DNA of 64,000 nucleotides, from NCBI RefSeq assembly GCF_003364295.1, contig NZ_NXLO01000003.1:1-64000 (forward strand), read 5' to 3'. Below are positions 1-64,000 of this stretch, piece by piece. The number at the start of each line of letters is the position of its first letter. The first letter of the stretch is position 1. The notes beneath the pieces are model-generated. The model did no database searches. It saw only the letters and a list, made by a program, of their open reading frames with translations, and was not told the DNA's origin. A program made the position numbers and the translations under genes. The DNA comes from Helicobacter sp. MIT 99-5507 (GTDB lineage Bacteria > Campylobacterota > Campylobacteria > Campylobacterales > Helicobacteraceae).

Positions 1-26
1 ACCCTCCCTCCACTTTTTTAGATATA

Positions 27-1739
27 TTATTTTCTTAGTTTTGATTTTATTTTATTTTTAAGAGAATCTAATTTTTTTTCATCTTTTATCATCTTTGTTG
101 CAATCCTTCTACCTAGATATATCAAATACCATTTAAAACTAAAGCTAACTTCTCTCATGCCGTATTTATATTTTAGTGTCTTTAGTGCTTCATTCATTTT
201 CAATAAATTTGCTTTATTTGTAGATATTGCACTCTCATCTTTACCATATTCATGCCCTTTGGTAGAGCTAAAAAAGCATGTATCATTATGCGGTGGAACA
301 TAAGTATTGATATTTAGATATTTTTTTAGTGCAAAAGAGAGATAAACATCTTCTGCAACATTATTAAGTTTATAGAATTCATTTGAGCCAATCCACATAG
401 CACCTAAATAGTCTTTCTTCAAAAACCAACAATGCCCTGCAAAATCAACTCTAATTGTTTTTTTATTTCTTAGGGCAAAAGGTGGATTATCATTCCAACC
501 AATAGTGCGATGCGCTAAATCAAATGGATATTTATCTAAGCTATTTGATAAGATTCCAATACCGCCATAAAGCCCATCTTTTTTTAAAGTTTCATAATGA
601 CAATTTTCTAAATAGCGATATGCTGGAATCGTATCATCATCAAAAAAGCAAATATATTTACTTTTTGAGAGCAATCCACCAGCAAATCTTCCCCAAACAC
701 CTACATTGTAATTTACTCTAATAATATTATCAAAGATAGATTCTAAATCTTTTGGAATCTCTTCTTCTATAACATCAGAATCCTTTTTATTTGGAGTATC
801 AATAAATAAAATAAGTTCTTTTGGCTTTATAGATTGATTTAAAAGGGCATTGACTTGCTCTTTTAATACATCACCTCGCTTATATAAAGTAAATACTACG
901 CTTACATCACAATTAAAATCCTCATACATATAGCAATTTCTACTACCAAAAATAGAGTGCCTATCTTGATATGGACGAGTCACTTCCTTGTGGTAATAGC
1001 TATCAATGCTACTTCCAAAATCAACATAAGTATTATTTGGATTGTCTAAAAACAACTCTTTTATAATAGGAGAGCTCATCGGTCCTGCACTCACAACAAA
1101 AAGCAAATCTCTACTATCTTTAAAATCACTTTTTATAGAATCTATCATCTCTCTTGCGTGATTCTCCCAAAAACTAATACAATCATTATCGATAGCATAA
1201 TGTTTTATTATGTTTAGATTCCCGATTTTTGCACCACTTGCAGAAAAATTTGCTATTAGAACAGCATCTCTTTTAATAAGCTCAAATTTTGATTTGAAGT
1301 ATTTAAAATTGCAATTCACCCATATATTTGAAAATGTAATATTTGAGCTTTTTATTCTACTGCTATACCAATAATAAGCTTCTCTATCACAACAAGGACA
1401 AGGAATAGCATAATAAAATTTGTCATCTTCTACATCAAGAGAATTATAAATACTAACTCCAAGCTTTGATACATAATTTGGTGATACCCATTTTTCTTGT
1501 GCTACAACAGACCTACCAAGCATTATTGCATGCTCACCATCAGCATTTCTAACAAGTGCAAAATTCTCTTTTTTTAGAATCTTGTCAATAAAAAAATTTA
1601 ATTCTCCATCTAATCTCTTTAGCTTATACCCTCTTATATAGGGATTTAGAATCTTTGAAGTTATATAAAAATTATAAAGATGATTAATGATGATATAAAA
1701 AAAACGGATTTTATAGAGTTTTTTTATGATTTTTTTCAA
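27..1739 (-). CDS. two-domain glycosyltransferase (GT-D-like N-terminus, GT2 C-terminus)
   Basis: Predicted to transfer sugars during synthesis of a surface polysaccharide or LPS. The 570-residue protein has two parts. Residues about 40-270 contain an R-N-A-D-G-E motif and CPCC, resembling the GT-D (DUF1792-like) fold. Residues about 280-500 look like a family 2 glycosyltransferase, with a VVFTLYKR start, a QSIKPKELILFID stretch and an acidic FFDDDT metal/nucleotide-sugar motif. The start is TTG, with AAGG nine bases upstream in the gap after the preceding gene, which ends 12 bases away. It is the last gene of the minus-strand surface-sugar operon in this window. Donor and acceptor cannot be read from the sequence. 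Confidence 0.75.
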   Translation of the reverse strand: MKKIIKKLYKIRFFYIIINHLYNFYITSKILNPYIRGYKLKRLDGELNFFIDKILKKENFALVRNADGEHAIMLGRSVVAQEKWVSPNYVSKLGVSIYNSLDVEDDKFYYAIPCPCCDREAYYWYSSRIKSSNITFSNIWVNCNFKYFKSKFELIKRDAVLIANFSASGAKIGNLNIIKHYAIDNDCISFWENHAREMIDSIKSDFKDSRDLLFVVSAGPMSSPIIKELFLDNPNNTYVDFGSSIDSYYHKEVTRPYQDRHSIFGSRNCYMYEDFNCDVSVVFTLYKRGDVLKEQVNALLNQSIKPKELILFIDTPNKKDSDVIEEEIPKDLESIFDNIIRVNYNVGVWGRFAGGLLSKSKYICFFDDDTIPAYRYLENCHYETLKKDGLYGGIGILSNSLDKYPFDLAHRTIGWNDNPPFALRNKKTIRVDFAGHCWFLKKDYLGAMWIGSNEFYKLNNVAEDVYLSFALKKYLNINTYVPPHNDTCFFSSTKGHEYGKDESAISTNKANLLKMNEALKTLKYKYGMREVSFSFKWYLIYLGRRIATKMIKDEKKLDSLKNKIKSKLRK

Positions 1740-1751
1740 GAAGTTTGCCTT

Positions 1752-2678
1752 TTAAGTGAATTTTGTAAGAAATAAATACAAAATTCTACTAAAAATTCCT
1801 CTATTTTTAAATCTAAATTCATTTTTTGACCAATTGCTATTTAAAATATAGCCTAAATATTCATTTTTTAGATTAGATATATTATTTCCACTTAATCTAT
1901 CTAAAATATATTCTGCTTTTGTATGATACATCTTAAAAAATGGCTCGATTGCGACTTCTTTTATCAAAGATACTTTTTGAAAATATGCATTATACCAAGT
2001 GAATTCAAAAGGGGAAATCTCTAGCAAATCTATATAGCTAAGATTTCTTTTTTTCATAAAATCATCTCTAAAACTACATAGAATCTTATGTGAAAAAATT
2101 TGACCATTATGACTTGTCCTAAGCCTAGAATCTTCACATCCTACAAAATCAAATATCTTTTTTATAAAATATTTTCTCTCTTTTGCAAAATTTATATAAT
2201 AATTTTTTGAATGCAAATCTTTATCTTGCACAAGAATGATATATGGCGTAGTTTCATCATAGAAAAAATCATCTCTAGAAAAATCTTTAATAAATATAGT
2301 ATCACTATCAATACACAAATAATGCTCTGCATATTCATATTCAAAAAATGTGAGTTTTGAGATTTCTTGATTTAAATATCCGCTACTTAGACCATTTTTT
2401 CTTTTTGATTTTATTAAATATGGGTATGCAAAATCACTATCTTTTATAATTTTTATACAATCATCTTCAAACTTTTTAAAATCACAAAATGATATTAGAT
2501 TCTGCCCCCCCCCATTTCTATCATAGCTTATATTTTTTTCATCATAAATGCTTTCATCTTGGATTGCAACTACAAATGGAATCTTATCAATATTATGTCT
2601 TTTAAAACTCTCTATCATAAGAGTAAATGCTTTGTAATCCTTATTATAAGTGATACAAAAAAAGCAAAAATCTCTCAT
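1752..2678 (-). CDS. putative phase-variable glycosyltransferase-like protein with G9 tract
   Basis: The 308-residue protein begins FCFFCITYNKDYKAFTLMIES and carries CIDSDTIFI at about residues 120-130, an acidic DxD-like motif expected of GT-A nucleotide-sugar enzymes. It resembles the DUF6492-type surface-sugar family; the specific sugar is unknown. Its ATG overlaps the stop of the upstream gene (ATGA), so the two are probably translationally coupled. About 55 codons in, nine consecutive G (coding strand) encode Gly-Gly-Gly. The frame is open at nine. Loss of one G gives a TAA three codons after the tract, and gain of one gives a TGA within about eight codons. Such tracts are classic slipped-strand switches in Helicobacter and Campylobacter surface genes, so ON/OFF variation is likely. 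Confidence 0.7.
   Translation of the reverse strand: MRDFCFFCITYNKDYKAFTLMIESFKRHNIDKIPFVVAIQDESIYDEKNISYDRNGGGQNLISFCDFKKFEDDCIKIIKDSDFAYPYLIKSKRKNGLSSGYLNQEISKLTFFEYEYAEHYLCIDSDTIFIKDFSRDDFFYDETTPYIILVQDKDLHSKNYYINFAKERKYFIKKIFDFVGCEDSRLRTSHNGQIFSHKILCSFRDDFMKKRNLSYIDLLEISPFEFTWYNAYFQKVSLIKEVAIEPFFKMYHTKAEYILDRLSGNNISNLKNEYLGYILNSNWSKNEFRFKNRGIFSRILYLFLTKFT
2505..2513 (-). repeat. G9 homopolymer tract, probable phase-variation switch
   Basis: Nine C on the plus strand read as nine G in the glycosyltransferase-like gene. I saw no other C or G run of this length in this otherwise AT-rich window. Both neighbouring lengths shift the frame into an early stop, so the tract would act as a contingency switch. 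Confidence 0.85.
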
Positions 2679-3796
2679 TTATTATCCTTTAATTTTGAAA
2701 TACAGCTTTGAAGCAAAGTAATAGAATCTTCATTTAGCTTTTCATTTAATGTATGTAAATTAAATTTTAGATTATTGTATTTATCTGTATTAATAAGTTT
2801 TATTGCATATTTTAGGGCTTGATATAAACTAGAATCATAAAAAATTGCATTATTGTTATCAAAACCAAAACTCTCACCAAATTTTTTATTAATCACAAAT
2901 GGCAAATTATACATTAGGCTAAATTGTCTAAGTCCGCTAGTGCTATTGTATAAATAATGTTTATGTGCAAAAGAATCAAAAAATCCAAAAGTATAATGTG
3001 GATTACTTGATTTTAAAATCTCATGCAATTCTAATGTAGTTGGATTTTTGAAAAATGATATATATTCTTTAAATCTCAAATCTTTAAATTCATTTCTGCC
3101 AATTAAAATAAATCTAAAATTATTAATATTATCTTTTAATAGATCTTCTATTGCTTTGTATAATTTTTCTCTAAAATTCCTATGATACAAAGGAAAACCA
3201 ATGCTAATAAAAGTAGCAATATCATTTTTGATAAATTTAATATCAATTTCTTTAGAGCAACTAAGTGTATTTGATACAGCCATGCCCCTAAAGTTTAATT
3301 TTCTTAAAGCAAAATACCTACCTTCTTTATAATTAGGCATATCTCTAAATTTATAAATATCGCTTATGGTGTGGTAGATTCCAAGGATTCCATATTTTGC
3401 ATTGATGTTTGCAAGTGTTTTTATGTGATGTTGTGTTTTTAGCGATAAAAACATAGTATTAAAAAATACAAAATCATATTTGCTTGTATCTTTAAGTAAA
3501 TCTAAAATCTGCCTTAATTCCAATTTTATAGCATTTTGGTAGCTAGATTCTATTCTAACTACTACATCTACTTCATATCCCAAGCTTTCAAAATAATAAA
3601 TTATAGAATCTAATAGCTCAAGATGAAAATTATTTAACTCCAAGATTAGAATCTTGCTTTTTGATTCTATATAAAAATCTGATTTAGGAAGAGAATCTAA
3701 GAATACTAAATCACTTTTTAGATTCTTTTTGTAATTTAAAAATCTAAAAAATCTATTTTTTGTAGCATAAAATAAATCAAGCAAAAAAACTATCAT
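2675..3796 (-). CDS. hypothetical protein, GT-B-like, surface polysaccharide operon
   Basis: This 373-residue protein is not assigned to a named family. Residues about 45-180 alternate hydrophobic strands and helices like a Rossmann half. Residues about 205-345 (FISIGFPLYH, FRFILIGR, SSNPHYTFGFFDS, GLRQFSLMYNLPFVI) look like the nucleotide-sugar half of a GT-B enzyme. No signal peptide is evident. It overlaps both neighbours by four bases (ATGA), placing it between the 2-epimerase and the phase-variable gene in one operon. A glycosyltransferase role is inferred from fold impression and context; a glycan-modifying or polymer-export role is possible. Confidence 0.55.
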   Translation of the reverse strand: MIVFLLDLFYATKNRFFRFLNYKKNLKSDLVFLDSLPKSDFYIESKSKILILELNNFHLELLDSIIYYFESLGYEVDVVVRIESSYQNAIKLELRQILDLLKDTSKYDFVFFNTMFLSLKTQHHIKTLANINAKYGILGIYHTISDIYKFRDMPNYKEGRYFALRKLNFRGMAVSNTLSCSKEIDIKFIKNDIATFISIGFPLYHRNFREKLYKAIEDLLKDNINNFRFILIGRNEFKDLRFKEYISFFKNPTTLELHEILKSSNPHYTFGFFDSFAHKHYLYNSTSGLRQFSLMYNLPFVINKKFGESFGFDNNNAIFYDSSLYQALKYAIKLINTDKYNNLKFNLHTLNEKLNEDSITLLQSCISKLKDNK

Positions 3797-4923
3797 AATT
3801 TTTTTATAAAATTCACTATCTTCTTAGCGCTATTTCCATCACCAAATACAAGTGGATTCTTAGGATTTGCCATCTTTTGATATATTTTAGGTTTATTAAA
3901 CAAAGATAATACAGATTGAATGATATTTTCTTTATTTGTGCCAATTAATCGCAATGTTTTGCATGATAGTGCCTCTTTTCGCTCTGTTTTGTTTCTAAGT
4001 ATCAAAGTTGGTTTATGCAAATATGTAGCTTCTTCTTGAATCCCTCCGCTATCAGTTAATATCATATAACTTTTATACATCAAATAAAGAAATTTTTCAT
4101 AGCTAAGCGGCTCTATTAGGTGGATATTATCGATATTTCCTAGAATCTTTCTCATAGGAATTTGTATATTTGGATTTAAATGAAGTGGATAAATAATAGA
4201 AATATTTGGTAATTTTAGTGCTATTTCTTTTAGTGCATTTGCTATATTTTCTATCTCTACTCCAAAACTCTCTCTTCTATGTGCAGTAACTAAAATAAAT
4301 TTAGAATCTAGCAATTCACCCAATCCCATAGATGAAATAATATTTTCTTTATATTTTTTATCTTGTTTGATTTTATTTAATGTTATCTTCAAAGCATCAA
4401 TCACGCTATTTCCAACAATTCTAATATTTTGCTTTTTTACTCCATCTTTTATTAGATTCTTATATGCTAATTTAGTCGGGGCAAAATGATAAGTAGCGAG
4501 TTTTGTTGTAAGCTCTCTATTTATTTCTTCTGGAAATGGATTTTATTTATCAAAAGTCCTTAGTCCTGCTTCAATATGAGCTATTTTTATCTTAAAGTAG
4601 AATCCTGCCAAAGCAGATATAAAAGTCGTGGTTGTATCACCATGAACAAGTATCAAATCGGGATTAAAATCTTTTAAAATCGGCTTTAATTTTATTAATA
4701 TATTTGTGCTAATGCTAAAAAGATCTTGAGATTCTTGCATGATATCTAAATCATAATCTGGAGATATATCAAATATTTTTAGCACATCATCAAGCATGCT
4801 TCTATGCTGTGCTGTGATACAAATCTTTGTATTTATAGATTTCTCTTTTCTTAATGCTTTGGTTATAGGATAAAGCTTTATTGCCTCGGGTCTAGTGCCA
4901 AAAATTACTAAAACTTTTTTCAT
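3793..4923 (-). pseudogene. wecB: UDP-N-acetylglucosamine 2-epimerase, interrupted by an in-frame stop
   Basis: The intact enzyme converts UDP-GlcNAc to UDP-ManNAc for surface sugars. The frame starts [19 protein letters not shown], runs through [11 protein letters not shown] and [11 protein letters not shown], then hits TAA at 4543-4545. The same frame continues without a shift as NPFPEEINRE and, further on, VTAHRRESFG, LTDSGGIQEEA and RNKTERKEAL to a TGA at 3793. Without the stop it would be about 376 codons, normal for WecB. Relatives usually have tyrosine after the lysine, so one base change (TAT or TAC to TAA) explains it. The first 126 residues alone lack the catalytic C-terminal half. 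It is either a recent nonsense mutation or a sequencing error. It is the first gene of the four-gene operon. Confidence 0.9.
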
Positions 4924-5011
4924 AGGCTACTTCTAAATTGAACTTATTTTAAATTATTTTGTGATTAAATCTATATTATAAAAAAATATACATAAAAAAA
5001 GGTTGATTATA

Positions 5012-5377
5012 TTGAAAGCTTTAAATAAAGAAGAAGAAGATGTGATTTTACATAAAGGAACAGAAATGCCATTTACTGGTGAATACAATGATTGTTTCAA
5101 AGATGGAATCTATGTTTGCAAACAATGCAGAGCACCGCTATATGATTCAAAAGATAAATTTGTATCAGGATGTGGATGGGCAAGTTTTGATGATGAAATA
5201 CCAAATAGCATAAAAAGAGAAATTGATAGAGATGGAGTTAGGATCGAGATTGTGTGTGCTAATTGCAATGGGCATTTAGGGCATGTATTTTTAGGCGAAA
5301 AATTCACACCTAAAGATACTAGGCATTGTGTAAATTCAATATCACTAATATTTATTCCAAGAGATAAGATTAATTAA
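5012..5377 (+). CDS. msrB: peptide-methionine (R)-S-oxide reductase
   Basis: Reduces methionine-R-sulfoxide in oxidised proteins. Two CxxC pairs (CKQC and CANC) form the structural zinc site, GCGWASF is the substrate loop, and the catalytic cysteine lies in RHCVNSISL near the C-terminus. I place the start at TTG 5012 because A7GG ends nine bases before it; the TTG at 5003 directly abuts that element. The protein is about 121 residues, a normal stand-alone MsrB without the MsrA domain it is fused to in H. pylori. It converges with smpB, whose stop overlaps its last codons by four bases. Confidence 0.92.
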
Positions 5378-5829
5378 TATTTATTTTTTAATGCAGCTTG
5401 TGCTTCTCTATCAAGCATTTTTTTCTTTATACTTTCTCTTTTATCATATAGTTTTTTACCTTGTGCTAAAGCAATTTCTGCTTTTAAAATATTTTTTTTA
5501 TTAAAATATAGACTTAATGGAACTATCGTATATGTTTTTTGTGATACAAAAGAAAATAATTTATTAATCTCTTTTTTGTGCAATAATAACTTTCTAGGGG
5601 CTTTTTCATCTGGCTTAAAATACGCATTTGTAGTATTTAAATGTGATATATGTGTATTAAATAAAAAAGCTTCATTTCTTATTATCCTAACAAAGCTATC
5701 TTTTATATTTACTTTTTTTGCCCGAATTGCTTTTACTTCAGCACCGCTTAGAACAACACCTGCTTCAAATCTATCAATGATAAAATAATCAAATAAAGCC
5801 TTTCTATTTGTGGCTACAATATTTCGCAT
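5374..5829 (-). CDS. smpB: SsrA-binding protein SmpB
   Basis: Partner of tmRNA in rescuing stalled ribosomes. The 151-residue protein shows the family pattern: [28 protein letters not shown] at the N-terminus, NTHISHLN and KLLLHKKEI in the middle, and a basic C-terminal tail ([12 protein letters not shown]) that enters the decoding centre. It lies seven bases downstream of ispE, and the ispE-smpB pair follows csrA as in H. pylori. The ssrA gene is not in the window. Confidence 0.95.
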
Positions 5830-5836
5830 AAATTCC

Positions 5837-6610
5837 TCACTTTAGCCTAAAAAAGCTACTTCCACTTCCGCTAAAAAAATATCCTTCTTTACTATAAGAC
5901 AAAAGCTCGCTATAAACCCTAGTAGCTGGTAAATATAAATCATTTAATAATTCAATAGAAAAATTTTTTAATAAATCAAGTGATTTTAAAGAAGTCATTT
6001 TTTTTGCAAGATCAAAATCTACTCTAAAATCTTTTTTAAATTCAGCAAATACTGCATTTGTATGAGAATCTATTGGTGGAGTAAAAATCTCAAATTCTAA
6101 GTTTTCTTCTACAAATTCTTCTATAATATCACCAAAACCAGATACATTGCTACTTGTATAATCATATATAAAAAAACTCACATCAGCACCGACTTTTGAA
6201 CCAATATTTGCTAAAGTAGTTTTATCAAACCCAAGCTCTAAAATCTCATTTATTGCAAGCAAATATACTCCCGCATTTGAGCTTCCACCGCCAAGCCCTG
6301 CAAAAATAGGAATCTTTTTATCAACGCTAATGCTAAAAGATTCTAGATATTTGGATTCTTTATGCCTTGATTTATTTTTTAAATATTCTTGCATAGCTAA
6401 TTTTGCTTTAAATATCGTATTTAAATGCATAGGACATGCAAAATTACCATCCAAGCTAAAACTCTCACTACCTCTAATCTCTAAAGTATCAAAAAAACTA
6501 TTTTGCACTTTTATATAACGAGATAAAATATCGCAATAACCATTAGGTAAAATCCCTATAATTTTAAAAAAAATATTTATTTTTGGATAAGAAATGTAGG
6601 TTTTAGTCAT
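5837..6610 (-). CDS. ispE: 4-diphosphocytidyl-2-C-methyl-D-erythritol kinase
   Basis: GHMP-superfamily kinase of the MEP isoprenoid pathway; it phosphorylates CDP-ME using ATP. The ATP-binding motif [17 protein letters not shown] sits at about residues 107-123, and the C-terminal FSGSGSSFF is the second glycine-rich motif. At 257 residues it is slightly short but complete, as in Helicobacter. Its ATG overlaps the csrA stop (ATGA), suggesting coupling. ispH, another MEP-pathway gene, lies at 41.3 kb. Confidence 0.93.
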
Positions 6611-6843
6611 CTTTTGTTTTTTAAAATCTCTCTTATACTTGTTAGATTTTTATCTTCTATTTTATTTGATGCCTTGAAGTTTTCTCCAATAATAGCATCT
6701 TTTAACTCACCACGCAGTATAACCTTATTTTGTGGAGCTTCAAATCCAAGTTTTACTATTCCATTTTGGATAGATACAATCTTTATGCTGATATTATCAC
6801 CAATTATTACTTCCTCATTTACTTTTCTTGATAAAACTAACAT
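6607..6843 (-). CDS. csrA: carbon storage regulator CsrA
   Basis: Dimeric RNA-binding translational regulator that recognises GGA motifs in leaders. The 78-residue protein begins MLVLSRKVNEEVIIGDNISIKI, the typical first strands, and keeps the later L-R-E/G-E-L region. It starts immediately after the truB stop (6844) and overlaps ispE by four bases. In Campylobacterota CsrA influences flagellin and virulence gene expression. No binding sites were tested here. Confidence 0.95.
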   Translation of the reverse strand: MLVLSRKVNEEVIIGDNISIKIVSIQNGIVKLGFEAPQNKVILRGELKDAIIGENFKASNKIEDKNLTSIREILKNKR

Positions 6844-7665
6844 TTATAATCCTACATTATTTAAAATATATCTAATTTCTCCAAAATCATTAAATTCAAT
6901 TATAGAGAAAAAATCTGTAAAAATAGCTATATATCTACAATTTTTAAGAATTTTCAAATTTCTTGTATTGATAGTTTTTCCACATCTCATATCATTTTCA
7001 TACAAACTCAAATCAATTCTAGGATAAGTTATAAAATCAAGTGGATTAAGAAATTTATAATTATCAAATACAAAATCCCCCTCACTAACTCTAACTAAAT
7101 TTGATAAAGCTCCATCTACTTCTAATTTTTGTGCGATTATCTCACCAATTGAGCGAATATAAGTGCCATTTGATACACTAATTTTAAAACTTAAAAATGG
7201 ATGAGAATAATTTAAAATAGAAATATCAAATATCTCACTAGTAATTGCTTTTAATTCTACTTCTTTATTTTCTCTAGCAAGTTTATATGCTCTAATGCCA
7301 TTAATTTTTTTTGCACTAAATTTTGGGGGCTTATATGTTATTTTGCCCTTTAGAGAATCTAGCACCTCTAATAATTTTATTTTTGGAACTGGCTTTGTTA
7401 TTTCTATATTTGTGATATTTTCTATATCAAGGCTGCTAGATTTAGCTCCAAGCCAAAGCGTGGCAATATAAGTCTTTTTTGATAAATCAAAATGAGAAAA
7501 AAGCTTTGTATAGCTTCCACTTGCTACTACCAAAACACCGCTTGCAAATGGATCTAAGATTCCGCTATAGCCTATTTTTTTTAGATTCATTTGATATTTA
7601 ATTTTTTGTAAAAATTTATTTGAACTCAAAAAAGGCGGCTTTTTTGCGACAAAAAGTCTATTCAA
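6844..7665 (-). CDS. truB: tRNA pseudouridine(55) synthase TruB
   Basis: Forms pseudouridine 55 in the T-loop of tRNAs. The catalytic motif GILDPFASGVLVV (aspartate at about residue 38) and the KPPKFSAKKINGIRAYKLAR and SNGTYIRSIG segments are diagnostic. At 273 residues it is a short form without a C-terminal PUA extension. The start is TTG at 7665, inside the last codons of dapE, with GGAAAT upstream. It is followed without a gap by csrA. Confidence 0.93.
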   Translation of the reverse strand: MNRLFVAKKPPFLSSNKFLQKIKYQMNLKKIGYSGILDPFASGVLVVASGSYTKLFSHFDLSKKTYIATLWLGAKSSSLDIENITNIEITKPVPKIKLLEVLDSLKGKITYKPPKFSAKKINGIRAYKLARENKEVELKAITSEIFDISILNYSHPFLSFKISVSNGTYIRSIGEIIAQKLEVDGALSNLVRVSEGDFVFDNYKFLNPLDFITYPRIDLSLYENDMRCGKTINTRNLKILKNCRYIAIFTDFFSIIEFNDFGEIRYILNNVGL

Positions 7666-8782
7666 TACTAATTTCCAATTTTTTTATAAAAGCACTAAAA
7701 ATATCACGCAATTTTATAATATCATCTATCTTGCTATTTTCATCTATTGCATGAATGCTAGCATTTAAAAGTCCTAGCTCTATTACCTCGATTCCAAAAC
7801 TACTAAAATATCGTGCATCACTTGTCCCACCACCTGTATCAAGCTTGCAATCTATATTTACTACCTCCATAATTGCAGACTTTATAGATTCTATTAGAAT
7901 CTTAGATTCTGTAATAAATGGATATGAACTCTGCTTTAACTCCAAAGAATAAGGCAAGAGATTGAATACATTATCAATATATCTTTTTAGACTTTCTTGT
8001 GTAGTAAGGGGATTGTTTCGCACATTAAACATAATTTCTAAATCATTTGGAGTTACATTTACAACACCCATTCCAGACTTAATATTTGTAATAATTAATC
8101 TACTTTCCAAAAAATTATCATCTCCACTATCAAGTGCGATATTTGAGAGTTTTGGAAGTAGCGGGGCTATTAAATCTATTGGATTTATACATTTATTTGG
8201 ATAGGCTACATGACCTTGCTTGCCCATGATTTTTAACCTACCATTAATAGAACCTCGTCTGCCAATTTTTACTACATCACCTAGAATCTTATTTGAAGTT
8301 GGTTCTGCAACAAGTGCAAAATCAGGCAAAAAATCTATATTTTTTAAATGCTCTAGCATTATTTTTGTGCCATAGATTCCTTCACCTTCCTCATCGCTTG
8401 TAAGCAAAATAGATAGAATCCCGCTAAATTGTTTTACTTCTTTTATAGCATATACAAAGCTAGCAACTCCACCTTTCATATCGCATACACCACGGCTATA
8501 AATCACATCATTATCAATTACACCACCAAATGGCGGATAGCTCCAGCCTTCACCACTTGGAACTACATCTATATGCCCAGCAAAACAAAGATGGATTTTG
8601 GGATTTTTATTTGCTGAAAAATCTTTATACAAAAAGATGTTTTTTACTCCATTTTTATCAAGTCTAATTACTTCAAAATCACTCAATTCTGCCTTTATCA
8701 AATCAAAGATTCCGCATTCATTTGGAGTAATGCTCTCTTTTTGTAATATTTGTATTAAAAAATCTATCATATCATTTTGCAT
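7658..8782 (-). CDS. dapE: succinyl-diaminopimelate desuccinylase
   Basis: M20 metallopeptidase-type enzyme of lysine and meso-diaminopimelate (cell-wall) synthesis. Zinc and catalytic motifs are present: CFAGHIDVVPSGEGW, VCDMKGG, TSDEEGEGIYG, the TGGGTSDARYF segment and the final metal histidine in NASIHAIDENS. At 374 residues it is full length. Its 3' end overlaps truB by eight bases, so dapE-truB-csrA-ispE-smpB is probably one transcript. Confidence 0.94.
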   Translation of the reverse strand: MQNDMIDFLIQILQKESITPNECGIFDLIKAELSDFEVIRLDKNGVKNIFLYKDFSANKNPKIHLCFAGHIDVVPSGEGWSYPPFGGVIDNDVIYSRGVCDMKGGVASFVYAIKEVKQFSGILSILLTSDEEGEGIYGTKIMLEHLKNIDFLPDFALVAEPTSNKILGDVVKIGRRGSINGRLKIMGKQGHVAYPNKCINPIDLIAPLLPKLSNIALDSGDDNFLESRLIITNIKSGMGVVNVTPNDLEIMFNVRNNPLTTQESLKRYIDNVFNLLPYSLELKQSSYPFITESKILIESIKSAIMEVVNIDCKLDTGGGTSDARYFSSFGIEVIELGLLNASIHAIDENSKIDDIIKLRDIFSAFIKKLEISIE

Positions 8783-8798
8783 TTTATTCCTTTAGAAT

Positions 8799-9509
8799 CT
8801 ATTCTTTTATGGCGATAAATGTAGCAAAATTTGCAAAACGAAAAATCATCTCTACACTTCCAAAGCCAACTTTTTTTAAAAGTGCAATATTTTCTTCTTG
8901 TGTATATGGAATAAGAATATTTTCTAATGCTTCTCTTTTTTTGCTTATTTCAGTATTGCTATAGCCCTGCTCTTTTTTAAAATTATGATAAATATCTATT
9001 AGCTCTTTATCTAGCCATTTATTATTTGAAATAAGCTTTTCACTTAAAATAAAAATACCATTTTTTGGTAATGAATTATATATTTTTAAGAGTAGATTTT
9101 CTCTATTTATAGGGCGTATAAATTGAAGTGTGTAGTTTGAAATAACCACATCAAAATTAAAATCAAAATCCAAAATATCAGCTTGAATAAAATTGATATT
9201 TGCACCATAAGCTTTTGCTTTTGCTTTTGCAATATCTAACATGCTAGAAGAATTATCAATCCCACTTAATCTTACATCGCTAAGATTCTGACTTAACTCT
9301 AATAATAAATTCCCAGTAGAACAGCCCATATCACATAATGAATTGATTTTTTTTGATTTTAGAATCTGCGAGATTAGATGAATATTATCACGATAATATG
9401 GAATAGACCTAGTAGCCATATCATCAAATACGGCAGCAACTTCGCTATTAAATGAAAATTTTTGATTTATTTCTTTTTGAAAAATTACATCAATATTATT
9501 TTTTTTCAT
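8799..9509 (-). CDS. cmoA: carboxy-S-adenosyl-L-methionine synthase
   Basis: Converts SAM and prephenate to carboxy-SAM for the cmo5U34 modification of tRNA wobble bases. The SAM-binding motif CDMGCSTGNLLLEL is at about residues 57-70, followed by LSGIDNSSSML, NYTLQFI and ILSEKL. At 236 residues it has the family's normal length. Its partner cmoB is about 50 kb away in the same window (59715-60602), so both steps of the modification are present. Confidence 0.92.
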   Translation of the reverse strand: MKKNNIDVIFQKEINQKFSFNSEVAAVFDDMATRSIPYYRDNIHLISQILKSKKINSLCDMGCSTGNLLLELSQNLSDVRLSGIDNSSSMLDIAKAKAKAYGANINFIQADILDFDFNFDVVISNYTLQFIRPINRENLLLKIYNSLPKNGIFILSEKLISNNKWLDKELIDIYHNFKKEQGYSNTEISKKREALENILIPYTQEENIALLKKVGFGSVEMIFRFANFATFIAIKE

Positions 9510-9519
9510 TTTATTATCT

Positions 9520-10386
9520 TTAAAAAATATTTATTTTATTTTGTATTTCTAATATATCTCTAGCAATATTTATATCGTTTGTGATTTGCTCTTTTAGTAG
9601 TGCAAAAGAATTAAACTTCTGATTGTCTCTAATTTTTTCTACAAAATATATTTCTAAGATATTTGGTGGATTTTTTATGTTTTTATCAATTATATGTGTC
9701 TCGATTGCAAAGCTCATATCGGTGCTAAATCTATGTCCTAAAAATGAAATAGATTTAAATATTTCGCCATTTATTTTTGTATATGTTACATATACTCCAT
9801 CTTGTGGCAAGACATAAACATCAGCTTTAATATTTATCGTAGGAAATAATAAATCACTTCCAATCCCCTGCCCGCTAATAACTTCACCCTCGATACAATA
9901 AAAACGTCCAAGAAGTTTATTTGCTAATTTTATATCTCCATCTAAAAGATATTTTTTAATATGTGATGAATGGATAGGAATACCATCAATGCTCATTTCG
10001 CTAATGATTGTTGTAGTAAAATTTGATATATTTTCTATATCTTTTGCACTATAAGCTCTATTTTTTCCAAACCTAAAATCACCACCAACGATAATATGCT
10101 CTAAATTTGGCAATTTATCTTTTAACATTTCTAAAAATTCTATACCACTTAAGCTACTAATTTCATCAAAATCAATATAATAAATCTCATTTTGTGAGTA
10201 ATTTTGACGCTTATCATATGGAAGCATAAAGCCATATAAATTTGGAGGCATTTTTATTAAAAGCACGATTCCATTTTCATCTAATTTATCTAGTATAGCT
10301 TTGTGTGCTAAGTGCATACTATCAAATTTACCAATAGCAATAGATTTTATATTAGCATTTTTTGATATTAATGAAAATTTCTTCAT
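9520..10386 (-). CDS. ribF: bifunctional riboflavin kinase / FAD synthetase
   Basis: Makes FMN and FAD from riboflavin. The N-terminal half is the nucleotidyltransferase (AIGKFDSMHLAHKAIL at about 17-32, GGDFRFGKNR). The C-terminal half is the kinase (GRFYCIEGEVISGQGIG, LLFPTINIK, DGVYVTYTKING). The segment GIPIHSSHIKKYLLDGDI links the two. It has 288 residues. The start lies inside the end of tlyA (35-base overlap), and the tlyA-ribF order matches H. pylori. Confidence 0.93.
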   Translation of the reverse strand: MKKFSLISKNANIKSIAIGKFDSMHLAHKAILDKLDENGIVLLIKMPPNLYGFMLPYDKRQNYSQNEIYYIDFDEISSLSGIEFLEMLKDKLPNLEHIIVGGDFRFGKNRAYSAKDIENISNFTTTIISEMSIDGIPIHSSHIKKYLLDGDIKLANKLLGRFYCIEGEVISGQGIGSDLLFPTINIKADVYVLPQDGVYVTYTKINGEIFKSISFLGHRFSTDMSFAIETHIIDKNIKNPPNILEIYFVEKIRDNQKFNSFALLKEQITNDINIARDILEIQNKINIF

Positions 10387-11059
10387 TTCCCTCTTTCCCT
10401 TTTAGCTTAGAAGATTCTACATTTAAGATAAGAAAGCCATATTGCTTTAGTAAAGCTAATATTTCATCTAATGCAGAATCTATAGCTTCTTTTTGCATAA
10501 CTACTCCTTTTTTATTACGTTTAGCATTTTTACCTACTTCAAATTGCGGTTTAAAAAGCAGTAGTGCCTCTCCACAAAGTAATCTAAAAATAGAATCTAA
10601 AATATTTTTAATTGATATAAAAGAAACATCACAAACAATAAAATCAAATAAATGCAAACTATTAAACTCTCTAATATCGCAAGATTCAAAAAGATTTATT
10701 TTTGGATTATTTCTTAGTGAAACATCTAGTTGATTTCTCCCAATATCAACGCAAGTTACACTTTTGGCGTTGTATTTTAGTAAAACTTGAGTAAATCCAC
10801 CCTTAGAGCTACCAATATCTAATACATTCATATTACTAAAATCAAGATTATGAGATTTAATATAATAATCTAGTTTCTCCCCTGCTCTACTTACAAAAAC
10901 TTCTTTTAGAATCTCTATTTTATAATCAGAATCAACAATAAAACTAGGTTTTAATACAATCTTTCCATCAACTTTAATAAAACCACTCTTTATTAATTCA
11001 TTTGCTTTATTTCTACTTTGAACAAAATGATTTATAAATAAAAAACTATCTAATCTCAT
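10352..11059 (-). CDS. tlyA: TlyA-family 2'-O-ribose rRNA methyltransferase
   Basis: Predicted to methylate rRNA; homologues are also described as haemolysin-like. An N-terminal S4 RNA-binding domain (MRLDSFLFINHFVQSRNKANELI, GFIKVDGK) is followed by a FtsJ-like fold with the SAM site VLDIGSSKGGFTQVLL and the later CDVSFISIK and LFKPQFEVGK. I start at the internal ATG 11059, giving 235 residues, because the S4 domain begins there. The upstream 27 codons are AT-rich low-complexity sequence. Confidence 0.9.
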   Translation of the reverse strand: MRLDSFLFINHFVQSRNKANELIKSGFIKVDGKIVLKPSFIVDSDYKIEILKEVFVSRAGEKLDYYIKSHNLDFSNMNVLDIGSSKGGFTQVLLKYNAKSVTCVDIGRNQLDVSLRNNPKINLFESCDIREFNSLHLFDFIVCDVSFISIKNILDSIFRLLCGEALLLFKPQFEVGKNAKRNKKGVVMQKEAIDSALDEILALLKQYGFLILNVESSKLKGKEGNEEIFINIKKC

Positions 11060-11197
11060 TTTGGTATTGTAACTTGAATCTATATATAATTTAAAGATTA
11101 ATATATAAAGGCATTTATAAATCCTGCAATACAAAAACAAAATAATTACAGGAATTCTAAATTTTTATCTAAAGTAGTAAGGTTTATAAATATAAAA

Positions 11198-11680
11198 TTA
11201 TAGTTTCATTTCAAAGACTTGATAAGTAAAATCAAAAATCATACTTCCAATAGTATCTATTTCTAAATGTAATTTTAAATCTTTCTTATTGTATTCATTG
11301 ATATCACTAAATGCTACTAAAAATAATTTACTCCATTTATTTGATACATTAATCACATTATCAAATTCATCTTTATTCACTTCACGTGCCCATAAGAAAT
11401 ATTCATTATCTGTGATACTAAAATGCATATAATCTATAAATGGAATATCAAGTTCGCTAAAAATTTCTATAAGAAAATATTCTCTTGTATTGTATATATC
11501 TGGATTGACATTATTTAGATATGTAGCAATAACAACCATAGAAACTTTATCATCAGTTATAATCTCTGCTTTTCTACTTGATAAAATCTTCTTTTCAGCT
11601 AAAACTTCTGGCTTAAAGCTATCTTTGTAAAAACCACAACCACTAAATAAAAAACACAATAAAATAAAAATATTTTTCAA
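11198..11680 (-). CDS. putative lipoprotein
   Basis: Function unknown. With a TTG start at 11680, eight bases after AAGAG, the product of about 160 residues begins MKNIFILLCFLFSGCGFY, a typical lipoprotein signal with lipobox FSGC, so it should be anchored in a membrane on the periplasmic side. The remainder has no motif I recognise. The gene is divergent from pyrB and sits upstream of tlyA, the place occupied by a hypothetical gene between pyrB and tlyA in H. pylori. A longer frame to 11722 would run into the pyrB promoter region. Confidence 0.75.
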   Translation of the reverse strand: MKNIFILLCFLFSGCGFYKDSFKPEVLAEKKILSSRKAEIITDDKVSMVVIATYLNNVNPDIYNTREYFLIEIFSELDIPFIDYMHFSITDNEYFLWAREVNKDEFDNVINVSNKWSKLFLVAFSDINEYNKKDLKLHLEIDTIGSMIFDFTYQVFEMKL

Positions 11681-11708
11681 ATTCAAAACTCTTTTAAATG
11701 GCTTTTGG

Positions 11709-11714
11709 TATGAT
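11709..11714 (+). promoter_or_regulatory. candidate -10 box for pyrB
   Basis: TATGAT preceded by TTTTGG lies 29 bases before the preferred pyrB start. The same string TTTTGGTATGATT precedes der (56898-56910). The location argues that the upstream in-frame ATG at 11698 is promoter DNA, not coding. Confidence 0.45.
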
Positions 11715-11742
11715 TTTATCATCTTTTTGTTTAAGGGTAATG

Positions 11743-12636
11743 ATGTTAGAACACCTAATTAGTACAGAGGATTTGAATCTAGAATCTATCAATGAAATCA
11801 TAAATAAAGCAATACAATACAAAAAAAGCAGTGAAATCACACAAACTTTGCTAAATAAGCTAATAATTACAATCTTTTTTGAAAATTCTACACGAACACT
11901 GAGTAGTTTTGAAATCGCTGCAAAAAGGCTTGGAGCAAAAGTAGTAAGACTTGATATTCACAAAAGCTCTACACAAAAGGGTGAAACAATAGCAGATACC
12001 GCAGCAAATATAAATGCTATGAGTCCAAATGCAATTATCATTCGCCATAGCAATGCAGGAGCTGGAAACTATCTAGCAAAATATGTATCTTGCCCAATTA
12101 TAAATGGTGGAGATGGTGCCCATGCTCACCCAACACAAGCTTTACTTGATGCTATGACTATGAAATTACATTTTGGAGATTTAAGCGGGAAGAGGATTGC
12201 AATTGTTGGAGATGTGATAAATTCTAGAGTAGCAACAAGTGGTATAGATCTATTTAAGAGATTGGGTATGAAAGTGATTTTGGTAGCACCGCCTCATTTT
12301 CAAAGCTTATTTAAAGAAGAAGAGAATCTAAAAAAAGTAGATAATATAAAAGATATTATAGATGATTGCGATATTATTATGAGCCTTCGCACACAGAGTG
12401 AAAGACATAACTATCAAATCTATAGCTCGCTAAAAGATTATGCTTCAAGATTCTGTATTACAAAAGAATTACTAGGAAATAGGGATATAATAGTCTTACA
12501 CCCTGGACCAGTTCATAGAAATATTGATATTGATGATGAAATGTTAAAAGATAGTAGATGTAAGGTTTTAGACCAAGTATCAAATGGTGTATGTATAAGA
12601 ATGGCAGTTTTAAATAAATTTGCAAATTTAAAATAA
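11743..12636 (+). CDS. pyrB: aspartate carbamoyltransferase catalytic subunit
   Basis: Condenses carbamoyl phosphate and aspartate in de novo pyrimidine synthesis. It carries the carbamoyl-phosphate motif [13 protein letters not shown], the SSTQKGET loop, HPTQALLD and [13 protein letters not shown] choose ATG 11743 (297 residues), with AAGG six bases upstream; an in-frame ATG at 11698 overlaps the likely -10 element. No pyrI is adjacent, as expected for Helicobacter. manC follows 15 bases downstream. Confidence 0.94.
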
Positions 12637-12651
12637 TTTTTAAAGGATTAT

Positions 12652-14037
12652 ATGATGATTATAGCAGTTTTATGTGGTGGAAGTGGCACGAGACTTTGGC
12701 CTCTCTCAAGAGAGCTTATGCCAAAACAATTTGTATCATTAATAAATGAATCTCTATTTCAACAAACAATTTTAAGAAATCTTACCCTTAGTGATAATTT
12801 TTGCATTGTTACAAATGATAAGCATTATTTTTTGGCATTAGATGAAATAGAAAAAATCAAAGAAGATGCAAATATAAGCAATACCAAATTTGATTATATC
12901 TTAGAGAGTGTATCAAAAAATACAGCTGCAGCATTGCTATTTGTAGCACTAAATGCAAAAGAAGATGATATTATATTAGCACTTCCAAGCGACCATATCA
13001 TAAAAAACACAGAATCTTACAATAAAGCGATTTTAGAGGCAAAAGAGCTTGCAGAAAATGGTAATATCGTAGTCTTTGGCATAAAACCAACAAACCCAAA
13101 TACAGGCTATGGATATATAAAAGATAGTAAAAATGGTATAGAATTTTTTGAAAAACCAGATAAAGATAAGGCAAAGCAATATGTAGAATCTAAAGAATAT
13201 TATTGGAATAGTGGCATGTTTTGTTTCAAGGCTGGTGTGCTAATTAATGAATTTAAATTATATAAGCCAGATTTACTTTCATACTGCAATATTGCTCTAG
13301 ATTCTGCTACAAAACAAAATAATTTTAAATTTTTAAAAGAAAAAGATTGTATTAATATTGAAGAAATCAGTATTGATTATGCCATTATGGAAAAATCAAA
13401 AAAGCTAAAATTAGTAAAAAGTGATTTTATTTGGAATGATGTAGGAAGCTTTGATGCACTAAAAGATGAATATCCAAAAGATTCTAATAATAATGCTTCA
13501 AATACAGAGTTGATTGCAATAGATTCTACTAATAATTTTATTCTTTCAAATAAATTTATAGCTACAATAGGAATAGATGATTTAATAATTATTGATACCA
13601 CAGATTCACTTCTTATTAGTAAAGCAGGAGAAAGTCAAAAAGTAAAAGATATAGTAAAAATTCTAAAATCAAATAATAGCCCACTTGCACAAATCCATAG
13701 CACCGCTTATCGTCCTTGGGGAAGTTATAGCGTCTTGCTTGATACACAAAATTATAAAATCAAAAAAATTGTTGTCAAGTCAAAAAAACGACTAAGCTTA
13801 CAAAAGCATTTTCATAGAAGTGAGCATTGGATTGTAGTAAGCGGTAGTGCTATCGTAACACTTGGTGAAAAAGAATTTTTTCTAAAAGCAAATGAAAGCA
13901 CATATATTCCAATGGGACAAGTTCATAGGCTTGAGAATCCTGGAAAAATAGATTTAGTAATCATTGAAGTGCAAGTTGGGCAATATCTAGGTGAAGATGA
14001 TATAGTGCGGTTAGAAGATGATTTTAATAGAAAATAA
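12652..14037 (+). CDS. manC: mannose-1-phosphate guanylyltransferase / mannose-6-phosphate isomerase
   Basis: Bifunctional type II enzyme making GDP-mannose, precursor of GDP-fucose and O-antigen sugars. The nucleotidyltransferase motif GGSGTRLWPLSRELMPKQF is at the N-terminus, with FGIKPTNPNTGYGYI and WNSGMFCF further on. The C-terminal cupin domain (RPWGSYSVL, LQKHFHRSEHW, YIPMGQVHRLENPG) is the isomerase, with metal-binding histidines. It has 461 residues. ATG 12652 and ATG 12655 are both compatible with the upstream AAGG. It serves surface glycan synthesis, although the glycosyltransferase cluster is 8 kb away. Confidence 0.92.
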   Translation: MMIIAVLCGGSGTRLWPLSRELMPKQFVSLINESLFQQTILRNLTLSDNFCIVTNDKHYFLALDEIEKIKEDANISNTKFDYILESVSKNTAAALLFVALNAKEDDIILALPSDHIIKNTESYNKAILEAKELAENGNIVVFGIKPTNPNTGYGYIKDSKNGIEFFEKPDKDKAKQYVESKEYYWNSGMFCFKAGVLINEFKLYKPDLLSYCNIALDSATKQNNFKFLKEKDCINIEEISIDYAIMEKSKKLKLVKSDFIWNDVGSFDALKDEYPKDSNNNASNTELIAIDSTNNFILSNKFIATIGIDDLIIIDTTDSLLISKAGESQKVKDIVKILKSNNSPLAQIHSTAYRPWGSYSVLLDTQNYKIKKIVVKSKKRLSLQKHFHRSEHWIVVSGSAIVTLGEKEFFLKANESTYIPMGQVHRLENPGKIDLVIIEVQVGQYLGEDDIVRLEDDFNRK

Positions 14038-14091
14038 AAACTTAGATAAATTATAAGAATCTAGATATTTTTTAAAATATAATTTTAACTA

Positions 14092-14115
14092 TTTCCCCTA
14101 TTTAAAGGGGTGAAA
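14092..14115 (-). terminator. candidate hairpin between manC and the outer-membrane gene
   Basis: CCCC and GGGG arms separated by TATTTAAA, with AAA/TTT flanks that can extend the stem past a one-base bulge, lie directly after the stop of the minus-strand gene at 14116. An AT-rich tail follows but no clean T run. It sits between convergent genes, so it may serve both. Confidence 0.45.
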
Positions 14116-14742
14116 TTAAAATGTGTAATTATAACCTATAGAAACAATATAATTGCTAAGTTTTACTGAACCATTCATATTAGGCATAATGCTATTTTCA
14201 ATTTTATATTTATAGCTAACTAGTGGAATTTTTACTCCGATACTAAAGTCATGATCATCATCTGCATGTAATAACAAACCAAGATTAATAGGCAAAGCAA
14301 ATCCACCTTTTTGCTCATTTCCAAAAGTCATACTTGCTAGTGTATATTTTGGCTTATATGAAACATATCCTGCCCCAATACCCAAATAAGCACCAAATAA
14401 ATCCGTAAAATCATAATAATAATCCGCATTTAATGTAATCATTTGAGAAGATATAGTAGCTTTCATATTTCTAAGCAAACTTGTTCTTTTGCCATATGAT
14501 TGACTATAGTTATATTCTAAATACAATTTAAACCCATCATTTGGACCTAAATCATCTTCATATCCTGCATTGACACCTAGGTTATAACCAATACCTGTTT
14601 TTGGAAAACTATCTTTCATAGCACTAAGGGCGCCATTATATTTTGGGGTTGTGATTGGAACACCAGCACTCACGCCCGCAAATATACTTTCAGCATGTAA
14701 TCCTAGGGCTAATAATGAAATTAAAAATACTTTTTTAAACAT
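14116..14742 (-). CDS. outer-membrane beta-barrel protein
   Basis: Predicted small outer-membrane barrel. The signal peptide MFKKVFLISLLALGLHAES is followed by alternating amphipathic strands (GVSAGVPI, YNLGVNAGYED, KLYLEYNYSQSYG, YLGIGAGYVSY, LPINLGLLLHADDDHDFSIGV). The chain ends YIVSIGYNYTF with a terminal phenylalanine, as outer-membrane proteins do. It has 208 residues, like opacity-type proteins of Helicobacter. Ligand and function are unknown. It is a monocistronic gene, convergent with manC. Confidence 0.8.
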   Translation of the reverse strand: MFKKVFLISLLALGLHAESIFAGVSAGVPITTPKYNGALSAMKDSFPKTGIGYNLGVNAGYEDDLGPNDGFKLYLEYNYSQSYGKRTSLLRNMKATISSQMITLNADYYYDFTDLFGAYLGIGAGYVSYKPKYTLASMTFGNEQKGGFALPINLGLLLHADDDHDFSIGVKIPLVSYKYKIENSIMPNMNGSVKLSNYIVSIGYNYTF

Positions 14743-14801
14743 TTTTATCCTTTTATTTTATTTTTTTAAAAGAGCCAATAATATCTAAAATAAATAAAAA
14801 T

Positions 14802-15671
14802 TTATATACTATCATCATATGGATCAAGGTGAATTAATATAGCCCACTTATATTCATCACTAAGATTCTCTATACTTTTTTCAATATCATTTGATATAGA
14901 ATGAGCATCAAATAAAGAAATATTATCATCAAATACCAAATGACAAGATAGAAAAATAGTATTTCCGCTTATCCTGCTTTTAAAATCATGATAGCTTGCA
15001 ATTTTGTCATTTTTATCCAAAATATCTACAATAGATGTAAATAATTTATCATCAATTGACCTATCAAGCAGCATAAAAAAGGCTTTTTTTGCGATCTTAA
15101 AGGCATTAAAACAAATATAAATTCCTAGCAATACACCTACGATACTATCAAACTCTTCAAATCCACTAAATTTCACAATAAAAAGTGAAATAATGATTGC
15201 TAGATTGCTTAATAAATCTGTCTTATAATGCAGAATCTCAGCTTGCAATATAAGATTATTTTGTTTTTTTGAAATCATATTTAAATATATCACAATGATT
15301 GCTGTTAAAATGATAGAAACCATCATGATAAATAAGCCTTGATTTACATCATTTATGCCTTCATTATTGATAAATTTTATAATCGATCTATAGATAATGT
15401 AGATTCCAGAGATAAATATAAAAACCCCTTCAAAAAGTGATGCAAAACCTTCTAACTTTCCATATCCATAATTAAAATATCTATTTGATGGAGATTCTAT
15501 TTTTTTGATAGCAAAAAAGTTTAGCAATGAAAACAAAACATCAAATAATGAATCAATCGCAGAAGCAAGAATGACAACAGACCCGCTAATTACAGCAAAA
15601 ATAAGCTTTAATATAGCTAGTATGAATGCAGTAAAACTAACAATTAAAATTGTATGTTTTATAGTTGCCAA
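14802..15671 (-). CDS. CDF-family divalent cation efflux transporter
   Basis: Predicted to export Zn, Fe or a similar divalent metal in exchange for protons. About six membrane segments are present. The paired metal motifs are SAIDSLFD (about residues 37-44) and HYKTDLLSN (about 147-155), followed by a cytoplasmic C-terminal domain with the conserved LLDRSIDD region and a terminal HLDPYDD. At 289 residues it is FieF-like in length. The start is TTG at 15671 with AGGAGG five bases upstream, inside the end of the antiporter gene. The two abut and are probably cotranscribed. Confidence 0.85.
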   Translation of the reverse strand: MATIKHTILIVSFTAFILAILKLIFAVISGSVVILASAIDSLFDVLFSLLNFFAIKKIESPSNRYFNYGYGKLEGFASLFEGVFIFISGIYIIYRSIIKFINNEGINDVNQGLFIMMVSIILTAIIVIYLNMISKKQNNLILQAEILHYKTDLLSNLAIIISLFIVKFSGFEEFDSIVGVLLGIYICFNAFKIAKKAFFMLLDRSIDDKLFTSIVDILDKNDKIASYHDFKSRISGNTIFLSCHLVFDDNISLFDAHSISNDIEKSIENLSDEYKWAILIHLDPYDDSI

Positions 15672-16841
15672 TCATACCTCCTTTTTAGAATCCTCTGTAA
15701 AATGTAAGATTATCTTAATAACAATCATAAACAGCACTGCCTCAAGCATAGCACTAAGCACAAAAGAATAATATTGTTCAATTTGTAAAGCACCGATATT
15801 TAATCCAAGTGTAGCCATAGCAATAAGAAAAGTAAGTGGCATTGCATCACTTAGTGCAAATAAAAATATACTTTTTACATTTTTAAAATATGAATTAAAC
15901 ACAAGACTTGCTGAAATGATTCTAATAATTATCATGATTACACAAATTTGCAAAGCATGCAAAACGATACTTTTATCAGCAAAAATCAGCTCAAAATCTA
16001 AAGTTGTTCCAATATAAACAAAAAATAGCGGTATTAAAAATCCAAATCCAAATTCATTTAATTTATGATGAAGTTCTTTTTTATATTTAAAATAATTAGA
16101 AATAATAAGCCCAGATAAAAATGCTCCAAGTGCAGGCTCAATATGCAATAGTGAAACAATAACAACCATAATCAAAAATAGCATCATACTATATCTTATA
16201 TCTTGATTAGATTTACTTGAATCTGGCATAAAAAGCAATCGTAAATCTGGAAACCACCAAAAAATAATATTAAATATTTGAAACAAAATTATCATAATTA
16301 TTAAAAATACAATCAAGATTCCAAGTGATTTATATAGCTCAACACCCATTCCAAATGAATAATATCCATTTAAAACTACAAGCATTAAAATACTTACTAA
16401 TTCCCCTATAATTCCTATCTTTAGGCATAAATTTAGCCAATCATATTGCTTGCCATATTCTTGAATAAGCATCATAATCATACCAAGAGACATAATAGGA
16501 AATGCGACAATATAAATTACTGGTAAATCAAGAAGTAAAATCACCAAACAAGTGACAGAATAAAGTATGAAAAAATACATCGCAACTTGTTTTAAAAAAC
16601 TTTTTCCCATCACCTTAAAGCTTTTTAAATCAACTTCTATTCCAGCCAAAAACATCAAAAATAAAAAACCTATTTGTGCTACTTCTTTTACAGAATTAGA
16701 TTCTATTATGATGCCTGAATTTATCGCTAATGCACCAAGCAATATCTCTACTACAACAACTGGAATCTTAATTAGATTATTAATCATGGGGGCAACAAAA
16801 ACAAGCACTGAAATGATTGCAAAAAATACCAAATCTTGCAT
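15672..16841 (-). CDS. CPA2-type cation:proton antiporter
   Basis: Inner-membrane Na+ or K+/H+ exchanger of the KefB/NapA type, lacking a TrkA nucleotide domain. The 389 residues form about 12 hydrophobic segments. LGALAINSG, FLMFLAGIEVDLKSFK and the discontinuous-helix stretch HIEPALGAFLSGLIISN are typical. The ATG overlaps the purN stop by one base. The ion cannot be predicted. Cotranscription with the CDF transporter suggests ion or metal homeostasis. Confidence 0.85.
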   Translation of the reverse strand: MQDLVFFAIISVLVFVAPMINNLIKIPVVVVEILLGALAINSGIIIESNSVKEVAQIGFLFLMFLAGIEVDLKSFKVMGKSFLKQVAMYFFILYSVTCLVILLLDLPVIYIVAFPIMSLGMIMMLIQEYGKQYDWLNLCLKIGIIGELVSILMLVVLNGYYSFGMGVELYKSLGILIVFLIIMIILFQIFNIIFWWFPDLRLLFMPDSSKSNQDIRYSMMLFLIMVVIVSLLHIEPALGAFLSGLIISNYFKYKKELHHKLNEFGFGFLIPLFFVYIGTTLDFELIFADKSIVLHALQICVIMIIIRIISASLVFNSYFKNVKSIFLFALSDAMPLTFLIAMATLGLNIGALQIEQYYSFVLSAMLEAVLFMIVIKIILHFTEDSKKEV

Positions 16842-17419
16842 TATAAAAGCACCTTTAGCACTGCTTTTGGGTATATTTCATATTCTAAAGCATGAATCCT
16901 ATTTTCAAAAGATTGCAAATCCTCGCCATCTATTTTTTTTATCACATCTTGTTCTATTAACTCCCCAGAATCTAGCTCATTATTTACATAATGCACGCTT
17001 ACACCAGCTATTTTCATATCACTTTTATAAGATTCTAAGATTCCATTTGCACCTTTAAAAAGTGGCAATATAGATGGATGGATATTAATTGTCTTATAAA
17101 TATTTATAAAATCATCGCTAAGTATGCGCATAAAGCCTGCTAATATGACTAAATCAATATCATAAGGTTTTAGTATTTCTAACAATTTTAAATCATAATT
17201 TTCTTTATTTTCTTTGCTTGCTAAAACTTCACATTTTAGCCCAAGATTTGCACATCTTGTGATACCATAAGCATCTTTTCTACTACTTATTGCAATCTTA
17301 AAATCAATCTTAATATCACCAAAAGTTTTATTATGCAATTTCAAATAAAGATTCTCCATATTGCTACCATTGCCACTAAATAAAACTGCAATATTTTTTA
17401 TCTTCATTGTTTTAACCAA
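16841..17419 (-). CDS. purN: phosphoribosylglycinamide formyltransferase
   Basis: Third step of purine synthesis, using 10-formyl-THF. Key motifs are VLFSGNGSNMENLY at the N-terminus, VILAGFMRILSDDFI, the catalytic NIHPSILPLFKG, and GVSVHYVNNELDSGELI. It has 192 residues. The TTG start at 17419 has GGGGAG four bases upstream and overlaps the preceding small gene; ATG 17407 is an alternative. It is followed immediately by the antiporter. Confidence 0.93.
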   Translation of the reverse strand: MVKTMKIKNIAVLFSGNGSNMENLYLKLHNKTFGDIKIDFKIAISSRKDAYGITRCANLGLKCEVLASKENKENYDLKLLEILKPYDIDLVILAGFMRILSDDFINIYKTINIHPSILPLFKGANGILESYKSDMKIAGVSVHYVNNELDSGELIEQDVIKKIDGEDLQSFENRIHALEYEIYPKAVLKVLL

Positions 17420-17630
17420 ATAACTCCCCTCTAGTCTTTTTAAGCCTATTAATCACCTTGCATATTGCCTTATAATCATATTCTTCATCATCGCTTATTT
17501 CATCAATCAAATCTTCATAAGCCTCAAGTGCTTGTTTCATACAATCATCTCTTACACCAGCAAGGCTTAGTGCTGCCATCAAAATAATGATGATTTCATC
17601 TAATAATTCATTTTTACTTATTTGTTCCAT
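17412..17630 (-). CDS. small conserved-looking protein, function unknown
   Basis: A 72-residue acidic, predicted all-helical protein with no signal or membrane segment (SLAGVRDDCMKQALEAYEDLIDEI followed by an acidic EISDDEEYD patch). I do not recognise the family. It is packed tightly between the DHH phosphoesterase (two bases away) and purN (eight-base overlap), which supports it being real. It does not resemble a toxin, antitoxin or known regulator. Confidence 0.65.
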   Translation of the reverse strand: MEQISKNELLDEIIIILMAALSLAGVRDDCMKQALEAYEDLIDEISDDEEYDYKAICKVINRLKKTRGELFG

Positions 17631-17631
17631 C

Positions 17632-18693
17632 CTATTCCTTTGAGTGAATCAAATTTATGACTTGTTCTTTTGCTTCCTCATATAAAAATGTTTCTTTAAA
17701 TCCATCAAATTTGCCACCTGCCGCATTTTTGTGTCCGCCACCACCAAAAAGATCTTTTGACATCATACTTACATCACAATTACCATTTGCACGAATTGAT
17801 ACATTTCCTTTTACGCCAATATCTATAAAAAAATCAAACTCACTATTTTCTTTTAAAAATAGATTTGCAAGGATTGAGATTCCACCGATTGAATATGTAA
17901 GCAAGCCTTTTTTATCTTTGTAAAAAATACTATATTCATCTTTATTTTGGCTTAATAATTCTGTTTGTTTATTAGAGAGAATCTCTTCCATAGTTTGCGT
18001 ATTTACATCACCACCAAGTAAAGTTTTTTTGAATAAGAAAATATTATTATCAAAATTTACATTTGCATTTTCTCTAAGATTATTATTGGAATCTAATAAA
18101 TATTTTTTTGCTTCATAAAGCATATTGAATTTAAAAATCCTATCATAATCATCAAATATAAACCTAGTAAATTCCCTACTTTGAGCAATCATACCAAGAG
18201 CAACTTTACCAAAATCAAAAGCAAAACCATCTTCTTTCCAAGTATCAGCAGAATTTATCATCTCTACAAATGGATCTAGCCATGCTATTTTTTCATCAGA
18301 TAATTTGTATTCATTTTTTAATACATTAAATGCAATCTTTGAAGCACAAATACTAGAATCTAGATGATACCACTCAAAACTATCTGCACAATCTTTCCCA
18401 CTTATATGATGATCAAGTAATTTCAATCTAACATTTTTATTTGACATATTTAATGCATTTACTTCATGGATAAGAAATTTTGCTTCATTCATATTCAAAT
18501 TCAAGTCAGTAATAAGTATCAAAAAATCACTTTTAGATTCTCTTTTTATATTATCAATAATATTCCTTAGTCTTACTTCTACTTCTTTACCATAATTTGC
18601 ATTGTAGAATCTAATATCATCAAATATTTCTTTTGAGACTAATTGTGCTCCATATCCGTCTAAATCAATATGTGATAGATGATGAACTTGCAT
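17632..18693 (-). CDS. DHH-family phosphoesterase
   Basis: Predicted Mn-dependent phosphodiesterase of the DHH/DHHA1 superfamily, probably acting on short oligonucleotides or cyclic-dinucleotide products. Motifs are HIDLDGYG (residues about 8-15), LILITDLNLN, the DHH signature LLDHHISG (about 93-100) and the DHHA1 motif GGGGHKNAAGGKF near the C-terminus. It has 353 residues. It lies directly downstream of flhA, as an H. pylori DHH gene does. The exact substrate is unknown. Confidence 0.87.
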   Translation of the reverse strand: MQVHHLSHIDLDGYGAQLVSKEIFDDIRFYNANYGKEVEVRLRNIIDNIKRESKSDFLILITDLNLNMNEAKFLIHEVNALNMSNKNVRLKLLDHHISGKDCADSFEWYHLDSSICASKIAFNVLKNEYKLSDEKIAWLDPFVEMINSADTWKEDGFAFDFGKVALGMIAQSREFTRFIFDDYDRIFKFNMLYEAKKYLLDSNNNLRENANVNFDNNIFLFKKTLLGGDVNTQTMEEILSNKQTELLSQNKDEYSIFYKDKKGLLTYSIGGISILANLFLKENSEFDFFIDIGVKGNVSIRANGNCDVSMMSKDLFGGGGHKNAAGGKFDGFKETFLYEEAKEQVINLIHSKE

Positions 18694-18704
18694 TGCTATC
18701 CTTT

Positions 18705-20924
18705 TTAGTTAAATTTTAATTCTAAATTACCCAGAATCTCACATTTTGCATTGCTACTTATTTCACTATGACCTATTACTTTTATAGCTAGTGCATTATT
18801 TTCCATTTCTTTTGATAGAGATCTTCTAAGTGTAGTGCTTACAAGTAATATTGGCACACTATGCAAACTTTGAGCTTTAGTAATAGCTGCATCGATTGTA
18901 TTTCGTAAAACTTGTGTCTCACCTATACTTAAAACGAGTTTCTTTCCATAAGGTTGCATATCTTTTAATCTAGATAGTAAATAATCTTCGCTTTCTTGAG
19001 ACATTATAAATAATTTTACAATACCATCATCATCTTTTAGCATATTAGTAATCACTCTTGATAACGCACTTCTGACATAATCCATGATGATAGGCACACT
19101 ATTTTGAGCTCCAGGAGCTACCTCTACGATAGTCTCTAATATTGTAAGCATATCTTTTATAGGTATTTCATCGTGCAATAATTCTTTTAATACTTGATGA
19201 ATCACACCTAGTGGAATCTTCTCACTATCTGCAACAAGGCTAGGAAAATCATCTTTTAATCTATCTATTAGATTTTTTACATCTTGTCTTGTTAATATAT
19301 CTTCAGCATAGTATTTAATGATTTGTGAGATATGAACACTTATAATATGAGCACTATCTACAACCGTGTATCCTGCAATAGTGGCATCATCTTTGTCTTT
19401 TTTTTCAATCCAAAGTCCATCCATATTGAGTGCAGGATCTTTTGCCTTTATGCCTTCTATTTCTGTTATATCCATACCTGTTGAATTAATAGCTAGAAAT
19501 TTATCTGGCATGACCTCACCCTGCCCTACACTAATGCCTTTTAGCAGAATCTCATAGCCATTTGGTGAAAAATCATAACTTGGATTTGCTTTGATTCTAA
19601 TGTGTGGCACGATAAATCCATACATTTGGGCGATATTTTCTCTAACACCGCGTATTCTTTCAATTAGTGGGCTATCTGGATGTTCTGCTAATTTTGTAAG
19701 CCCGTAGCCAAGAGATAATTGCAAAACATTTATCTTTAGTTTATCATTTAGGCTTGCTTGCTCTTTTAGTCTTATTTGTTCTTCTAATTCTCTTATACTC
19801 TTTGCACTTCGTGGCTCTTTTGCTATTTCTTTTGGCATTTGTTTTACTTGAGGTTTAGATTCTATATCTATTTTTTTAAATAGCCATTTTTTGATATTTG
19901 AAAATACATTATCCTTATCTTGTGAGCTAAGCAAATAACTCATTATAAGAAAAATAAATCCAACAAATCCAAGCGAAAGAGCAGGAAGTCCTGGAATAAA
20001 AGCAAAAAATACTAATATTCCGCCAACAATTAATAGAATCTTGCTGTTTCCTAAAAGCTGATTTACTACACCAGAAGCAAAATCTTTTTCCTCGCTTTTT
20101 GTAGCCCGAGTGATTACTATACCTGTGGCAGTAGATACTATCAATGCTGGAATCTGAGTGACTAAACCATCTCCAATTGTAAGTATAGTAAATGTGCTTG
20201 CACTATCACTTATAGGCATGCCATGACCAAAAGTTCCTATCAAAAAACCGCCTATAATATTTACAAAAGTGATTATTATCCCTGCGATTGCATCACCTTT
20301 TACAAACTTTGATGCACCATCCATTGAACCATAAAAATCAGCTTCTTGAACTAGAATCTCTCTTCTTTTTTGTGCTTCTTCTTTATCTATCAAACCAGAA
20401 TTCAAATCTGCATCTATTGCCATTTGCTTACCAGGCATTGCTTCCAATGTAAATCTAGCTTGCACTTCTGCAACCCTTGTAGAACCACTTGTAATAACTA
20501 TATAATTTACAATCACAAGAATAGAAAATACAATAATACCAATTACATAATTGCCACTAACTACAAAATGTCCAAAAGCACTTACAATCTCGCTTACATT
20601 CTCAACACCCAAATGCCCATTGCTAAGTATCATTCTAGTAGTAGCTACATTTAAAGCAAGTCTAAATAATGTAATCATAAGTAGCAATGTAGGAAATGCC
20701 GAAAAATCTGTAGGTTTAGAGATATATAATCCTATCAAAATAATTAATACTGATAATGCTATAGAAATCGTCAAAAACAAATCAAGTAAATAGTTAGGCA
20801 ATGGGATGATAATAATTGCCAAAATTGACATAATAAAAAATACTACAATCAAATCTTTAGAAGCAAAAAAACTCTTAAAAATAGGACTAATCGTATTTAT
20901 CAACTGCCCTCTACTTTTTGCCAC
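18705..20924 (-). CDS. flhA: flagellar export apparatus protein FlhA
   Basis: Central membrane component of the flagellar type III export gate. The N-terminal third has about eight membrane segments. The FHIPEP-region sequence TRVAEVQARFTLEAMPGKQM and AIDADLNSGLI is present. The cytoplasmic domain from about residue 370 carries the IRELEEQIRLKEQ linker and the export-substrate and chaperone-docking subdomains. At 739 residues it is full length. In Helicobacter, FlhA also feeds the RpoN-dependent flagellar gene cascade. It is divergent from rpsO. Confidence 0.96.
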   Translation of the reverse strand: MAKSRGQLINTISPIFKSFFASKDLIVVFFIMSILAIIIIPLPNYLLDLFLTISIALSVLIILIGLYISKPTDFSAFPTLLLMITLFRLALNVATTRMILSNGHLGVENVSEIVSAFGHFVVSGNYVIGIIVFSILVIVNYIVITSGSTRVAEVQARFTLEAMPGKQMAIDADLNSGLIDKEEAQKRREILVQEADFYGSMDGASKFVKGDAIAGIIITFVNIIGGFLIGTFGHGMPISDSASTFTILTIGDGLVTQIPALIVSTATGIVITRATKSEEKDFASGVVNQLLGNSKILLIVGGILVFFAFIPGLPALSLGFVGFIFLIMSYLLSSQDKDNVFSNIKKWLFKKIDIESKPQVKQMPKEIAKEPRSAKSIRELEEQIRLKEQASLNDKLKINVLQLSLGYGLTKLAEHPDSPLIERIRGVRENIAQMYGFIVPHIRIKANPSYDFSPNGYEILLKGISVGQGEVMPDKFLAINSTGMDITEIEGIKAKDPALNMDGLWIEKKDKDDATIAGYTVVDSAHIISVHISQIIKYYAEDILTRQDVKNLIDRLKDDFPSLVADSEKIPLGVIHQVLKELLHDEIPIKDMLTILETIVEVAPGAQNSVPIIMDYVRSALSRVITNMLKDDDGIVKLFIMSQESEDYLLSRLKDMQPYGKKLVLSIGETQVLRNTIDAAITKAQSLHSVPILLVSTTLRRSLSKEMENNALAIKVIGHSEISSNAKCEILGNLELKFN

Positions 20925-21005
20925 GCTATAAACCCCGTTTATTTTAAAATTAAGAGTTGAGATTTTAACAGCTTTGAATTAAATCTTTGCTTTTTTAAAT
21001 CATTT

Positions 21006-21011
21006 TATAGT
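21006..21011 (+). promoter_or_regulatory. candidate -10 box for rpsO
   Basis: TATAGT lies 49 bases before the rpsO ATG, between divergent flhA and rpsO, with T-rich DNA upstream as in Campylobacterota sigma-70 promoters. A strong AGGAGAAGG ribosome site is at 21042-21050. Confidence 0.4.
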
Positions 21012-21054
21012 AGAATTTCAACTTTAAAATTTATACCAATCAGGAGAAGGTCAA

Positions 21055-21327
21055 ATGGCTTTAGATTCGGCGAAAAAACAAGAAATCATCTCTAAATTTT
21101 CAAGAGGAGAAAAAGACACAGGTTCAAGCGAGATTCAAATAGCTTTACTTACACAAAGAATCTCAAATCTAACAGAACATTTAAAAATGAATAAAAAAGA
21201 TCATTCAAGTAGATTAGGAATGCTAAAATTAGTAGGACAAAGAAGAAGCTTACTAAAATACCTAAAAAGAACTAAATACGATAGATATACAAAACTCATA
21301 AAAGAACTAAATCTAAAAGATAAATAA
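21055..21327 (+). CDS. rpsO: 30S ribosomal protein S15
   Basis: Binds the central domain of 16S rRNA and helps 30S assembly. The 90-residue sequence shows the canonical [16 protein letters not shown] and [22 protein letters not shown] segments. AGGAG sits eight bases before the ATG. It is single, divergent from flhA, as in H. pylori. Confidence 0.97.
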
Positions 21328-21338
21328 ATGGTAATTAG

Positions 21339-21370
21339 CTCAAATATTAAGTTTATAATTTATATTTGAG
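21339..21370 (+). terminator. candidate rpsO terminator hairpin
   Basis: Nine-base perfect inverted repeat CTCAAATAT / ATATTTGAG with a 14-base loop, 12 bases after the rpsO stop, followed by TGGTGTTTTT. It is AT-rich, so the stem is weak. Confidence 0.45.
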
Positions 21371-21466
21371 TGGTGTTTTTATAGCTTAGCTTATTTTTTT
21401 GGATTGTAGCATAGATTTAGATCCAATTTTAGATTCTATTGCTATAGATCTAAATTATACTTTTGC

Positions 21467-21503
21467 AATTTTAGAATTTACTTTTTTTATAAATTCTAAA
21501 ATT
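21467..21503. repeat. 14-bp perfect inverted repeat between rpsO and amt
   Basis: AATTTTAGAATTTA and its exact reverse complement flank a nine-base T-rich loop in the 240-base convergent gap. It could end transcription from either side, but no T run follows on either strand. Apart from this hairpin and the rpsO one, I see nothing in the gap. Confidence 0.5.
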
Positions 21504-21566
21504 TATTTCAAAAAATCTTATAAACTACAATTTCACAAATAACAGAATCTACATTTGAATATAAAC

Positions 21567-22796
21567 TTATTGATAAGCTTTTTCACCATGTAATATATCA
21601 AGCCCTTCTTCTTCTATACTTTCATTTACTCTTAAATCTGTAAAAAATGAAATGACTTTAAAAATTACAAAACTAACAATTGCTGATAAGAAAATACAAA
21701 TAACAATAGAGAAAATCTGTTCTAATAGCAAATGCCAACTTCCACTTATAAATAAACCTTCACCTAATGTGCCTTCACCTGTTGCAGCCATATTTACCTT
21801 AGCATTTGCAAATAATCCTACAGCCAATCCTCCCCAGATTCCACCAATACCATGCAGTGAAAACGCATCCAATGTGTCATCAAATTTAAGTTTGTATTTG
21901 ATAAAACTAAGCCCTGCAAAACATACAATAGCACCTATTGCACCGATAATCATAGCATGCAAAACGCTTACATAAGCACAAGTTGGTGTGATACTAACAA
22001 GTCCTGCTACAAGTCCGCTCAAGCTTCCTAAAATCGATGGTTTTTTATGTTTTATCCATTCTGCCATAACCCATACCAAATATCCACTTGATGCTGATAA
22101 TATAGTATTTACAAAAGCTGTCACCGCTATATCATCAACCTGCCCTGCACTACCTGTATTAAATCCAAGCCATCCAATTAAAAGCAAAGTTGCACCCAAA
22201 AATGTATAAGGTATAGAGTGTGCAATTGTTTCATGTGTTTTTTCAACTTTTCTTGCTCCAACCATCAAAACACCCACAAGCCCAGCTACACCAGAACTTA
22301 TATGAACTACTCCGCCACCTGCAAAATCTAGCCCTCCACGAACTAACAAAAAGCCATCTTTATGCCAAATCATATGCGCTAAAATATCATATACAAAAGT
22401 GCTCCAAAATATAAGAAATACTACTAGAACACCAAGTTTTATACGACCTACAAGTGAGCCTGTAATGATAGCAGAGGCAATGAGGGCAAACATCATTTGG
22501 AAAAGCACAAATAAGATATTTGGCACACCTGCATCATTGTAACCACTAATACCATTTAGTGCAAAATTTGATAAATCACCTACGATACCATTAGTGCTAT
22601 TGTTTGAAAATGAAAGAGAAAAACCAATAATTACCCACTGAATACTAATAACACCAAATACAATAAAACAATTCATGATTGTATTTAGAGTATTTTTGCT
22701 ACGAACCATACCTGAATAAAACATCGCCAAAGCAGGTGTCATAAGCAAAACAAGCAAAGTGCAAAGCATAATAAACATAGTATTTATAGAATCCAT
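21567..22796 (-). CDS. amt: ammonium transporter
   Basis: AmtB/Mep/Rh-family channel taking up ammonium. The 409 residues make about 11 membrane segments. MLCTLLVLLMTPALAMFYSGMVRSKN is the usual first part of a pore that keeps the two histidines (in DILAHMIWHKDGF and DAFSLHGIGGIWGG). The latter motif and the TCAYVSVLHAMIIGAIGA segment are family hallmarks. No glnK (PII) gene is adjacent, unlike in many bacteria. It appears monocistronic, convergent with rpsO. Confidence 0.93.
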   Translation of the reverse strand: MDSINTMFIMLCTLLVLLMTPALAMFYSGMVRSKNTLNTIMNCFIVFGVISIQWVIIGFSLSFSNNSTNGIVGDLSNFALNGISGYNDAGVPNILFVLFQMMFALIASAIITGSLVGRIKLGVLVVFLIFWSTFVYDILAHMIWHKDGFLLVRGGLDFAGGGVVHISSGVAGLVGVLMVGARKVEKTHETIAHSIPYTFLGATLLLIGWLGFNTGSAGQVDDIAVTAFVNTILSASSGYLVWVMAEWIKHKKPSILGSLSGLVAGLVSITPTCAYVSVLHAMIIGAIGAIVCFAGLSFIKYKLKFDDTLDAFSLHGIGGIWGGLAVGLFANAKVNMAATGEGTLGEGLFISGSWHLLLEQIFSIVICIFLSAIVSFVIFKVISFFTDLRVNESIEEEGLDILHGEKAYQ

Positions 22797-22926
22797 TATG
22801 TATCCTTTTGTAAAAAATAGCGGAATCTTATTTGGTTTTAGCTTAATATAATATTTAAAATAGTAATAGATGTGAATTTTAAAAAAAGAGAGTAATAATC
22901 TTAAAAGATACCTAAATACGTATTAA

Positions 22927-23003
22927 TGGTGTCAAGAGGGAGACTTGAACTCCCGACCTCCGGCTTATGAGACCAGCGCTCTAACCAGCTGAGCTACCTT
23001 GAC
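22927..23003 (-). tRNA. tRNA-Met (CAU), CCA encoded
   Basis: On the minus strand a complete cloverleaf can be folded: acceptor GTCAAGG / TCTTGAC, D-arm GCTC/GAGC, anticodon loop CTCATAA giving CAU, T-arm GGGAG TTCAAGT CTCCC, and encoded CCA. It lacks initiator features (three G-C pairs below the anticodon; the 1-72 position is paired). Elongator Met is most likely; an Ile2 tRNA with lysidine-modified CAU cannot be excluded by eye. Confidence 0.88.
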
Positions 23004-23049
23004 TTAAAAAATAATAAAGGCGTAATTCTACTTTAAGAAGCATTAAAAG

Positions 23050-24153
23050 TCAATTAGATTCTAATACCTTTAGCACACTATCTGCTACAAATTCTACATC
23101 TTGTATAGTCATTTTTTGATGACAAGGAATGCTTATTTCACTTTTATAAAAATTCTCTACACCTTCTATTGTATGATGAGATTTTTTATAAAGATTATAT
23201 TGATAAATAGGCTTATAATGAACTTGCACGCCAATACCTAAATCAAGCATTGCCTGAAATATCTCTTCTTTAGCACACCAAAGATTCTGATTTAATAAAA
23301 TAGGATATAAATGATAAGTAGATTTAATATAGTCTTTTATCTTTAATGTGGAGAAATAAGGATTATTAGAGAATCTTTTTTCATAAAATGTAGCTATTTT
23401 TTTTCTTTTTTCAATAAAACTATCTACTTTTTTTAACTGCGAAATCCCCAAAGCACAAGCTACATCACTTAATCTAAAGTTATATCCAATAAAATCCAAC
23501 TCACTATTCCAAAGTCTCATCTTTTTTATGCCATGCGAGCGAAGTAATCTTGCTTTATCATAAAAATCTTTATTATTTGTAGCAATAGCACCACCTTCAA
23601 TAGTAGTAATTGATTTTAATGCATGGAAGCTAAAGATTGTCATATCTGCAAAGTTTCCAATCTTTACATTCTTATATTCACCACCAAATGAGTGAGAGCT
23701 GTCTGAAATAAAATATAAATTATTTTGCTTACAAACTTGTAAAATCTCATCTACTTCTACACTATTTCCAGCAAAATCAACACTTACAAGGGCTTTTATA
23801 TTATCATTGTTATTTAATATTTTTTTTATAGATTCTACGCTTATATTGCCACAACTATCACAATCACAAAATATAGGTGTGATATCATTTTCAAGCATCA
23901 TATTTGCAGTAGCACAAAATGTAAGCGGAGTGGTAATTGCACTAAATCCACTAAGTAGCAGAATCTTATAAGATATATTTAGTGCTGATGTAGCAGAATT
24001 AAAAACTACTACATACTTTACACCTAAATATTTTGCAAGCTCTATTTCAAATAGTTCTACAATCTCACCTTGCGTGATACAATCACCCTTTAGTGCTGAT
24101 ATTACAGCAGATATATCATCATCATCTATATATTGAGTACTATAAGGTATCAT
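23050..24153 (-). CDS. pseC: UDP-4-amino-4,6-dideoxy-N-acetyl-beta-L-altrosamine transaminase
   Basis: PLP aminotransferase of the pseudaminic acid pathway, whose sugar decorates flagellin in Helicobacter and Campylobacter. The 367 residues show FNSATSALN (PLP phosphate site), SDSSHSFGGEY with D151, and the Schiff-base lysine K180 in FSFHALKSITT, then EGGAIATN and RLSDVACALGISQL. Overall resemblance to H. pylori PseC is strong, including the C-terminal VHYKPIYQYNLY. It overlaps the upstream unknown gene by four bases. Confidence 0.9.
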   Translation of the reverse strand: MIPYSTQYIDDDDISAVISALKGDCITQGEIVELFEIELAKYLGVKYVVVFNSATSALNISYKILLLSGFSAITTPLTFCATANMMLENDITPIFCDCDSCGNISVESIKKILNNNDNIKALVSVDFAGNSVEVDEILQVCKQNNLYFISDSSHSFGGEYKNVKIGNFADMTIFSFHALKSITTIEGGAIATNNKDFYDKARLLRSHGIKKMRLWNSELDFIGYNFRLSDVACALGISQLKKVDSFIEKRKKIATFYEKRFSNNPYFSTLKIKDYIKSTYHLYPILLNQNLWCAKEEIFQAMLDLGIGVQVHYKPIYQYNLYKKSHHTIEGVENFYKSEISIPCHQKMTIQDVEFVADSVLKVLESN

Positions 24154-24719
24154 AATAATAATGTATCTATTTTTGAAGCAAGTGAAGCTACATTGTGGGA
24201 CTTAGCAAATAGAAGCGGATTGGATAGTAAAAAATCTTTATCTAAATTATTGTCTTCTATTTTTATAGAATCTTGCATAGATTCTTCTTTTAGCTTTTTT
24301 ATAGAATCTTCAATAAATTTACTCTCTATTTTTAAAGATTTTTTAAAAATTGCTATATCTCTATTATCATCTGGAATGGTATCTAAGATTCTATTTGCAT
24401 CAAAGATTGTATTACCATGAGAATCTTTTATAATTTGACTTTGTGTAAAGATTTGTCTATTAAAAAGTTTTGCATCAAATAGCTTTGTTTTTATCTCTGT
24501 TATAGAATCAATATCTAATATATCTTTTATAGTTTTATATGCTATTTGCAAGATTCCAATCTTATTATTTAAATCCCTAGTTGTTATTGTTGAATAACCA
24601 TTATTAATATTTCTATTATTAAAATTTATCTTTTTCTTTGGAGTGCTACTTGCAGTATCTGTTATCTTTCTTGAATCTATTGTCGCTAGATTTGTAGTAT
24701 TTTTAGAATCTACTCTCAT
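24150..24719 (-). CDS. hypothetical protein upstream of pseC
   Basis: A 189-residue protein that I cannot assign. It has a polar, asparagine- and threonine-rich, probably disordered first 55 residues. The rest is largely helical (NKIGILQIAYKTIKDILD, FIEDSIKKLKEESMQ), with no signal peptide or membrane segment. Its stop overlaps the pseC start (ATGA), and it lies in the same relative place as an unassigned gene between pseC and accC in H. pylori. A link to flagella or their glycosylation is inference from location only. Confidence 0.6.
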   Translation of the reverse strand: MRVDSKNTTNLATIDSRKITDTASSTPKKKINFNNRNINNGYSTITTRDLNNKIGILQIAYKTIKDILDIDSITEIKTKLFDAKLFNRQIFTQSQIIKDSHGNTIFDANRILDTIPDDNRDIAIFKKSLKIESKFIEDSIKKLKEESMQDSIKIEDNNLDKDFLLSNPLLFAKSHNVASLASKIDTLLL

Positions 24720-24749
24720 AAAATGCCTTAGTAAATAAGATTTACTAAT

Positions 24750-26111
24750 TTACAGCATTTTTTGTTCCAAATATTTAGTATGGATTCTTGATTTTTGAAA
24801 ATCCTCATTATCCATCATATTTATATGAAATGGAATTGTAGTTTTGATACCTTCAACTTTAAATTCTTTTAACGCTCTTTTCATTCTAGCAATAGCTTGT
24901 GGTCTATCTCTAGCCCAAACAATAAGCTTACCAATCATAGAATCATAAAATATAGGCACACTATATCCAGCATATACATGAGTATCTAATCTCACATTAC
25001 CACCACCAGGTGGTATCCAAGTAGTAATTTTTCCTGGACATGGATAGAATTTTTCTGGATCTTCTGCTGTGATTCTGCATTCTATTGCATGCCCACTAAA
25101 ATTAATAGAATCTTGGCTTGGAAGTTCTTCTCCTTCTGATATTCTTATCATAAGTTCTATCAAATCAAGGCTACTTACCATCTCGCTAACGGTATGTTCT
25201 ACTTGAAGTCTTGTATTCATTTCCATAAAATAAAAATCTGTTTTATTTTCATCAAGTAAAAACTCAAAAGTGCCTGCACCTTCGTATTTGATATATTTTG
25301 CAGCTTTAGTGGCAGTATGTAATAAATTTTCTCTTACTTTTTTATTTAATACTACTGCCGGAGATTCTTCTATTAGCTTTTGCTGTCTTCTTTGTAATGA
25401 GCAATCTCTCTCTCCAATATGCAATACATTTCCATGTTTATCAGCAACAACTTGAACTTCAATGTGCTTTGGATTTTTAATAAATTTTTCTATATAAATA
25501 GAACCATCACCAAATGCACTAACTGCTTCAGATTCAGCTGCAAGAAATAAATTTTTAAAACTTTCTTTATTTTCTACTATTCTCATACCTCTACCGCCAC
25601 CACCTGCAGCTGCTTTTATAATGACAGGATATCCTATATTATCTGCTATATCTTGAGCTTCTTTAAGATCCCTAACTACACCCTTGCTACCTTCAATAAC
25701 TGGAATCCCCGCTTCCCTCATAACATCTTTTGCTTTACTTTTATCACTCATCAAAGCCATTACATCATGGCTTGGTCCAATAAAAACAATGCCATGATTC
25801 TCACAAATTTCAACAAAATTTTGATTTTCACTCAAAAATCCATATCCTGGAAAAATAGCATCTACTTTAAAAAGATCTACAACAGTAACAATAGCTGGAA
25901 TATTTAAATAGCTATCACTTGATTTTGGACCACCTATGCAAATCTTAATATCAGCAACATCTAGATAATGCACATCTTTATCAGCAGTAGAATAAATCAC
26001 AACTGCTTCTTTGCCCATATCTTGTATAGTTCTAATCGCTCTTAATGCGATCTCTCCACGATTTGCAATTAAGATTCTCTTAATTTCTTTCTTTTGTATT
26101 TTTTTATTCAT
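24750..26111 (-). CDS. accC: acetyl-CoA carboxylase biotin carboxylase subunit
   Basis: ATP-dependent carboxylation of biotin on AccB, the first committed step of fatty acid synthesis. The ATP-grasp enzyme of 453 residues shows RILIANRGEIALR, GYGFLSEN, the glycine-rich AAAGGGGRGMR, GERDCSLQRRQQKLIEE and FMEMNTRLQVEHTVSE. It follows accB by one base; the pair is a standard operon. Confidence 0.96.
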   Translation of the reverse strand: MNKKIQKKEIKRILIANRGEIALRAIRTIQDMGKEAVVIYSTADKDVHYLDVADIKICIGGPKSSDSYLNIPAIVTVVDLFKVDAIFPGYGFLSENQNFVEICENHGIVFIGPSHDVMALMSDKSKAKDVMREAGIPVIEGSKGVVRDLKEAQDIADNIGYPVIIKAAAGGGGRGMRIVENKESFKNLFLAAESEAVSAFGDGSIYIEKFIKNPKHIEVQVVADKHGNVLHIGERDCSLQRRQQKLIEESPAVVLNKKVRENLLHTATKAAKYIKYEGAGTFEFLLDENKTDFYFMEMNTRLQVEHTVSEMVSSLDLIELMIRISEGEELPSQDSINFSGHAIECRITAEDPEKFYPCPGKITTWIPPGGGNVRLDTHVYAGYSVPIFYDSMIGKLIVWARDRPQAIARMKRALKEFKVEGIKTTIPFHINMMDNEDFQKSRIHTKYLEQKML

Positions 26112-26588
26112 TTATATCTTCTCGATTACAAATAATTCACTACTAAATTCTACACTTTGAGCATCAGATGGGATAATATCAATTATCTTGCAATCAAATT
26201 CTGCTTCAATCTCATTCATTATTTTCATAGCTTCAATAATTGCTATTGTTTGACCTTTTTTTACTTTATCACCAACATTTACATATGGAGCAGAATCTGG
26301 CGATGGAGCACGATAAAAAGTGCCAACCATTGGAGAAGTTATCACTTCTGTATTTACACTTGTTTTATTTGGCACTTGAGTAGCTTGCGGTATAGATAAA
26401 GTATCTGCAGATTCTACTTGAGTATTTGATACAGGAACTTGTGAAACAGGATTTACATTTTGTAATTTTGGGAGTTTTGCACCACTTTTTTCAAGCGATA
26501 TTTCAAAATTTTCATTTATTATCTTTAATTTTACAGAACTAGAATTATCAAACATTTCAAGTAATTTTCTTATTTCTTGCATATTCAT
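26112..26588 (-). CDS. accB: acetyl-CoA carboxylase biotin carboxyl carrier protein
   Basis: Carries covalently bound biotin between AccC and carboxyltransferase. The C-terminal biotinyl domain has MVGTFYRAPSPDSAPYV and the biotin site EAMKIMNEIEA. A proline/threonine/valine-rich linker (about residues 45-80) joins it to the N-terminal helix. ATG 26588 is preferred because AAGG lies seven bases upstream; the TTG at 26594 is too close to that site. About 158 residues. Confidence 0.95.
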   Translation of the reverse strand: MNMQEIRKLLEMFDNSSSVKLKIINENFEISLEKSGAKLPKLQNVNPVSQVPVSNTQVESADTLSIPQATQVPNKTSVNTEVITSPMVGTFYRAPSPDSAPYVNVGDKVKKGQTIAIIEAMKIMNEIEAEFDCKIIDIIPSDAQSVEFSSELFVIEKI

Positions 26589-26651
26589 TTTCAAGCCTTT
26601 ATATAAACTTTATTTTATTTAACAAAGATAGAAATCAATTAATCAATTTTG

Positions 26652-26657
26652 TATAAT
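26652..26657 (+). promoter_or_regulatory. candidate -10 box for dcd
   Basis: A perfect TATAAT lies 30 bases before the dcd ATG in the divergent accB-dcd gap. No clear -35 is seen, as is common in Helicobacter. Confidence 0.55.
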
Positions 26658-26687
26658 AGCATAAAATTAATGAAAGGCTTATTTTAG

Positions 26688-27245
26688 ATGGGTTTAAAAT
26701 CTGATAACTGGATAAGGAAAATGTCTCTAGAATGTGAGATGATTACACCATTTGCTGAAAATCAACTAAGAAAAGGAGTAATTAGTTATGGTGTAAGCAG
26801 CTATGGATATGATATTAGAGTAGCTAATGAATATCAAATATTTACAAATATCAACTCAACAATTGTAGATCCAAAAGATTTCAATGCAAATAATGTAGTG
26901 CATTATACAGGCGATATTTGTATAGTCCCGCCAAATTCATTTGCTCTTGCTAGAACAATAGAATATTTTAAGATTCCAAGAAATGTATTAGCAATATGTC
27001 TTGGGAAAAGCACATATGCAAGATGTGGAATAATAGTAAATGTAACACCATTTGAACCAGAATTTGAAGGCAATATAACTATTGAAATATCAAATACAAC
27101 TCCACTCCCTGCAAAAATATATTCAAATGAAGGAATTGCACAAGTATTATTTCTAGAAGGCGATGAAGCATGTAATACTAGCTATAAAGATAGAAATGGT
27201 AAATATCAAAAACAAACAGGTATAACATTGCCAAAAGTATTATAA
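26688..27245 (+). CDS. dcd: dCTP deaminase
   Basis: Deaminates dCTP to dUTP for dTMP synthesis. The 185-residue trimer-fold protein has [13 protein letters not shown], the catalytic-loop [25 protein letters not shown] with the conserved glutamate, and a C-terminal [10 protein letters not shown] tail that closes over the nucleotide. It is divergent from accB; dcd next to accB is also the H. pylori order. Confidence 0.94.
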
Positions 27246-27255
27246 GGATTATTTT

Positions 27256-27284
27256 AGATTCTAGAATCTATAGTTAGATTCTAG
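27256..27284. terminator. convergent-gene hairpin built from three AGAATCT/AGATTCT copies
   Basis: CTAGAATCTA (27261-27270) and TAGATTCTAG (27275-27284) form a perfect 10-bp stem with loop TAGT. A further AGATTCT at 27256-27262 overlaps the left arm by two bases and makes an alternative back-to-back pair. It is located in the 46-base gap between convergent dcd and rplQ. No T run follows, so terminator function is likely from position but unproven. Confidence 0.6.
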
Positions 27285-27291
27285 ATGAAGA

Positions 27292-27645
27292 TTATTTTAC
27301 AAATTCAATTATAGCCATAGGAGCAGCATCACCTCTTCTAAGTGCAGTCCTATGAATAGAAGTATAGCCACCATTTCTTTGTGTATATCTAGGTGCAATC
27401 TCTAAAATGAGTTTTTTTGTAGCTATTTTATCTTGCAACTTAGCAAATACTTGTCTATGTGCATTACTATCACCAGCTTTTGCTTGAGTTATCAGCTTTT
27501 CAATAAAAGATTGTAATTCTTTAGATTTAAATAATCCTGTCTCAATCTTTTCATATTTTATTAATGCAATAGAAAGATTTTTTAATAATGCTTTCCTATG
27601 AGATGATGTTCTTCCAAGCTTTCTATAATCATTACCATGTCTCAT
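27292..27645 (-). CDS. rplQ: 50S ribosomal protein L17
   Basis: Last gene of the long ribosomal operon. The 117-residue protein begins [21 protein letters not shown], the invariant L17 start, and ends [15 protein letters not shown]17 sits near the peptide exit tunnel. Its ATG overlaps the rpoA stop by four bases. Confidence 0.97.
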
Positions 27646-28652
27646 ACAATATCCTTATTTTGTTTATCAAATTTTTTTAAAAGAAGATCTCTAATATTAT
27701 TTGGCAATTTAGCACCAACTTGATAACCTATTTCTTTGAGTTTATTAGTGATTTCATCATAAGATCTCTTACCTAGATTCTTAATATTTTTTAGCTCACT
27801 TTCTTCCATCAAAACTAATTCACCAATATATTTTAGTCCTATCTTATCAAAGCAATTTGAGCATCTAGCACTAAGATTTAGACTATCTATTTTTTGGAAT
27901 AGTATTTTAGCTTCACTTGGTTCTTCTTCAACACCCTTAATAGAAGAATCCATTACATTTAATTCTTGACTAAATATACTCATTTGTTTATACATAACAG
28001 AAATAGCATATTTAAATGCCTCAATAGCAGTAATTCTACCATCGGTTTCTATATCAAATACAACTTTTTCAAATGTAGGATCATCTTTAACAAGAACATT
28101 TTCTATATCATATGTAATCTTTTTTACTGGAGTGAAATACGCATCAACCGGTATAAAAGAATCTAATATCATACCTCTTATATATTCACTAGCTACATAA
28201 CCTATGCCTTTATTTATAATAAGAGAAAAATTGATTTTAATATCATCATTTATGGTAGCGATATATACTTCTGGATTGATTACATCAACTTTATCAGTTT
28301 TCAAGTCACCACCAAGAATAACCTTTTCTCCAGTAAAAGAGTAGCTAACAACAAGACTTGTTTCATCTGGATCTTTTAGTTTAAATTGTAGTTTTCTTAA
28401 GTTTATGATAAATAAAGATACATCCTCTGTCATGCCTCTTATAGAATCAAATTCATGAGCAACGCCATCAATTTTTATCCCAACTACAGAATAACCTACA
28501 GAACTAGACATTAAAAGTCTTCTAATTGGGTGAGCCAAAGTTATTGCATATCCAGTTTCAAAAGGATATGCAGATATTTTTGCTCTATTTGGAGTAATTT
28601 GTTCTACATCTATATTTGTAGGAATAAAAGGAATTATTTTAATAGTTTTCAT
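27642..28652 (-). CDS. rpoA: RNA polymerase alpha subunit
   Basis: Scaffold for core enzyme assembly. The N-terminal dimerisation domain (about 1-235) has [19 protein letters not shown] and the [14 protein letters not shown] region. The C-terminal domain (from about 265) keeps the helix-hairpin elements [19 protein letters not shown] and [11 protein letters not shown] that bind UP elements and regulators. 336 residues, normal for the group. Confidence 0.97.
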
Positions 28653-28670
28653 TCAAGTACCGCCTAACTA

Positions 28671-29297
28671 TTATTTAGAATATAACTCAACAATAAGTCT
28701 TTCTTCAACAGGAATAACGACTTCATCTCTATTTGGCAATCTTGTAAAAATACCACAAAATTTACTCTCATCAACATCTACCCAAGGAACTATACCTGTT
28801 TGTCTTGTCAGTTCTAGTGATCTAATAATTTGTTTATTATTGATACTCTTTTCTCTAACACTAACCTTTTGACCAGCTTTAAGGACAAATGAAGGTATAT
28901 TGATTTTTTTACCATCAACTAAAATATGCCCATGTGTTACTAATTGTCTAGCAAATCTTCTTGTTGATGCAAAACCCATTCTATATACTACATTATCTAA
29001 TCTTTGCTCTAGTAATTTGATAAGATTCTCACCAGTGTTTCCTTCGATTCTATGAGCTTCATTAAATATTGTTCTAAATTGTCTTTCTGAGATTCCATAC
29101 ATAAATTTAGCTTTTTGTTTTTCTCTTAGTTGTAATCCGTATTCAGAGATTTTACCAACACTTTGTCCATGCTGACCAGGTCCATATTTTCGTGAATTCA
29201 AAGCACATTTTCCAGCTAATCTTCTTTCGCCTTTCATATCAAGACTTACACCAAATCGTCTCTCAATCTTTTCTACAGGTCCAATATATCTTGCCAT
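28671..29297 (-). CDS. rpsD: 30S ribosomal protein S4
   Basis: Early 16S-binding protein, 208 residues. [17 protein letters not shown] start, [14 protein letters not shown], and the S4 RNA-binding domain [20 protein letters not shown]. It lacks the N-terminal zinc cysteine quartet, so it is the zinc-free form. It sits between rpsK and rpoA. Confidence 0.97.
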
Positions 29298-29308
29298 TTT
29301 ACTTCTCC

Positions 29309-29710
29309 TTACACTCTTCTTCTTTTAGGTGGTCTGCAACCATTATGTGGCAATGGTGTAACATCCTTCAACCATAAAACTTTAATGCCTTCAATAGAAC
29401 CAACGCTTTTTATAGCAGTCTCTCTACCACTCCCAGGTCCTTGCACTTTTATACCAACCTCTTTAATACCACACTCTTTTGCTTTCATTAACGCAGCTTC
29501 TACAGATTGTTGAGCAGCATAAGGTGTTGATTTCTTAGAACCTTTAAATCCAAGTGCACCCGCAGTACTCCAGCATAAAACATTACCCATTTCATCAGTA
29601 ATAGTTACAGAAGTATTATTAAAGGTAGCAGATATATGAACAATACCTCTAGCTATATTCTTTTTTACAGATTTTTTTCTTGTATTCGTTTTTGTATTAG
29701 TCTTAGCCAT
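29309..29710 (-). CDS. rpsK: 30S ribosomal protein S11
   Basis: Platform protein at the E site/mRNA exit. 133 residues with [38 protein letters not shown] and the C-terminal [18 protein letters not shown]. The first 18 residues are lysine/threonine-rich. Nine bases after rpsM. Confidence 0.97.
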
Positions 29711-29718
29711 AATTACTC

Positions 29719-30081
29719 CTACTTGCTGCCTATTGTTTTCTTTTTACCTTTTCTAGTTCTGGCATTATTTTTTGTTGTTTGCCCACGAACTGGAAGACCT
29801 TTTCTATGTCTAATACCTCTATAACTACCAACTTCCATTAATGCTTTAATATCCATAGTAACTTTTTTACGCAAATCACCCTCAACAATGTAGCTTTCTT
29901 GAATCTTTTTTGCAATTGAAGAAACTTCATCTTCGCTGAGATCATTAACTCGCTTATCAAAAGAAATATTTACAGCATTAAGGATATCTCTTGATGTTTT
30001 TAATCCTATACCATATATATATGTAAGAGCATATTCTACTCTCTTCTTTTTTGGCAAATCTACACCAGCAATTCTAGCCAT
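29719..30081 (-). CDS. rpsM: 30S ribosomal protein S13
   Basis: Head protein bridging to the 50S subunit. 120 residues beginning [26 protein letters not shown], with the C-terminal [21 protein letters not shown] tail that contacts tRNA. It follows rpmJ by four bases. Confidence 0.97.
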
Positions 30082-30085
30082 AATT

Positions 30086-30199
30086 TTATCCTTGTCTTTG
30101 TTTATGTTTTGGAGTTACACATATTACACGAATAACACCTTTTCTTTTTATTATCTTACATTTGTCACACATTTTTTTTACAGATGGTCGAACTTTCAT
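30086..30199 (-). CDS. rpmJ: 50S ribosomal protein L36
   Basis: A 37-codon gene starting at ATG 30199 and ending in TAA at 30086-30088. It begins [20 protein letters not shown] and has the zinc ligands C11, C14, C27 and H32 of the zinc-binding form. AGGAG lies seven bases upstream of the ATG. It occupies the usual place between infA and rpsM. Confidence 0.96.
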
Positions 30200-30250
30200 T
30201 ATTTCTCCTTAAAAATTTTTAATTTAGCTATTTTGTGAAATTTAGGTGAA

Positions 30251-30278
30251 AATCTAAGATTTGATAAAAGCTTAGATT
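30251..30278. repeat. inverted repeat in infA-rpmJ gap
   Basis: AATCTAAG and CTTAGATT form a perfect 8-bp stem with a 12-base loop in the 101-base infA-rpmJ gap, one of the longest inside the operon. An AGATTCT copy (30274-30280) overlaps the right arm. It could be an attenuator or RNA-processing site; no T run follows. Confidence 0.4.
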
Positions 30279-30300
30279 CTATATTCTTTTACTTTAAAAA

Positions 30301-30624
30301 TTACTTATAGAGACTATCTAATTTCTTTTGAATCTCTATCAAATCTTGGTCTTTTTGAATATCCTCTGTTTTATATCTAAGAGTAATCCTACCTTTATCT
30401 ATGCTATATGGAGTTAATTCTAACTTTACTATATCACCAGTTAGAATCCTAATATAGTGCATTCTTAATTTTCCTGCTATATGACATAATACAATATGTT
30501 CATTTTCAAGACCAACTCTAAATGTAGCATTAGGTAAAACCTCTATTACCTTGCCATATATCTCAATCACATCATCTTTTATTTTTTTCTTTTTATTTTC
30601 CTTATCATATTTATCTTTTGCCAA
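30301..30624 (-). CDS. infA: translation initiation factor IF-1, with N- and C-terminal extensions
   Basis: Blocks the ribosomal A site during initiation. The OB-fold core spans about residues 17-85 ([51 protein letters not shown]). The whole protein is 107 residues instead of about 72. A lysine-rich stretch (residues 5-16) is inserted after MAKD, and about 22 extra residues ([20 protein letters not shown]) follow the core. The start is TTG at 30624, seven bases after GAGGAG in the end of map, so the ribosome site supports the long N-terminus. It lies between map and rpmJ, as usual in this operon. Confidence 0.92.
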
Positions 30625-30627
30625 AAA

Positions 30628-31383
30628 TTACTCCTCTGATAAAATAACTGCTTTATTATCAACTATCGCAATAGTATGTTCATAATGACTACCATTCAAT
30701 CCATCTTCTGATACAACCGACCATTTATTTTCTAGAATCTTATAATTTCCACTTTTATTGCAAATCATTGGTTCTACACAAAACACCATACCATTTTTTA
30801 TTTTTGGTCCTTGCATCACACTTGTATCTATATAATTTGGTATTTCTGGTTCTTCGTGAGGTTTTCTACCTATACCATGTCCGCAGAATCCACGAAGTGG
30901 AACATATCCTTTTGATAATATAAAATCTTGAATCAAAGCACTAAGTTGTTTAAATCGCATACCAACTTTAATATTATCTATGGCATAAAGAAGAGAATCT
31001 TTTGAACATTTGATTAGATTTTCATCATCATTAGAAATTTTACCAATACCAAAAGTTACTGCAGCATCGCCATACCAGCCATTATACTCTACACCAATAT
31101 CAACACCCAAAATATCACCATCTTTTAGTTTATAAGAATCTGGAATACCATGGATTATTATATTATTTACTGATAAGCATATAGATTTTGGAAAACCATA
31201 CAAGCCTTTAAACGATGGCTTTGCATTATGTCGCAGGATAAAGTCATCTGCAATAGCATCAAGTTCTTCTAAAGTAACTCCTGCTTTTGCATGTTTATAC
31301 ACTTCATTTAAAGCTTTAGCTACAATCTTATTAGAATGTCTTAAAGATTCTATCTCTTTAAGATTCTTTATTGCAATAGACAT
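30628..31383 (-). CDS. map: type I methionine aminopeptidase
   Basis: Removes initiator methionine. 251 residues with the five metal ligands in context: GVDIGVEYNGWYGDAAVTFG (two aspartates), CGHGIGRKPHEEPEIPNY, CVEPMIC and HYEHTIAI. The ATG overlaps the secY stop by one base (TAATG). The secY-map-infA order is typical when adk is absent. Confidence 0.96.
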   Translation of the reverse strand: MSIAIKNLKEIESLRHSNKIVAKALNEVYKHAKAGVTLEELDAIADDFILRHNAKPSFKGLYGFPKSICLSVNNIIIHGIPDSYKLKDGDILGVDIGVEYNGWYGDAAVTFGIGKISNDDENLIKCSKDSLLYAIDNIKVGMRFKQLSALIQDFILSKGYVPLRGFCGHGIGRKPHEEPEIPNYIDTSVMQGPKIKNGMVFCVEPMICNKSGNYKILENKWSVVSEDGLNGSHYEHTIAIVDNKAVILSEE

Positions 31384-32636
31384 TACAAACCTGTTGCACT
31401 TAATGTTTGATATTTATTCATATAAATCTGTGCTTCAATTCTTCTCATCGTATCAATAGCAACTTGAACAACAATCAAAACTGCTGTCCCACCAAATACA
31501 AATGGAACTCCCATAATCTTTAATAAAACCCAAGGAATAGTAGATATAACAGCTAAATACAATGCTCCCCAAAAAGTAAGATTACTTGCAGTTGTATTTA
31601 AAAAATTTGCAGTTCCTTCACCTGGTCTAAGTCCAGGTATAAATCCACCTTGTCTTTTTAGATTATCAGATATATCTTTAGAATTAAATACAATAGAAGA
31701 ATAGAAAAATGCAAAAAACATAACTAAAAAAAACATAATAATATTATATGCATTTCCATTTGGGCTTAAAAAATCAGCAATTGCTAACATCGTGCTATTT
31801 GATGAAGCTTGCAAAATAGTAGATGGAAATATCAATACAGCAGATGCAAAAATAGGTGGTATAACACCACTTAGATTTAACTTAATTGGTATATAGTTCA
31901 TTATTCTTTTGTTTTGATTTTGCATAATAATTTTTCTAGCATAGCTCACTGGGATTCTGCGCTCTGCAAGCTCTATATATATAATAGCAAAGATTGTTGC
32001 AAGTATAACTATAATAATTGCAATCAATTCTAAAATATTTATTTCGCCAGTATTGACAAGTTCAAATGTGCCACCTATAGCAGATGGGATTCCAGCAACA
32101 ATTCCAGCAAAGATTATAAGACTAATCCCATTACCTACACCTTTTTGCGTGATCTGCTCTCCTATCCACATAAGCATCATTGTGCCAGCCAACATAGAAA
32201 ATACAGAAATAATAATAAATGTATTCATATCAATTAAAATTGCACTACCATCTTCTAATGCTTTTAATCCTATAGATACACTAACAGCTTGAACAATAGT
32301 AATTGCTATGGTTGCGTATCTAATAATTTGCATATATTTTTGCATACCATCACGTTCTTTTTTCATTTTAGCAAGATTTGGAAATGTAGCAGCCAGAAGC
32401 TCCATCACAATTGATGCGGTAATATAAGGCATAATTCCAAGTGAAATAATACTAAGTCTTTCAACTGCTTGCCCACTAAACATATTAAACAAACCTAGAG
32501 CATTACCAGAATTAGAATCAAAGAATCTTTTAATAACTTCTACATCAACTCCAGGAATTGGCACATAAGCCAAAATTCGATATGCAAATAAAAATGCTAA
32601 AGTGATTAGAATCTTATTGACTATAGTTTTATTCAT
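31383..32636 (-). CDS. secY: protein translocase subunit SecY
   Basis: Channel of the Sec translocon. 417 residues with about ten membrane segments; YVPIPGVD after the first helix, IMPYITASIVMELL (plug region and second helix), LAERRIPVSYARKI and GFIPGLRPGEGT loops. Three bases separate it from rplO. Confidence 0.97.
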   Translation of the reverse strand: MNKTIVNKILITLAFLFAYRILAYVPIPGVDVEVIKRFFDSNSGNALGLFNMFSGQAVERLSIISLGIMPYITASIVMELLAATFPNLAKMKKERDGMQKYMQIIRYATIAITIVQAVSVSIGLKALEDGSAILIDMNTFIIISVFSMLAGTMMLMWIGEQITQKGVGNGISLIIFAGIVAGIPSAIGGTFELVNTGEINILELIAIIIVILATIFAIIYIELAERRIPVSYARKIIMQNQNKRIMNYIPIKLNLSGVIPPIFASAVLIFPSTILQASSNSTMLAIADFLSPNGNAYNIIMFFLVMFFAFFYSSIVFNSKDISDNLKRQGGFIPGLRPGEGTANFLNTTASNLTFWGALYLAVISTIPWVLLKIMGVPFVFGGTAVLIVVQVAIDTMRRIEAQIYMNKYQTLSATGL

Positions 32637-32638
32637 TA

Positions 32639-33037
32639 TTATTTTCCACTAACAACAATACTATCATCTTTTACTTTTGAGGCGATATCTTTTACTTTTT
32701 TTCCTATCAGTTTTATTTTATCTGTTTGAGATGGATATTTATGCACACTTCTTATGCTTAATTTTGTGATTTCATCAAGAGTGCAAATCTTTGTAATTCT
32801 ATCTACATTTATTACATAAGGTTTTATAACTCTACTTTTAAAACCAACTTTTGGAAGTCTCCTTTGTAATGGTTGTTGCCCACCTTCAAAACCTATTTTT
32901 TGACTATAACCAGTTCTAGCAGTCTGTCCTTTTCCACCTCTTGTAGAAGTTTTGCCCATACCGCTACCTTGACCACGACCAACTCTTTTAATAGATTTAA
33001 CACTATTTTTAGCTGGTTTAATGTTCTCTAATGCCAT
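32639..33037 (-). CDS. rplO: 50S ribosomal protein L15
   Basis: 132 residues. The glycine/arginine-rich N-terminal extension [22 protein letters not shown] and [18 protein letters not shown] are diagnostic. It follows rpsE directly; rpmD (L30), which many bacteria carry here, is absent. Confidence 0.97.
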
Positions 33038-33063
33038 TTCATGTCCTTCTTAATTCTTAATAC

Positions 33064-33504
33064 TTATGCTTTGATTCTACTTAAAGCATCAATTGTAGCA
33101 CGCACTACATTGTAAGGATTGCTTGAACCAAGTGATTTTGTTAGTATATCTTTAATTCCTGCAAGCTCTATTACAGGTCTAGCACTACCACCTGCTATTA
33201 CTCCAGTTCCTTCACTTGCTGGTCTAAGTAAGATTCTACTTGCATTATATTTATGTTCTATATCATGAGCAATTGTTGTACCTTTAATATTTACTTGAAC
33301 AATATTTTTAAAAGCATCATCAATAGCTTTTTTGATTGCATCTGGAACTTCTTTTGCTTTACCAAGCCCAAATCCAACAAGACCATTTTTATTTCCAACT
33401 ACAACAAGAGCATTAAAGCGGAATCTTCTACCACCTTTGACAACTTTAGTTACTCTACCAATATTTACTACTACTTCTTTAAATTCTTCTCTATTGATTT
33501 CCAT
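33064..33504 (-). CDS. rpsE: 30S ribosomal protein S5
   Basis: Decoding-fidelity protein. 146 residues with [40 protein letters not shown] and [22 protein letters not shown]. 15 bases after rplR. Confidence 0.97.
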
Positions 33505-33519
33505 TATACTCTAGTCCTT

Positions 33520-33876
33520 TTATAAAGATATACCATTTGCTCTAAGAGAATCTGCAAAACTAGCAACTACACCATGATATAAATATCCATTTCTGTCAAA
33601 AACAACTTGTGATATATTTGCTTCTTTGAGGCTTTTTGCAAAATGCTCTGCTATTACTTTTACATTTTCAATATTATTTGATAAACCTAATTTTTTACCA
33701 TCTACACTAGCTAGTGTAACACCTTTAGTATCATCAATTGCCTGTGCATAAAAATATTTATTAGATTTAAAAATACTTACTCTAGGTTTTGTAGAATTTC
33801 CAAAGATTCTACCTCTAACTCTAGCTTTTCTTTTTAATTGAAGCTTCTTTTTTAATTTTAAAGTATTACTTAACAT
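33520..33876 (-). CDS. rplR: 50S ribosomal protein L18
   Basis: Binds 5S rRNA with L5. 118 residues; RKARVRGRIFGNSTKPRVSIFKSNKYFYAQ and the C-terminal FDRNGYLYHGVVASFADSLRANG are typical. Confidence 0.96.
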   Translation of the reverse strand: MLSNTLKLKKKLQLKRKARVRGRIFGNSTKPRVSIFKSNKYFYAQAIDDTKGVTLASVDGKKLGLSNNIENVKVIAEHFAKSLKEANISQVVFDRNGYLYHGVVASFADSLRANGISL

Positions 33877-33891
33877 TTAACTAACCTCTAT

Positions 33892-34431
33892 TTACTTTTT
33901 AGCAGTTTTACCAGCTTTACGCATTATAACTTCATCAACATATTTGACACCCTTACCTTTATACGGCTCAGGTGCTCTAAATGATCTTATTTCAGATGCA
34001 ACTTGCCCAATTTGCTGTTTATCTGCACCTTTTAAAGTCAATATATTTTTTTCTAAAGTTATTTCAATGCCATCTGGAATCTTATAATCAATAGGATGCG
34101 AATAGCCTAAAGACAGCTCTAAAACATTACCTTTTATCGCTGCTTTATAACCAACACCATTGATTTCTAATTGTTTTGTAAATCCACTTGTCAAACCAAC
34201 CACAATATTATTTGCTAAAGCTCTATAAGTTCCCCAAAATGCTTTTGCTTTAAGTCCCTGTGATTCTTTTAGACCAAATGATAATGTTTCATTTGTAAGA
34301 TTGATTTCAACTCTATCATGAGTTTCTAATTCTTTTTGTATTTTAGCATTATTAAAAATTAGTTTTGTTCCATCTAAAGATATCTTTAAACCTTTAGGAA
34401 TAGTTATTGCCTGCTTACCAATTCTTGACAT
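33892..34431 (-). CDS. rplF: 50S ribosomal protein L6
   Basis: Two-repeat L6 fold near the factor-binding site. 179 residues; [15 protein letters not shown] start, [15 protein letters not shown], and the C-terminal [17 protein letters not shown]. Confidence 0.97.
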
Positions 34432-34440
34432 AATAATCTC

Positions 34441-34836
34441 CTACCATATACTGCATAAAGCTTCGCCGCCTACATTATTTTTATAAGCTTCATCATTTGA
34501 AATTACACCCTTAGAAGTGCTTACTACAATAGTTCCATAGCCATTTTTAAATCTCTTTAATTCTGTTCTACTTTTATAAACTCTTCTTCCAGGCTTGCTA
34601 ATCCTCTTAACCTCATTTATTAAAGATCTTCCATTGTCATCATAGCAAAGCATTACAGTTATACTTTGTTTATTGTCTTTAGAGTTGATTCTAAAATCTT
34701 TAATAAATCCTTTAGTTTTAAAAACCTCTAAGATTGCTACAACAATCTTTGCATAATAAAGATTTGTATATTCTAGTTTTCTCATAGAAGCATTTCTGAT
34801 TCTAGTAATAGAATCTGCAATTATATCATTTACCAT
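34441..34836 (-). CDS. rpsH: 30S ribosomal protein S8
   Basis: 131 residues; [17 protein letters not shown] start, [12 protein letters not shown] and the C-terminal [20 protein letters not shown]. In E. coli S8 represses the spc operon. No leader element was evaluated here. Confidence 0.97.
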
Positions 34837-34847
34837 TGATTATCTCC

Positions 34848-35033
34848 CTACCAGCTAGACTTTCTAATACCAGGTAATAAGCCTTCATTACCCATTTTCC
34901 TTAAACAAACTCTGCATAAATTAAAATATCTATAAACAGAATGAGGACGACCGCAAACCTGACATCTAGAATAAGATCTTGAACTAAATTTTGCTTTTCT
35001 TGCATTTTTTGCAATCATTGATTTTTTTGCCAT
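34848..35033 (-). CDS. rpsN: 30S ribosomal protein S14, zinc-binding short form
   Basis: 61-residue C+ form with zinc ligands C24, C27, C40 and C43 in CQVCGRP and [10 protein letters not shown]. It abuts rplE with no gap. Confidence 0.97.
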
Positions 35034-35579
35034 TTATTTTCCTTTCCCAAAAGGCATACCAAGAAATTCTAATAATTTAAAAGCTTCTTTATCATTATTT
35101 GTAGAAGTTACTATAGTGATATTCATACCATGAGTAACCATGATATCATCATAAACAACTTCAGGAAATACAAGCTGTTCTTTAAGACCAAAGTTATAAT
35201 TACCATTTCCATCAAATCCATTTTTTGGAATCCCTCTAAAGTCTTTTACTCTAGGCAATGAGATAACAATTAATTTCTCTAAAAAGTTATACATTCTTTT
35301 ACCTCTAAGAGTAACTTTAACACCCATTAAAGCACCTTCTCTCATTTTAAATCCAGCAACAGATTTTTTTGCTTTTGTAATCACAGCTTTTTGTCCAGCT
35401 ATTAAAGAAATAGTATCTGCAATATTTTGCATTATTTTTGTTTCTTTTGAATATTCTCCAGCTCCAACGCTTATTACAATCTTTTCAAGTTTTGGAATAA
35501 GCATAGGATTTTTAATATCAAATTCTTTTGATAGCTTATCTCTAACTTCATTTAAATATAATTCCTTCAACTGATACAT
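35034..35579 (-). CDS. rplE: 50S ribosomal protein L5
   Basis: 5S rRNA-binding protein of 181 residues; [32 protein letters not shown] and [17 protein letters not shown] mark the family. Confidence 0.97.
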
Positions 35580-35590
35580 CTTAAACCTTC

Positions 35591-35809
35591 CTATGACTTT
35601 TTAACATTTGATATATGTATTGGTTTTTCTTTAGAGATAAAACCACCTTTAGGATTATTATCACTTGGCTTAATAGCCTTTTTTACAATATTGCAACCTT
35701 CTACAATAACTTTAGATTCTTTAGGTAAGACTTTTAAGACTTTACCAGTTTTTCCTTTATCATCACCAGCAATAATCAATACCATATCATCTCTTTTAAT
35801 CTTAGCCAT
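35591..35809 (-). CDS. rplX: 50S ribosomal protein L24
   Basis: Assembly-initiator protein with a KOW motif ([22 protein letters not shown]). 72 residues, a short form as in Helicobacter. Its start overlaps the rplN stop by one base. Confidence 0.96.
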
Positions 35810-36177
35810 TATAATACCTCCGGAGCAAGTGAAACAATTTTCATAAAGTTAGCATATCTAACCTCTCTGCCAACTGGTCCAAAGATTCTAGTGCCAATAG
35901 GTTCTTTTTTTGCATCTAAAATAACAGCTGCATTATCATCGAATCTCACTAATGAGCCATTTTCTCTATGTATTTCTTTTTTTGTTCTAACTATCACAGC
36001 TTTTACAACATCACCTTTTTTGACTTTTCCATTAGGAATAGCTTTTTTTACAGATGCAACAACAACATCACCAACGCTAGCATATCTTCTATGACTACCG
36101 CCTAGAATCTTGATACACATTAATTCCTTTGCACCACTATTATCAGCAACATTCATTCTAGTAAAACTCTGTATCAT
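35809..36177 (-). CDS. rplN: 50S ribosomal protein L14
   Basis: 122 residues; [27 protein letters not shown] start and [24 protein letters not shown] are signature stretches. Overlaps rpsQ by one base. Confidence 0.97.
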
Positions 36178-36440
36178 TACTCAACTCCTGCAGTTATTGT
36201 CTTATTTAATTTAAAAGACTTGCTCTTAGATATAGGTTTGCACTCTATTGCCTCAACAACATCACCTATATTACAAGAATTATTTTCATCGTGAATTATG
36301 TATTTTTTAAATCTTTTTACAATTTTTCTATATTTTGGATGAACAACTTTTCTCTCAACCAACACACTAAAGCTTTTATCACCACTTTTTTTAACAACTT
36401 TGCCCTGAATAACTCTCTTAAATTTTTGCTCTTTATTCAT
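36177..36440 (-). CDS. rpsQ: 30S ribosomal protein S17
   Basis: 87 residues with an OB fold: [25 protein letters not shown] and [19 protein letters not shown]. Two bases after rpmC. Confidence 0.96.
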
Positions 36441-36442
36441 TA

Positions 36443-36634
36443 TTAACCTCTTTTTGCTGATATAGCAGTATTAATTCTTGCTATTTCTTTTCTAACGCTA
36501 GAAATCTCACAATAATTAGTAAGTTGCATTGTTTTAAGTTGTAATTTTAATTCAAATAGTTTTAGCTTTTTTTCTTTCAACATAGTTTGCAATTCTTGTA
36601 TATCTTTATCTTTAATATCACTAAATTTTATCAT
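36443..36634 (-). CDS. rpmC: 50S ribosomal protein L29
   Basis: Two-helix protein at the tunnel exit. The family-like part begins [19 protein letters not shown] and ends [16 protein letters not shown], so I place the start at ATG 36634 (63 residues). In-frame starts at 36649 and 36661 would overlap rplP; ATG 36649 has a somewhat better GAGAG upstream, so a nine-residue longer form is possible. Confidence 0.9.
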
Positions 36635-36635
36635 A

Positions 36636-37061
36636 TCAATAGATTTCATTTTCACTCTCACTAGTTATAATTTTTGTCTTAAATGGAAGCTTACTTTGTG
36701 CTAATGCCAAAGCTTCTCTAGCTAAAGATTCTTCCACACCAACCATTTCATATATAACTCTACCTGGCTTAATATTCATAACCCATTTATCAACAGCACC
36801 TTTACCTTTACCCATTCTTGTTTCTAATGGTTTAGCAGTAATTGGTTTATCTGGAAAAACACGAATCCATACTTTACCAGATCTTTTAATATGTCTTGTC
36901 ATAGCAATTCTTGCTGCTTCAATTTGTCTTGAATCTATTCTTCCAGCTTCAGTTGCCTTGATTGCAATATCACCAAAAGCTATTTTATTTCCACGAGTAG
37001 CTTTGCCTCTATTGCGACCTTTCATTTGCTTTCTATATTTAGTTTTCTTTGGCATTAACAT
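36636..37061 (-). CDS. rplP: 50S ribosomal protein L16
   Basis: Organises the A site. 141 residues; [20 protein letters not shown] start, [18 protein letters not shown] and [13 protein letters not shown]. The C-terminus ESENEIY resembles H. pylori L16. Confidence 0.97.
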
Positions 37062-37064
37062 AAT

Positions 37065-37769
37065 TTATTGCCTCCCTCGTTTTTTGCTAGCTTTAGGTTC
37101 TGTTTTAACATCAGCTTCTTTCTTATCAAGCTGGATTCCTTTATGAAGGACCTCTCCTTTAAATATCCAAACTTTTACACCAATAATTCCAAAAGTAGTT
37201 TTTGCTTCAGCAAAACCATAATCAATCTTTGCTCTTAATGTATGAAGAGGCACTCTACCTTCCATATACCATTCAGTTCTAGCCATTTCAGCACCAGCAA
37301 GTCTTCCTGATACTTTTACTTTAATACCTTTTGCACCAGATTTCATAGCTGTTTGCATAACCTTTTTCATAGCACGTCTAAAAGCAACTCTTCTTTCTAA
37401 TTGCATAGCTACATTTTCAGCGGCTAATTGAGCATTAGCTTGTGGTCTTTTTACTTCTTTAATATTTACAGCTATGTCTTTTTTAACTAATTTTTTAAGA
37501 TTCTCTTTAATCTTTTCAATATCTGCACCTTTTTTACCGATAATAACACCAGGGCGAGCTGCTACAACAGTGATTTTAATTTTCTTTGTTGTTCTTTCTA
37601 TAATAGTCTCACTAATACCAGCATAATATAATTCATTTTTAACAAAATTACGAATTTTATAATCTTCACCTATATTAGATGCAGTTATTTTTTGAGAAGG
37701 AAACCATCTAGAAATCCAATTTCTATTAATACCTAATCTAAGACCTATTGGACTAACTTTTTGACCCAT
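37065..37769 (-). CDS. rpsC: 30S ribosomal protein S3
   Basis: KH-domain protein at the mRNA entry. 234 residues; [23 protein letters not shown] start, [28 protein letters not shown]. It has a lysine-rich C-terminal tail. Confidence 0.97.
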
Positions 37770-37770
37770 A

Positions 37771-38121
37771 TTAATTCACCCCACCTTTTTTAACTTTATC
37801 TTCTTTTGTTTCAATAACTTCAACCATTACATGTGAAGTAGGTTTTCTTATTGGAGCACCTCTTCCTCTAGCTTTTGGTGTCATTCTTCTAAGAACTGGA
37901 CCTGCATCAACTCTACAAGACTTAATCACTACACTTTGAGCATCATAATTTCCATTGGCAACAGCAGATGCTACAACCTTATATATAACTTTTGCAGCTT
38001 TATTTGGTGTAAATTCTAAAGTGGCAAGTGCCAATTCAGCATTCATTCCTTGTATCTCTCTTGCAATCAATCTAGCTTTTGTAGGTGATAATCTAATATA
38101 TTTTAATATTGCCTTACTCAT
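37771..38121 (-). CDS. rplV: 50S ribosomal protein L22
   Basis: Lines the exit tunnel with L4. 116 residues; [18 protein letters not shown] and [20 protein letters not shown]. Confidence 0.97.
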
Positions 38122-38131
38122 ATCTTACCTC

Positions 38132-38413
38132 TTATTTACCAATCTTTTTTTGAACAGAGCCTTTATGCCCTTTAAATGTTCTTGTAAGAGCAAATTCACC
38201 TAATTTATATCCAATATGAGATTCTGTTATATACACAGGAATAAAAACTCTTCCATTATGAACATTAAAAGTAAGGCCTATCATTTCTGGAATGATAGTG
38301 CTTCTTCTTGACCATGTTTTAATCGGTTTATTATCTTTAGTTTCTTTTGCTTTTAAAACTTTTTTAACCAAATAGTCATCAGTAAAAGGACCTTTTTTAA
38401 TTGATCTTCCCAT
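38132..38413 (-). CDS. rpsS: 30S ribosomal protein S19
   Basis: Head protein next to S13. 93 residues; [15 protein letters not shown] start, [30 protein letters not shown]-type end ([17 protein letters not shown]). Confidence 0.97.
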
Positions 38414-38422
38414 TAATAATCC

Positions 38423-39250
38423 TTATTTTTTCTTTCTTGAAATAATTAATCTATCACTAGACTTTTTACGTCTTGTCTTGTAACCTTTAGCAGGTGTTCC
38501 CCAAGGTGATACAGGATGTCCGCTAGAACCAGTTTTACCTTCACCACCACCATGTGGGTGATCGATAGGATTCATCGCAGAACCTCTTGTCTGTGGTCTA
38601 ATACCCATATGTCTAGCTCTACCTGCTTTACCGATAGAAATATTCATATAGTCTTCATTACCTATACTTCCTATAGTCGCTCTACATTCTTCTAAGATAT
38701 ATCTCATTTCACCACTTGGCATTTTAATAATTGAATATTTGCCTTCTCTACCCATTAATTGAGCACTTGCACCAGCACTTCTTACTAATTGTCCGCCAGC
38801 ACCAGGGTGAAGTTCTATATTGTGAATAATAGTTCCAATTGGAATAGCTCGTAATTTCATAGAATATCCAACTTTTACATCTATACCTTCATCAGCAGAT
38901 AGAATCTTATCTCCAACATTAAGACCATTTGGTTGCAATATATATCTTTTCTCACCATCTACATAAGCAATAAGAGCTATACGACAATTTCTAAATGGAT
39001 CATATTCAATAGCCTTTACAATACCTTCTATATTTAATTTATTACGTTTAAAATCAATAATTCTATAAAGTTTTTTTGCTCCACCTTCTTTATGTCTAGA
39101 AGTAATTCTGCCATTATTATTTCTACCTGAAGTCACTTTTAATTTTGTTAGCAATGATCTTACACTAGCTTTAGCAGTAATATCACTGGAACTAAGATTA
39201 GACATAAATCGCCTGCTTGGCGTATATGGTTTATAAGTTTTAATAGCCAT
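38423..39250 (-). CDS. rplB: 50S ribosomal protein L2
   Basis: Needed for subunit joining and peptidyl transfer. 275 residues; [32 protein letters not shown], and the catalytic-region [18 protein letters not shown] with its conserved histidine. Confidence 0.97.
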
Positions 39251-39260
39251 TTACAAATCC

Positions 39261-39542
39261 TTATGATTTTAGAGATTCTATCTTAGCACCTTCAGGCACT
39301 TTTACATAGAATTTCTTAAAGTTATTTCTATTACCTTCTATACCTCTAAATCTTTTTGTTTTTCCTTGTTGATTGAGAGAATTAATTCTAAGTGGAGTAA
39401 ATCCAAAATATTGAATACAGATATTTTTTAGTTGATTTTTGCTAACTCTTTGTGAAGTTTGCATAACTATAATCCCACTTTCTTGTTGGCTTAGGGACTT
39501 TTCTGTATACATTATTGTTTTGATATCTGTTATATCTGCCAT
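39261..39542 (-). CDS. rplW: 50S ribosomal protein L23
   Basis: Tunnel-exit docking site for trigger factor and SRP. 93 residues; [19 protein letters not shown] and [23 protein letters not shown] divergent, short L23, normal for the group. Confidence 0.95.
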
Positions 39543-39544
39543 TA

Positions 39545-40165
39545 TTATCCCCTTATATTATTTACTAAATTGTCAAATACAGCTTTTTCACACACAACAG
39601 CTCTAAATGCAGCTATCAAATAAGCATTTACTTCATTTTCTTCGACAACATAACAATCTTTTAGATTCCTAAATGCAAGAAAAGTATTATCATTAATATT
39701 TTTTACAACAAACAATACACTTTTTTCATTTAGCTTTTTAAATATAGAAGATGCATCTTTTGTTTTACCACTAGCAATATCGATAGAATCTACAATGTAA
39801 AGTTTATCTAAAGATGCTTTTTGATTAAGTGCATATTCTAATGCTAATCTTTTTTGTTTTTTGTTTATCTTAATATCATAATTTCGATTATTTTGAGGAC
39901 CATGAGCAACACCACCACCAACAAATACAGGTGATGTAATGCTTCCTGCTCTTGCTCTTCCGCCGCCTTTTTGACTCCAAGGTTTTTTACCACCACCGCT
40001 TACTTCGCCTCTAGTTTTTGCTTTTGCAGAATTATTTCTTAATGATGCAAGATATGATTTTACATATAAATATAAATTATGCTCTTTAACTTCTGCATAT
40101 TTTTCTGGAAGAGATATATCTGTTTTTTTCTCAAATTGTTCATTTAATACAATAGCTTTACTCAT
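39545..40165 (-). CDS. rplD: 50S ribosomal protein L4
   Basis: 206 residues; the extended loop [20 protein letters not shown] reaches the exit tunnel. In E. coli L4 also represses the S10 operon. Overlaps rplC by four bases. Confidence 0.96.
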
Positions 40166-40755
40166 TTTACAACCTTTATTCGTCCATAGATTCCATTGTA
40201 TCCCGGAACTGAACCTTTTAATACTAACACTGAATTAGCTTTATCAAATGATAATATTTCATTTTGCGTAGTAACTAGCTCATCACCATAATGTCCAGAC
40301 ATTTTTTTACCTTTTTGAACTCTTCCTGGCCACTCTCTATTACCTATTGATCCTGGAGCTCTGTGGAATCTAGAACCATGTGCTGCTGGACCACCTTGAA
40401 AATTCCATCTTTTCATAACACCAGAAAAGCCTCTACCCTTTGTTTTTAATGATACCTTAACCCTTTTTGCGTTTTCTAATATACTTAAATCTAAATTTCC
40501 AACTTCTGTATTAGTAACTTTTATTGTTGCAAAATTATTAAATTCTCTTGTTATATTGTATTTTTTTTGCTGACCTAAAATTGGTTTATTGACAAACTTC
40601 CCTTGTTTATAAGCGACTATCGCTTTACCGCTACCTAATAATTCACATACTTTTGTATCAATGATTTTAAGTAGAGTTACGGCAATACTACTTGTGCCTA
40701 TTGTCCTACTCATGCCTATTTTTTCTACTAAAAATTCTGCTTGCAAAAATTCCAT
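40162..40755 (-). CDS. rplC: 50S ribosomal protein L3
   Basis: 197 residues; [23 protein letters not shown] and [22 protein letters not shown] form the loop that approaches the peptidyl transferase centre. Confidence 0.97.
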
Positions 40756-40766
40756 TTGACTATTCC

Positions 40767-41075
40767 TTAATTTATAAATGTAACTTCTACTTCTACTTCT
40801 GGTGCTAAATCAAGCCCCATTAGACTATCAACAGTTTCTGGAGTGGCAGACATGATATCTATTATCCTACTATGGATTCTCATTTCAAACTGCTCTCTAG
40901 AATCCTTATTTACATGCGGTGAGCGTAAAACCGTGTATTTTCTCTTTCTTGTAGGAAGTGGAACTGGTCCAATTATCTCTGAACCTGTCCTCTTTGCTGT
41001 TTCAACAATCGAAGAAACTGACCTATCTAACACCCTATGGTCATAAGCCTTTAGTTTAAGTCTCATTTTTTCCAT
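40767..41075 (-). CDS. rpsJ: 30S ribosomal protein S10
   Basis: First gene of the ribosomal operon. From ATG 41075 the 102-residue protein begins [20 protein letters not shown] and includes [25 protein letters not shown] lies nine bases upstream. A longer frame to 41114 has no family resemblance. Confidence 0.97.
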
Positions 41076-41115
41076 GTTTATTATTTCCTTAAAATTTAGG
41101 TATATAGAATACACA

Positions 41116-41133
41116 AAGCAAAAAATTGCTTTT
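41116..41133 (-). repeat. hairpin in the S10 operon leader
   Basis: AAAGCAA and TTGCTTT form a 7-bp stem around AAAA, between the candidate S10 promoter and rpsJ, so it would lie in the 5' untranslated RNA. A regulatory role is possible by analogy with L4 control in E. coli but not shown. Confidence 0.35.
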
Positions 41134-41153
41134 AGTTTTAAAATAAAGGCAAA

Positions 41154-41183
41154 ATTCTATAATAAAATAATGAAGTTAGTCAA
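41154..41183 (-). promoter_or_regulatory. candidate S10 operon promoter
   Basis: On the minus strand TTGACT is followed 18 bases later by TAGAAT (TATAGA at 16), about 80 bases before rpsJ. It is the best -35/-10 pair I found in the window and sits at the head of the ribosomal operon. Confidence 0.6.
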
Positions 41184-41261
41184 TACATTTTACTATAAAT
41201 AGGGAAATATAATAAATTTTATTTCCTTATAAAAAGGATAATAAGCTCTTAAAGATAAAAT

Positions 41262-42095
41262 TTATTTCTCTTGAAATTCCCTAATCTTATTTTCAACACT
41301 ATTAATAATCCAATCAGGAGTAGAAGCTCCAGCAGTAATTCCACATTTTTGTTTGCCTACAAACCATTCTTTTTGCAATTCATTTTCATCTTCGATACAA
41401 TAACTATCCTTGCAGTAGTTAAGCGATATATTTAGCAATTGCTTTGTATTTGAACTTTGTTTTCCACCAACAACAATAACTACATCAGAATCTATAGCCA
41501 ACTCTTTTACTGCTTCTTGATTTGCAAATGTAGCATTACAAATAGTATTAAATACTCTTACTTCAGAGCATATTTCTATTAAATAATTTGCAATTTCTAA
41601 AAACTTTGATAGATTTTTTGTTGTTTGTGAGACTAATGCAACTTTATTTTTTATGATATTAATATCAATATGGTCTTTATCTAATACCACTTGATATGCT
41701 TTAGTGCAATAACTTGCAACACCTTTTACTTCTGGGTGATCTTTATCTCCAAAAATAATTATATGATATCCTTCATCACTCATTTGCTCACAAATTTTTT
41801 GAGGTTTTGTTACAAATGGACAAGTAGCATCAATGATATTTACATTTGATTGTTTCAATCTCTCTAAATCATTTTTTTGGATTCCATGTGTTCTAATTAT
41901 CACATTTGAATTTTCTTTAATATTATCCAAATTGGTTTCTACATGGACATTGAAATTTACTTTTAGTCTATCGATTTCTTTTTGATTATGTATCAAAGGA
42001 CCGATTGTAATTGCATTTTTATTTTGTTCAGCAAGCTTGATTGCTCTTTTTACACCAAAACAGAATCCATATTCATTTGCTCTTTTTATTTGCAC
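41262..42095 (-). CDS. ispH: 4-hydroxy-3-methylbut-2-enyl diphosphate reductase
   Basis: Last MEP-pathway enzyme, making IPP and DMAPP with a 4Fe-4S cluster. Three cluster cysteines are seen in GFCFGVKRAI, DATCPFVTKPQ and TICNATFANQEA. HGIQK and VGGKQSSNTKQL are family motifs. 277 residues, complete. The neighbours pheS-pheT-aroA-ispH are ordered as in H. pylori. Confidence 0.95.
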   Translation of the reverse strand: MQIKRANEYGFCFGVKRAIKLAEQNKNAITIGPLIHNQKEIDRLKVNFNVHVETNLDNIKENSNVIIRTHGIQKNDLERLKQSNVNIIDATCPFVTKPQKICEQMSDEGYHIIIFGDKDHPEVKGVASYCTKAYQVVLDKDHIDINIIKNKVALVSQTTKNLSKFLEIANYLIEICSEVRVFNTICNATFANQEAVKELAIDSDVVIVVGGKQSSNTKQLLNISLNYCKDSYCIEDENELQKEWFVGKQKCGITAGASTPDWIINSVENKIREFQEK

Positions 42096-42098
42096 TTT

Positions 42099-43439
42099 TT
42101 ACCTACTTAAACTATTTTTTATTGTTGTGATATTTTTGATAATATCTAAGAAATTTGGAAATGATACATCAATACAAGCAGAATCTTCTACAATCACTCC
42201 ATATAAGATTCCAAGTATCGCAAAACTCATAGCAATTCTATGATCGCCATAGCTATTTATGGTTGGTATTTTTTTCTTCAAATTTATACCACCTTCAATA
42301 ATAAATCCATCTTCTAATTCTTCACATCTAACACCAAATGATTTTAACCCCTCTAATGTCGCTTTTATCCTATCGCTTTCTTTAAATCGCAATTCTTTGG
42401 CATTTGTTATCTTGCTGCTACCTTTTGCACAAGCAAAAGCAATAGCCAAAGCTGGAATCTCATCTATAAGCCATGATATATTAGAATCTACACTAATGGC
42501 ATTAAGCTCATTATTTTTGATGGTAATATCGCCTATATCTTCATATTCACTATTTTTTATTTCTATTTTTATATCAACTCCCATTTTTTGCAATACAAAA
42601 AATGCTTCGATTCTCGTTGGATTTAATAATACATCTTTTAAAACAACTTTAGCATTTTTTGTGATAGCTGCAAGAATAGCAAAATAAAATGCACTTGAAG
42701 GGTCAGCTGGGATTGTAATATCAAGTGGATTTAGTGGCTCTTTATTTGAATTTATTATTATTTCATTATCATTTATTTTCAAATCTGCGCCCATTCCAAG
42801 AAACATTCTCTCTGTATGGTCCCTGCTTTTTGAGATTTCACTAAATTTACTAATGCCTTGTATTTGCAATGCTGATAAAATCATAGCACTTTTTACTTGT
42901 GCTGATGATATAAGACTATGATATGTAAATGGATTTAGTGTTGCGCCATTTATACAAATAGGAGCAAGGGTATTATTGCATCTTGCAGAGATATTTGCAC
43001 CGATACTATTTAGTGGCTCAATAATTCGCTTCATTGGTCTAGAATTTAGATATTTATCACCACTTAGGATAAAATTTCCTTTATTTGGTGCAAGTAATCC
43101 TATATAAAGTCTCATTGCTGTGCCTGCATTGCCACAATAAAGAATATCTATAGGTTCATTTATACCATTTGTTGGACTAAAATATAATTCCTTGCTATTT
43201 TTGATGGATTCTATATTATTTATATTTCCATTAGAATCTTTTACTTCTAGCCCAAGCTGCATGGCTATTTTTAAAGTATCAAGTGTATCTTCACCAAAAA
43301 GATAATTTCTAACTCTACTTTGTTTATTGCTAAAAAAAGAAAATATAGCACTGCGATGCGATATAGATTTATCTGGAGCAATAGAATCTATGCATAAATC
43401 TATATTATTTACAATAGGTAAAATCTCTGTTTTTCTCAT
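42099..43439 (-). CDS. aroA: 3-phosphoshikimate 1-carboxyvinyltransferase (EPSP synthase)
   Basis: Sixth step of the shikimate pathway. 446 residues; APDKSISHRSAIFS (shikimate-3-P site), LYCGNAGTAMRLYIGLLA (PEP site, with alanine in the GNAGTA motif), SSAQVKSAMILSAL and RFKESDRI near the C-terminus. It overlaps pheT by four bases and precedes ispH by three. Confidence 0.94.
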   Translation of the reverse strand: MRKTEILPIVNNIDLCIDSIAPDKSISHRSAIFSFFSNKQSRVRNYLFGEDTLDTLKIAMQLGLEVKDSNGNINNIESIKNSKELYFSPTNGINEPIDILYCGNAGTAMRLYIGLLAPNKGNFILSGDKYLNSRPMKRIIEPLNSIGANISARCNNTLAPICINGATLNPFTYHSLISSAQVKSAMILSALQIQGISKFSEISKSRDHTERMFLGMGADLKINDNEIIINSNKEPLNPLDITIPADPSSAFYFAILAAITKNAKVVLKDVLLNPTRIEAFFVLQKMGVDIKIEIKNSEYEDIGDITIKNNELNAISVDSNISWLIDEIPALAIAFACAKGSSKITNAKELRFKESDRIKATLEGLKSFGVRCEELEDGFIIEGGINLKKKIPTINSYGDHRIAMSFAILGILYGVIVEDSACIDVSFPNFLDIIKNITTIKNSLSR

Positions 43440-45784
43440 CTAAGTATTGCCCCAAACTTGGATGATAAGAGTTCAACAATATTATCAATCTTTAAATCAT
43501 CTTCACTAAGTGTTTTATTCATTGATTGAAATGTAATCCTAAAACTCAAACTCACCTTGTCTCCGAGCTCATCACTTTTATACAAATCAAGTGGAATGAT
43601 AGATTTTATATCAGGAAAATTTTGGCTAAGAATCTCTTTTTTAATCTCTCCAAATTCTATATTTTTATCAAGCAATATTGTAATATCTCTTTGAGATGCT
43701 TGGAATCTAGAAAACTCACTAAATACAGGAATCTTAATAATTTCAAACAATTTATCAAAACAAATCTCACAAATAAATGTATCTTCGCTTATATCTAGCT
43801 TGTTTGAAATAAATGGATTTAACTTTCCTATTAATCCTATTTCTTTGCCATCTTTTATAATTGTTGCACAAATATTTTTGTGATATATCATATTTGCACT
43901 ACTAGATTCTAAAGTAAATTTACCAACTATATCGCTTATTACACTTGCAAAACTATAAAAATCCCATATTTCACCTTTTGGATTTGGATATACAGAATCT
44001 AGTCTATTTCCACTCACTACAAAAGCTAAAGATGAACTTTCTTCTCTTTTTTTATTATAAATACTTCCTATTTCAAATAATCTAATTGTGTTGTAGCCAT
44101 AATTTTTGTTTCTTGCTACGCTATCAAGCATAGCAGGCAATAGTGAGCTTCTAAGAGTGTTCAAATCACTTGTAATTGGATTTGTTATATCAAGATTGGA
44201 TTCTAAAACCTCATATCCATAAGATTGTAAAATCTCTTTTTTATAAAATACATAATGCAAACATTCAAAAAACCTATTTGCTATCGCCTTACTTGCAATA
44301 AATCGCTTAGATTTATATAAATGATAATTGTTATCTACACTATTACACTGGATAAATTTCTGTGGTATAGATTTGATTTTATCAATACCTCTAAGTCTTA
44401 GGATTTCTTCTGCAACATCTTGTAAAGTATGAATATCTTGTCTATATAAAGGTGGATTGATAGCAATAAAACTATCATCTGCAGCAGAATTGATAACAAA
44501 TTCCATTTTCTTTAATAAATCTGTAATCTCTTCATGTTTTATTTTATTGCCTATAATATTTCTAATATCTTCAAAGCTACAATCAATCCTTATGATAGGG
44601 TAATCTTGAATAATATCTTGAGTTGATGAATAAATCACACTAAGAGACATATCACTTAAAAGATTGCATAAAAATTCCATGCCTTCTTTTATCAGTGGAG
44701 AGCTTCCTCTTTTGCTTAAATATAATATTTTTGAATCAGATTCTATTTTATTATTAAATACTACTTCTGATATATAATTTGCTGGTATAAAGCTTGTTTC
44801 AAATACTGCAATCCTAGAATCTTGATTTGCATAGCTTTTGTCATTGCTTTCAATTCCAATATCATATAGTTTATTGTCATAATAATATACACTCTCAATG
44901 CCATTAGAATCTTTCTTTATATGTATATGAATCTTTTTATTATCATTTGAAATCTTACTATCATAAGAATCAAATTTATAAGCATTGATTATTACACCTG
45001 TCATATAGGTAGTAAATGCTAATAGATTCTGCAATGCATCATCTTTTAGATTATCACAAATTGCAAGTGAAATCTGCGTGGTTATATCAACATTTATTTT
45101 ATCTAGCTCTGCGACTTTATAACAAAGCGATGATTGCATGGTATTATCAAATGATACATTTAAGATTCTGCCAATTCCTGGAGTAATCTCATTTTTTATT
45201 TCTTTTTCTTTCTCTATATTTAGCTTTAAATTAAGTGCGGCTGCTAAATCTCTTGCAATACCTATCAAGCTAAGCCAATCACCTCTATTTGGCGTGACCC
45301 CAACCTCAAATACAACATCATTAAATAAAGGATATTCACAAATTTCTTTTCCAAGCTCTAATTCTCCAATGCTAGAATCTAAAACTAAGATTCCATCATT
45401 TACTTTTGGCATTCCAAGTTCTGTGCTAGAACATATCATACCACAGCTATCTACGCCTCTTAAATTACTTTTTTTAATCTCTAATTTATCTAATTTTGCA
45501 CCAATTAATGCAACGCTTACATATTGACCTTTTGCTACATTTTTTGCACCACAGACAATTTGAAGCACCTCGCTTCCAATATCTACTTTACAAATATTTA
45601 ATTTATCTGCATCAGGATGCTTTATCTTTTCGACTACAAGACCAACAACAACATTATTTGGAACTCTTAATATTTGCTTATCTTCTACTTCCAAACCTAT
45701 ATCATTTAAAGTTTTACATAGAATCTCATCATTTATCTTAGAAATATCAATAAATCTTGATATCAAATTTCTGCTAAATTTCAT
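43436..45784 (-). CDS. pheT: phenylalanyl-tRNA synthetase beta subunit
   Basis: Editing and tRNA-binding subunit. 782 residues: N-terminal EMAP-like tRNA-binding domain (VVGLVVEKIKHPDADKLNICKV), B1 region VTPNRGDWLSLIGIARDLAA, B5 domain YRQDIHTLQDVAEEILRL, and the C-terminal anticodon-binding FDX domain with FSRFQASQRDITIL. Its ATG overlaps the pheS stop by one base. Confidence 0.95.
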   Translation of the reverse strand: MKFSRNLISRFIDISKINDEILCKTLNDIGLEVEDKQILRVPNNVVVGLVVEKIKHPDADKLNICKVDIGSEVLQIVCGAKNVAKGQYVSVALIGAKLDKLEIKKSNLRGVDSCGMICSSTELGMPKVNDGILVLDSSIGELELGKEICEYPLFNDVVFEVGVTPNRGDWLSLIGIARDLAAALNLKLNIEKEKEIKNEITPGIGRILNVSFDNTMQSSLCYKVAELDKINVDITTQISLAICDNLKDDALQNLLAFTTYMTGVIINAYKFDSYDSKISNDNKKIHIHIKKDSNGIESVYYYDNKLYDIGIESNDKSYANQDSRIAVFETSFIPANYISEVVFNNKIESDSKILYLSKRGSSPLIKEGMEFLCNLLSDMSLSVIYSSTQDIIQDYPIIRIDCSFEDIRNIIGNKIKHEEITDLLKKMEFVINSAADDSFIAINPPLYRQDIHTLQDVAEEILRLRGIDKIKSIPQKFIQCNSVDNNYHLYKSKRFIASKAIANRFFECLHYVFYKKEILQSYGYEVLESNLDITNPITSDLNTLRSSLLPAMLDSVARNKNYGYNTIRLFEIGSIYNKKREESSSLAFVVSGNRLDSVYPNPKGEIWDFYSFASVISDIVGKFTLESSSANMIYHKNICATIIKDGKEIGLIGKLNPFISNKLDISEDTFICEICFDKLFEIIKIPVFSEFSRFQASQRDITILLDKNIEFGEIKKEILSQNFPDIKSIIPLDLYKSDELGDKVSLSFRITFQSMNKTLSEDDLKIDNIVELLSSKFGAILR

Positions 45785-46782
45785 TAAAACTGCTCCAATA
45801 ATCTTAAGTCTGTTTCAAAAAATGATCTTAAATCATTCACTCCATAACTTAGCATTGCAAAACGTTCCACTCCAAGACCAAAGGCATATCCACTTACATC
45901 TTTAAGTCCAACTGCCTTAAATACATTATTATCTACAACGCCACATCCTAGCACTTCAAGCCAACCTGTATTTGAACATACTCTACAACCTGCACCTTTA
46001 CAAAATACACAGCTAATATCCACTTCAGCACTTGGTTCAGTAAATGGAAAAAAGCTAGAGCGGAATCTAATCTTGATATCTCCAAACATATAAGTTAAAA
46101 AATCTTCTAATATGTATTTTAAGTTTGCAAAATTGACTTCTTTATCTTTATCTACAACAAGTGCTTCAACTTGATGAAACATAGGCGAATGCGTCATATC
46201 ATAATCTCGCCTAAATACAGCACCTGGGCTTATTATCCTAATTGGCAATTTTCCTTCTTCCATTGTTCGAATCTGCACAGGTGAAGTATGCGGACGAAGT
46301 AGCATAGAATCATTAAAATAAAATGTATCTTGCATATCTCTTGCAGGATGAAACTTTGGAAGATTTAGCGCCTCAAAACTATGAAAATCATCTTCTACTA
46401 GCGGACCATATTTCAAAGAAAAATCCATGCCAACAAAATAATCAATAATCTTATCAAATATGATATTTATAGGATGTCCATACATAGGAGATAAACTAGA
46501 GTTAAACAAACTCACATCTATTTTTTGAGATTCTATTTTTTGATTTAATTCAAATTCTTCTAATTCGCTTTTTTTAGTAGTTAGTATAGATTCTATTTTT
46601 TGCTTAATATCATTTAACTCTTTTGCCACCTGTTTTTTAGAATCATCGCTAATATTTTTTAGATTACTAAATTCATTTGTAAGAAGTCCTTTTTTTCCAA
46701 ATACCTTTAATCGTAATAATTCTAAATCTTTAGTTTGGCTACACTTGCTTATTTCATTTAGTATTTCATTTAACCATTCCAA
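45784..46782 (-). CDS. pheS: phenylalanyl-tRNA synthetase alpha subunit
   Basis: Catalytic class II subunit. 332 residues: N-terminal coiled coil (residues about 30-90) and motif 2/3 region with [51 protein letters not shown]-type end ([14 protein letters not shown]). First gene of pheS-pheT-aroA-ispH. Confidence 0.96.
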
Positions 46783-46904
46783 TACAAAAACCTTAAATAT
46801 AATTTTTTATAGTTTATAATTGTATTCAAATTTTGTTTAATTATTTGGTAATTTTATTTTTAAATGCAAGTTTTATACATGTATTTATGATTTATTAAAC
46901 TTAA

Positions 46905-46910
46905 TATTAT
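46905..46910 (+). promoter_or_regulatory. candidate -10 box upstream of the secreted repeat protein
   Basis: TATTAT (overlapping TATAGAAT) lies 46 bases before ATG 46957 in the divergent pheS gap; CAAGGAT precedes the ATG as a ribosome site. Confidence 0.35.
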
Positions 46911-46956
46911 AGAATTCAGCCCATAGATTCCAATCTAAAGTAACAAGGATAGGCAA

Positions 46957-47562
46957 ATGATATTTAAACCTTTTAGAATCTTTATTTTTATTGCAGCATT
47001 GATTGCAAATATGTATGCTTTTAATTTTGACTTTGTGGATGCTAGAAAAAAAGGTTATAGCGATAAAGAAATATTAGATTATGTATCTAAAAATTTTAAT
47101 CAATATGATATAGCAAGTGTTAGACAGGCAGGACTTAGCGATAAAGAAATAGTAGATTTTTTTATACAAAGAGATTCTGTAAATTCACAATTAGCAGATT
47201 TATCAAAAGGAAATTTCAATAAAATACAGCCAAGCAGAATCAGGGTATATCCAGAAGAAATATCTTCTAGGTTAGCACTTGGTTGCATGATATATACAGG
47301 AAAAATCAAACAACAAAATGATGGTTGGAGTCATATAGCAAAACTCACAGATTTTGCAATAGCAATATATACAGCTGCTTATTTAAAAGAAGCAAATTAT
47401 TTTGATATCAATAAAAGCGAAGGTGTTAGCCTAAAAAATATATGCGCAACTTGGATTGATAAATTGCAAACAAAAGATGAAATAAGCAAATTATACGCAT
47501 TATCATTAGTAAATGAAATAAATAAATTAGTAAAACAAAAAAAATCTCTTATTTTAGATTAA
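46957..47562 (+). CDS. secreted protein with GYSDKEI-type repeats, function unknown
   Basis: A 201-residue protein with an N-terminal signal or anchor (PFRIFIFIAALIANMYAF). Two similar 20-residue units follow: ARKKGYSDKEILDYVSKNF and VRQAGLSDKEIVDFFIQRD, a repeat type common in small periplasmic or membrane-linked proteins. The C-terminal half is probably helical, with one cysteine in GCMIYTG. I do not recognise a function. It is followed 33 bases later by the porin gene and may be cotranscribed with it. Confidence 0.65.
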   Translation: MIFKPFRIFIFIAALIANMYAFNFDFVDARKKGYSDKEILDYVSKNFNQYDIASVRQAGLSDKEIVDFFIQRDSVNSQLADLSKGNFNKIQPSRIRVYPEEISSRLALGCMIYTGKIKQQNDGWSHIAKLTDFAIAIYTAAYLKEANYFDINKSEGVSLKNICATWIDKLQTKDEISKLYALSLVNEINKLVKQKKSLILD

Positions 47563-47595
47563 AACAAATTAAATTCTATTAAGTAAGGAAAAAAT

Positions 47596-48885
47596 ATGAA
47601 ATATATAATATTTAGCATTATTGCTTCTATGGCACTAAATGCACACGAATCAAACATAAAACAAGATGTGCAAGGTACGCAATCTTTAGAAAATCTACTC
47701 TTGCTCCCACCACTAACACTAGATAGTATAGAAAATAATGATACAAAAGAAAATGAGAATAAAGATAGCACAAAACAATATGGTTTTGCTGGACATGTTG
47801 GTCTTTTTAATAAAACAAATCTAGGAAAAACAAAAGATAATTATAATGCCTTTAGTGCGTCACTAGATCTTACATATAGTTTGCAAAATACACTATTTTT
47901 TGGTCTTGGCATACATATTATCACCCCTCTTTATGAATATCCAAAATACAATGCTATTAATAATTATATAGATACAAGATTCCTCACAAATAAAGCATAT
48001 ATAAATTATAAAGTGGATAATTTTTTTGATGTAACAGCGGGTAGATATCATGAGGATAGAGATTGGCTAAAGCATTATGTGCAAGGCGTTAGCATTGATG
48101 CGCAATATAATTCATTTGAAGTGTGGGCAAATTTTGTTGATGAGCAAGCTCATGCAAATAGAGAACATGTAAGTAATTTTGATATATATAAAAATGCATA
48201 TAATGATGAATTTTTATGGGCAGCTGGGCTTAATGTAAATATTCCATATATAACAATAGCACCTTATTATTATGCTATGAATAAATTCTTTTGGAGTGTG
48301 GGTGGAAAGGTAGAATCTAAATTAGTAAAAAAAGAAGGTTTTAGCTATGTTACGACATTGCATTATACATATTTAAATTCAAAGACAAATAACATAACAA
48401 ACGATCACTCTCATGATCATTCACATTCAAATTTAGCTGGGGATAGCTCTATAATATGGTTTGATCAAGAAATAAATTATTCATTTAACAATGGCTCATT
48501 ATTATTTGGTGGTGGTTACATGCAAGTATGGAAATCATATTTTGAATTGGCAAGTATGGGGAATATGTCAAGATTTGAAACACATAGCCATCAAGAATAT
48601 GATGTAATAGAACCTGGTGGAATTGATAATGGAATAAATACTTCAAATATGTTTAATGCAAATACAAGAACATTTTATGGATTTGTTGGCACAGAAATAA
48701 ACAAAGTCGCTCTAATGGCACTTCTTAGAAATTCTAAAGGAGATGGAATAACTCAAAATTCTTATTCACTAGGTTTTAGGTGGAATGTCACACTTGGAGT
48801 AAATATTGGTGGAATTGGTGCTTATATGATTGAAAACAAAAGAAATCTAAGCTTTTTAAAAGGATATGTAGAATTTAGAATCTAG
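47596..48885 (+). CDS. Hof/OprD-like outer-membrane porin with histidine-rich stretch
   Basis: Predicted beta-barrel of 429 residues. Signal peptide MKYIIFSIIASMALNAHES; a polar acidic segment follows (about 45-62), then strands. DVTAGRYHEDRDWLKHYVQGVSID matches the region in Hof/OprD porins after the third loop. The last strand ends GYVEFRI. A histidine-rich run NDHSHDHSHSN (about 269-279) and HSHQEYD further on may bind divalent metal in a surface loop. Substrate is unknown; metal uptake is inference. Confidence 0.75.
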   Translation: MKYIIFSIIASMALNAHESNIKQDVQGTQSLENLLLLPPLTLDSIENNDTKENENKDSTKQYGFAGHVGLFNKTNLGKTKDNYNAFSASLDLTYSLQNTLFFGLGIHIITPLYEYPKYNAINNYIDTRFLTNKAYINYKVDNFFDVTAGRYHEDRDWLKHYVQGVSIDAQYNSFEVWANFVDEQAHANREHVSNFDIYKNAYNDEFLWAAGLNVNIPYITIAPYYYAMNKFFWSVGGKVESKLVKKEGFSYVTTLHYTYLNSKTNNITNDHSHDHSHSNLAGDSSIIWFDQEINYSFNNGSLLFGGGYMQVWKSYFELASMGNMSRFETHSHQEYDVIEPGGIDNGINTSNMFNANTRTFYGFVGTEINKVALMALLRNSKGDGITQNSYSLGFRWNVTLGVNIGGIGAYMIENKRNLSFLKGYVEFRI

Positions 48886-49001
48886 CCTTTTAGATTGGTT
48901 AAATATTTATTCTAAATACTTTTTTACTTATGCACTAAAAAAATATTATTTGTAATATTTTGGAGTTAAATTTATTTTTTCTATAAAAGAAGAAGTTATC
49001 A

Positions 49002-49028
49002 ATATCTAGATTCTTAGAATCTAGATAT
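49002..49028. terminator. perfect inverted repeat at the 3' end of the ankyrin gene
   Basis: ATATCTAGATTCT and its exact complement are separated by one base. The structure contains one AGATTCT and one AGAATCT and spans the ankyrin stop codon, between convergent porin and ankyrin genes. A hairpin would need to leave a few central bases unpaired. Terminator role is inferred from place. Confidence 0.55.
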
Positions 49029-50864
49029 CTCTCTAGCTGGCTTGCCACCTGCATTTTTTATCATATCATATGCTTTATCTTTTGCGATATCAAGTGCAGA
49101 ATCGCCATCGCCATTTACCAAATTTACATCTGCAGCAGAATCTATTAGTAATTCTATAATATCCAAATTTCCAGCTGCAGCAGCAGACATCAAAGAAGTC
49201 CAACCCTCCATATCAACTGCATTTATATCTGCTTTGGAATCTATTAGCATATCAACAATGTCATAATAATTTTGATATGATGCAATCATTAGCGGCGTAG
49301 CAGATGATGCTCTATCTCTTATGTCTATTTTTGCACCAGCTTCTATTAATAAAGAGACTACCCATTTTTTACCTTTGTATGCAGCCATGATAAGTGGGCT
49401 ATCACCATTATTATTTATAAAATCAAGATTTGCTTTTCTATCAATTAATAATTCTACTAAATTCACATAACCAAGCTGGCTTGCAACAAGAAGAGGTGTG
49501 CTATTTGCATCATCATAATGTATAAGAGTATCTACATCTACTCCATCATCTAAAAATTGTTTTAATGTCTCTAAATCTCCATTAATAACAGCCGATCTAA
49601 AAGATTCTTTATTGAAACTTGATTGAACCTTACCATCTGATAATAATTCTACTACTTTAGTGCTACCATCTCTTTTTGCGATATCAAGTGCAATATCACC
49701 ATCACTATTTTCTATATTTTTATCTGCTCCAGCATCAAGTAACATTTGTGCAATTTCAACATCGCCATTTGAAGCAGCAGACATTAATGCACTCCAATTA
49801 TCTTCTTTGCCAACTGCATTTACATCTGCACCAGAATCTAATAAAAACTTCACTATTTCTTTATATCCATGAAAAGAAGCAAGGACTAATGGAGTAGCAC
49901 TAATATCATTTTGAGCTTCAATATCAGCACCAAGTGAAACTAAATCTTTTGTCATTTGTAATTGTCCATTTGCTGCTGCAACAATAAGTGGAGTATCATC
50001 ACCATTTGCTCTACCATTTATATCAACACCAAGTTTTATGTATTGATTAAAAGTTTTATAATCACCACTTCTAATGATTTCATAAAAAGTAGGTAAATCA
50101 TCTATATCTATGTCATTGTTTGCGTGTTTATTAGTTGCACCATTAGAATCTTTAGAAAGCAAAGCAATAACTTTACTTGCATTATTTTGTTTTGCGATAT
50201 CAAGTGCAGTATCACCATCACTATTTTCTATATTTTTATCTGCTCCAGCATCAAGTAACATTTTTACTATTGTTTCACTATTTGGAGTATCTACTACCGC
50301 AAACATAAGTGCCGTATTGCCATGATAATCAACTGCATTTACATCTATACCAGAAGCTATTAGCAATAAAACATGTTTATTTTTTTGAGCATCGCAAGCA
50401 TACATCAATGCATTTCTACCCTCATTATCTTGTGCATTAATATCACTACCTAATCTAAGAATATATTCAAACATATCCGAAGAATCAAGCAAAGATGCAA
50501 TCATCAAAGGCGTTTTGCCATTAGAATCTCTTATATCTTGCCATACTGCACCCTTATCTATCAACATCTCAACCATATCAACATTGCCCAATGAAATAGC
50601 TATAAATATAGGCAATTCCGGTGCAACAAGATTAGCATCTGCACCGGAATCTAGCAATAACTCGGCTATATCTAAATCATTTTCAAATATTGCATGTATC
50701 AATGGGGTCATTCCATCTTTGTCTTTTATATTGACATCTACACCATTGTCAATTGCAGTTCTTACATCTTGTGTAGAATTATTTTCTATTGCTTCAAAAA
50801 TATCAAAAGCATGACTAAAAACAGCTATAAAAGCAACAAAAAATAAACTTGGTAGCCTAATCAT
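49014..50864 (-). CDS. secreted ankyrin-repeat protein
   Basis: From ATG 50864 (AAGGAG eight bases upstream) the product has 616 residues: signal peptide MIRLPSLFFVAFIAVFSHAF, then about 17 ankyrin repeats in three blocks, each ending in a DGDxALDIAK unit. The first two blocks are separated by a short asparagine/aspartate linker (ATNKHANNDIDIDDL). Ankyrin repeats make protein-protein contacts; a periplasmic partner is expected but unknown. Secreted ankyrin proteins beside catalase occur in some bacteria, but no catalase is adjacent here. A frame extending to 50936 has no family resemblance and is not needed. Confidence 0.85.
   Translation of the reverse strand: MIRLPSLFFVAFIAVFSHAFDIFEAIENNSTQDVRTAIDNGVDVNIKDKDGMTPLIHAIFENDLDIAELLLDSGADANLVAPELPIFIAISLGNVDMVEMLIDKGAVWQDIRDSNGKTPLMIASLLDSSDMFEYILRLGSDINAQDNEGRNALMYACDAQKNKHVLLLIASGIDVNAVDYHGNTALMFAVVDTPNSETIVKMLLDAGADKNIENSDGDTALDIAKQNNASKVIALLSKDSNGATNKHANNDIDIDDLPTFYEIIRSGDYKTFNQYIKLGVDINGRANGDDTPLIVAAANGQLQMTKDLVSLGADIEAQNDISATPLVLASFHGYKEIVKFLLDSGADVNAVGKEDNWSALMSAASNGDVEIAQMLLDAGADKNIENSDGDIALDIAKRDGSTKVVELLSDGKVQSSFNKESFRSAVINGDLETLKQFLDDGVDVDTLIHYDDANSTPLLVASQLGYVNLVELLIDRKANLDFINNNGDSPLIMAAYKGKKWVVSLLIEAGAKIDIRDRASSATPLMIASYQNYYDIVDMLIDSKADINAVDMEGWTSLMSAAAAGNLDIIELLIDSAADVNLVNGDGDSALDIAKDKAYDMIKNAGGKPAREISRF
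49675..49747 (-). repeat. direct repeat copy 1 inside the ankyrin gene
   Basis: 73 bases nearly identical (one mismatch seen) to 50191-50263, 516 bases away, equal to 172 codons. Encodes the MLLDAGADKNIENSDGD and ALDIA segment at the end of the second block. Confidence 0.85.
50191..50263 (-). repeat. direct repeat copy 2 inside the ankyrin gene
   Basis: Partner of 49675-49747. The spacing is a multiple of three, so recombination between copies would add or remove 172 codons in frame. Confidence 0.85.
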
Positions 50865-51090
50865 AAATAATACTCCTTGAGAAAATATATGGTAATTAAA
50901 ATTTTTAGAATATTTTAAAAATGGATATGATTCCAAATATCAATTTAATACTATCTTAAAAGTTTAAAGGATTCTATTGTATCTTTTAAATGCTTTGTAT
51001 TTACAGAAAATAAAGAAATGCAATTTAAAGATGAGCTAAAAAAGGAGCTTGGCGGGATTTGAGATTCTGCATATATGACGCTAACAAAAA

Positions 51091-51897
51091 CTACCAAATA
51101 TAATATTTCACAAATATTCTAATTTTTGTTTTTGTTGTTGGATGTGGATAGTCTTTGTAGGCTATTTGTATTATAGTCATAGTATTTTTATCAAGTATCA
51201 TAGATCTAGAATCTTGTATTATTTTTAAGTCACTAATATCACCATTTGGATACAAATAAAACTCAACAGCATTAGTCCCTTGTTGTCCTAAATATCCTGC
51301 ATCTGGCGGATAACCTCTTTTGCTTAGATAATATTGAGTAATCCGCCCAATATCTCTTAAATTATTGATAATAAAATCTTGTTCTGCTTCGCCATAATCT
51401 CCAAGCTCATCTCCATAAAGTTGCATTATTTCATTTTGCGTCTCTTGTGGAATATTTTGCAATTTTCTTGCAATATCTGCTTGTATGCTATTGGCTCTTT
51501 GACTTTGTTGAATACTTGAATTGATATTTTTATCAAATACTTCGAGTTTAGAGAGATCATAGCTTCTAGGCAAAGTTTGCTCTTTTATTTCTTGAGAATC
51601 TTTTGGCTTACTATTTTCTTGTTTTAAATTTTTATTTTCTGCTGGCATTGGCTGTGGATTTTGCGCAGGTTGTGATTGTATCGGTGGAAGTGGAGGTTTT
51701 GTTATGGGTGTATTTTCTTTTAGTGTGCTATCGCTTTTGGCTATGTCTCCACCTCTTTTAAAAGCAAGCTTTACTTTTTTATCCTCATTTATTTTATCAT
51801 CAACCTTGGCAAAAAGAAAAGAAAAGAAAAGAAAGGTAGCAATATGCAGGATTATAGAAACAATCAATGCAATTAAAAATACCCTATTTCGTTTCAT
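51091..51897 (-). CDS. TonB-like energy transducer
   Basis: Predicted to link the inner-membrane proton motive force to outer-membrane transport. 268 residues: a basic N-terminus and one membrane helix (VFLIALIVSIILHIATFLFF), a proline/glutamine-rich spacer (PPLPPIQSQPAQNPQPMP), and a TonB C-terminal domain (VEFYLYPNGDISDLKIIQ, IAYKDYPHP). No exbB or exbD is adjacent. It overlaps the FliO-like gene by 14 bases. In H. pylori a tonB-like gene has the same neighbours. The ligand system it serves is unknown. Confidence 0.8.
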   Translation of the reverse strand: MKRNRVFLIALIVSIILHIATFLFFSFLFAKVDDKINEDKKVKLAFKRGGDIAKSDSTLKENTPITKPPLPPIQSQPAQNPQPMPAENKNLKQENSKPKDSQEIKEQTLPRSYDLSKLEVFDKNINSSIQQSQRANSIQADIARKLQNIPQETQNEIMQLYGDELGDYGEAEQDFIINNLRDIGRITQYYLSKRGYPPDAGYLGQQGTNAVEFYLYPNGDISDLKIIQDSRSMILDKNTMTIIQIAYKDYPHPTTKTKIRIFVKYYIW

Positions 51898-52756
51898 GTT
51901 TATAATCTTTTATGATAGATGGCAGTCTTGCTTCTTTCATCTCTAAAAGTTTGCTAAAGCTAATATCCTCGTCAAATTCGTCATTTTGGATTCTATCAAT
52001 TATAAAACTATTATGTTCGCCTACAAATAATAAATATTTATACTCTTTTCTATCAAGCACCACGATTTTATTTTTTGAATCTATATTTATTATTTTACTA
52101 ACACCTAAACCATTGTTAATAGGTAAATTTATCAAAGAAGTATCATCTAATTTATTTGTATTTTTAAAATAAGAAAATTCCTTATTTTTTATTTGCATTT
52201 TTTTCTTTACAATAATCAATGTAATAAGCAATGCGGATAATACCATAATAACAGCGACATATCTCCAAGTCTCTAGCTCTAATGGAGATTTTGTAGTGAT
52301 ATAATTATTAGATATACTAGAATTATTTTTTATCGCACTAATTGCACTTTCAAGCCCCTCGTGCTGTGCTGTTGTATTTGTAATCAAGTTTGAAAAGATG
52401 CTTTCATTTTTAGCAACAACAACTTTTAAGATTCTATTTGAATTAAGCACATCAATAGAATATTTTAAATCAAAATCATTCTCTGCAAATACGATATATA
52501 AATCATCATTTTGTTGAAAAATCTCAACTCTTTTTATTAGATTTGTGTGTTCTGTTATTTTTTTTTGATTAAAGATTGTATTTTCTAGGATAATAGCACC
52601 AAATGTATTAGAAGATTTTCTTGAAACGCTACTATTAAAAGCAGAATCTAACAAAAATATAATTTCTATTTTTTTATCATCTGAAGTTATAGTAAAGTCT
52701 TTTACACCCAATGAATATAAAAATAATGGAATAAATAAGCAAAATAAAAATCGCAT
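51884..52756 (-). CDS. FliO-like flagellar export protein
   Basis: 290 residues: signal-like N-terminus (MRFLFCLFIPLFLYSLG), a periplasmic beta-rich domain resembling AMIN (about 18-120), one membrane helix (VAVIMVLSALLITLIIV, about 177-193), and a short cytoplasmic part with IDSKNKIVVLDRKEYKYLLFVG. That last pattern (VVLD then YLLLG, then xLL/xID) is what FliO proteins show after their membrane helix. fliN directly downstream... on the same strand upstream by seven bases supports a flagellar role, as fliN and fliO are neighbours in many bacteria. The large periplasmic domain is unusual compared with enterobacterial FliO. Confidence 0.65.
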   Translation of the reverse strand: MRFLFCLFIPLFLYSLGVKDFTITSDDKKIEIIFLLDSAFNSSVSRKSSNTFGAIILENTIFNQKKITEHTNLIKRVEIFQQNDDLYIVFAENDFDLKYSIDVLNSNRILKVVVAKNESIFSNLITNTTAQHEGLESAISAIKNNSSISNNYITTKSPLELETWRYVAVIMVLSALLITLIIVKKKMQIKNKEFSYFKNTNKLDDTSLINLPINNGLGVSKIINIDSKNKIVVLDRKEYKYLLFVGEHNSFIIDRIQNDEFDEDISFSKLLEMKEARLPSIIKDYKHETK

Positions 52757-52762
52757 TTATAT

Positions 52763-53116
52763 CTATGATTTGTCTTTTGTTAGATAATAAATTATTGCAT
52801 TAGAATCTAAGATTTCATTTATCCTAATTGCAAGGCTTTTTTCATACACCATTACTTCACCCTTGCCAATTATTCTATCATTTACAAATACCTCTACACT
52901 CTCTCCTGCTGGTTTTTGCAAATCAATAACGGTTCCTTTATCAAATTTTAAAATCTCTGCAATACTTACTTTTGTCCTGCCTAACTCGGATTTAAAAGTG
53001 ATATCCATATCAAGAAGACCTGAATAATTCTCCATCATCTCTTGAAGATATTTTGCTAATTCAATATCCTTTGGATTATGCACCAATCTATCATCTAAGA
53101 TATCATCTTTAGCCAT
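52763..53116 (-). CDS. fliN: flagellar motor switch protein FliN
   Basis: Part of the C-ring that sets rotation direction. 117 residues from ATG 53116 (GGAGGAG just upstream). The SpoA domain is clear: LLDMDITFKSELGRTKVSIAEIL, FDKGTVIDLQKPAGESVEVFVND and IGKGEVMVYEKSLAIRI. It is followed by the FliO-like gene and preceded by a CheX-like gene. Confidence 0.93.
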   Translation of the reverse strand: MAKDDILDDRLVHNPKDIELAKYLQEMMENYSGLLDMDITFKSELGRTKVSIAEILKFDKGTVIDLQKPAGESVEVFVNDRIIGKGEVMVYEKSLAIRINEILDSNAIIYYLTKDKS

Positions 53117-53131
53117 ATGCTCCTCCAAATA

Positions 53132-53521
53132 TTAAATTTCATATATACTACATCGCATATTTTGACTTTTATATCCAATACATTTATTGTAATTATTAAT
53201 TATTTTATTTCCAATAAATTCTGGAATCCCAAGCTTTAAAACAATACCACTTTCCTCATATAATACTTTTGCTTTACCAATAGCTATATTTGCCATTTCT
53301 TTTGAAATATCAATCAAAGTATCATTGCTTGGGTTTTCTTCATTTAAAAAATCAAGAGCAAATTTTAATAACAATGCTTTATTTGTAGCAATATAAAAAG
53401 TCCTAGAATCCAATCTTATTTTTGATACAAATGCCCTCTTTAAAGGAATCTTATCTTCTATCATAGAAACATTAAGAGTGTCTTTTATAGCGCATAAAAG
53501 TGCTTTTTGCAATATTTCCAC
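53132..53521 (-). CDS. CheX-like chemotaxis phosphatase domain protein
   Basis: 129 residues, starting at GTG 53521 with GGG(T) six bases upstream. DISKEMANIAIGKAKVLYEESG contains the ExxN pair (E75, N78) that in CheX/CheC proteins dephosphorylates CheY-P, and the alternation of strands and helices fits that fold. IPEFIGN follows in the position of the family's GIPxxxxG. Located directly before fliN, as expected for a switch-linked phosphatase. Activity itself is not shown; a structural C-ring role is possible. Confidence 0.65.
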   Translation of the reverse strand: MEILQKALLCAIKDTLNVSMIEDKIPLKRAFVSKIRLDSRTFYIATNKALLLKFALDFLNEENPSNDTLIDISKEMANIAIGKAKVLYEESGIVLKLGIPEFIGNKIINNYNKCIGYKSQNMRCSIYEI

Positions 53522-53531
53522 AAATTACCCT

Positions 53532-54167
53532 TTATTTTTTTAATTTATCTTTATACGAACAAAAATCATAAACAAAACAATCAAAACATTGAGGATTTAA
53601 TGCTTTACAAATATACCTACCAAACAATACAAAACCTTGATGCAAAATATGCCTGTTTTGTTTAAATATTTTATTTAAATCTTTTTCTGTATTTTCTACA
53701 TTTTTTGCTTTACTTAAACCTAAACGATGTGATACTCTAAATACATGCGTATCAACTGCCATAAGATTCTCATTATTGTATTCTAACAAAACAACATTTG
53801 CAGTCTTTTGACCAACCCCTGATAGTGATTTTAATTTATCTCTATTTAGCGGAATCTTGCCATCAAATTCGCTTATTACTGCCTTTGCAAGATTGATTAT
53901 ATTTTTTGCTTTATTATTAAAAAATGAGCAAGTAGAAATAAGCTTTTTTACATCATCAAGTGAAGCATTTGATAAAGCTTGCACATCTGGATATTTTTTA
54001 AATAAAGCTGGAGTGATTAGATTTACGCGTTTATCGGTGCATTGTGCTGATAAAATAACACAAATTAATAATTCATATAAATTATTGTATTTTAATTCTG
54101 TTTTTGCATTTTTATATTTATCAACAAAAATAGATTCTATGTTTTTATATATATCTTTCTTTGTCAA
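53532..54167 (-). CDS. nth: endonuclease III
   Basis: DNA glycosylase/AP lyase of base excision repair. 211 residues; LLICVILSAQCTDKRVN, the helix-hairpin-helix LSGVGQKTANVVL with the catalytic lysine, VDTHVFRVSHRLG with the catalytic aspartate, and the 4Fe-4S cysteines CKALNPQCFDCFVYDFC (C-x6-C-x2-C-x5-C). Its ATG overlaps the feoA stop by four bases. Confidence 0.95.
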   Translation of the reverse strand: MTKKDIYKNIESIFVDKYKNAKTELKYNNLYELLICVILSAQCTDKRVNLITPALFKKYPDVQALSNASLDDVKKLISTCSFFNNKAKNIINLAKAVISEFDGKIPLNRDKLKSLSGVGQKTANVVLLEYNNENLMAVDTHVFRVSHRLGLSKAKNVENTEKDLNKIFKQNRHILHQGFVLFGRYICKALNPQCFDCFVYDFCSYKDKLKK

Positions 54168-54400
54168 GCAATCTCCCTAATGCTAACCTCTCTAGCCTCA
54201 CTCACACGCAAAGCTATTCTTGTATTATTTGTCATAATTGCTATTGTAGCCCTATCGATTGAACGTTCAAGCAAACGCACAGAAGTGCCCACACAAATAC
54301 CTAGTGCAACAAATCTTTCTCTTAATATATTATCATCTGTATTGATTTTATTTATAAGATAAGTTTTATCTTGTTTTATATCTGCTAGAGTCAAAGTCAA
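54164..54400 (-). CDS. FeoA-domain protein
   Basis: 78 residues with the SH3-like FeoA pattern: LRERFVALGICVGTSVRLLERSIDRATIAI and TRIALRVSEAREVSI. FeoA modulates the FeoB ferrous iron channel. No feoB lies in the window, so it is a lone copy. It overlaps nth by four bases. Confidence 0.82.
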   Translation of the reverse strand: MTLTLADIKQDKTYLINKINTDDNILRERFVALGICVGTSVRLLERSIDRATIAIMTNNTRIALRVSEAREVSIREIA

Positions 54401-54450
54401 TTCCTTTTATATAAAATAAGAATGGTTATTATACTACTACAAAACAATAT

Positions 54451-55755
54451 TTATTCCACATCATCAACAAAATTTACAAAGTTTCCATTTTCTATTTTGT
54501 ATAAATTTATATTATAAATGGCTTGATTCTTGCTAAAAGATTCTACAAAATATCTGCTAAATTCACTTGACATATCACTCAAAAACAAATCCATGCCAAG
54601 TGCTGTTGAGTAATTCACCCAATCATATTGCAAATCACTTGATAATAATATTCCATATTCAACTAATTTTTCTTCTGTCTTACTAATAGAATTTGCAATG
54701 ATTACATTGCTTGTATCATTTCCTCTTACAAGAGATAATAAAACTGGATTATAATTTACTTGTGTAGATAGAATCCTAGAGGGCTTTTTATTTGATACAT
54801 CAAGCTGTGATAAAAGTAATCCAGACTTTACAATTGGTGTATTTAAAAATATATTGCTATTAGATAAAATATCTTGATTTGCTTCGATATTCTTTGAAAA
54901 ATTTGCTGCCATTTTGTTTGTGATAACTTCTTCAAAAAAGATTGGTGGATTTAGCGATTTTACAATTTCACCAAGATATTGCCCAAGAGAGCTATCATCA
55001 TTATAGCTAATAACTGCACCATGACCTTTGTTTTCACTAGTTTGACTTGGAATCATAGATTTATTGCTATTTTCACTACTGCTATTATCATCGCTCTTGT
55101 CTTCATCTATTTTGCTCATCAAAACATTGATTTGAGATTCATAATCAATTCCACCAAATACGATATTTGATTTTGCTCTCAAATCTTTATTTGTCATTGT
55201 AGGGATATAAATTGGCACATTAATAGAATCTAGGGCGCTTATAGAATCTTTGTTAGATAAAATAGCTATTACAAAATGAAACTGCTCATTATTTATTTCT
55301 TCTACACTTTTAACAAGCGAAGCATAATCCTCATTTAAACTATCAAAAATCTTAAATCTAAAATCTATATCTCTTGAAAATAAATAAGCAAGAATAGTAT
55401 CAATAGTCGTGGTAGAATATTTGCCAATGATTTTTTTTGGCATCAAAAGTGCCACTTCAAGACTTTTCCCAAGTGGATTAAATCTAAGCTTATAATAAAT
55501 CCCTATATTATTTGAGTATATCTCCATTAAGTTATGCAACTCACTATCTTTTATAATATCTCTATTAAATCTAGCTACAAATGAGAAAGGCTTTTTCTCC
55601 TCACTTAATTGAAATAAGCATTTATCATCACAAAATTCTGGATTTATATCTATCACTTCAATGCTAGCAGATGGGATATCTGAAAAAATACTCTCTTGCG
55701 AGAATAGCTCTGAAAATAAAAATAATGGGAACAATAATAAGATTCTAGCTTTCAT
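54451..55755 (-). CDS. periplasmic protein of unknown function, possibly ligand-binding fold
   Basis: 434 residues from ATG 55755 (AAGG eight bases upstream). Signal peptide MKARILLLFPLFLFSELFS. From about residue 100 alternating strands and helices (FHFVIAILSNKDSISALDSI, PIYIPTMTNKDL, SNIVFGGIDYESQI, NVIIANSISKTEEKLVEYG) suggest a type 1 periplasmic-binding-protein fold, like that in LpoA or branched-chain amino acid receptors. There is a two-cysteine segment CDDKCLF at about residues 41-47. Function is not recognised. Confidence 0.6.
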   Translation of the reverse strand: MKARILLLFPLFLFSELFSQESIFSDIPSASIEVIDINPEFCDDKCLFQLSEEKKPFSFVARFNRDIIKDSELHNLMEIYSNNIGIYYKLRFNPLGKSLEVALLMPKKIIGKYSTTTIDTILAYLFSRDIDFRFKIFDSLNEDYASLVKSVEEINNEQFHFVIAILSNKDSISALDSINVPIYIPTMTNKDLRAKSNIVFGGIDYESQINVLMSKIDEDKSDDNSSSENSNKSMIPSQTSENKGHGAVISYNDDSSLGQYLGEIVKSLNPPIFFEEVITNKMAANFSKNIEANQDILSNSNIFLNTPIVKSGLLLSQLDVSNKKPSRILSTQVNYNPVLLSLVRGNDTSNVIIANSISKTEEKLVEYGILLSSDLQYDWVNYSTALGMDLFLSDMSSEFSRYFVESFSKNQAIYNINLYKIENGNFVNFVDDVE

Positions 55756-55780
55756 TATATACACCTTAAATTTTAAATGA

Positions 55781-56407
55781 TTATTTTAAAAATTCCTTTG
55801 CTATTTTAAAATCATCAAATGCAAGAGGTTTTAATGATGGATTTTTTAGCAAATCATTGATAGCGTATGTTACTATAAAATCCTTTTGCTTATTTAAAAG
55901 ATTTTTGCTCTCTAAGATTCTGCCTCTTAGGTTTTCTAGTTTTTCTTCTGTTTGCAAAATATGCCTAGCTACAATTTCACCAAATAAAATAATAATTCTT
56001 GGATTGAGTGCATCTATTTGTGATTTTAGATATTCTTTGCATATATACATATATTTATCAGTGATATTTACATTTGTATTGCATTTTATCATAGAAAATG
56101 AACTATAAGAATCTTCATTAAATACATTTTTTGCTATATTTTTTATCATTATCTCACTTGCGCTAAATGGCAATATTGGCTTTAATGTAACAAAAACTAT
56201 ACTATTTACTCCACCACTTAAACCTAGAATCTTTTCTTTTGAAGCTTTTGATAAATCACATAAATGGCAATTTTTTATCACATCATCTAAATTACTTGAT
56301 TTAAATATCGCATCTTTTTTTAAATTTATATCAATATTTTCACAATAATTTTCGCCTATAAGTCGCCGAATATAGAGTTGTTTTAATAATAATGCTTTTA
56401 CTAACAT
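55781..56407 (-). CDS. uracil-DNA-glycosylase-superfamily protein, catalytic motifs altered
   Basis: 208 residues. Four cysteines at C47, C50, C109 and C123 are in the contexts of family 4 UDG iron-sulfur ligands (CHLCDL; KCNTN; ICKEYLKSQ). INPRIIILFGE resembles the middle motif and NDLLKNPSLK the end motif. The usual GEGPG motif is replaced (VFVTLKPIL), and the catalytic HPA of TYHPAALLRNP is TYAINDLLKNP. It may have lost glycosylase activity or work on another substrate. Confidence 0.65.
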   Translation of the reverse strand: MLVKALLLKQLYIRRLIGENYCENIDINLKKDAIFKSSNLDDVIKNCHLCDLSKASKEKILGLSGGVNSIVFVTLKPILPFSASEIMIKNIAKNVFNEDSYSSFSMIKCNTNVNITDKYMYICKEYLKSQIDALNPRIIILFGEIVARHILQTEEKLENLRGRILESKNLLNKQKDFIVTYAINDLLKNPSLKPLAFDDFKIAKEFLK

Positions 56408-56409
56408 AT

Positions 56410-56877
56410 CTAATAAATATAATTATTGCTTTTTAAACAAGCAAAATACGCTCTCTTGGAAGCATTAGAATCTAAACTAGAAATATCTAAGAGAATAGCA
56501 TTTGATTTTGTATTCATTTTTTTGGATTCTATGAATTTTATTATGATAAAACAATCTTTAAACACTTTGTCTCCAACATTTGCCCTATAATATTCATCTA
56601 TATTTTCTAATTCTATCAATTCCTCTTTGAAATCTATAAATCTATTTGTATGATAATAAAATTTAAGATTCTTGCCTACTACGACTTTGCTATCTTTTGT
56701 TGTGATGCTTTTATTGGATTGGTTATAATCTCTATTGTTTATGTGTTTTATATTTAAGATTCCATTTTCTACACTAAAATCATTTTGATTTAAATGATAT
56801 ATATTTTCAACTTCAAAATCAAAATCAAGTCCATATAGACAAATAGACACAAAAAACAAACTAAAAATAAATCTCAT
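56410..56877 (-). CDS. secreted small protein, function unknown
   Basis: 155 residues. N-terminal signal peptide MRFIFSLFFVSICLYGLDF; the rest is beta-rich and charged (VVVGKNLKFYYHTNRFIDF, DKVFKDCFIIIKF). Two cysteines in the mature part (KDC and FACLKS). No family recognised. It lies divergently from der and just upstream of the UDG-like gene, two bases apart. Confidence 0.6.
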   Translation of the reverse strand: MRFIFSLFFVSICLYGLDFDFEVENIYHLNQNDFSVENGILNIKHINNRDYNQSNKSITTKDSKVVVGKNLKFYYHTNRFIDFKEELIELENIDEYYRANVGDKVFKDCFIIIKFIESKKMNTKSNAILLDISSLDSNASKRAYFACLKSNNYIY

Positions 56878-56902
56878 ATATAACCAAATGATAATGTTTT
56901 GG

Positions 56903-56908
56903 TATGAT
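56903..56908 (+). promoter_or_regulatory. candidate -10 box for der
   Basis: TATGAT inside TTTTGGTATGATT lies 35 bases before the der ATG. The identical 13-base string stands before pyrB. Confidence 0.45.
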
Positions 56909-56942
56909 TCTAAATAATTTAAGATAAAGATAAAGTAAAGAT

Positions 56943-58295
56943 ATGAATAAAATCATCATACTAGGCAAACCAAATGTCGGTAAAAGCTCGTTGTTTAATT
57001 GCTTTTTTAAAGAGAGAATCGCGATTACTTCTGATATAAGCGGAACAACAAGAGATATAAATATTAAATCAATTATCATAAATGATATAGAAGCATTATT
57101 GTGTGATACTGCAGGGATAGTGCAAAAAGAAGAGGGTTTTTTTATTGATATTAAGCAAAAGGTTTTATCCTTTGTTAATGATAATGATATAGTGCTTTAT
57201 GTCATAGATGGAAGCCAAGGAATTGATGATTATGATATAAAACTTTTTAGAAAACTAAAAAATGCCACATTAGTCATCAATAAAATTGATAAGAAAAAAG
57301 ATGGACTAAATACATGGGAATATGGAATCTTTGGCACAAAAAATATATTTTTTATATCTAGTTTGCATAATAAAGGATTGCATAGTTTAAAAGAGTTTGT
57401 ATCACAAAAGCTAAACAATGCAATAAATCAAGACCCAATACTAGAAGATTGCATACAAGATTCTAATAAAATTATAAATATTGGCATCATTGGTAGAGTA
57501 AATGTAGGCAAAAGCTCGATTTTAAATGCTTTACTAAATAAAGAACGTTCAGTTGTAAGCGATATTGCAGGCACTACCATAGATCCAGTAGATGACAAAA
57601 TAGAATACAAAGATAAGATTCTAAATTTTGTTGATACAGCAGGTATAAGGCAGAGATCAAAAATCGAGGGTATAGAAAAATACGCACTAGATAGGACAAA
57701 AAAGATTCTTGAAATTAGCAATATCGTTTTGCTTATACTCGATAGCTCAATGCCATTTGTAGATTTAGATGAAAAGATAAGCGGACTTAGTGATAAATAC
57801 AATCTAGGAATTATCATCGTTTTAAATAAATGGGATATAAGATATAGTGAATTTCAAGAAATACAAAAAGAAATAAAAAGAAAATTTGCATATCTAAGCT
57901 ATGCGCCAATTATCACTGCAAGTGCTACAAATAAAAGACATATAAATGATATTAAAGATATGATTTTAGAAGTTTATGAAAATTATAATAGGCGAATACC
58001 AACAGCATTGCTTAATTCTACAATAAAAGATGCAACGATAAGACATCCTATTCCAAGCGATAAAGGGAAAATGGTAAAAATTTATTATGCCACACAAATA
58101 AGAAATGCACCGCCTGAAATTGTATTAGTGATGAATAAACCAAAATCCTTGCATTTTAGTTATAAAAGATATTTGATAAATTATTTAAGAAAATCATTTA
58201 ATTTTAAGGGTAGTCCAATTTTAATAAGCCCTAAAGCAAAATCATCAAAGTTTAATGACAAAGAAAACAAGCCAGAATCCGTAGTGGAATCTTAA
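56943..58295 (+). CDS. der: ribosome biogenesis GTPase Der
   Basis: Double-G-domain GTPase for 50S maturation. 450 residues: first P-loop GKPNVGKSSLFN, DTAG at about 58 and NKIDKK; second P-loop GRVNVGKSSILN, DTAGIRQR, NKWDIR; then a KH-like C-terminal domain with PIPSDKGKMVKIYYATQIRNAPPEIVLV. A short lysine-rich tail follows. Complete. Confidence 0.96.
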   Translation: MNKIIILGKPNVGKSSLFNCFFKERIAITSDISGTTRDINIKSIIINDIEALLCDTAGIVQKEEGFFIDIKQKVLSFVNDNDIVLYVIDGSQGIDDYDIKLFRKLKNATLVINKIDKKKDGLNTWEYGIFGTKNIFFISSLHNKGLHSLKEFVSQKLNNAINQDPILEDCIQDSNKIINIGIIGRVNVGKSSILNALLNKERSVVSDIAGTTIDPVDDKIEYKDKILNFVDTAGIRQRSKIEGIEKYALDRTKKILEISNIVLLILDSSMPFVDLDEKISGLSDKYNLGIIIVLNKWDIRYSEFQEIQKEIKRKFAYLSYAPIITASATNKRHINDIKDMILEVYENYNRRIPTALLNSTIKDATIRHPIPSDKGKMVKIYYATQIRNAPPEIVLVMNKPKSLHFSYKRYLINYLRKSFNFKGSPILISPKAKSSKFNDKENKPESVVES

Positions 58296-58350
58296 AAATA
58301 TTTTAAAGTGATAAAATTCTTTGTAAAAATTATTAAATTTTTAAGTAATC

Positions 58351-58366
58351 TGTAGAATAATCTACA
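58351..58366 (+). repeat. short palindrome TGTAGA-ATAA-TCTACA before ccoG
   Basis: Perfect 6-bp inverted repeat with a 4-base centre, 28 bases before the ccoG ATG. It could be an operator or a hairpin in the leader. No regulator can be assigned. Confidence 0.4.
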
Positions 58367-58393
58367 AATATAGTTGTAAAAAAAGAGTTAGAG

Positions 58394-59734
58394 ATGAAAG
58401 ATTTAAATATTTATTTTAGACAAAAACGATATATAATGTATATCATTACAACAATTATTATAATGGGATTGCCATTTATAAACATCAATGGAAATCAAGT
58501 TTTCTTACTATCATTTGATAAAAAACAACTCCATATATTAGGTGTTGTTTTTGATATGCAAGAATTATATTTAATGCCATTTTTGCTTATTATGCTTTTT
58601 GTTGGTATTTTTTTACTTACAACCTTAGCAGGTCGTGCATGGTGTGGCTGGGCTTGTCCGCATACAATTTTTAGAGTAATTTATAGAGATATTATTGAAA
58701 CAAAGATTCTAGGTTTAAGAAAATCAATTGAAAATAAACAAAAACAGCCTGATTTAAGCTCATTTCAAAATAAGATAAAAAAAGCTATAGGAATTTTTAT
58801 TTGGGCAATTTTGTCATTTATTGCTGCATCAAATTTTTTATTTTATTTTGTGCCACCAAGCGATTTTTTTGCTTATCTTAGTGATTTTAATAATCACAAA
58901 ATATTACTAGGCTTTATCATCGCGATTACCACATTTCTTACGCTAGAAATCATTTTTGTTCAAGAAAATTTTTGTATTTATGTATGCCCTTATTGCAGAG
59001 TGCAATCTGTTTTATATGACAATGACACAAAAACTATTATCTATGACACAAAACGTGGCTCAAAAATCTATGACAATAATGGTATAGCTTTAAGCAAAAA
59101 TGAAATTAATGGAGAGTGCATAAGTTGTCATAAATGCGTGAGAGTATGCCCAACACATATTGATATAAGAAAAGGACTTCAACTTGAGTGCATAAACTGC
59201 CTTGAATGTGCTGATGCTTGCAGTAGCGTGATGGAAAAATTAAATAAAGTATCACTTATTAGATGGAGCAGTATAAATAGCATAGATAATAACTCAAAAA
59301 TAAAATACTTTAGAGGAAAAACAATAGGATATATATTAGTTTTACTCATTGCGCTATCTATTGCAGTATCTCTATCATTAAATAAATCTACAATGCTACT
59401 TAATATCAATCGCTCAACTGAAAGCTATAAGATTCTAGAAAATGGCGAAATAGAAAATCACTATTTGATGTTATTTCAAAACACAGATAATAAAGCGCAT
59501 ACATTTTATTTTAGAATCCTAGATAATGATGATATAAAAATAAGACTACCAAAAGAAGGTTTTGAGATAAAAGCGGGTAAAAAAATGCGAAAAAGAGTAT
59601 ATTTATACACTTTAGAAAATCACAATACAGAATCTAGCGATAAAATCATACCAATTACAATTGAGGCATATGCAGTTGATGATGAAAATATAAAAATTAT
59701 ACAAAAGAGTATCTTTGTATATCCACAAAAATAG
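58394..59734 (+). CDS. ccoG: cytochrome c oxidase accessory protein CcoG
   Basis: Copper handling for assembly of cbb3 oxidase. 446 residues: four or five membrane helices, WCGWACPHTIFR after the second, VCPYCRVQSVLYD, then a polyferredoxin-like pair CISCHKCVRVCPTHID and CINCLECADAC. A C-terminal Ig-like periplasmic domain follows. ccoNOPQ genes are not in the window. Overlaps cmoB by 20 bases. Confidence 0.92.
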   Translation: MKDLNIYFRQKRYIMYIITTIIIMGLPFININGNQVFLLSFDKKQLHILGVVFDMQELYLMPFLLIMLFVGIFLLTTLAGRAWCGWACPHTIFRVIYRDIIETKILGLRKSIENKQKQPDLSSFQNKIKKAIGIFIWAILSFIAASNFLFYFVPPSDFFAYLSDFNNHKILLGFIIAITTFLTLEIIFVQENFCIYVCPYCRVQSVLYDNDTKTIIYDTKRGSKIYDNNGIALSKNEINGECISCHKCVRVCPTHIDIRKGLQLECINCLECADACSSVMEKLNKVSLIRWSSINSIDNNSKIKYFRGKTIGYILVLLIALSIAVSLSLNKSTMLLNINRSTESYKILENGEIENHYLMLFQNTDNKAHTFYFRILDNDDIKIRLPKEGFEIKAGKKMRKRVYLYTLENHNTESSDKIIPITIEAYAVDDENIKIIQKSIFVYPQK

Positions 59735-60602
59735 AATTACTATAAAACAAAAATTAGAGGCAAAAAATATAGCCTCCTTAAGGCATAAAATAGCCTCTAT
59801 GCCAAAAGATAAATACAATATAACCATAGATGATATAATCAAAATAGAATCTAGCGATATAGAATATAAAGAAGATATTATAAATCTTGCTTATGAACTA
59901 AAACCATGGAGAAAAGGACCATTTCAAATATTTGATAATCTTATAAATAGTGAATGGAATAGCTCCATAAAATACAATATAATCAAAAATCATCTAAATA
60001 TAAATAATAAAATCGTAGCTGATATTGGGTGCAATAATGGATATTATATGTTTAGGATGCTTGAATTAAATCCAAAAAAAATCATTGGTTTTGACCCGAG
60101 TGCGCATTGTTTTTGTCAATTTGATTTTATAAATCATTTTATTGATAGCAAAATAAAATTTGAAATGCTAGGGATACAGGATTTAACCCACTATGATATA
60201 AAATTTGATACGATATTGTGTCTTGGTGTCCTTTATCACAGGACAAATCCGATTGATTGCCTAAAGATTCTAAAACAAGCATTGAATCTAAATGGCGAAT
60301 TAATCCTTGATTGTCTTATAATAGATTCTATAAAACCAATAGCCCTAAGCCCTCTTAGTTATGCAAAGATGAAAAATGTATATTTTATACCAAGTATTAG
60401 TGCATTAAGAAATTGGCTAGAGCGAGCTAATTTTAAAGATATAGAAATTATTGCTACAAAAAAAACCAATCTAAATGAGCAAAGAAAAACAGAGTGGATA
60501 AACGGAGAGAGCCTAGAATCCTTTTTAGATAAAAATAATCCAGCAAAAACTATAGAAGGATACCAAGCACCAAAGAGAATCTATCTTAAAGCAAAAGGGT
60601 AA
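59715..60602 (+). CDS. cmoB: tRNA U34 carboxymethyltransferase CmoB
   Basis: Transfers the carboxymethyl group of carboxy-SAM to 5-hydroxyuridine 34 in tRNA. 295 residues with LKPWRKGPFQIFDNLINSEW, SAM motif VVADIGCNNGYYMFRM, CLGVLYHRTNPIDCL, and the conserved EQRKTEWINGESLESFLD. The start is TTG at 59715, five bases after AAAGAG, inside the end of ccoG. CmoA is also in the window. Confidence 0.93.
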   Translation: MYIHKNRITIKQKLEAKNIASLRHKIASMPKDKYNITIDDIIKIESSDIEYKEDIINLAYELKPWRKGPFQIFDNLINSEWNSSIKYNIIKNHLNINNKIVADIGCNNGYYMFRMLELNPKKIIGFDPSAHCFCQFDFINHFIDSKIKFEMLGIQDLTHYDIKFDTILCLGVLYHRTNPIDCLKILKQALNLNGELILDCLIIDSIKPIALSPLSYAKMKNVYFIPSISALRNWLERANFKDIEIIATKKTNLNEQRKTEWINGESLESFLDKNNPAKTIEGYQAPKRIYLKAKG

Positions 60603-60604
60603 AT

Positions 60605-61039
60605 ATGGATAATAATGAATTATTTCAACCAAATGACGAACAAAAAGTATGCAAAAAAATAAATAGAGACTTATGTGGAGAAATCATAAAACAAACAAAA
60701 AATAAAGCTGAAGTAAAATTCATTCCAACAGAATCTATGATAATGGATGATAATATGCTAATCCATCATGGATTTATATTTAATGCTGCATCTTTTTGTG
60801 CTATGAGTGCGGTAAATGAAGCAAATTCGATGATTATATATGCAGAAACAAAATTCCTATCACCAATAGAATTAAATAGTGAGGTTACATTCAAAGGCAA
60901 TGCCCTGCAAGGTGACACAAAAAAAAGAGAAGTAGCCGTGGAAGGCTTTTTATACAATATAAAAGTATTTGATGCGATATTTCATATAATTGTTTTTGAT
61001 AAAAGCATGTTTAAAATTGATTTTAAAAACCTAAAATAA
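60605..61039 (+). CDS. hotdog-fold thioesterase-like protein
   Basis: 144 residues: PTESMIMDDNMLIHHGFIFNAASFCAMSAVNEA and IIYAETKFLSPIELNSEVTFKG fit the PaaI/FapR-like hotdog fold. An H at HHG is in the position of the catalytic site. Probably acts on acyl-CoA or acyl-ACP. It starts two bases after cmoB, and the same pair occurs in H. pylori. Confidence 0.75.
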   Translation: MDNNELFQPNDEQKVCKKINRDLCGEIIKQTKNKAEVKFIPTESMIMDDNMLIHHGFIFNAASFCAMSAVNEANSMIIYAETKFLSPIELNSEVTFKGNALQGDTKKREVAVEGFLYNIKVFDAIFHIIVFDKSMFKIDFKNLK

Positions 61040-61183
61040 AATACAAATATTTTAAAAAACAAAGCAAGAATCTAAACAAATTCTAATAAATATTTATGCT
61101 GATTCTATTTAAAGCCTTTGATATTATTGCAAGCTTATTTTTTCTTATAAAAGGAAATGTATGAAAATACAAGTGAGTAAAAT
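61040..61183. other. gap between thioesterase and decayed SMR genes
   Basis: AT-rich, with no open frame that I support. Contains an AAAGGAAATG string at 61150-61160 that may be the old ribosome site of the first decayed gene. Confidence 0.4.
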
Positions 61184-61525
61184 ATGGCATGGGGAGCATT
61201 GCTTCTTGGCTCAATGATTGAGTGGATTTGGGTAAGCGGGCTAAAATATGCTGATACTTTCGCACTCCATGAGCAGGAACTATAATAGCTTCTTTTAGTC
61301 TTATGCTCATTGCTGTAAAAAAGATTGAAGTAAGTATAGGTTATTCTGTTTTTGTGGGGCTTGGCAGGTTGGTGTGGTATTAAGTGAGATTCTCATTTTT
61401 AAACAACCATTTGATGTAATAAAGATTATCTTTATATGTATTCTTCTTATTGGAGTAATTGGGCTAAAAATTGTTAGCAAAGAAGATAATGACGAAAAAG
61501 GGATAGCAGATAATCTCTCACATGA
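61184..61525 (+). pseudogene. decayed SMR-family multidrug efflux gene, first of a pair
   Basis: Small multidrug resistance proteins are four-helix membrane pumps. The reading MAWGALLLGSMIEW then IWVSGLKYADT breaks at about 61268. It resumes in another frame (IASFSLMLIAVKKIEVSIGY, then SVFVGLG) and again, from about 61368, as VGVVLSEILIFKQPFDV and IGLKIVSKEDNDEKG. So at least two frameshifts, and no intact product. The last piece alone is open (61374-61574) but lacks the first three helices. Confidence 0.8.
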
Positions 61526-61740
61526 ATTATTGCCTTTTTGTTTATGCTTTCTTTTAGCTCGCTTTCTATTGTGATGTAAGAGATTCCACTTGGAGTAGCT
61601 TATGCGATTTGGACTGGAATTGGTTTAGGTGGGATTGTCATTGTTGGAATAATCTTTTTTAAAGAAAGTAAAAAGCTAAGCAAACTTTTTTTCTAAGCCT
61701 AATTTTAGGCTCAACAATCGCACTTAAACTTATAGGATAA
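61526..61740 (+). pseudogene. decayed SMR-family multidrug efflux gene, second of a pair
   Basis: Sequence IAFLFMLSFSSLSIVM, then a TAA in the place of a lysine codon, then EIPLGVAYAIWTGIGLGGI, a typical SMR third helix, and KESKKLSKLFF. A frameshift in a T run follows, and the other frame reads LSLILGSTIALKLIG to a stop at 61740. The first helix (about 30 residues) is missing. It was probably the partner of the gene before it, as paired SMR subunits are usually adjacent. Confidence 0.75.
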
Positions 61741-61818
61741 ATAAAGTTTAGAATCTTTTTTCTAGCCTTTGGTTTTGGATTTTAGCCACTACCAAAGGAA
61801 TAAAATCAAAACTTTGTA

Positions 61819-62184
61819 TTAAAAAAATTTTAAAATCAATTTACACAAAATAATAACCCAAATAAAAACTGCCAAACAAATACTAAAAAATACAGCACAA
61901 GAGGCACAATCTTTAGCAATTTTTGCTTGCTTATGGAATTTATCTGTAATTAAATCTATACAAGATTCTATTGCAGAGTTGATACACTCAACAATCAAAA
62001 TGACAAACAAAACTGCTACAAGCGCGATATGTTCTATCATGGAAACAGGAAGAAAAAAAGAAAGTATAAAAGCAGGGATTATTACACACAATTCTATCCT
62101 AAAAGAAGATTCCATCTTTAGCATATAATAGATTCCACTAAAAGCATATTTTGTATTATTTAAAAAATTGTATTTTGGCTTCAT
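61819..62184 (-). CDS. dgkA: diacylglycerol kinase
   Basis: Recycles diacylglycerol to phosphatidic acid in the inner membrane. 121 residues: N-terminal amphipathic part, GIYYMLKMESSFRIELCV (the usual xAxxxExAFRxE motif region), and three membrane segments with the signature VECINSAIESCIDLI and DCASCAVFFS. Complete. Confidence 0.92.
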   Translation of the reverse strand: MKPKYNFLNNTKYAFSGIYYMLKMESSFRIELCVIIPAFILSFFLPVSMIEHIALVAVLFVILIVECINSAIESCIDLITDKFHKQAKIAKDCASCAVFFSICLAVFIWVIILCKLILKFF

Positions 62185-62426
62185 TGCTTTATTTCCTTGA
62201 TAAAATCTTTTAGTCTTTATTAGAATCTTAAAAATTATAACAATCTATTAGCAAATTTTATAAAGTCTTTTATAAATCTATTAGATTCTACACATACAAA
62301 GATATTGTATCTAGCTATATTAAACAAGATGATAATAAATCTAATTAGCCAATATTGTGATATAATGGCAAGATAAGATTCTCTCATAAGCTAATTCATA
62401 CATTAATCACTTTAAGGATTCCAGAT
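62185..62426. other. dgkA-bcr gap
   Basis: A 242-base divergent gap. It holds a candidate promoter at 62361 and two or three AGAATCT/AGATTCT copies. No further gene seen. Confidence 0.5.
62361..62366 (+). promoter_or_regulatory. candidate -10 box for the Bcr/CflA transporter
   Basis: TATAAT preceded by TGTGA (extended TGN-like) lies 61 bases before the ATG at 62427. Confidence 0.5.
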
Positions 62427-63614
62427 ATGCAGAAAAAATCACAAATAAAAGGCTTTGCTAAAATCAAGCTAGTTATCATCCTAGCCACACTCTCAAGTAT
62501 AGCCCCACTCTCTACTGATATGTATTTACCTGCTTTATCAAATATTGAAAATAGTTTTAAAACAACACCTTTTCTAATACAGCTAAGCCTCACTAGCTTT
62601 TTTGTTGCTTTTGCTTGTGGGCAGTTACTTTATGGACCTCTTAGTGATATTTTTGGACGTAAAAAACCTGTATTAATAGGATTATTAATTTTCCTTAGTT
62701 CAAGCCTTGGATGTATGCTAGTTGATAATATTCATAGCTTTATTATCCTAAGATTCTTTGAAGCGTTAGGTGGTTGTGCTGGTGTGGTAATTGCAAGGGC
62801 AATTATTAATGATACATTTGAGTTTAAAGAAGCTGCTGGAATCTTTGCTTTAATGATGGTTTGCAGTTCGCTTGCCCCTATGCTTTCCCCTACTTTTGGA
62901 GGAATCGTGCTAAAATATTTTTCTTGGCATCATATATTTAGCGCATTATTTTTACTTGGTATTGTTATATTTTTGATGGTATTGTTTGGCATGAAAGAAA
63001 GTATGCCAAAACAAAATAAAAAATTCTCTCAAAAAGAGATTATTGATGGTTATAAAGCCGTGCTAAGCGATAAAGCATTTTTAGTTTATAGCTTTGTTGC
63101 TGGATTTGCTCTATCTGCTATGTTTGCTTATATTACAGGTTCAAGCTTTGTTTTTACAAAGATTTTTGGACTAAATGAGCAAGAATATGGCATATTATTT
63201 GGGATAAATTCTCTTGGCTTTTCTACTTGTGCATATTTTAGTGCTAGATTGGTTAGAAAAATCAACCCAGAAAAAATATTAGCAGTTTCACTTTTTATGA
63301 ATCTTATTGCTATGTCAATCTTGCTTATTGATTCTTTTTTAGAACCAAATTTTTGGTTTTTTGAAATCTCTTTATTTATAAGCTTATCTATGCTGGGCTT
63401 TATTGCACCAAATACTACTACTTTAGCGATGGCAAGATTCAAAGATCATTCAGGAACAGCATCTGCTTTGCTTGGATTTGTGCAATTTGCTTTGGCTGGA
63501 TTTATCTCTTTTGTGGTAGGTGCAATAGATGCAAACACGCCTTTAATCTTAGCAATTGTGATGAGTGGTTGCGTTATCGTGGCAAATGCCTTATATTTTG
63601 GATTCAAAAAATAA
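62427..63614 (+). CDS. Bcr/CflA-family multidrug efflux transporter
   Basis: Major facilitator drug/H+ antiporter, with about 12 helices in 395 residues. APLSTDMYLPALSNI in helix 1 and GQLLYGPLSDIFGRKKP in the loop 2-3 are the family signatures. Exports unknown compounds (bicyclomycin, chloramphenicol or sulfonamides in relatives). AAGGATT precedes the ATG. Confidence 0.9.
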   Translation: MQKKSQIKGFAKIKLVIILATLSSIAPLSTDMYLPALSNIENSFKTTPFLIQLSLTSFFVAFACGQLLYGPLSDIFGRKKPVLIGLLIFLSSSLGCMLVDNIHSFIILRFFEALGGCAGVVIARAIINDTFEFKEAAGIFALMMVCSSLAPMLSPTFGGIVLKYFSWHHIFSALFLLGIVIFLMVLFGMKESMPKQNKKFSQKEIIDGYKAVLSDKAFLVYSFVAGFALSAMFAYITGSSFVFTKIFGLNEQEYGILFGINSLGFSTCAYFSARLVRKINPEKILAVSLFMNLIAMSILLIDSFLEPNFWFFEISLFISLSMLGFIAPNTTTLAMARFKDHSGTASALLGFVQFALAGFISFVVGAIDANTPLILAIVMSGCVIVANALYFGFKK

Positions 63615-63699
63615 TAAATCCAAAACTTTTTTTAAATCTTAGTAAATATACTTTGTTTAAGATATAGATTAAAAAAGAAAGTCGTTAAAACATTCTAAA

Positions 63700-64000
63700 T
63701 TACATTTCTATATCATAGAGATAGCCTATAGCCTCAACAAGCTTTAATGCAATACTTCGCATAAATGATAAGTCATTTAACATAGAAGTGCCTTGTGAAA
63801 TGCTTATTGATTTTTGTGATATGAGCAAATCAATCTTGTTTAATATATCAAGGTCATCATAATCAAATGATTTTTTAAATTTTACAATCTTCTTCAAAGC
63901 TAATGAATTATCATCAAAAGATGCAATTCTTAATTCCTCTATACTTCTTAGCAAATATGCCATCATGGAGCGCATATTGTCATATTCATTACTTAAAGGC
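63700..64000 (-). CDS. partial hypothetical protein, cut by the window edge
   Basis: The frame reads to the right edge without a stop: before the ATG at 63975 there are in-frame codons for PLSNEYDN. The gene is therefore probably longer and its start is outside. The visible about 100 residues are helical (LRSIEELRIASFDDN, LNDLSFMRSIALKLVEAIGYLY). No family recognised. Confidence 0.55.
   Translation of the reverse strand, partial: PLSNEYDNMRSMMAYLLRSIEELRIASFDDNSLALKKIVKFKKSFDYDDLDILNKIDLLISQKSISISQGTSMLNDLSFMRSIALKLVEAIGYLYDIEM

Follow-up and report, generated by a model that had tools for sequence, protein, structure and literature searches.

AGATTCT, a probable uptake-sequence-like motif of Helicobacteraceae, furnishes the arms of a hairpin between the convergent dcd and rplQ genes

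In the present work, the 7-mer AGATTCT emerged as a likely uptake-sequence-like motif of the Helicobacteraceae, copies of which appear to have been co-opted into a hairpin at the ends of two convergent genes in Helicobacter sp. MIT 99-5507. We infer the uptake preference from the sequence features laid out below, and the hairpin probably has a role at RNA ends. The window referred to here is the whole stretch of 64,000 nt that was analysed; statistics on gene context refer to a 464-kb sample (the window plus loci L015-L034; 29% G+C), which covers 30% of the 1.53-Mb genome under study (G000). The first-pass annotation had likened the motif to the uptake sequences of Neisseria and Haemophilus, commonly placed as inverted pairs in terminators. 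On the sequence level this parallel is well supported, as it extends to most of the features that can be tested there, namely copy numbers, reading frames, strands, flanks, dialects, pairs and competence genes, while its terminator part held only partly.

The hairpin resides in the 46-bp gap (27246-27291) between dcd, which encodes dCTP deaminase (26688-27245, plus strand, with its stop at 27245; Pfam DCD, 3.1e-34), and rplQ, which encodes ribosomal protein L17 (27292-27645, minus strand; Pfam Ribosomal_L17, 1e-33) and is the last gene of the rpsK-rpsD-rpoA-rplQ operon. All three motif copies previously assigned to this gap were located, at 27256-27262 (plus strand), 27263-27269 (minus strand, AGAATCT on the plus strand) and 27276-27282 (plus strand). 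The second and third of them contribute to a perfect stem-loop, TCTAGAATCTA-TAGT-TAGATTCTAGA (27260-27285), with a 4-nt loop and a stem of 11 bp, one pair longer than the 10 bp originally claimed. RNA folding gave this structure energies of -14.0 kcal/mol on the plus and -13.1 kcal/mol on the minus strand, and shuffled sequences were as stable in 4 of 200 and 0 of 200 cases, respectively. Besides, the first two copies adjoin to form a perfect 14-bp palindrome, an alternative fold to the stem-loop; abutting palindromes of this type exist at 12 sites genome-wide, including the dcd/rplQ gap. The hairpin is real and in itself ordinary, and it is its building material, the motif copies, that is out of the ordinary.

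AGATTCT is the top over-represented 7-mer of the window, where 167 copies were found against 17.4 ± 4.0 expected. The complete genome holds 4,065 copies (2037 + 2028 on the two strands), or ~1 per 378 bp, compared with 442 (212 + 230) for the reversed word. Within the 464-kb sample, AGATTCT exceeded synonymous-codon shuffles 4- to 12-fold in all six frame/orientation classes. This rules out a codon or peptide origin and identifies the word as a DNA-level signal. Its spacing along the genome is Poisson-like, except for one 30-kb defence island (C1:125001-155000; L021, L022), picked post hoc, in which the density is halved; the same island contains McrBC and type I R-M genes, broken genes and a raised G+C content. 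Of note, words with a central C or G (AGA[C/G]TCT) were depleted down to ~0.3 of expectation in the sample, possibly through restriction avoidance or as an effect of the background model.

The core of the motif, GAWTC, is palindromic apart from W, and one-base deviations are tolerated chiefly in the first and the last base of the 7-mer, which may be R and Y, respectively (in the genome under study, GGATTCT is enriched 2.8-fold and AGATTCC 4.6-fold). It is these properties that bring in the main rival to the uptake reading, a methylation-linked motif resembling cyanobacterial HIP1 (GCGATCGC): AGATTCT would then be an iterated near-palindrome with a GAWTC core and R/Y ends, upheld by DNA methylation and repair, as proposed for HIP1. 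HIP1, too, is a short word that occurs in every frame and likewise attains high densities. Besides, methyltransferases are abundant in Helicobacteraceae, and deviations from HIP1 were reported mostly at its end bases (PMC4390886), the same pattern as observed here. However, HIP1 is linked to methylases and fully palindromic, whereas the flank preferences of AGATTCT differ strongly by side (chi-square of 289 for position 8 versus -1 in the genome under study, and of 163 for position 9 versus -2 in G047, a representative of a second genus), a difference not expected of a symmetric methylase site. One widespread type of PF01555 methylase, moreover, survives in the genome under study only as a broken copy, and we know of no link of HIP1 to competence genes or to inverted pairs at gene ends. 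Taken together, we regard a HIP1-like origin as unlikely. The asymmetric flanks argue that AGATTCT is directional despite its near-palindromic core. Their preferences vary by genus and thus constitute dialects: on the 3' side, A is favoured at position 8 in the genome under study, and A, W, A and A at positions 8-11 in G047 and in G030 (genus g5); the extended motif reads AGATTCT-A-W-A-A in several genera.

Across 75 Helicobacteraceae genomes, AGATTCT was enriched in 12 genera, and weakly so in two more (g2 and g9); g6 was the sole genus without enrichment. With sizes of 1.5-1.7 Mb and, in the one that was sampled, 39.6% G+C, the eight g6 genomes resemble those of the H. pylori group. Outside the family, most families lacked enrichment. 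The density peaks in G030, which carries 16,584 copies in ~2.7 Mb (1 per ~163 bp), far above its relatives. In G015, an apparent alternative word was traced to a CRISPR repeat; the array (L048-L049, joined position ~24.7-25.4 kb) is composed of 36-nt repeats, GTTTTAGCCACTTCATAAATATGTTTATGCTAAAAT, and 30-nt spacers.

The distribution of competence genes is suggestive in this regard. A secretin is encoded in 67 of the 75 genomes and N_methyl pilins in 55, yet both are absent from all eight g6 members, which do possess ComEC (present in 74 of the 75 genomes). This link between secretin and motif represents one evolutionary event, in the g6 clade, and g2 and g9 have the secretin, yet only weak enrichment of the motif. 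By homology, the genome under study harbors a cluster of GspE/PilB, GspF and MshL-type secretin genes that is like the cts cluster of C. jejuni. In addition, twelve N-methyl pilin-like genes are spread over its contigs C1, C2, C3 and C4, many with an identical N-terminal score; genomes of genus g1 contain 6-12 such genes and those of other genera 0-5, which suggests a multi-copy pilin family. The motif-rich genome G034 has an interrupted secretin gene (C1:1140303-1140817; an internal stop, two overlapping pieces).

Homologous Cts machinery within the same bacterial order also invites a comparison with C. jejuni, whose uptake is restricted to DNA with methylated RAATTY sites (PMC10046745). By analogy, the cell might methylate RGAWTCY and the uptake machine might read this mark rather than the word itself, and the two cores are alike in their palindromic R...Y form. 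On the other hand, the motifs differ, C. jejuni reads methylation, no GAWTC methylase was identified here, and the one-sided flanks favour direct reading of the sequence. A methylation-dependent tag consequently strikes us as improbable, somewhat more so than the HIP1-like scenario.

With respect to the arrangement of copies, pairs spaced 0-15 bp apart in the genome under study comprised 92 and 84 in the two inverted arrangements and 88 in direct orientation; copies scattered randomly at the density found would give about 43, 43 and 86, respectively. Inverted pairs are hence in twofold excess genome-wide, and ~8% of the AGATTCT sites sit in close inverted pairs; for known uptake sequences, ~10% were reported to occur as inverted repeats (PMC1939737). 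Inverted pairs also outnumbered direct ones in most motif-rich genomes, with a near tie in G002 (226 versus 261 direct). Enrichment of paired copies at other gene ends, a check proposed in the first-pass annotation, was seen in the sample of the genome under study: tandem and convergent gaps together contained 12 inverted pairs against 2.5 expected, and divergent gaps none. In the same sample, motif density was higher in convergent gaps than in genes (5.0 versus 2.56 per kb, P=0.002), and stems of at least 10 bp were formed by 7 of the 12 gap pairs but by only 3 of 35 pairs in coding sequences (P=0.001). In G047, however, the excess of pairs in 3' gaps was absent, although the density in gaps rises. 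Inverted pairs in terminators are therefore not a family-wide rule.

The dcd/rplQ gap of relatives puts the local hairpin into perspective. In L013 (an uncultured Helicobacteraceae bin; RpoA 88%) and L014 (Helicobacter sp. 16-1353; 84%), the closest named relatives, the gap contains, respectively, a 12-bp stem with zero motif copies and a 14-bp stem that is for the most part different in sequence and whose 3' arm is continued by a motif copy and a tail rich in U. The constant element at this place is the hairpin, and its make-up from a motif pair is particular to the genome under study among the three. Conservation of motif sites was no better than that of anagram words when measured against a relative of 84.5% identity (0.24 versus 0.32); in comparison with the anagram controls, it was not above them for L013 and slightly above for L014. 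Elsewhere in L014, AGATTCT occurs four times in a 110-bp gap (8738-8848) flanked by accB- and accC-like genes on either side, and two of these copies abut as an inverted pair.

The convergent gap, the strong 11-bp stem and the recurrence of a hairpin in this gap of relatives would all befit an ordinary bidirectional intrinsic terminator in which AGATTCT words arose by chance, with no relation to uptake. Yet, the stem at dcd/rplQ is not followed by a T-run on either strand, a terminator scan (stem plus T-run) did not find a match there, and the other gene-end hairpins, too, lack a U-tract (mean of 2.93 T in 8 positions versus 2.84 in the background). So neither the dcd/rplQ hairpin, despite its stable stem-loop, nor the others are canonical intrinsic terminators. 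Besides, the ~10-fold over-representation of the word genome-wide and the twofold excess of inverted pairs indicate that the motif copies in the hairpin are not due to chance alone. We thus consider the ordinary terminator very improbable. What remains of the notion of inverted pairs in terminators is their concentration at 3' ends in the genome under study. Finally, a chromosome-maintenance motif such as Chi or KOPS, which the high abundance of AGATTCT might bring to mind, merits hardly any credence, since Chi and KOPS are strongly polarised relative to replication but AGATTCT shows no such bias (leading:lagging counts of 633:564, P=0.05, in the genome under study and 515:520, P=0.90, in G047), and these strand counts largely refute that reading.

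Several established systems lie close to AGATTCT. With the DUS of Neisseriaceae it has in common copy numbers in the thousands, on either strand and in coding frames, dialects that vary by genus, a type IV pilus-like machinery and, in the genome under study, inverted pairs at gene ends. AGATTCT differs from them in sequence, in its shorter, near-palindromic 7-bp core, in its occurrence in another phylum and in its much higher density, and neither a ComP-like receptor nor a U-tract after the hairpins was identified here. The USS of Pasteurellaceae, in turn, resemble AGATTCT as abundant core words with a one-sided A/T-rich flank and some inverted pairs, but are unrelated in sequence. They are also biased to gene termini (PMC2346458), whereas within the genes of our sample AGATTCT displayed no such bias (P=0.81).

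How might copies of an uptake motif end up in a hairpin? Most likely, a competence machinery of the Cts type (secretin/type IV pilus-like) prefers DNA that bears AGATTCT. Transformation would then keep copying the word into the genome and lead to its accumulation. Where copies come to lie head-to-head at a permissive site, e.g. a convergent gap, they could supply both arms of a stem-loop. In the dcd/rplQ gap, relatives likewise keep a hairpin, of other sequence, and the one in the genome under study is now built of motif copies. This hairpin probably marks the 3' ends of the dcd and rplQ transcripts or protects them.

On balance, and with slightly less confidence than for the motif itself, we favor the view that those Helicobacteraceae that are not H. 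pylori-like employ a third family of uptake sequences of independent evolutionary origin, AGATTCT with its genus dialects, the densest known, and that the H. pylori-like lineage lost the motif together with the secretin/pilus uptake machine. As of 2025, Neisseriaceae and Pasteurellaceae were named as the only families with such uptake motifs (PMC12616744). We found no prior report of AGATTCT, or of uptake sequences, in the Helicobacter and Campylobacterales literature; as most subscription journals lay outside this search, an earlier report is possible. If the above view is correct, it would add a third independent case of an uptake motif, in the Campylobacterota and with up to 1 copy per ~163 bp, and would offer a comparative test of how self-recognising uptake motifs arise, with the H. 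pylori-like species that lack the motif as a natural contrast. The hairpin between dcd and rplQ would illustrate how copies of such a motif can be put to use at gene ends.
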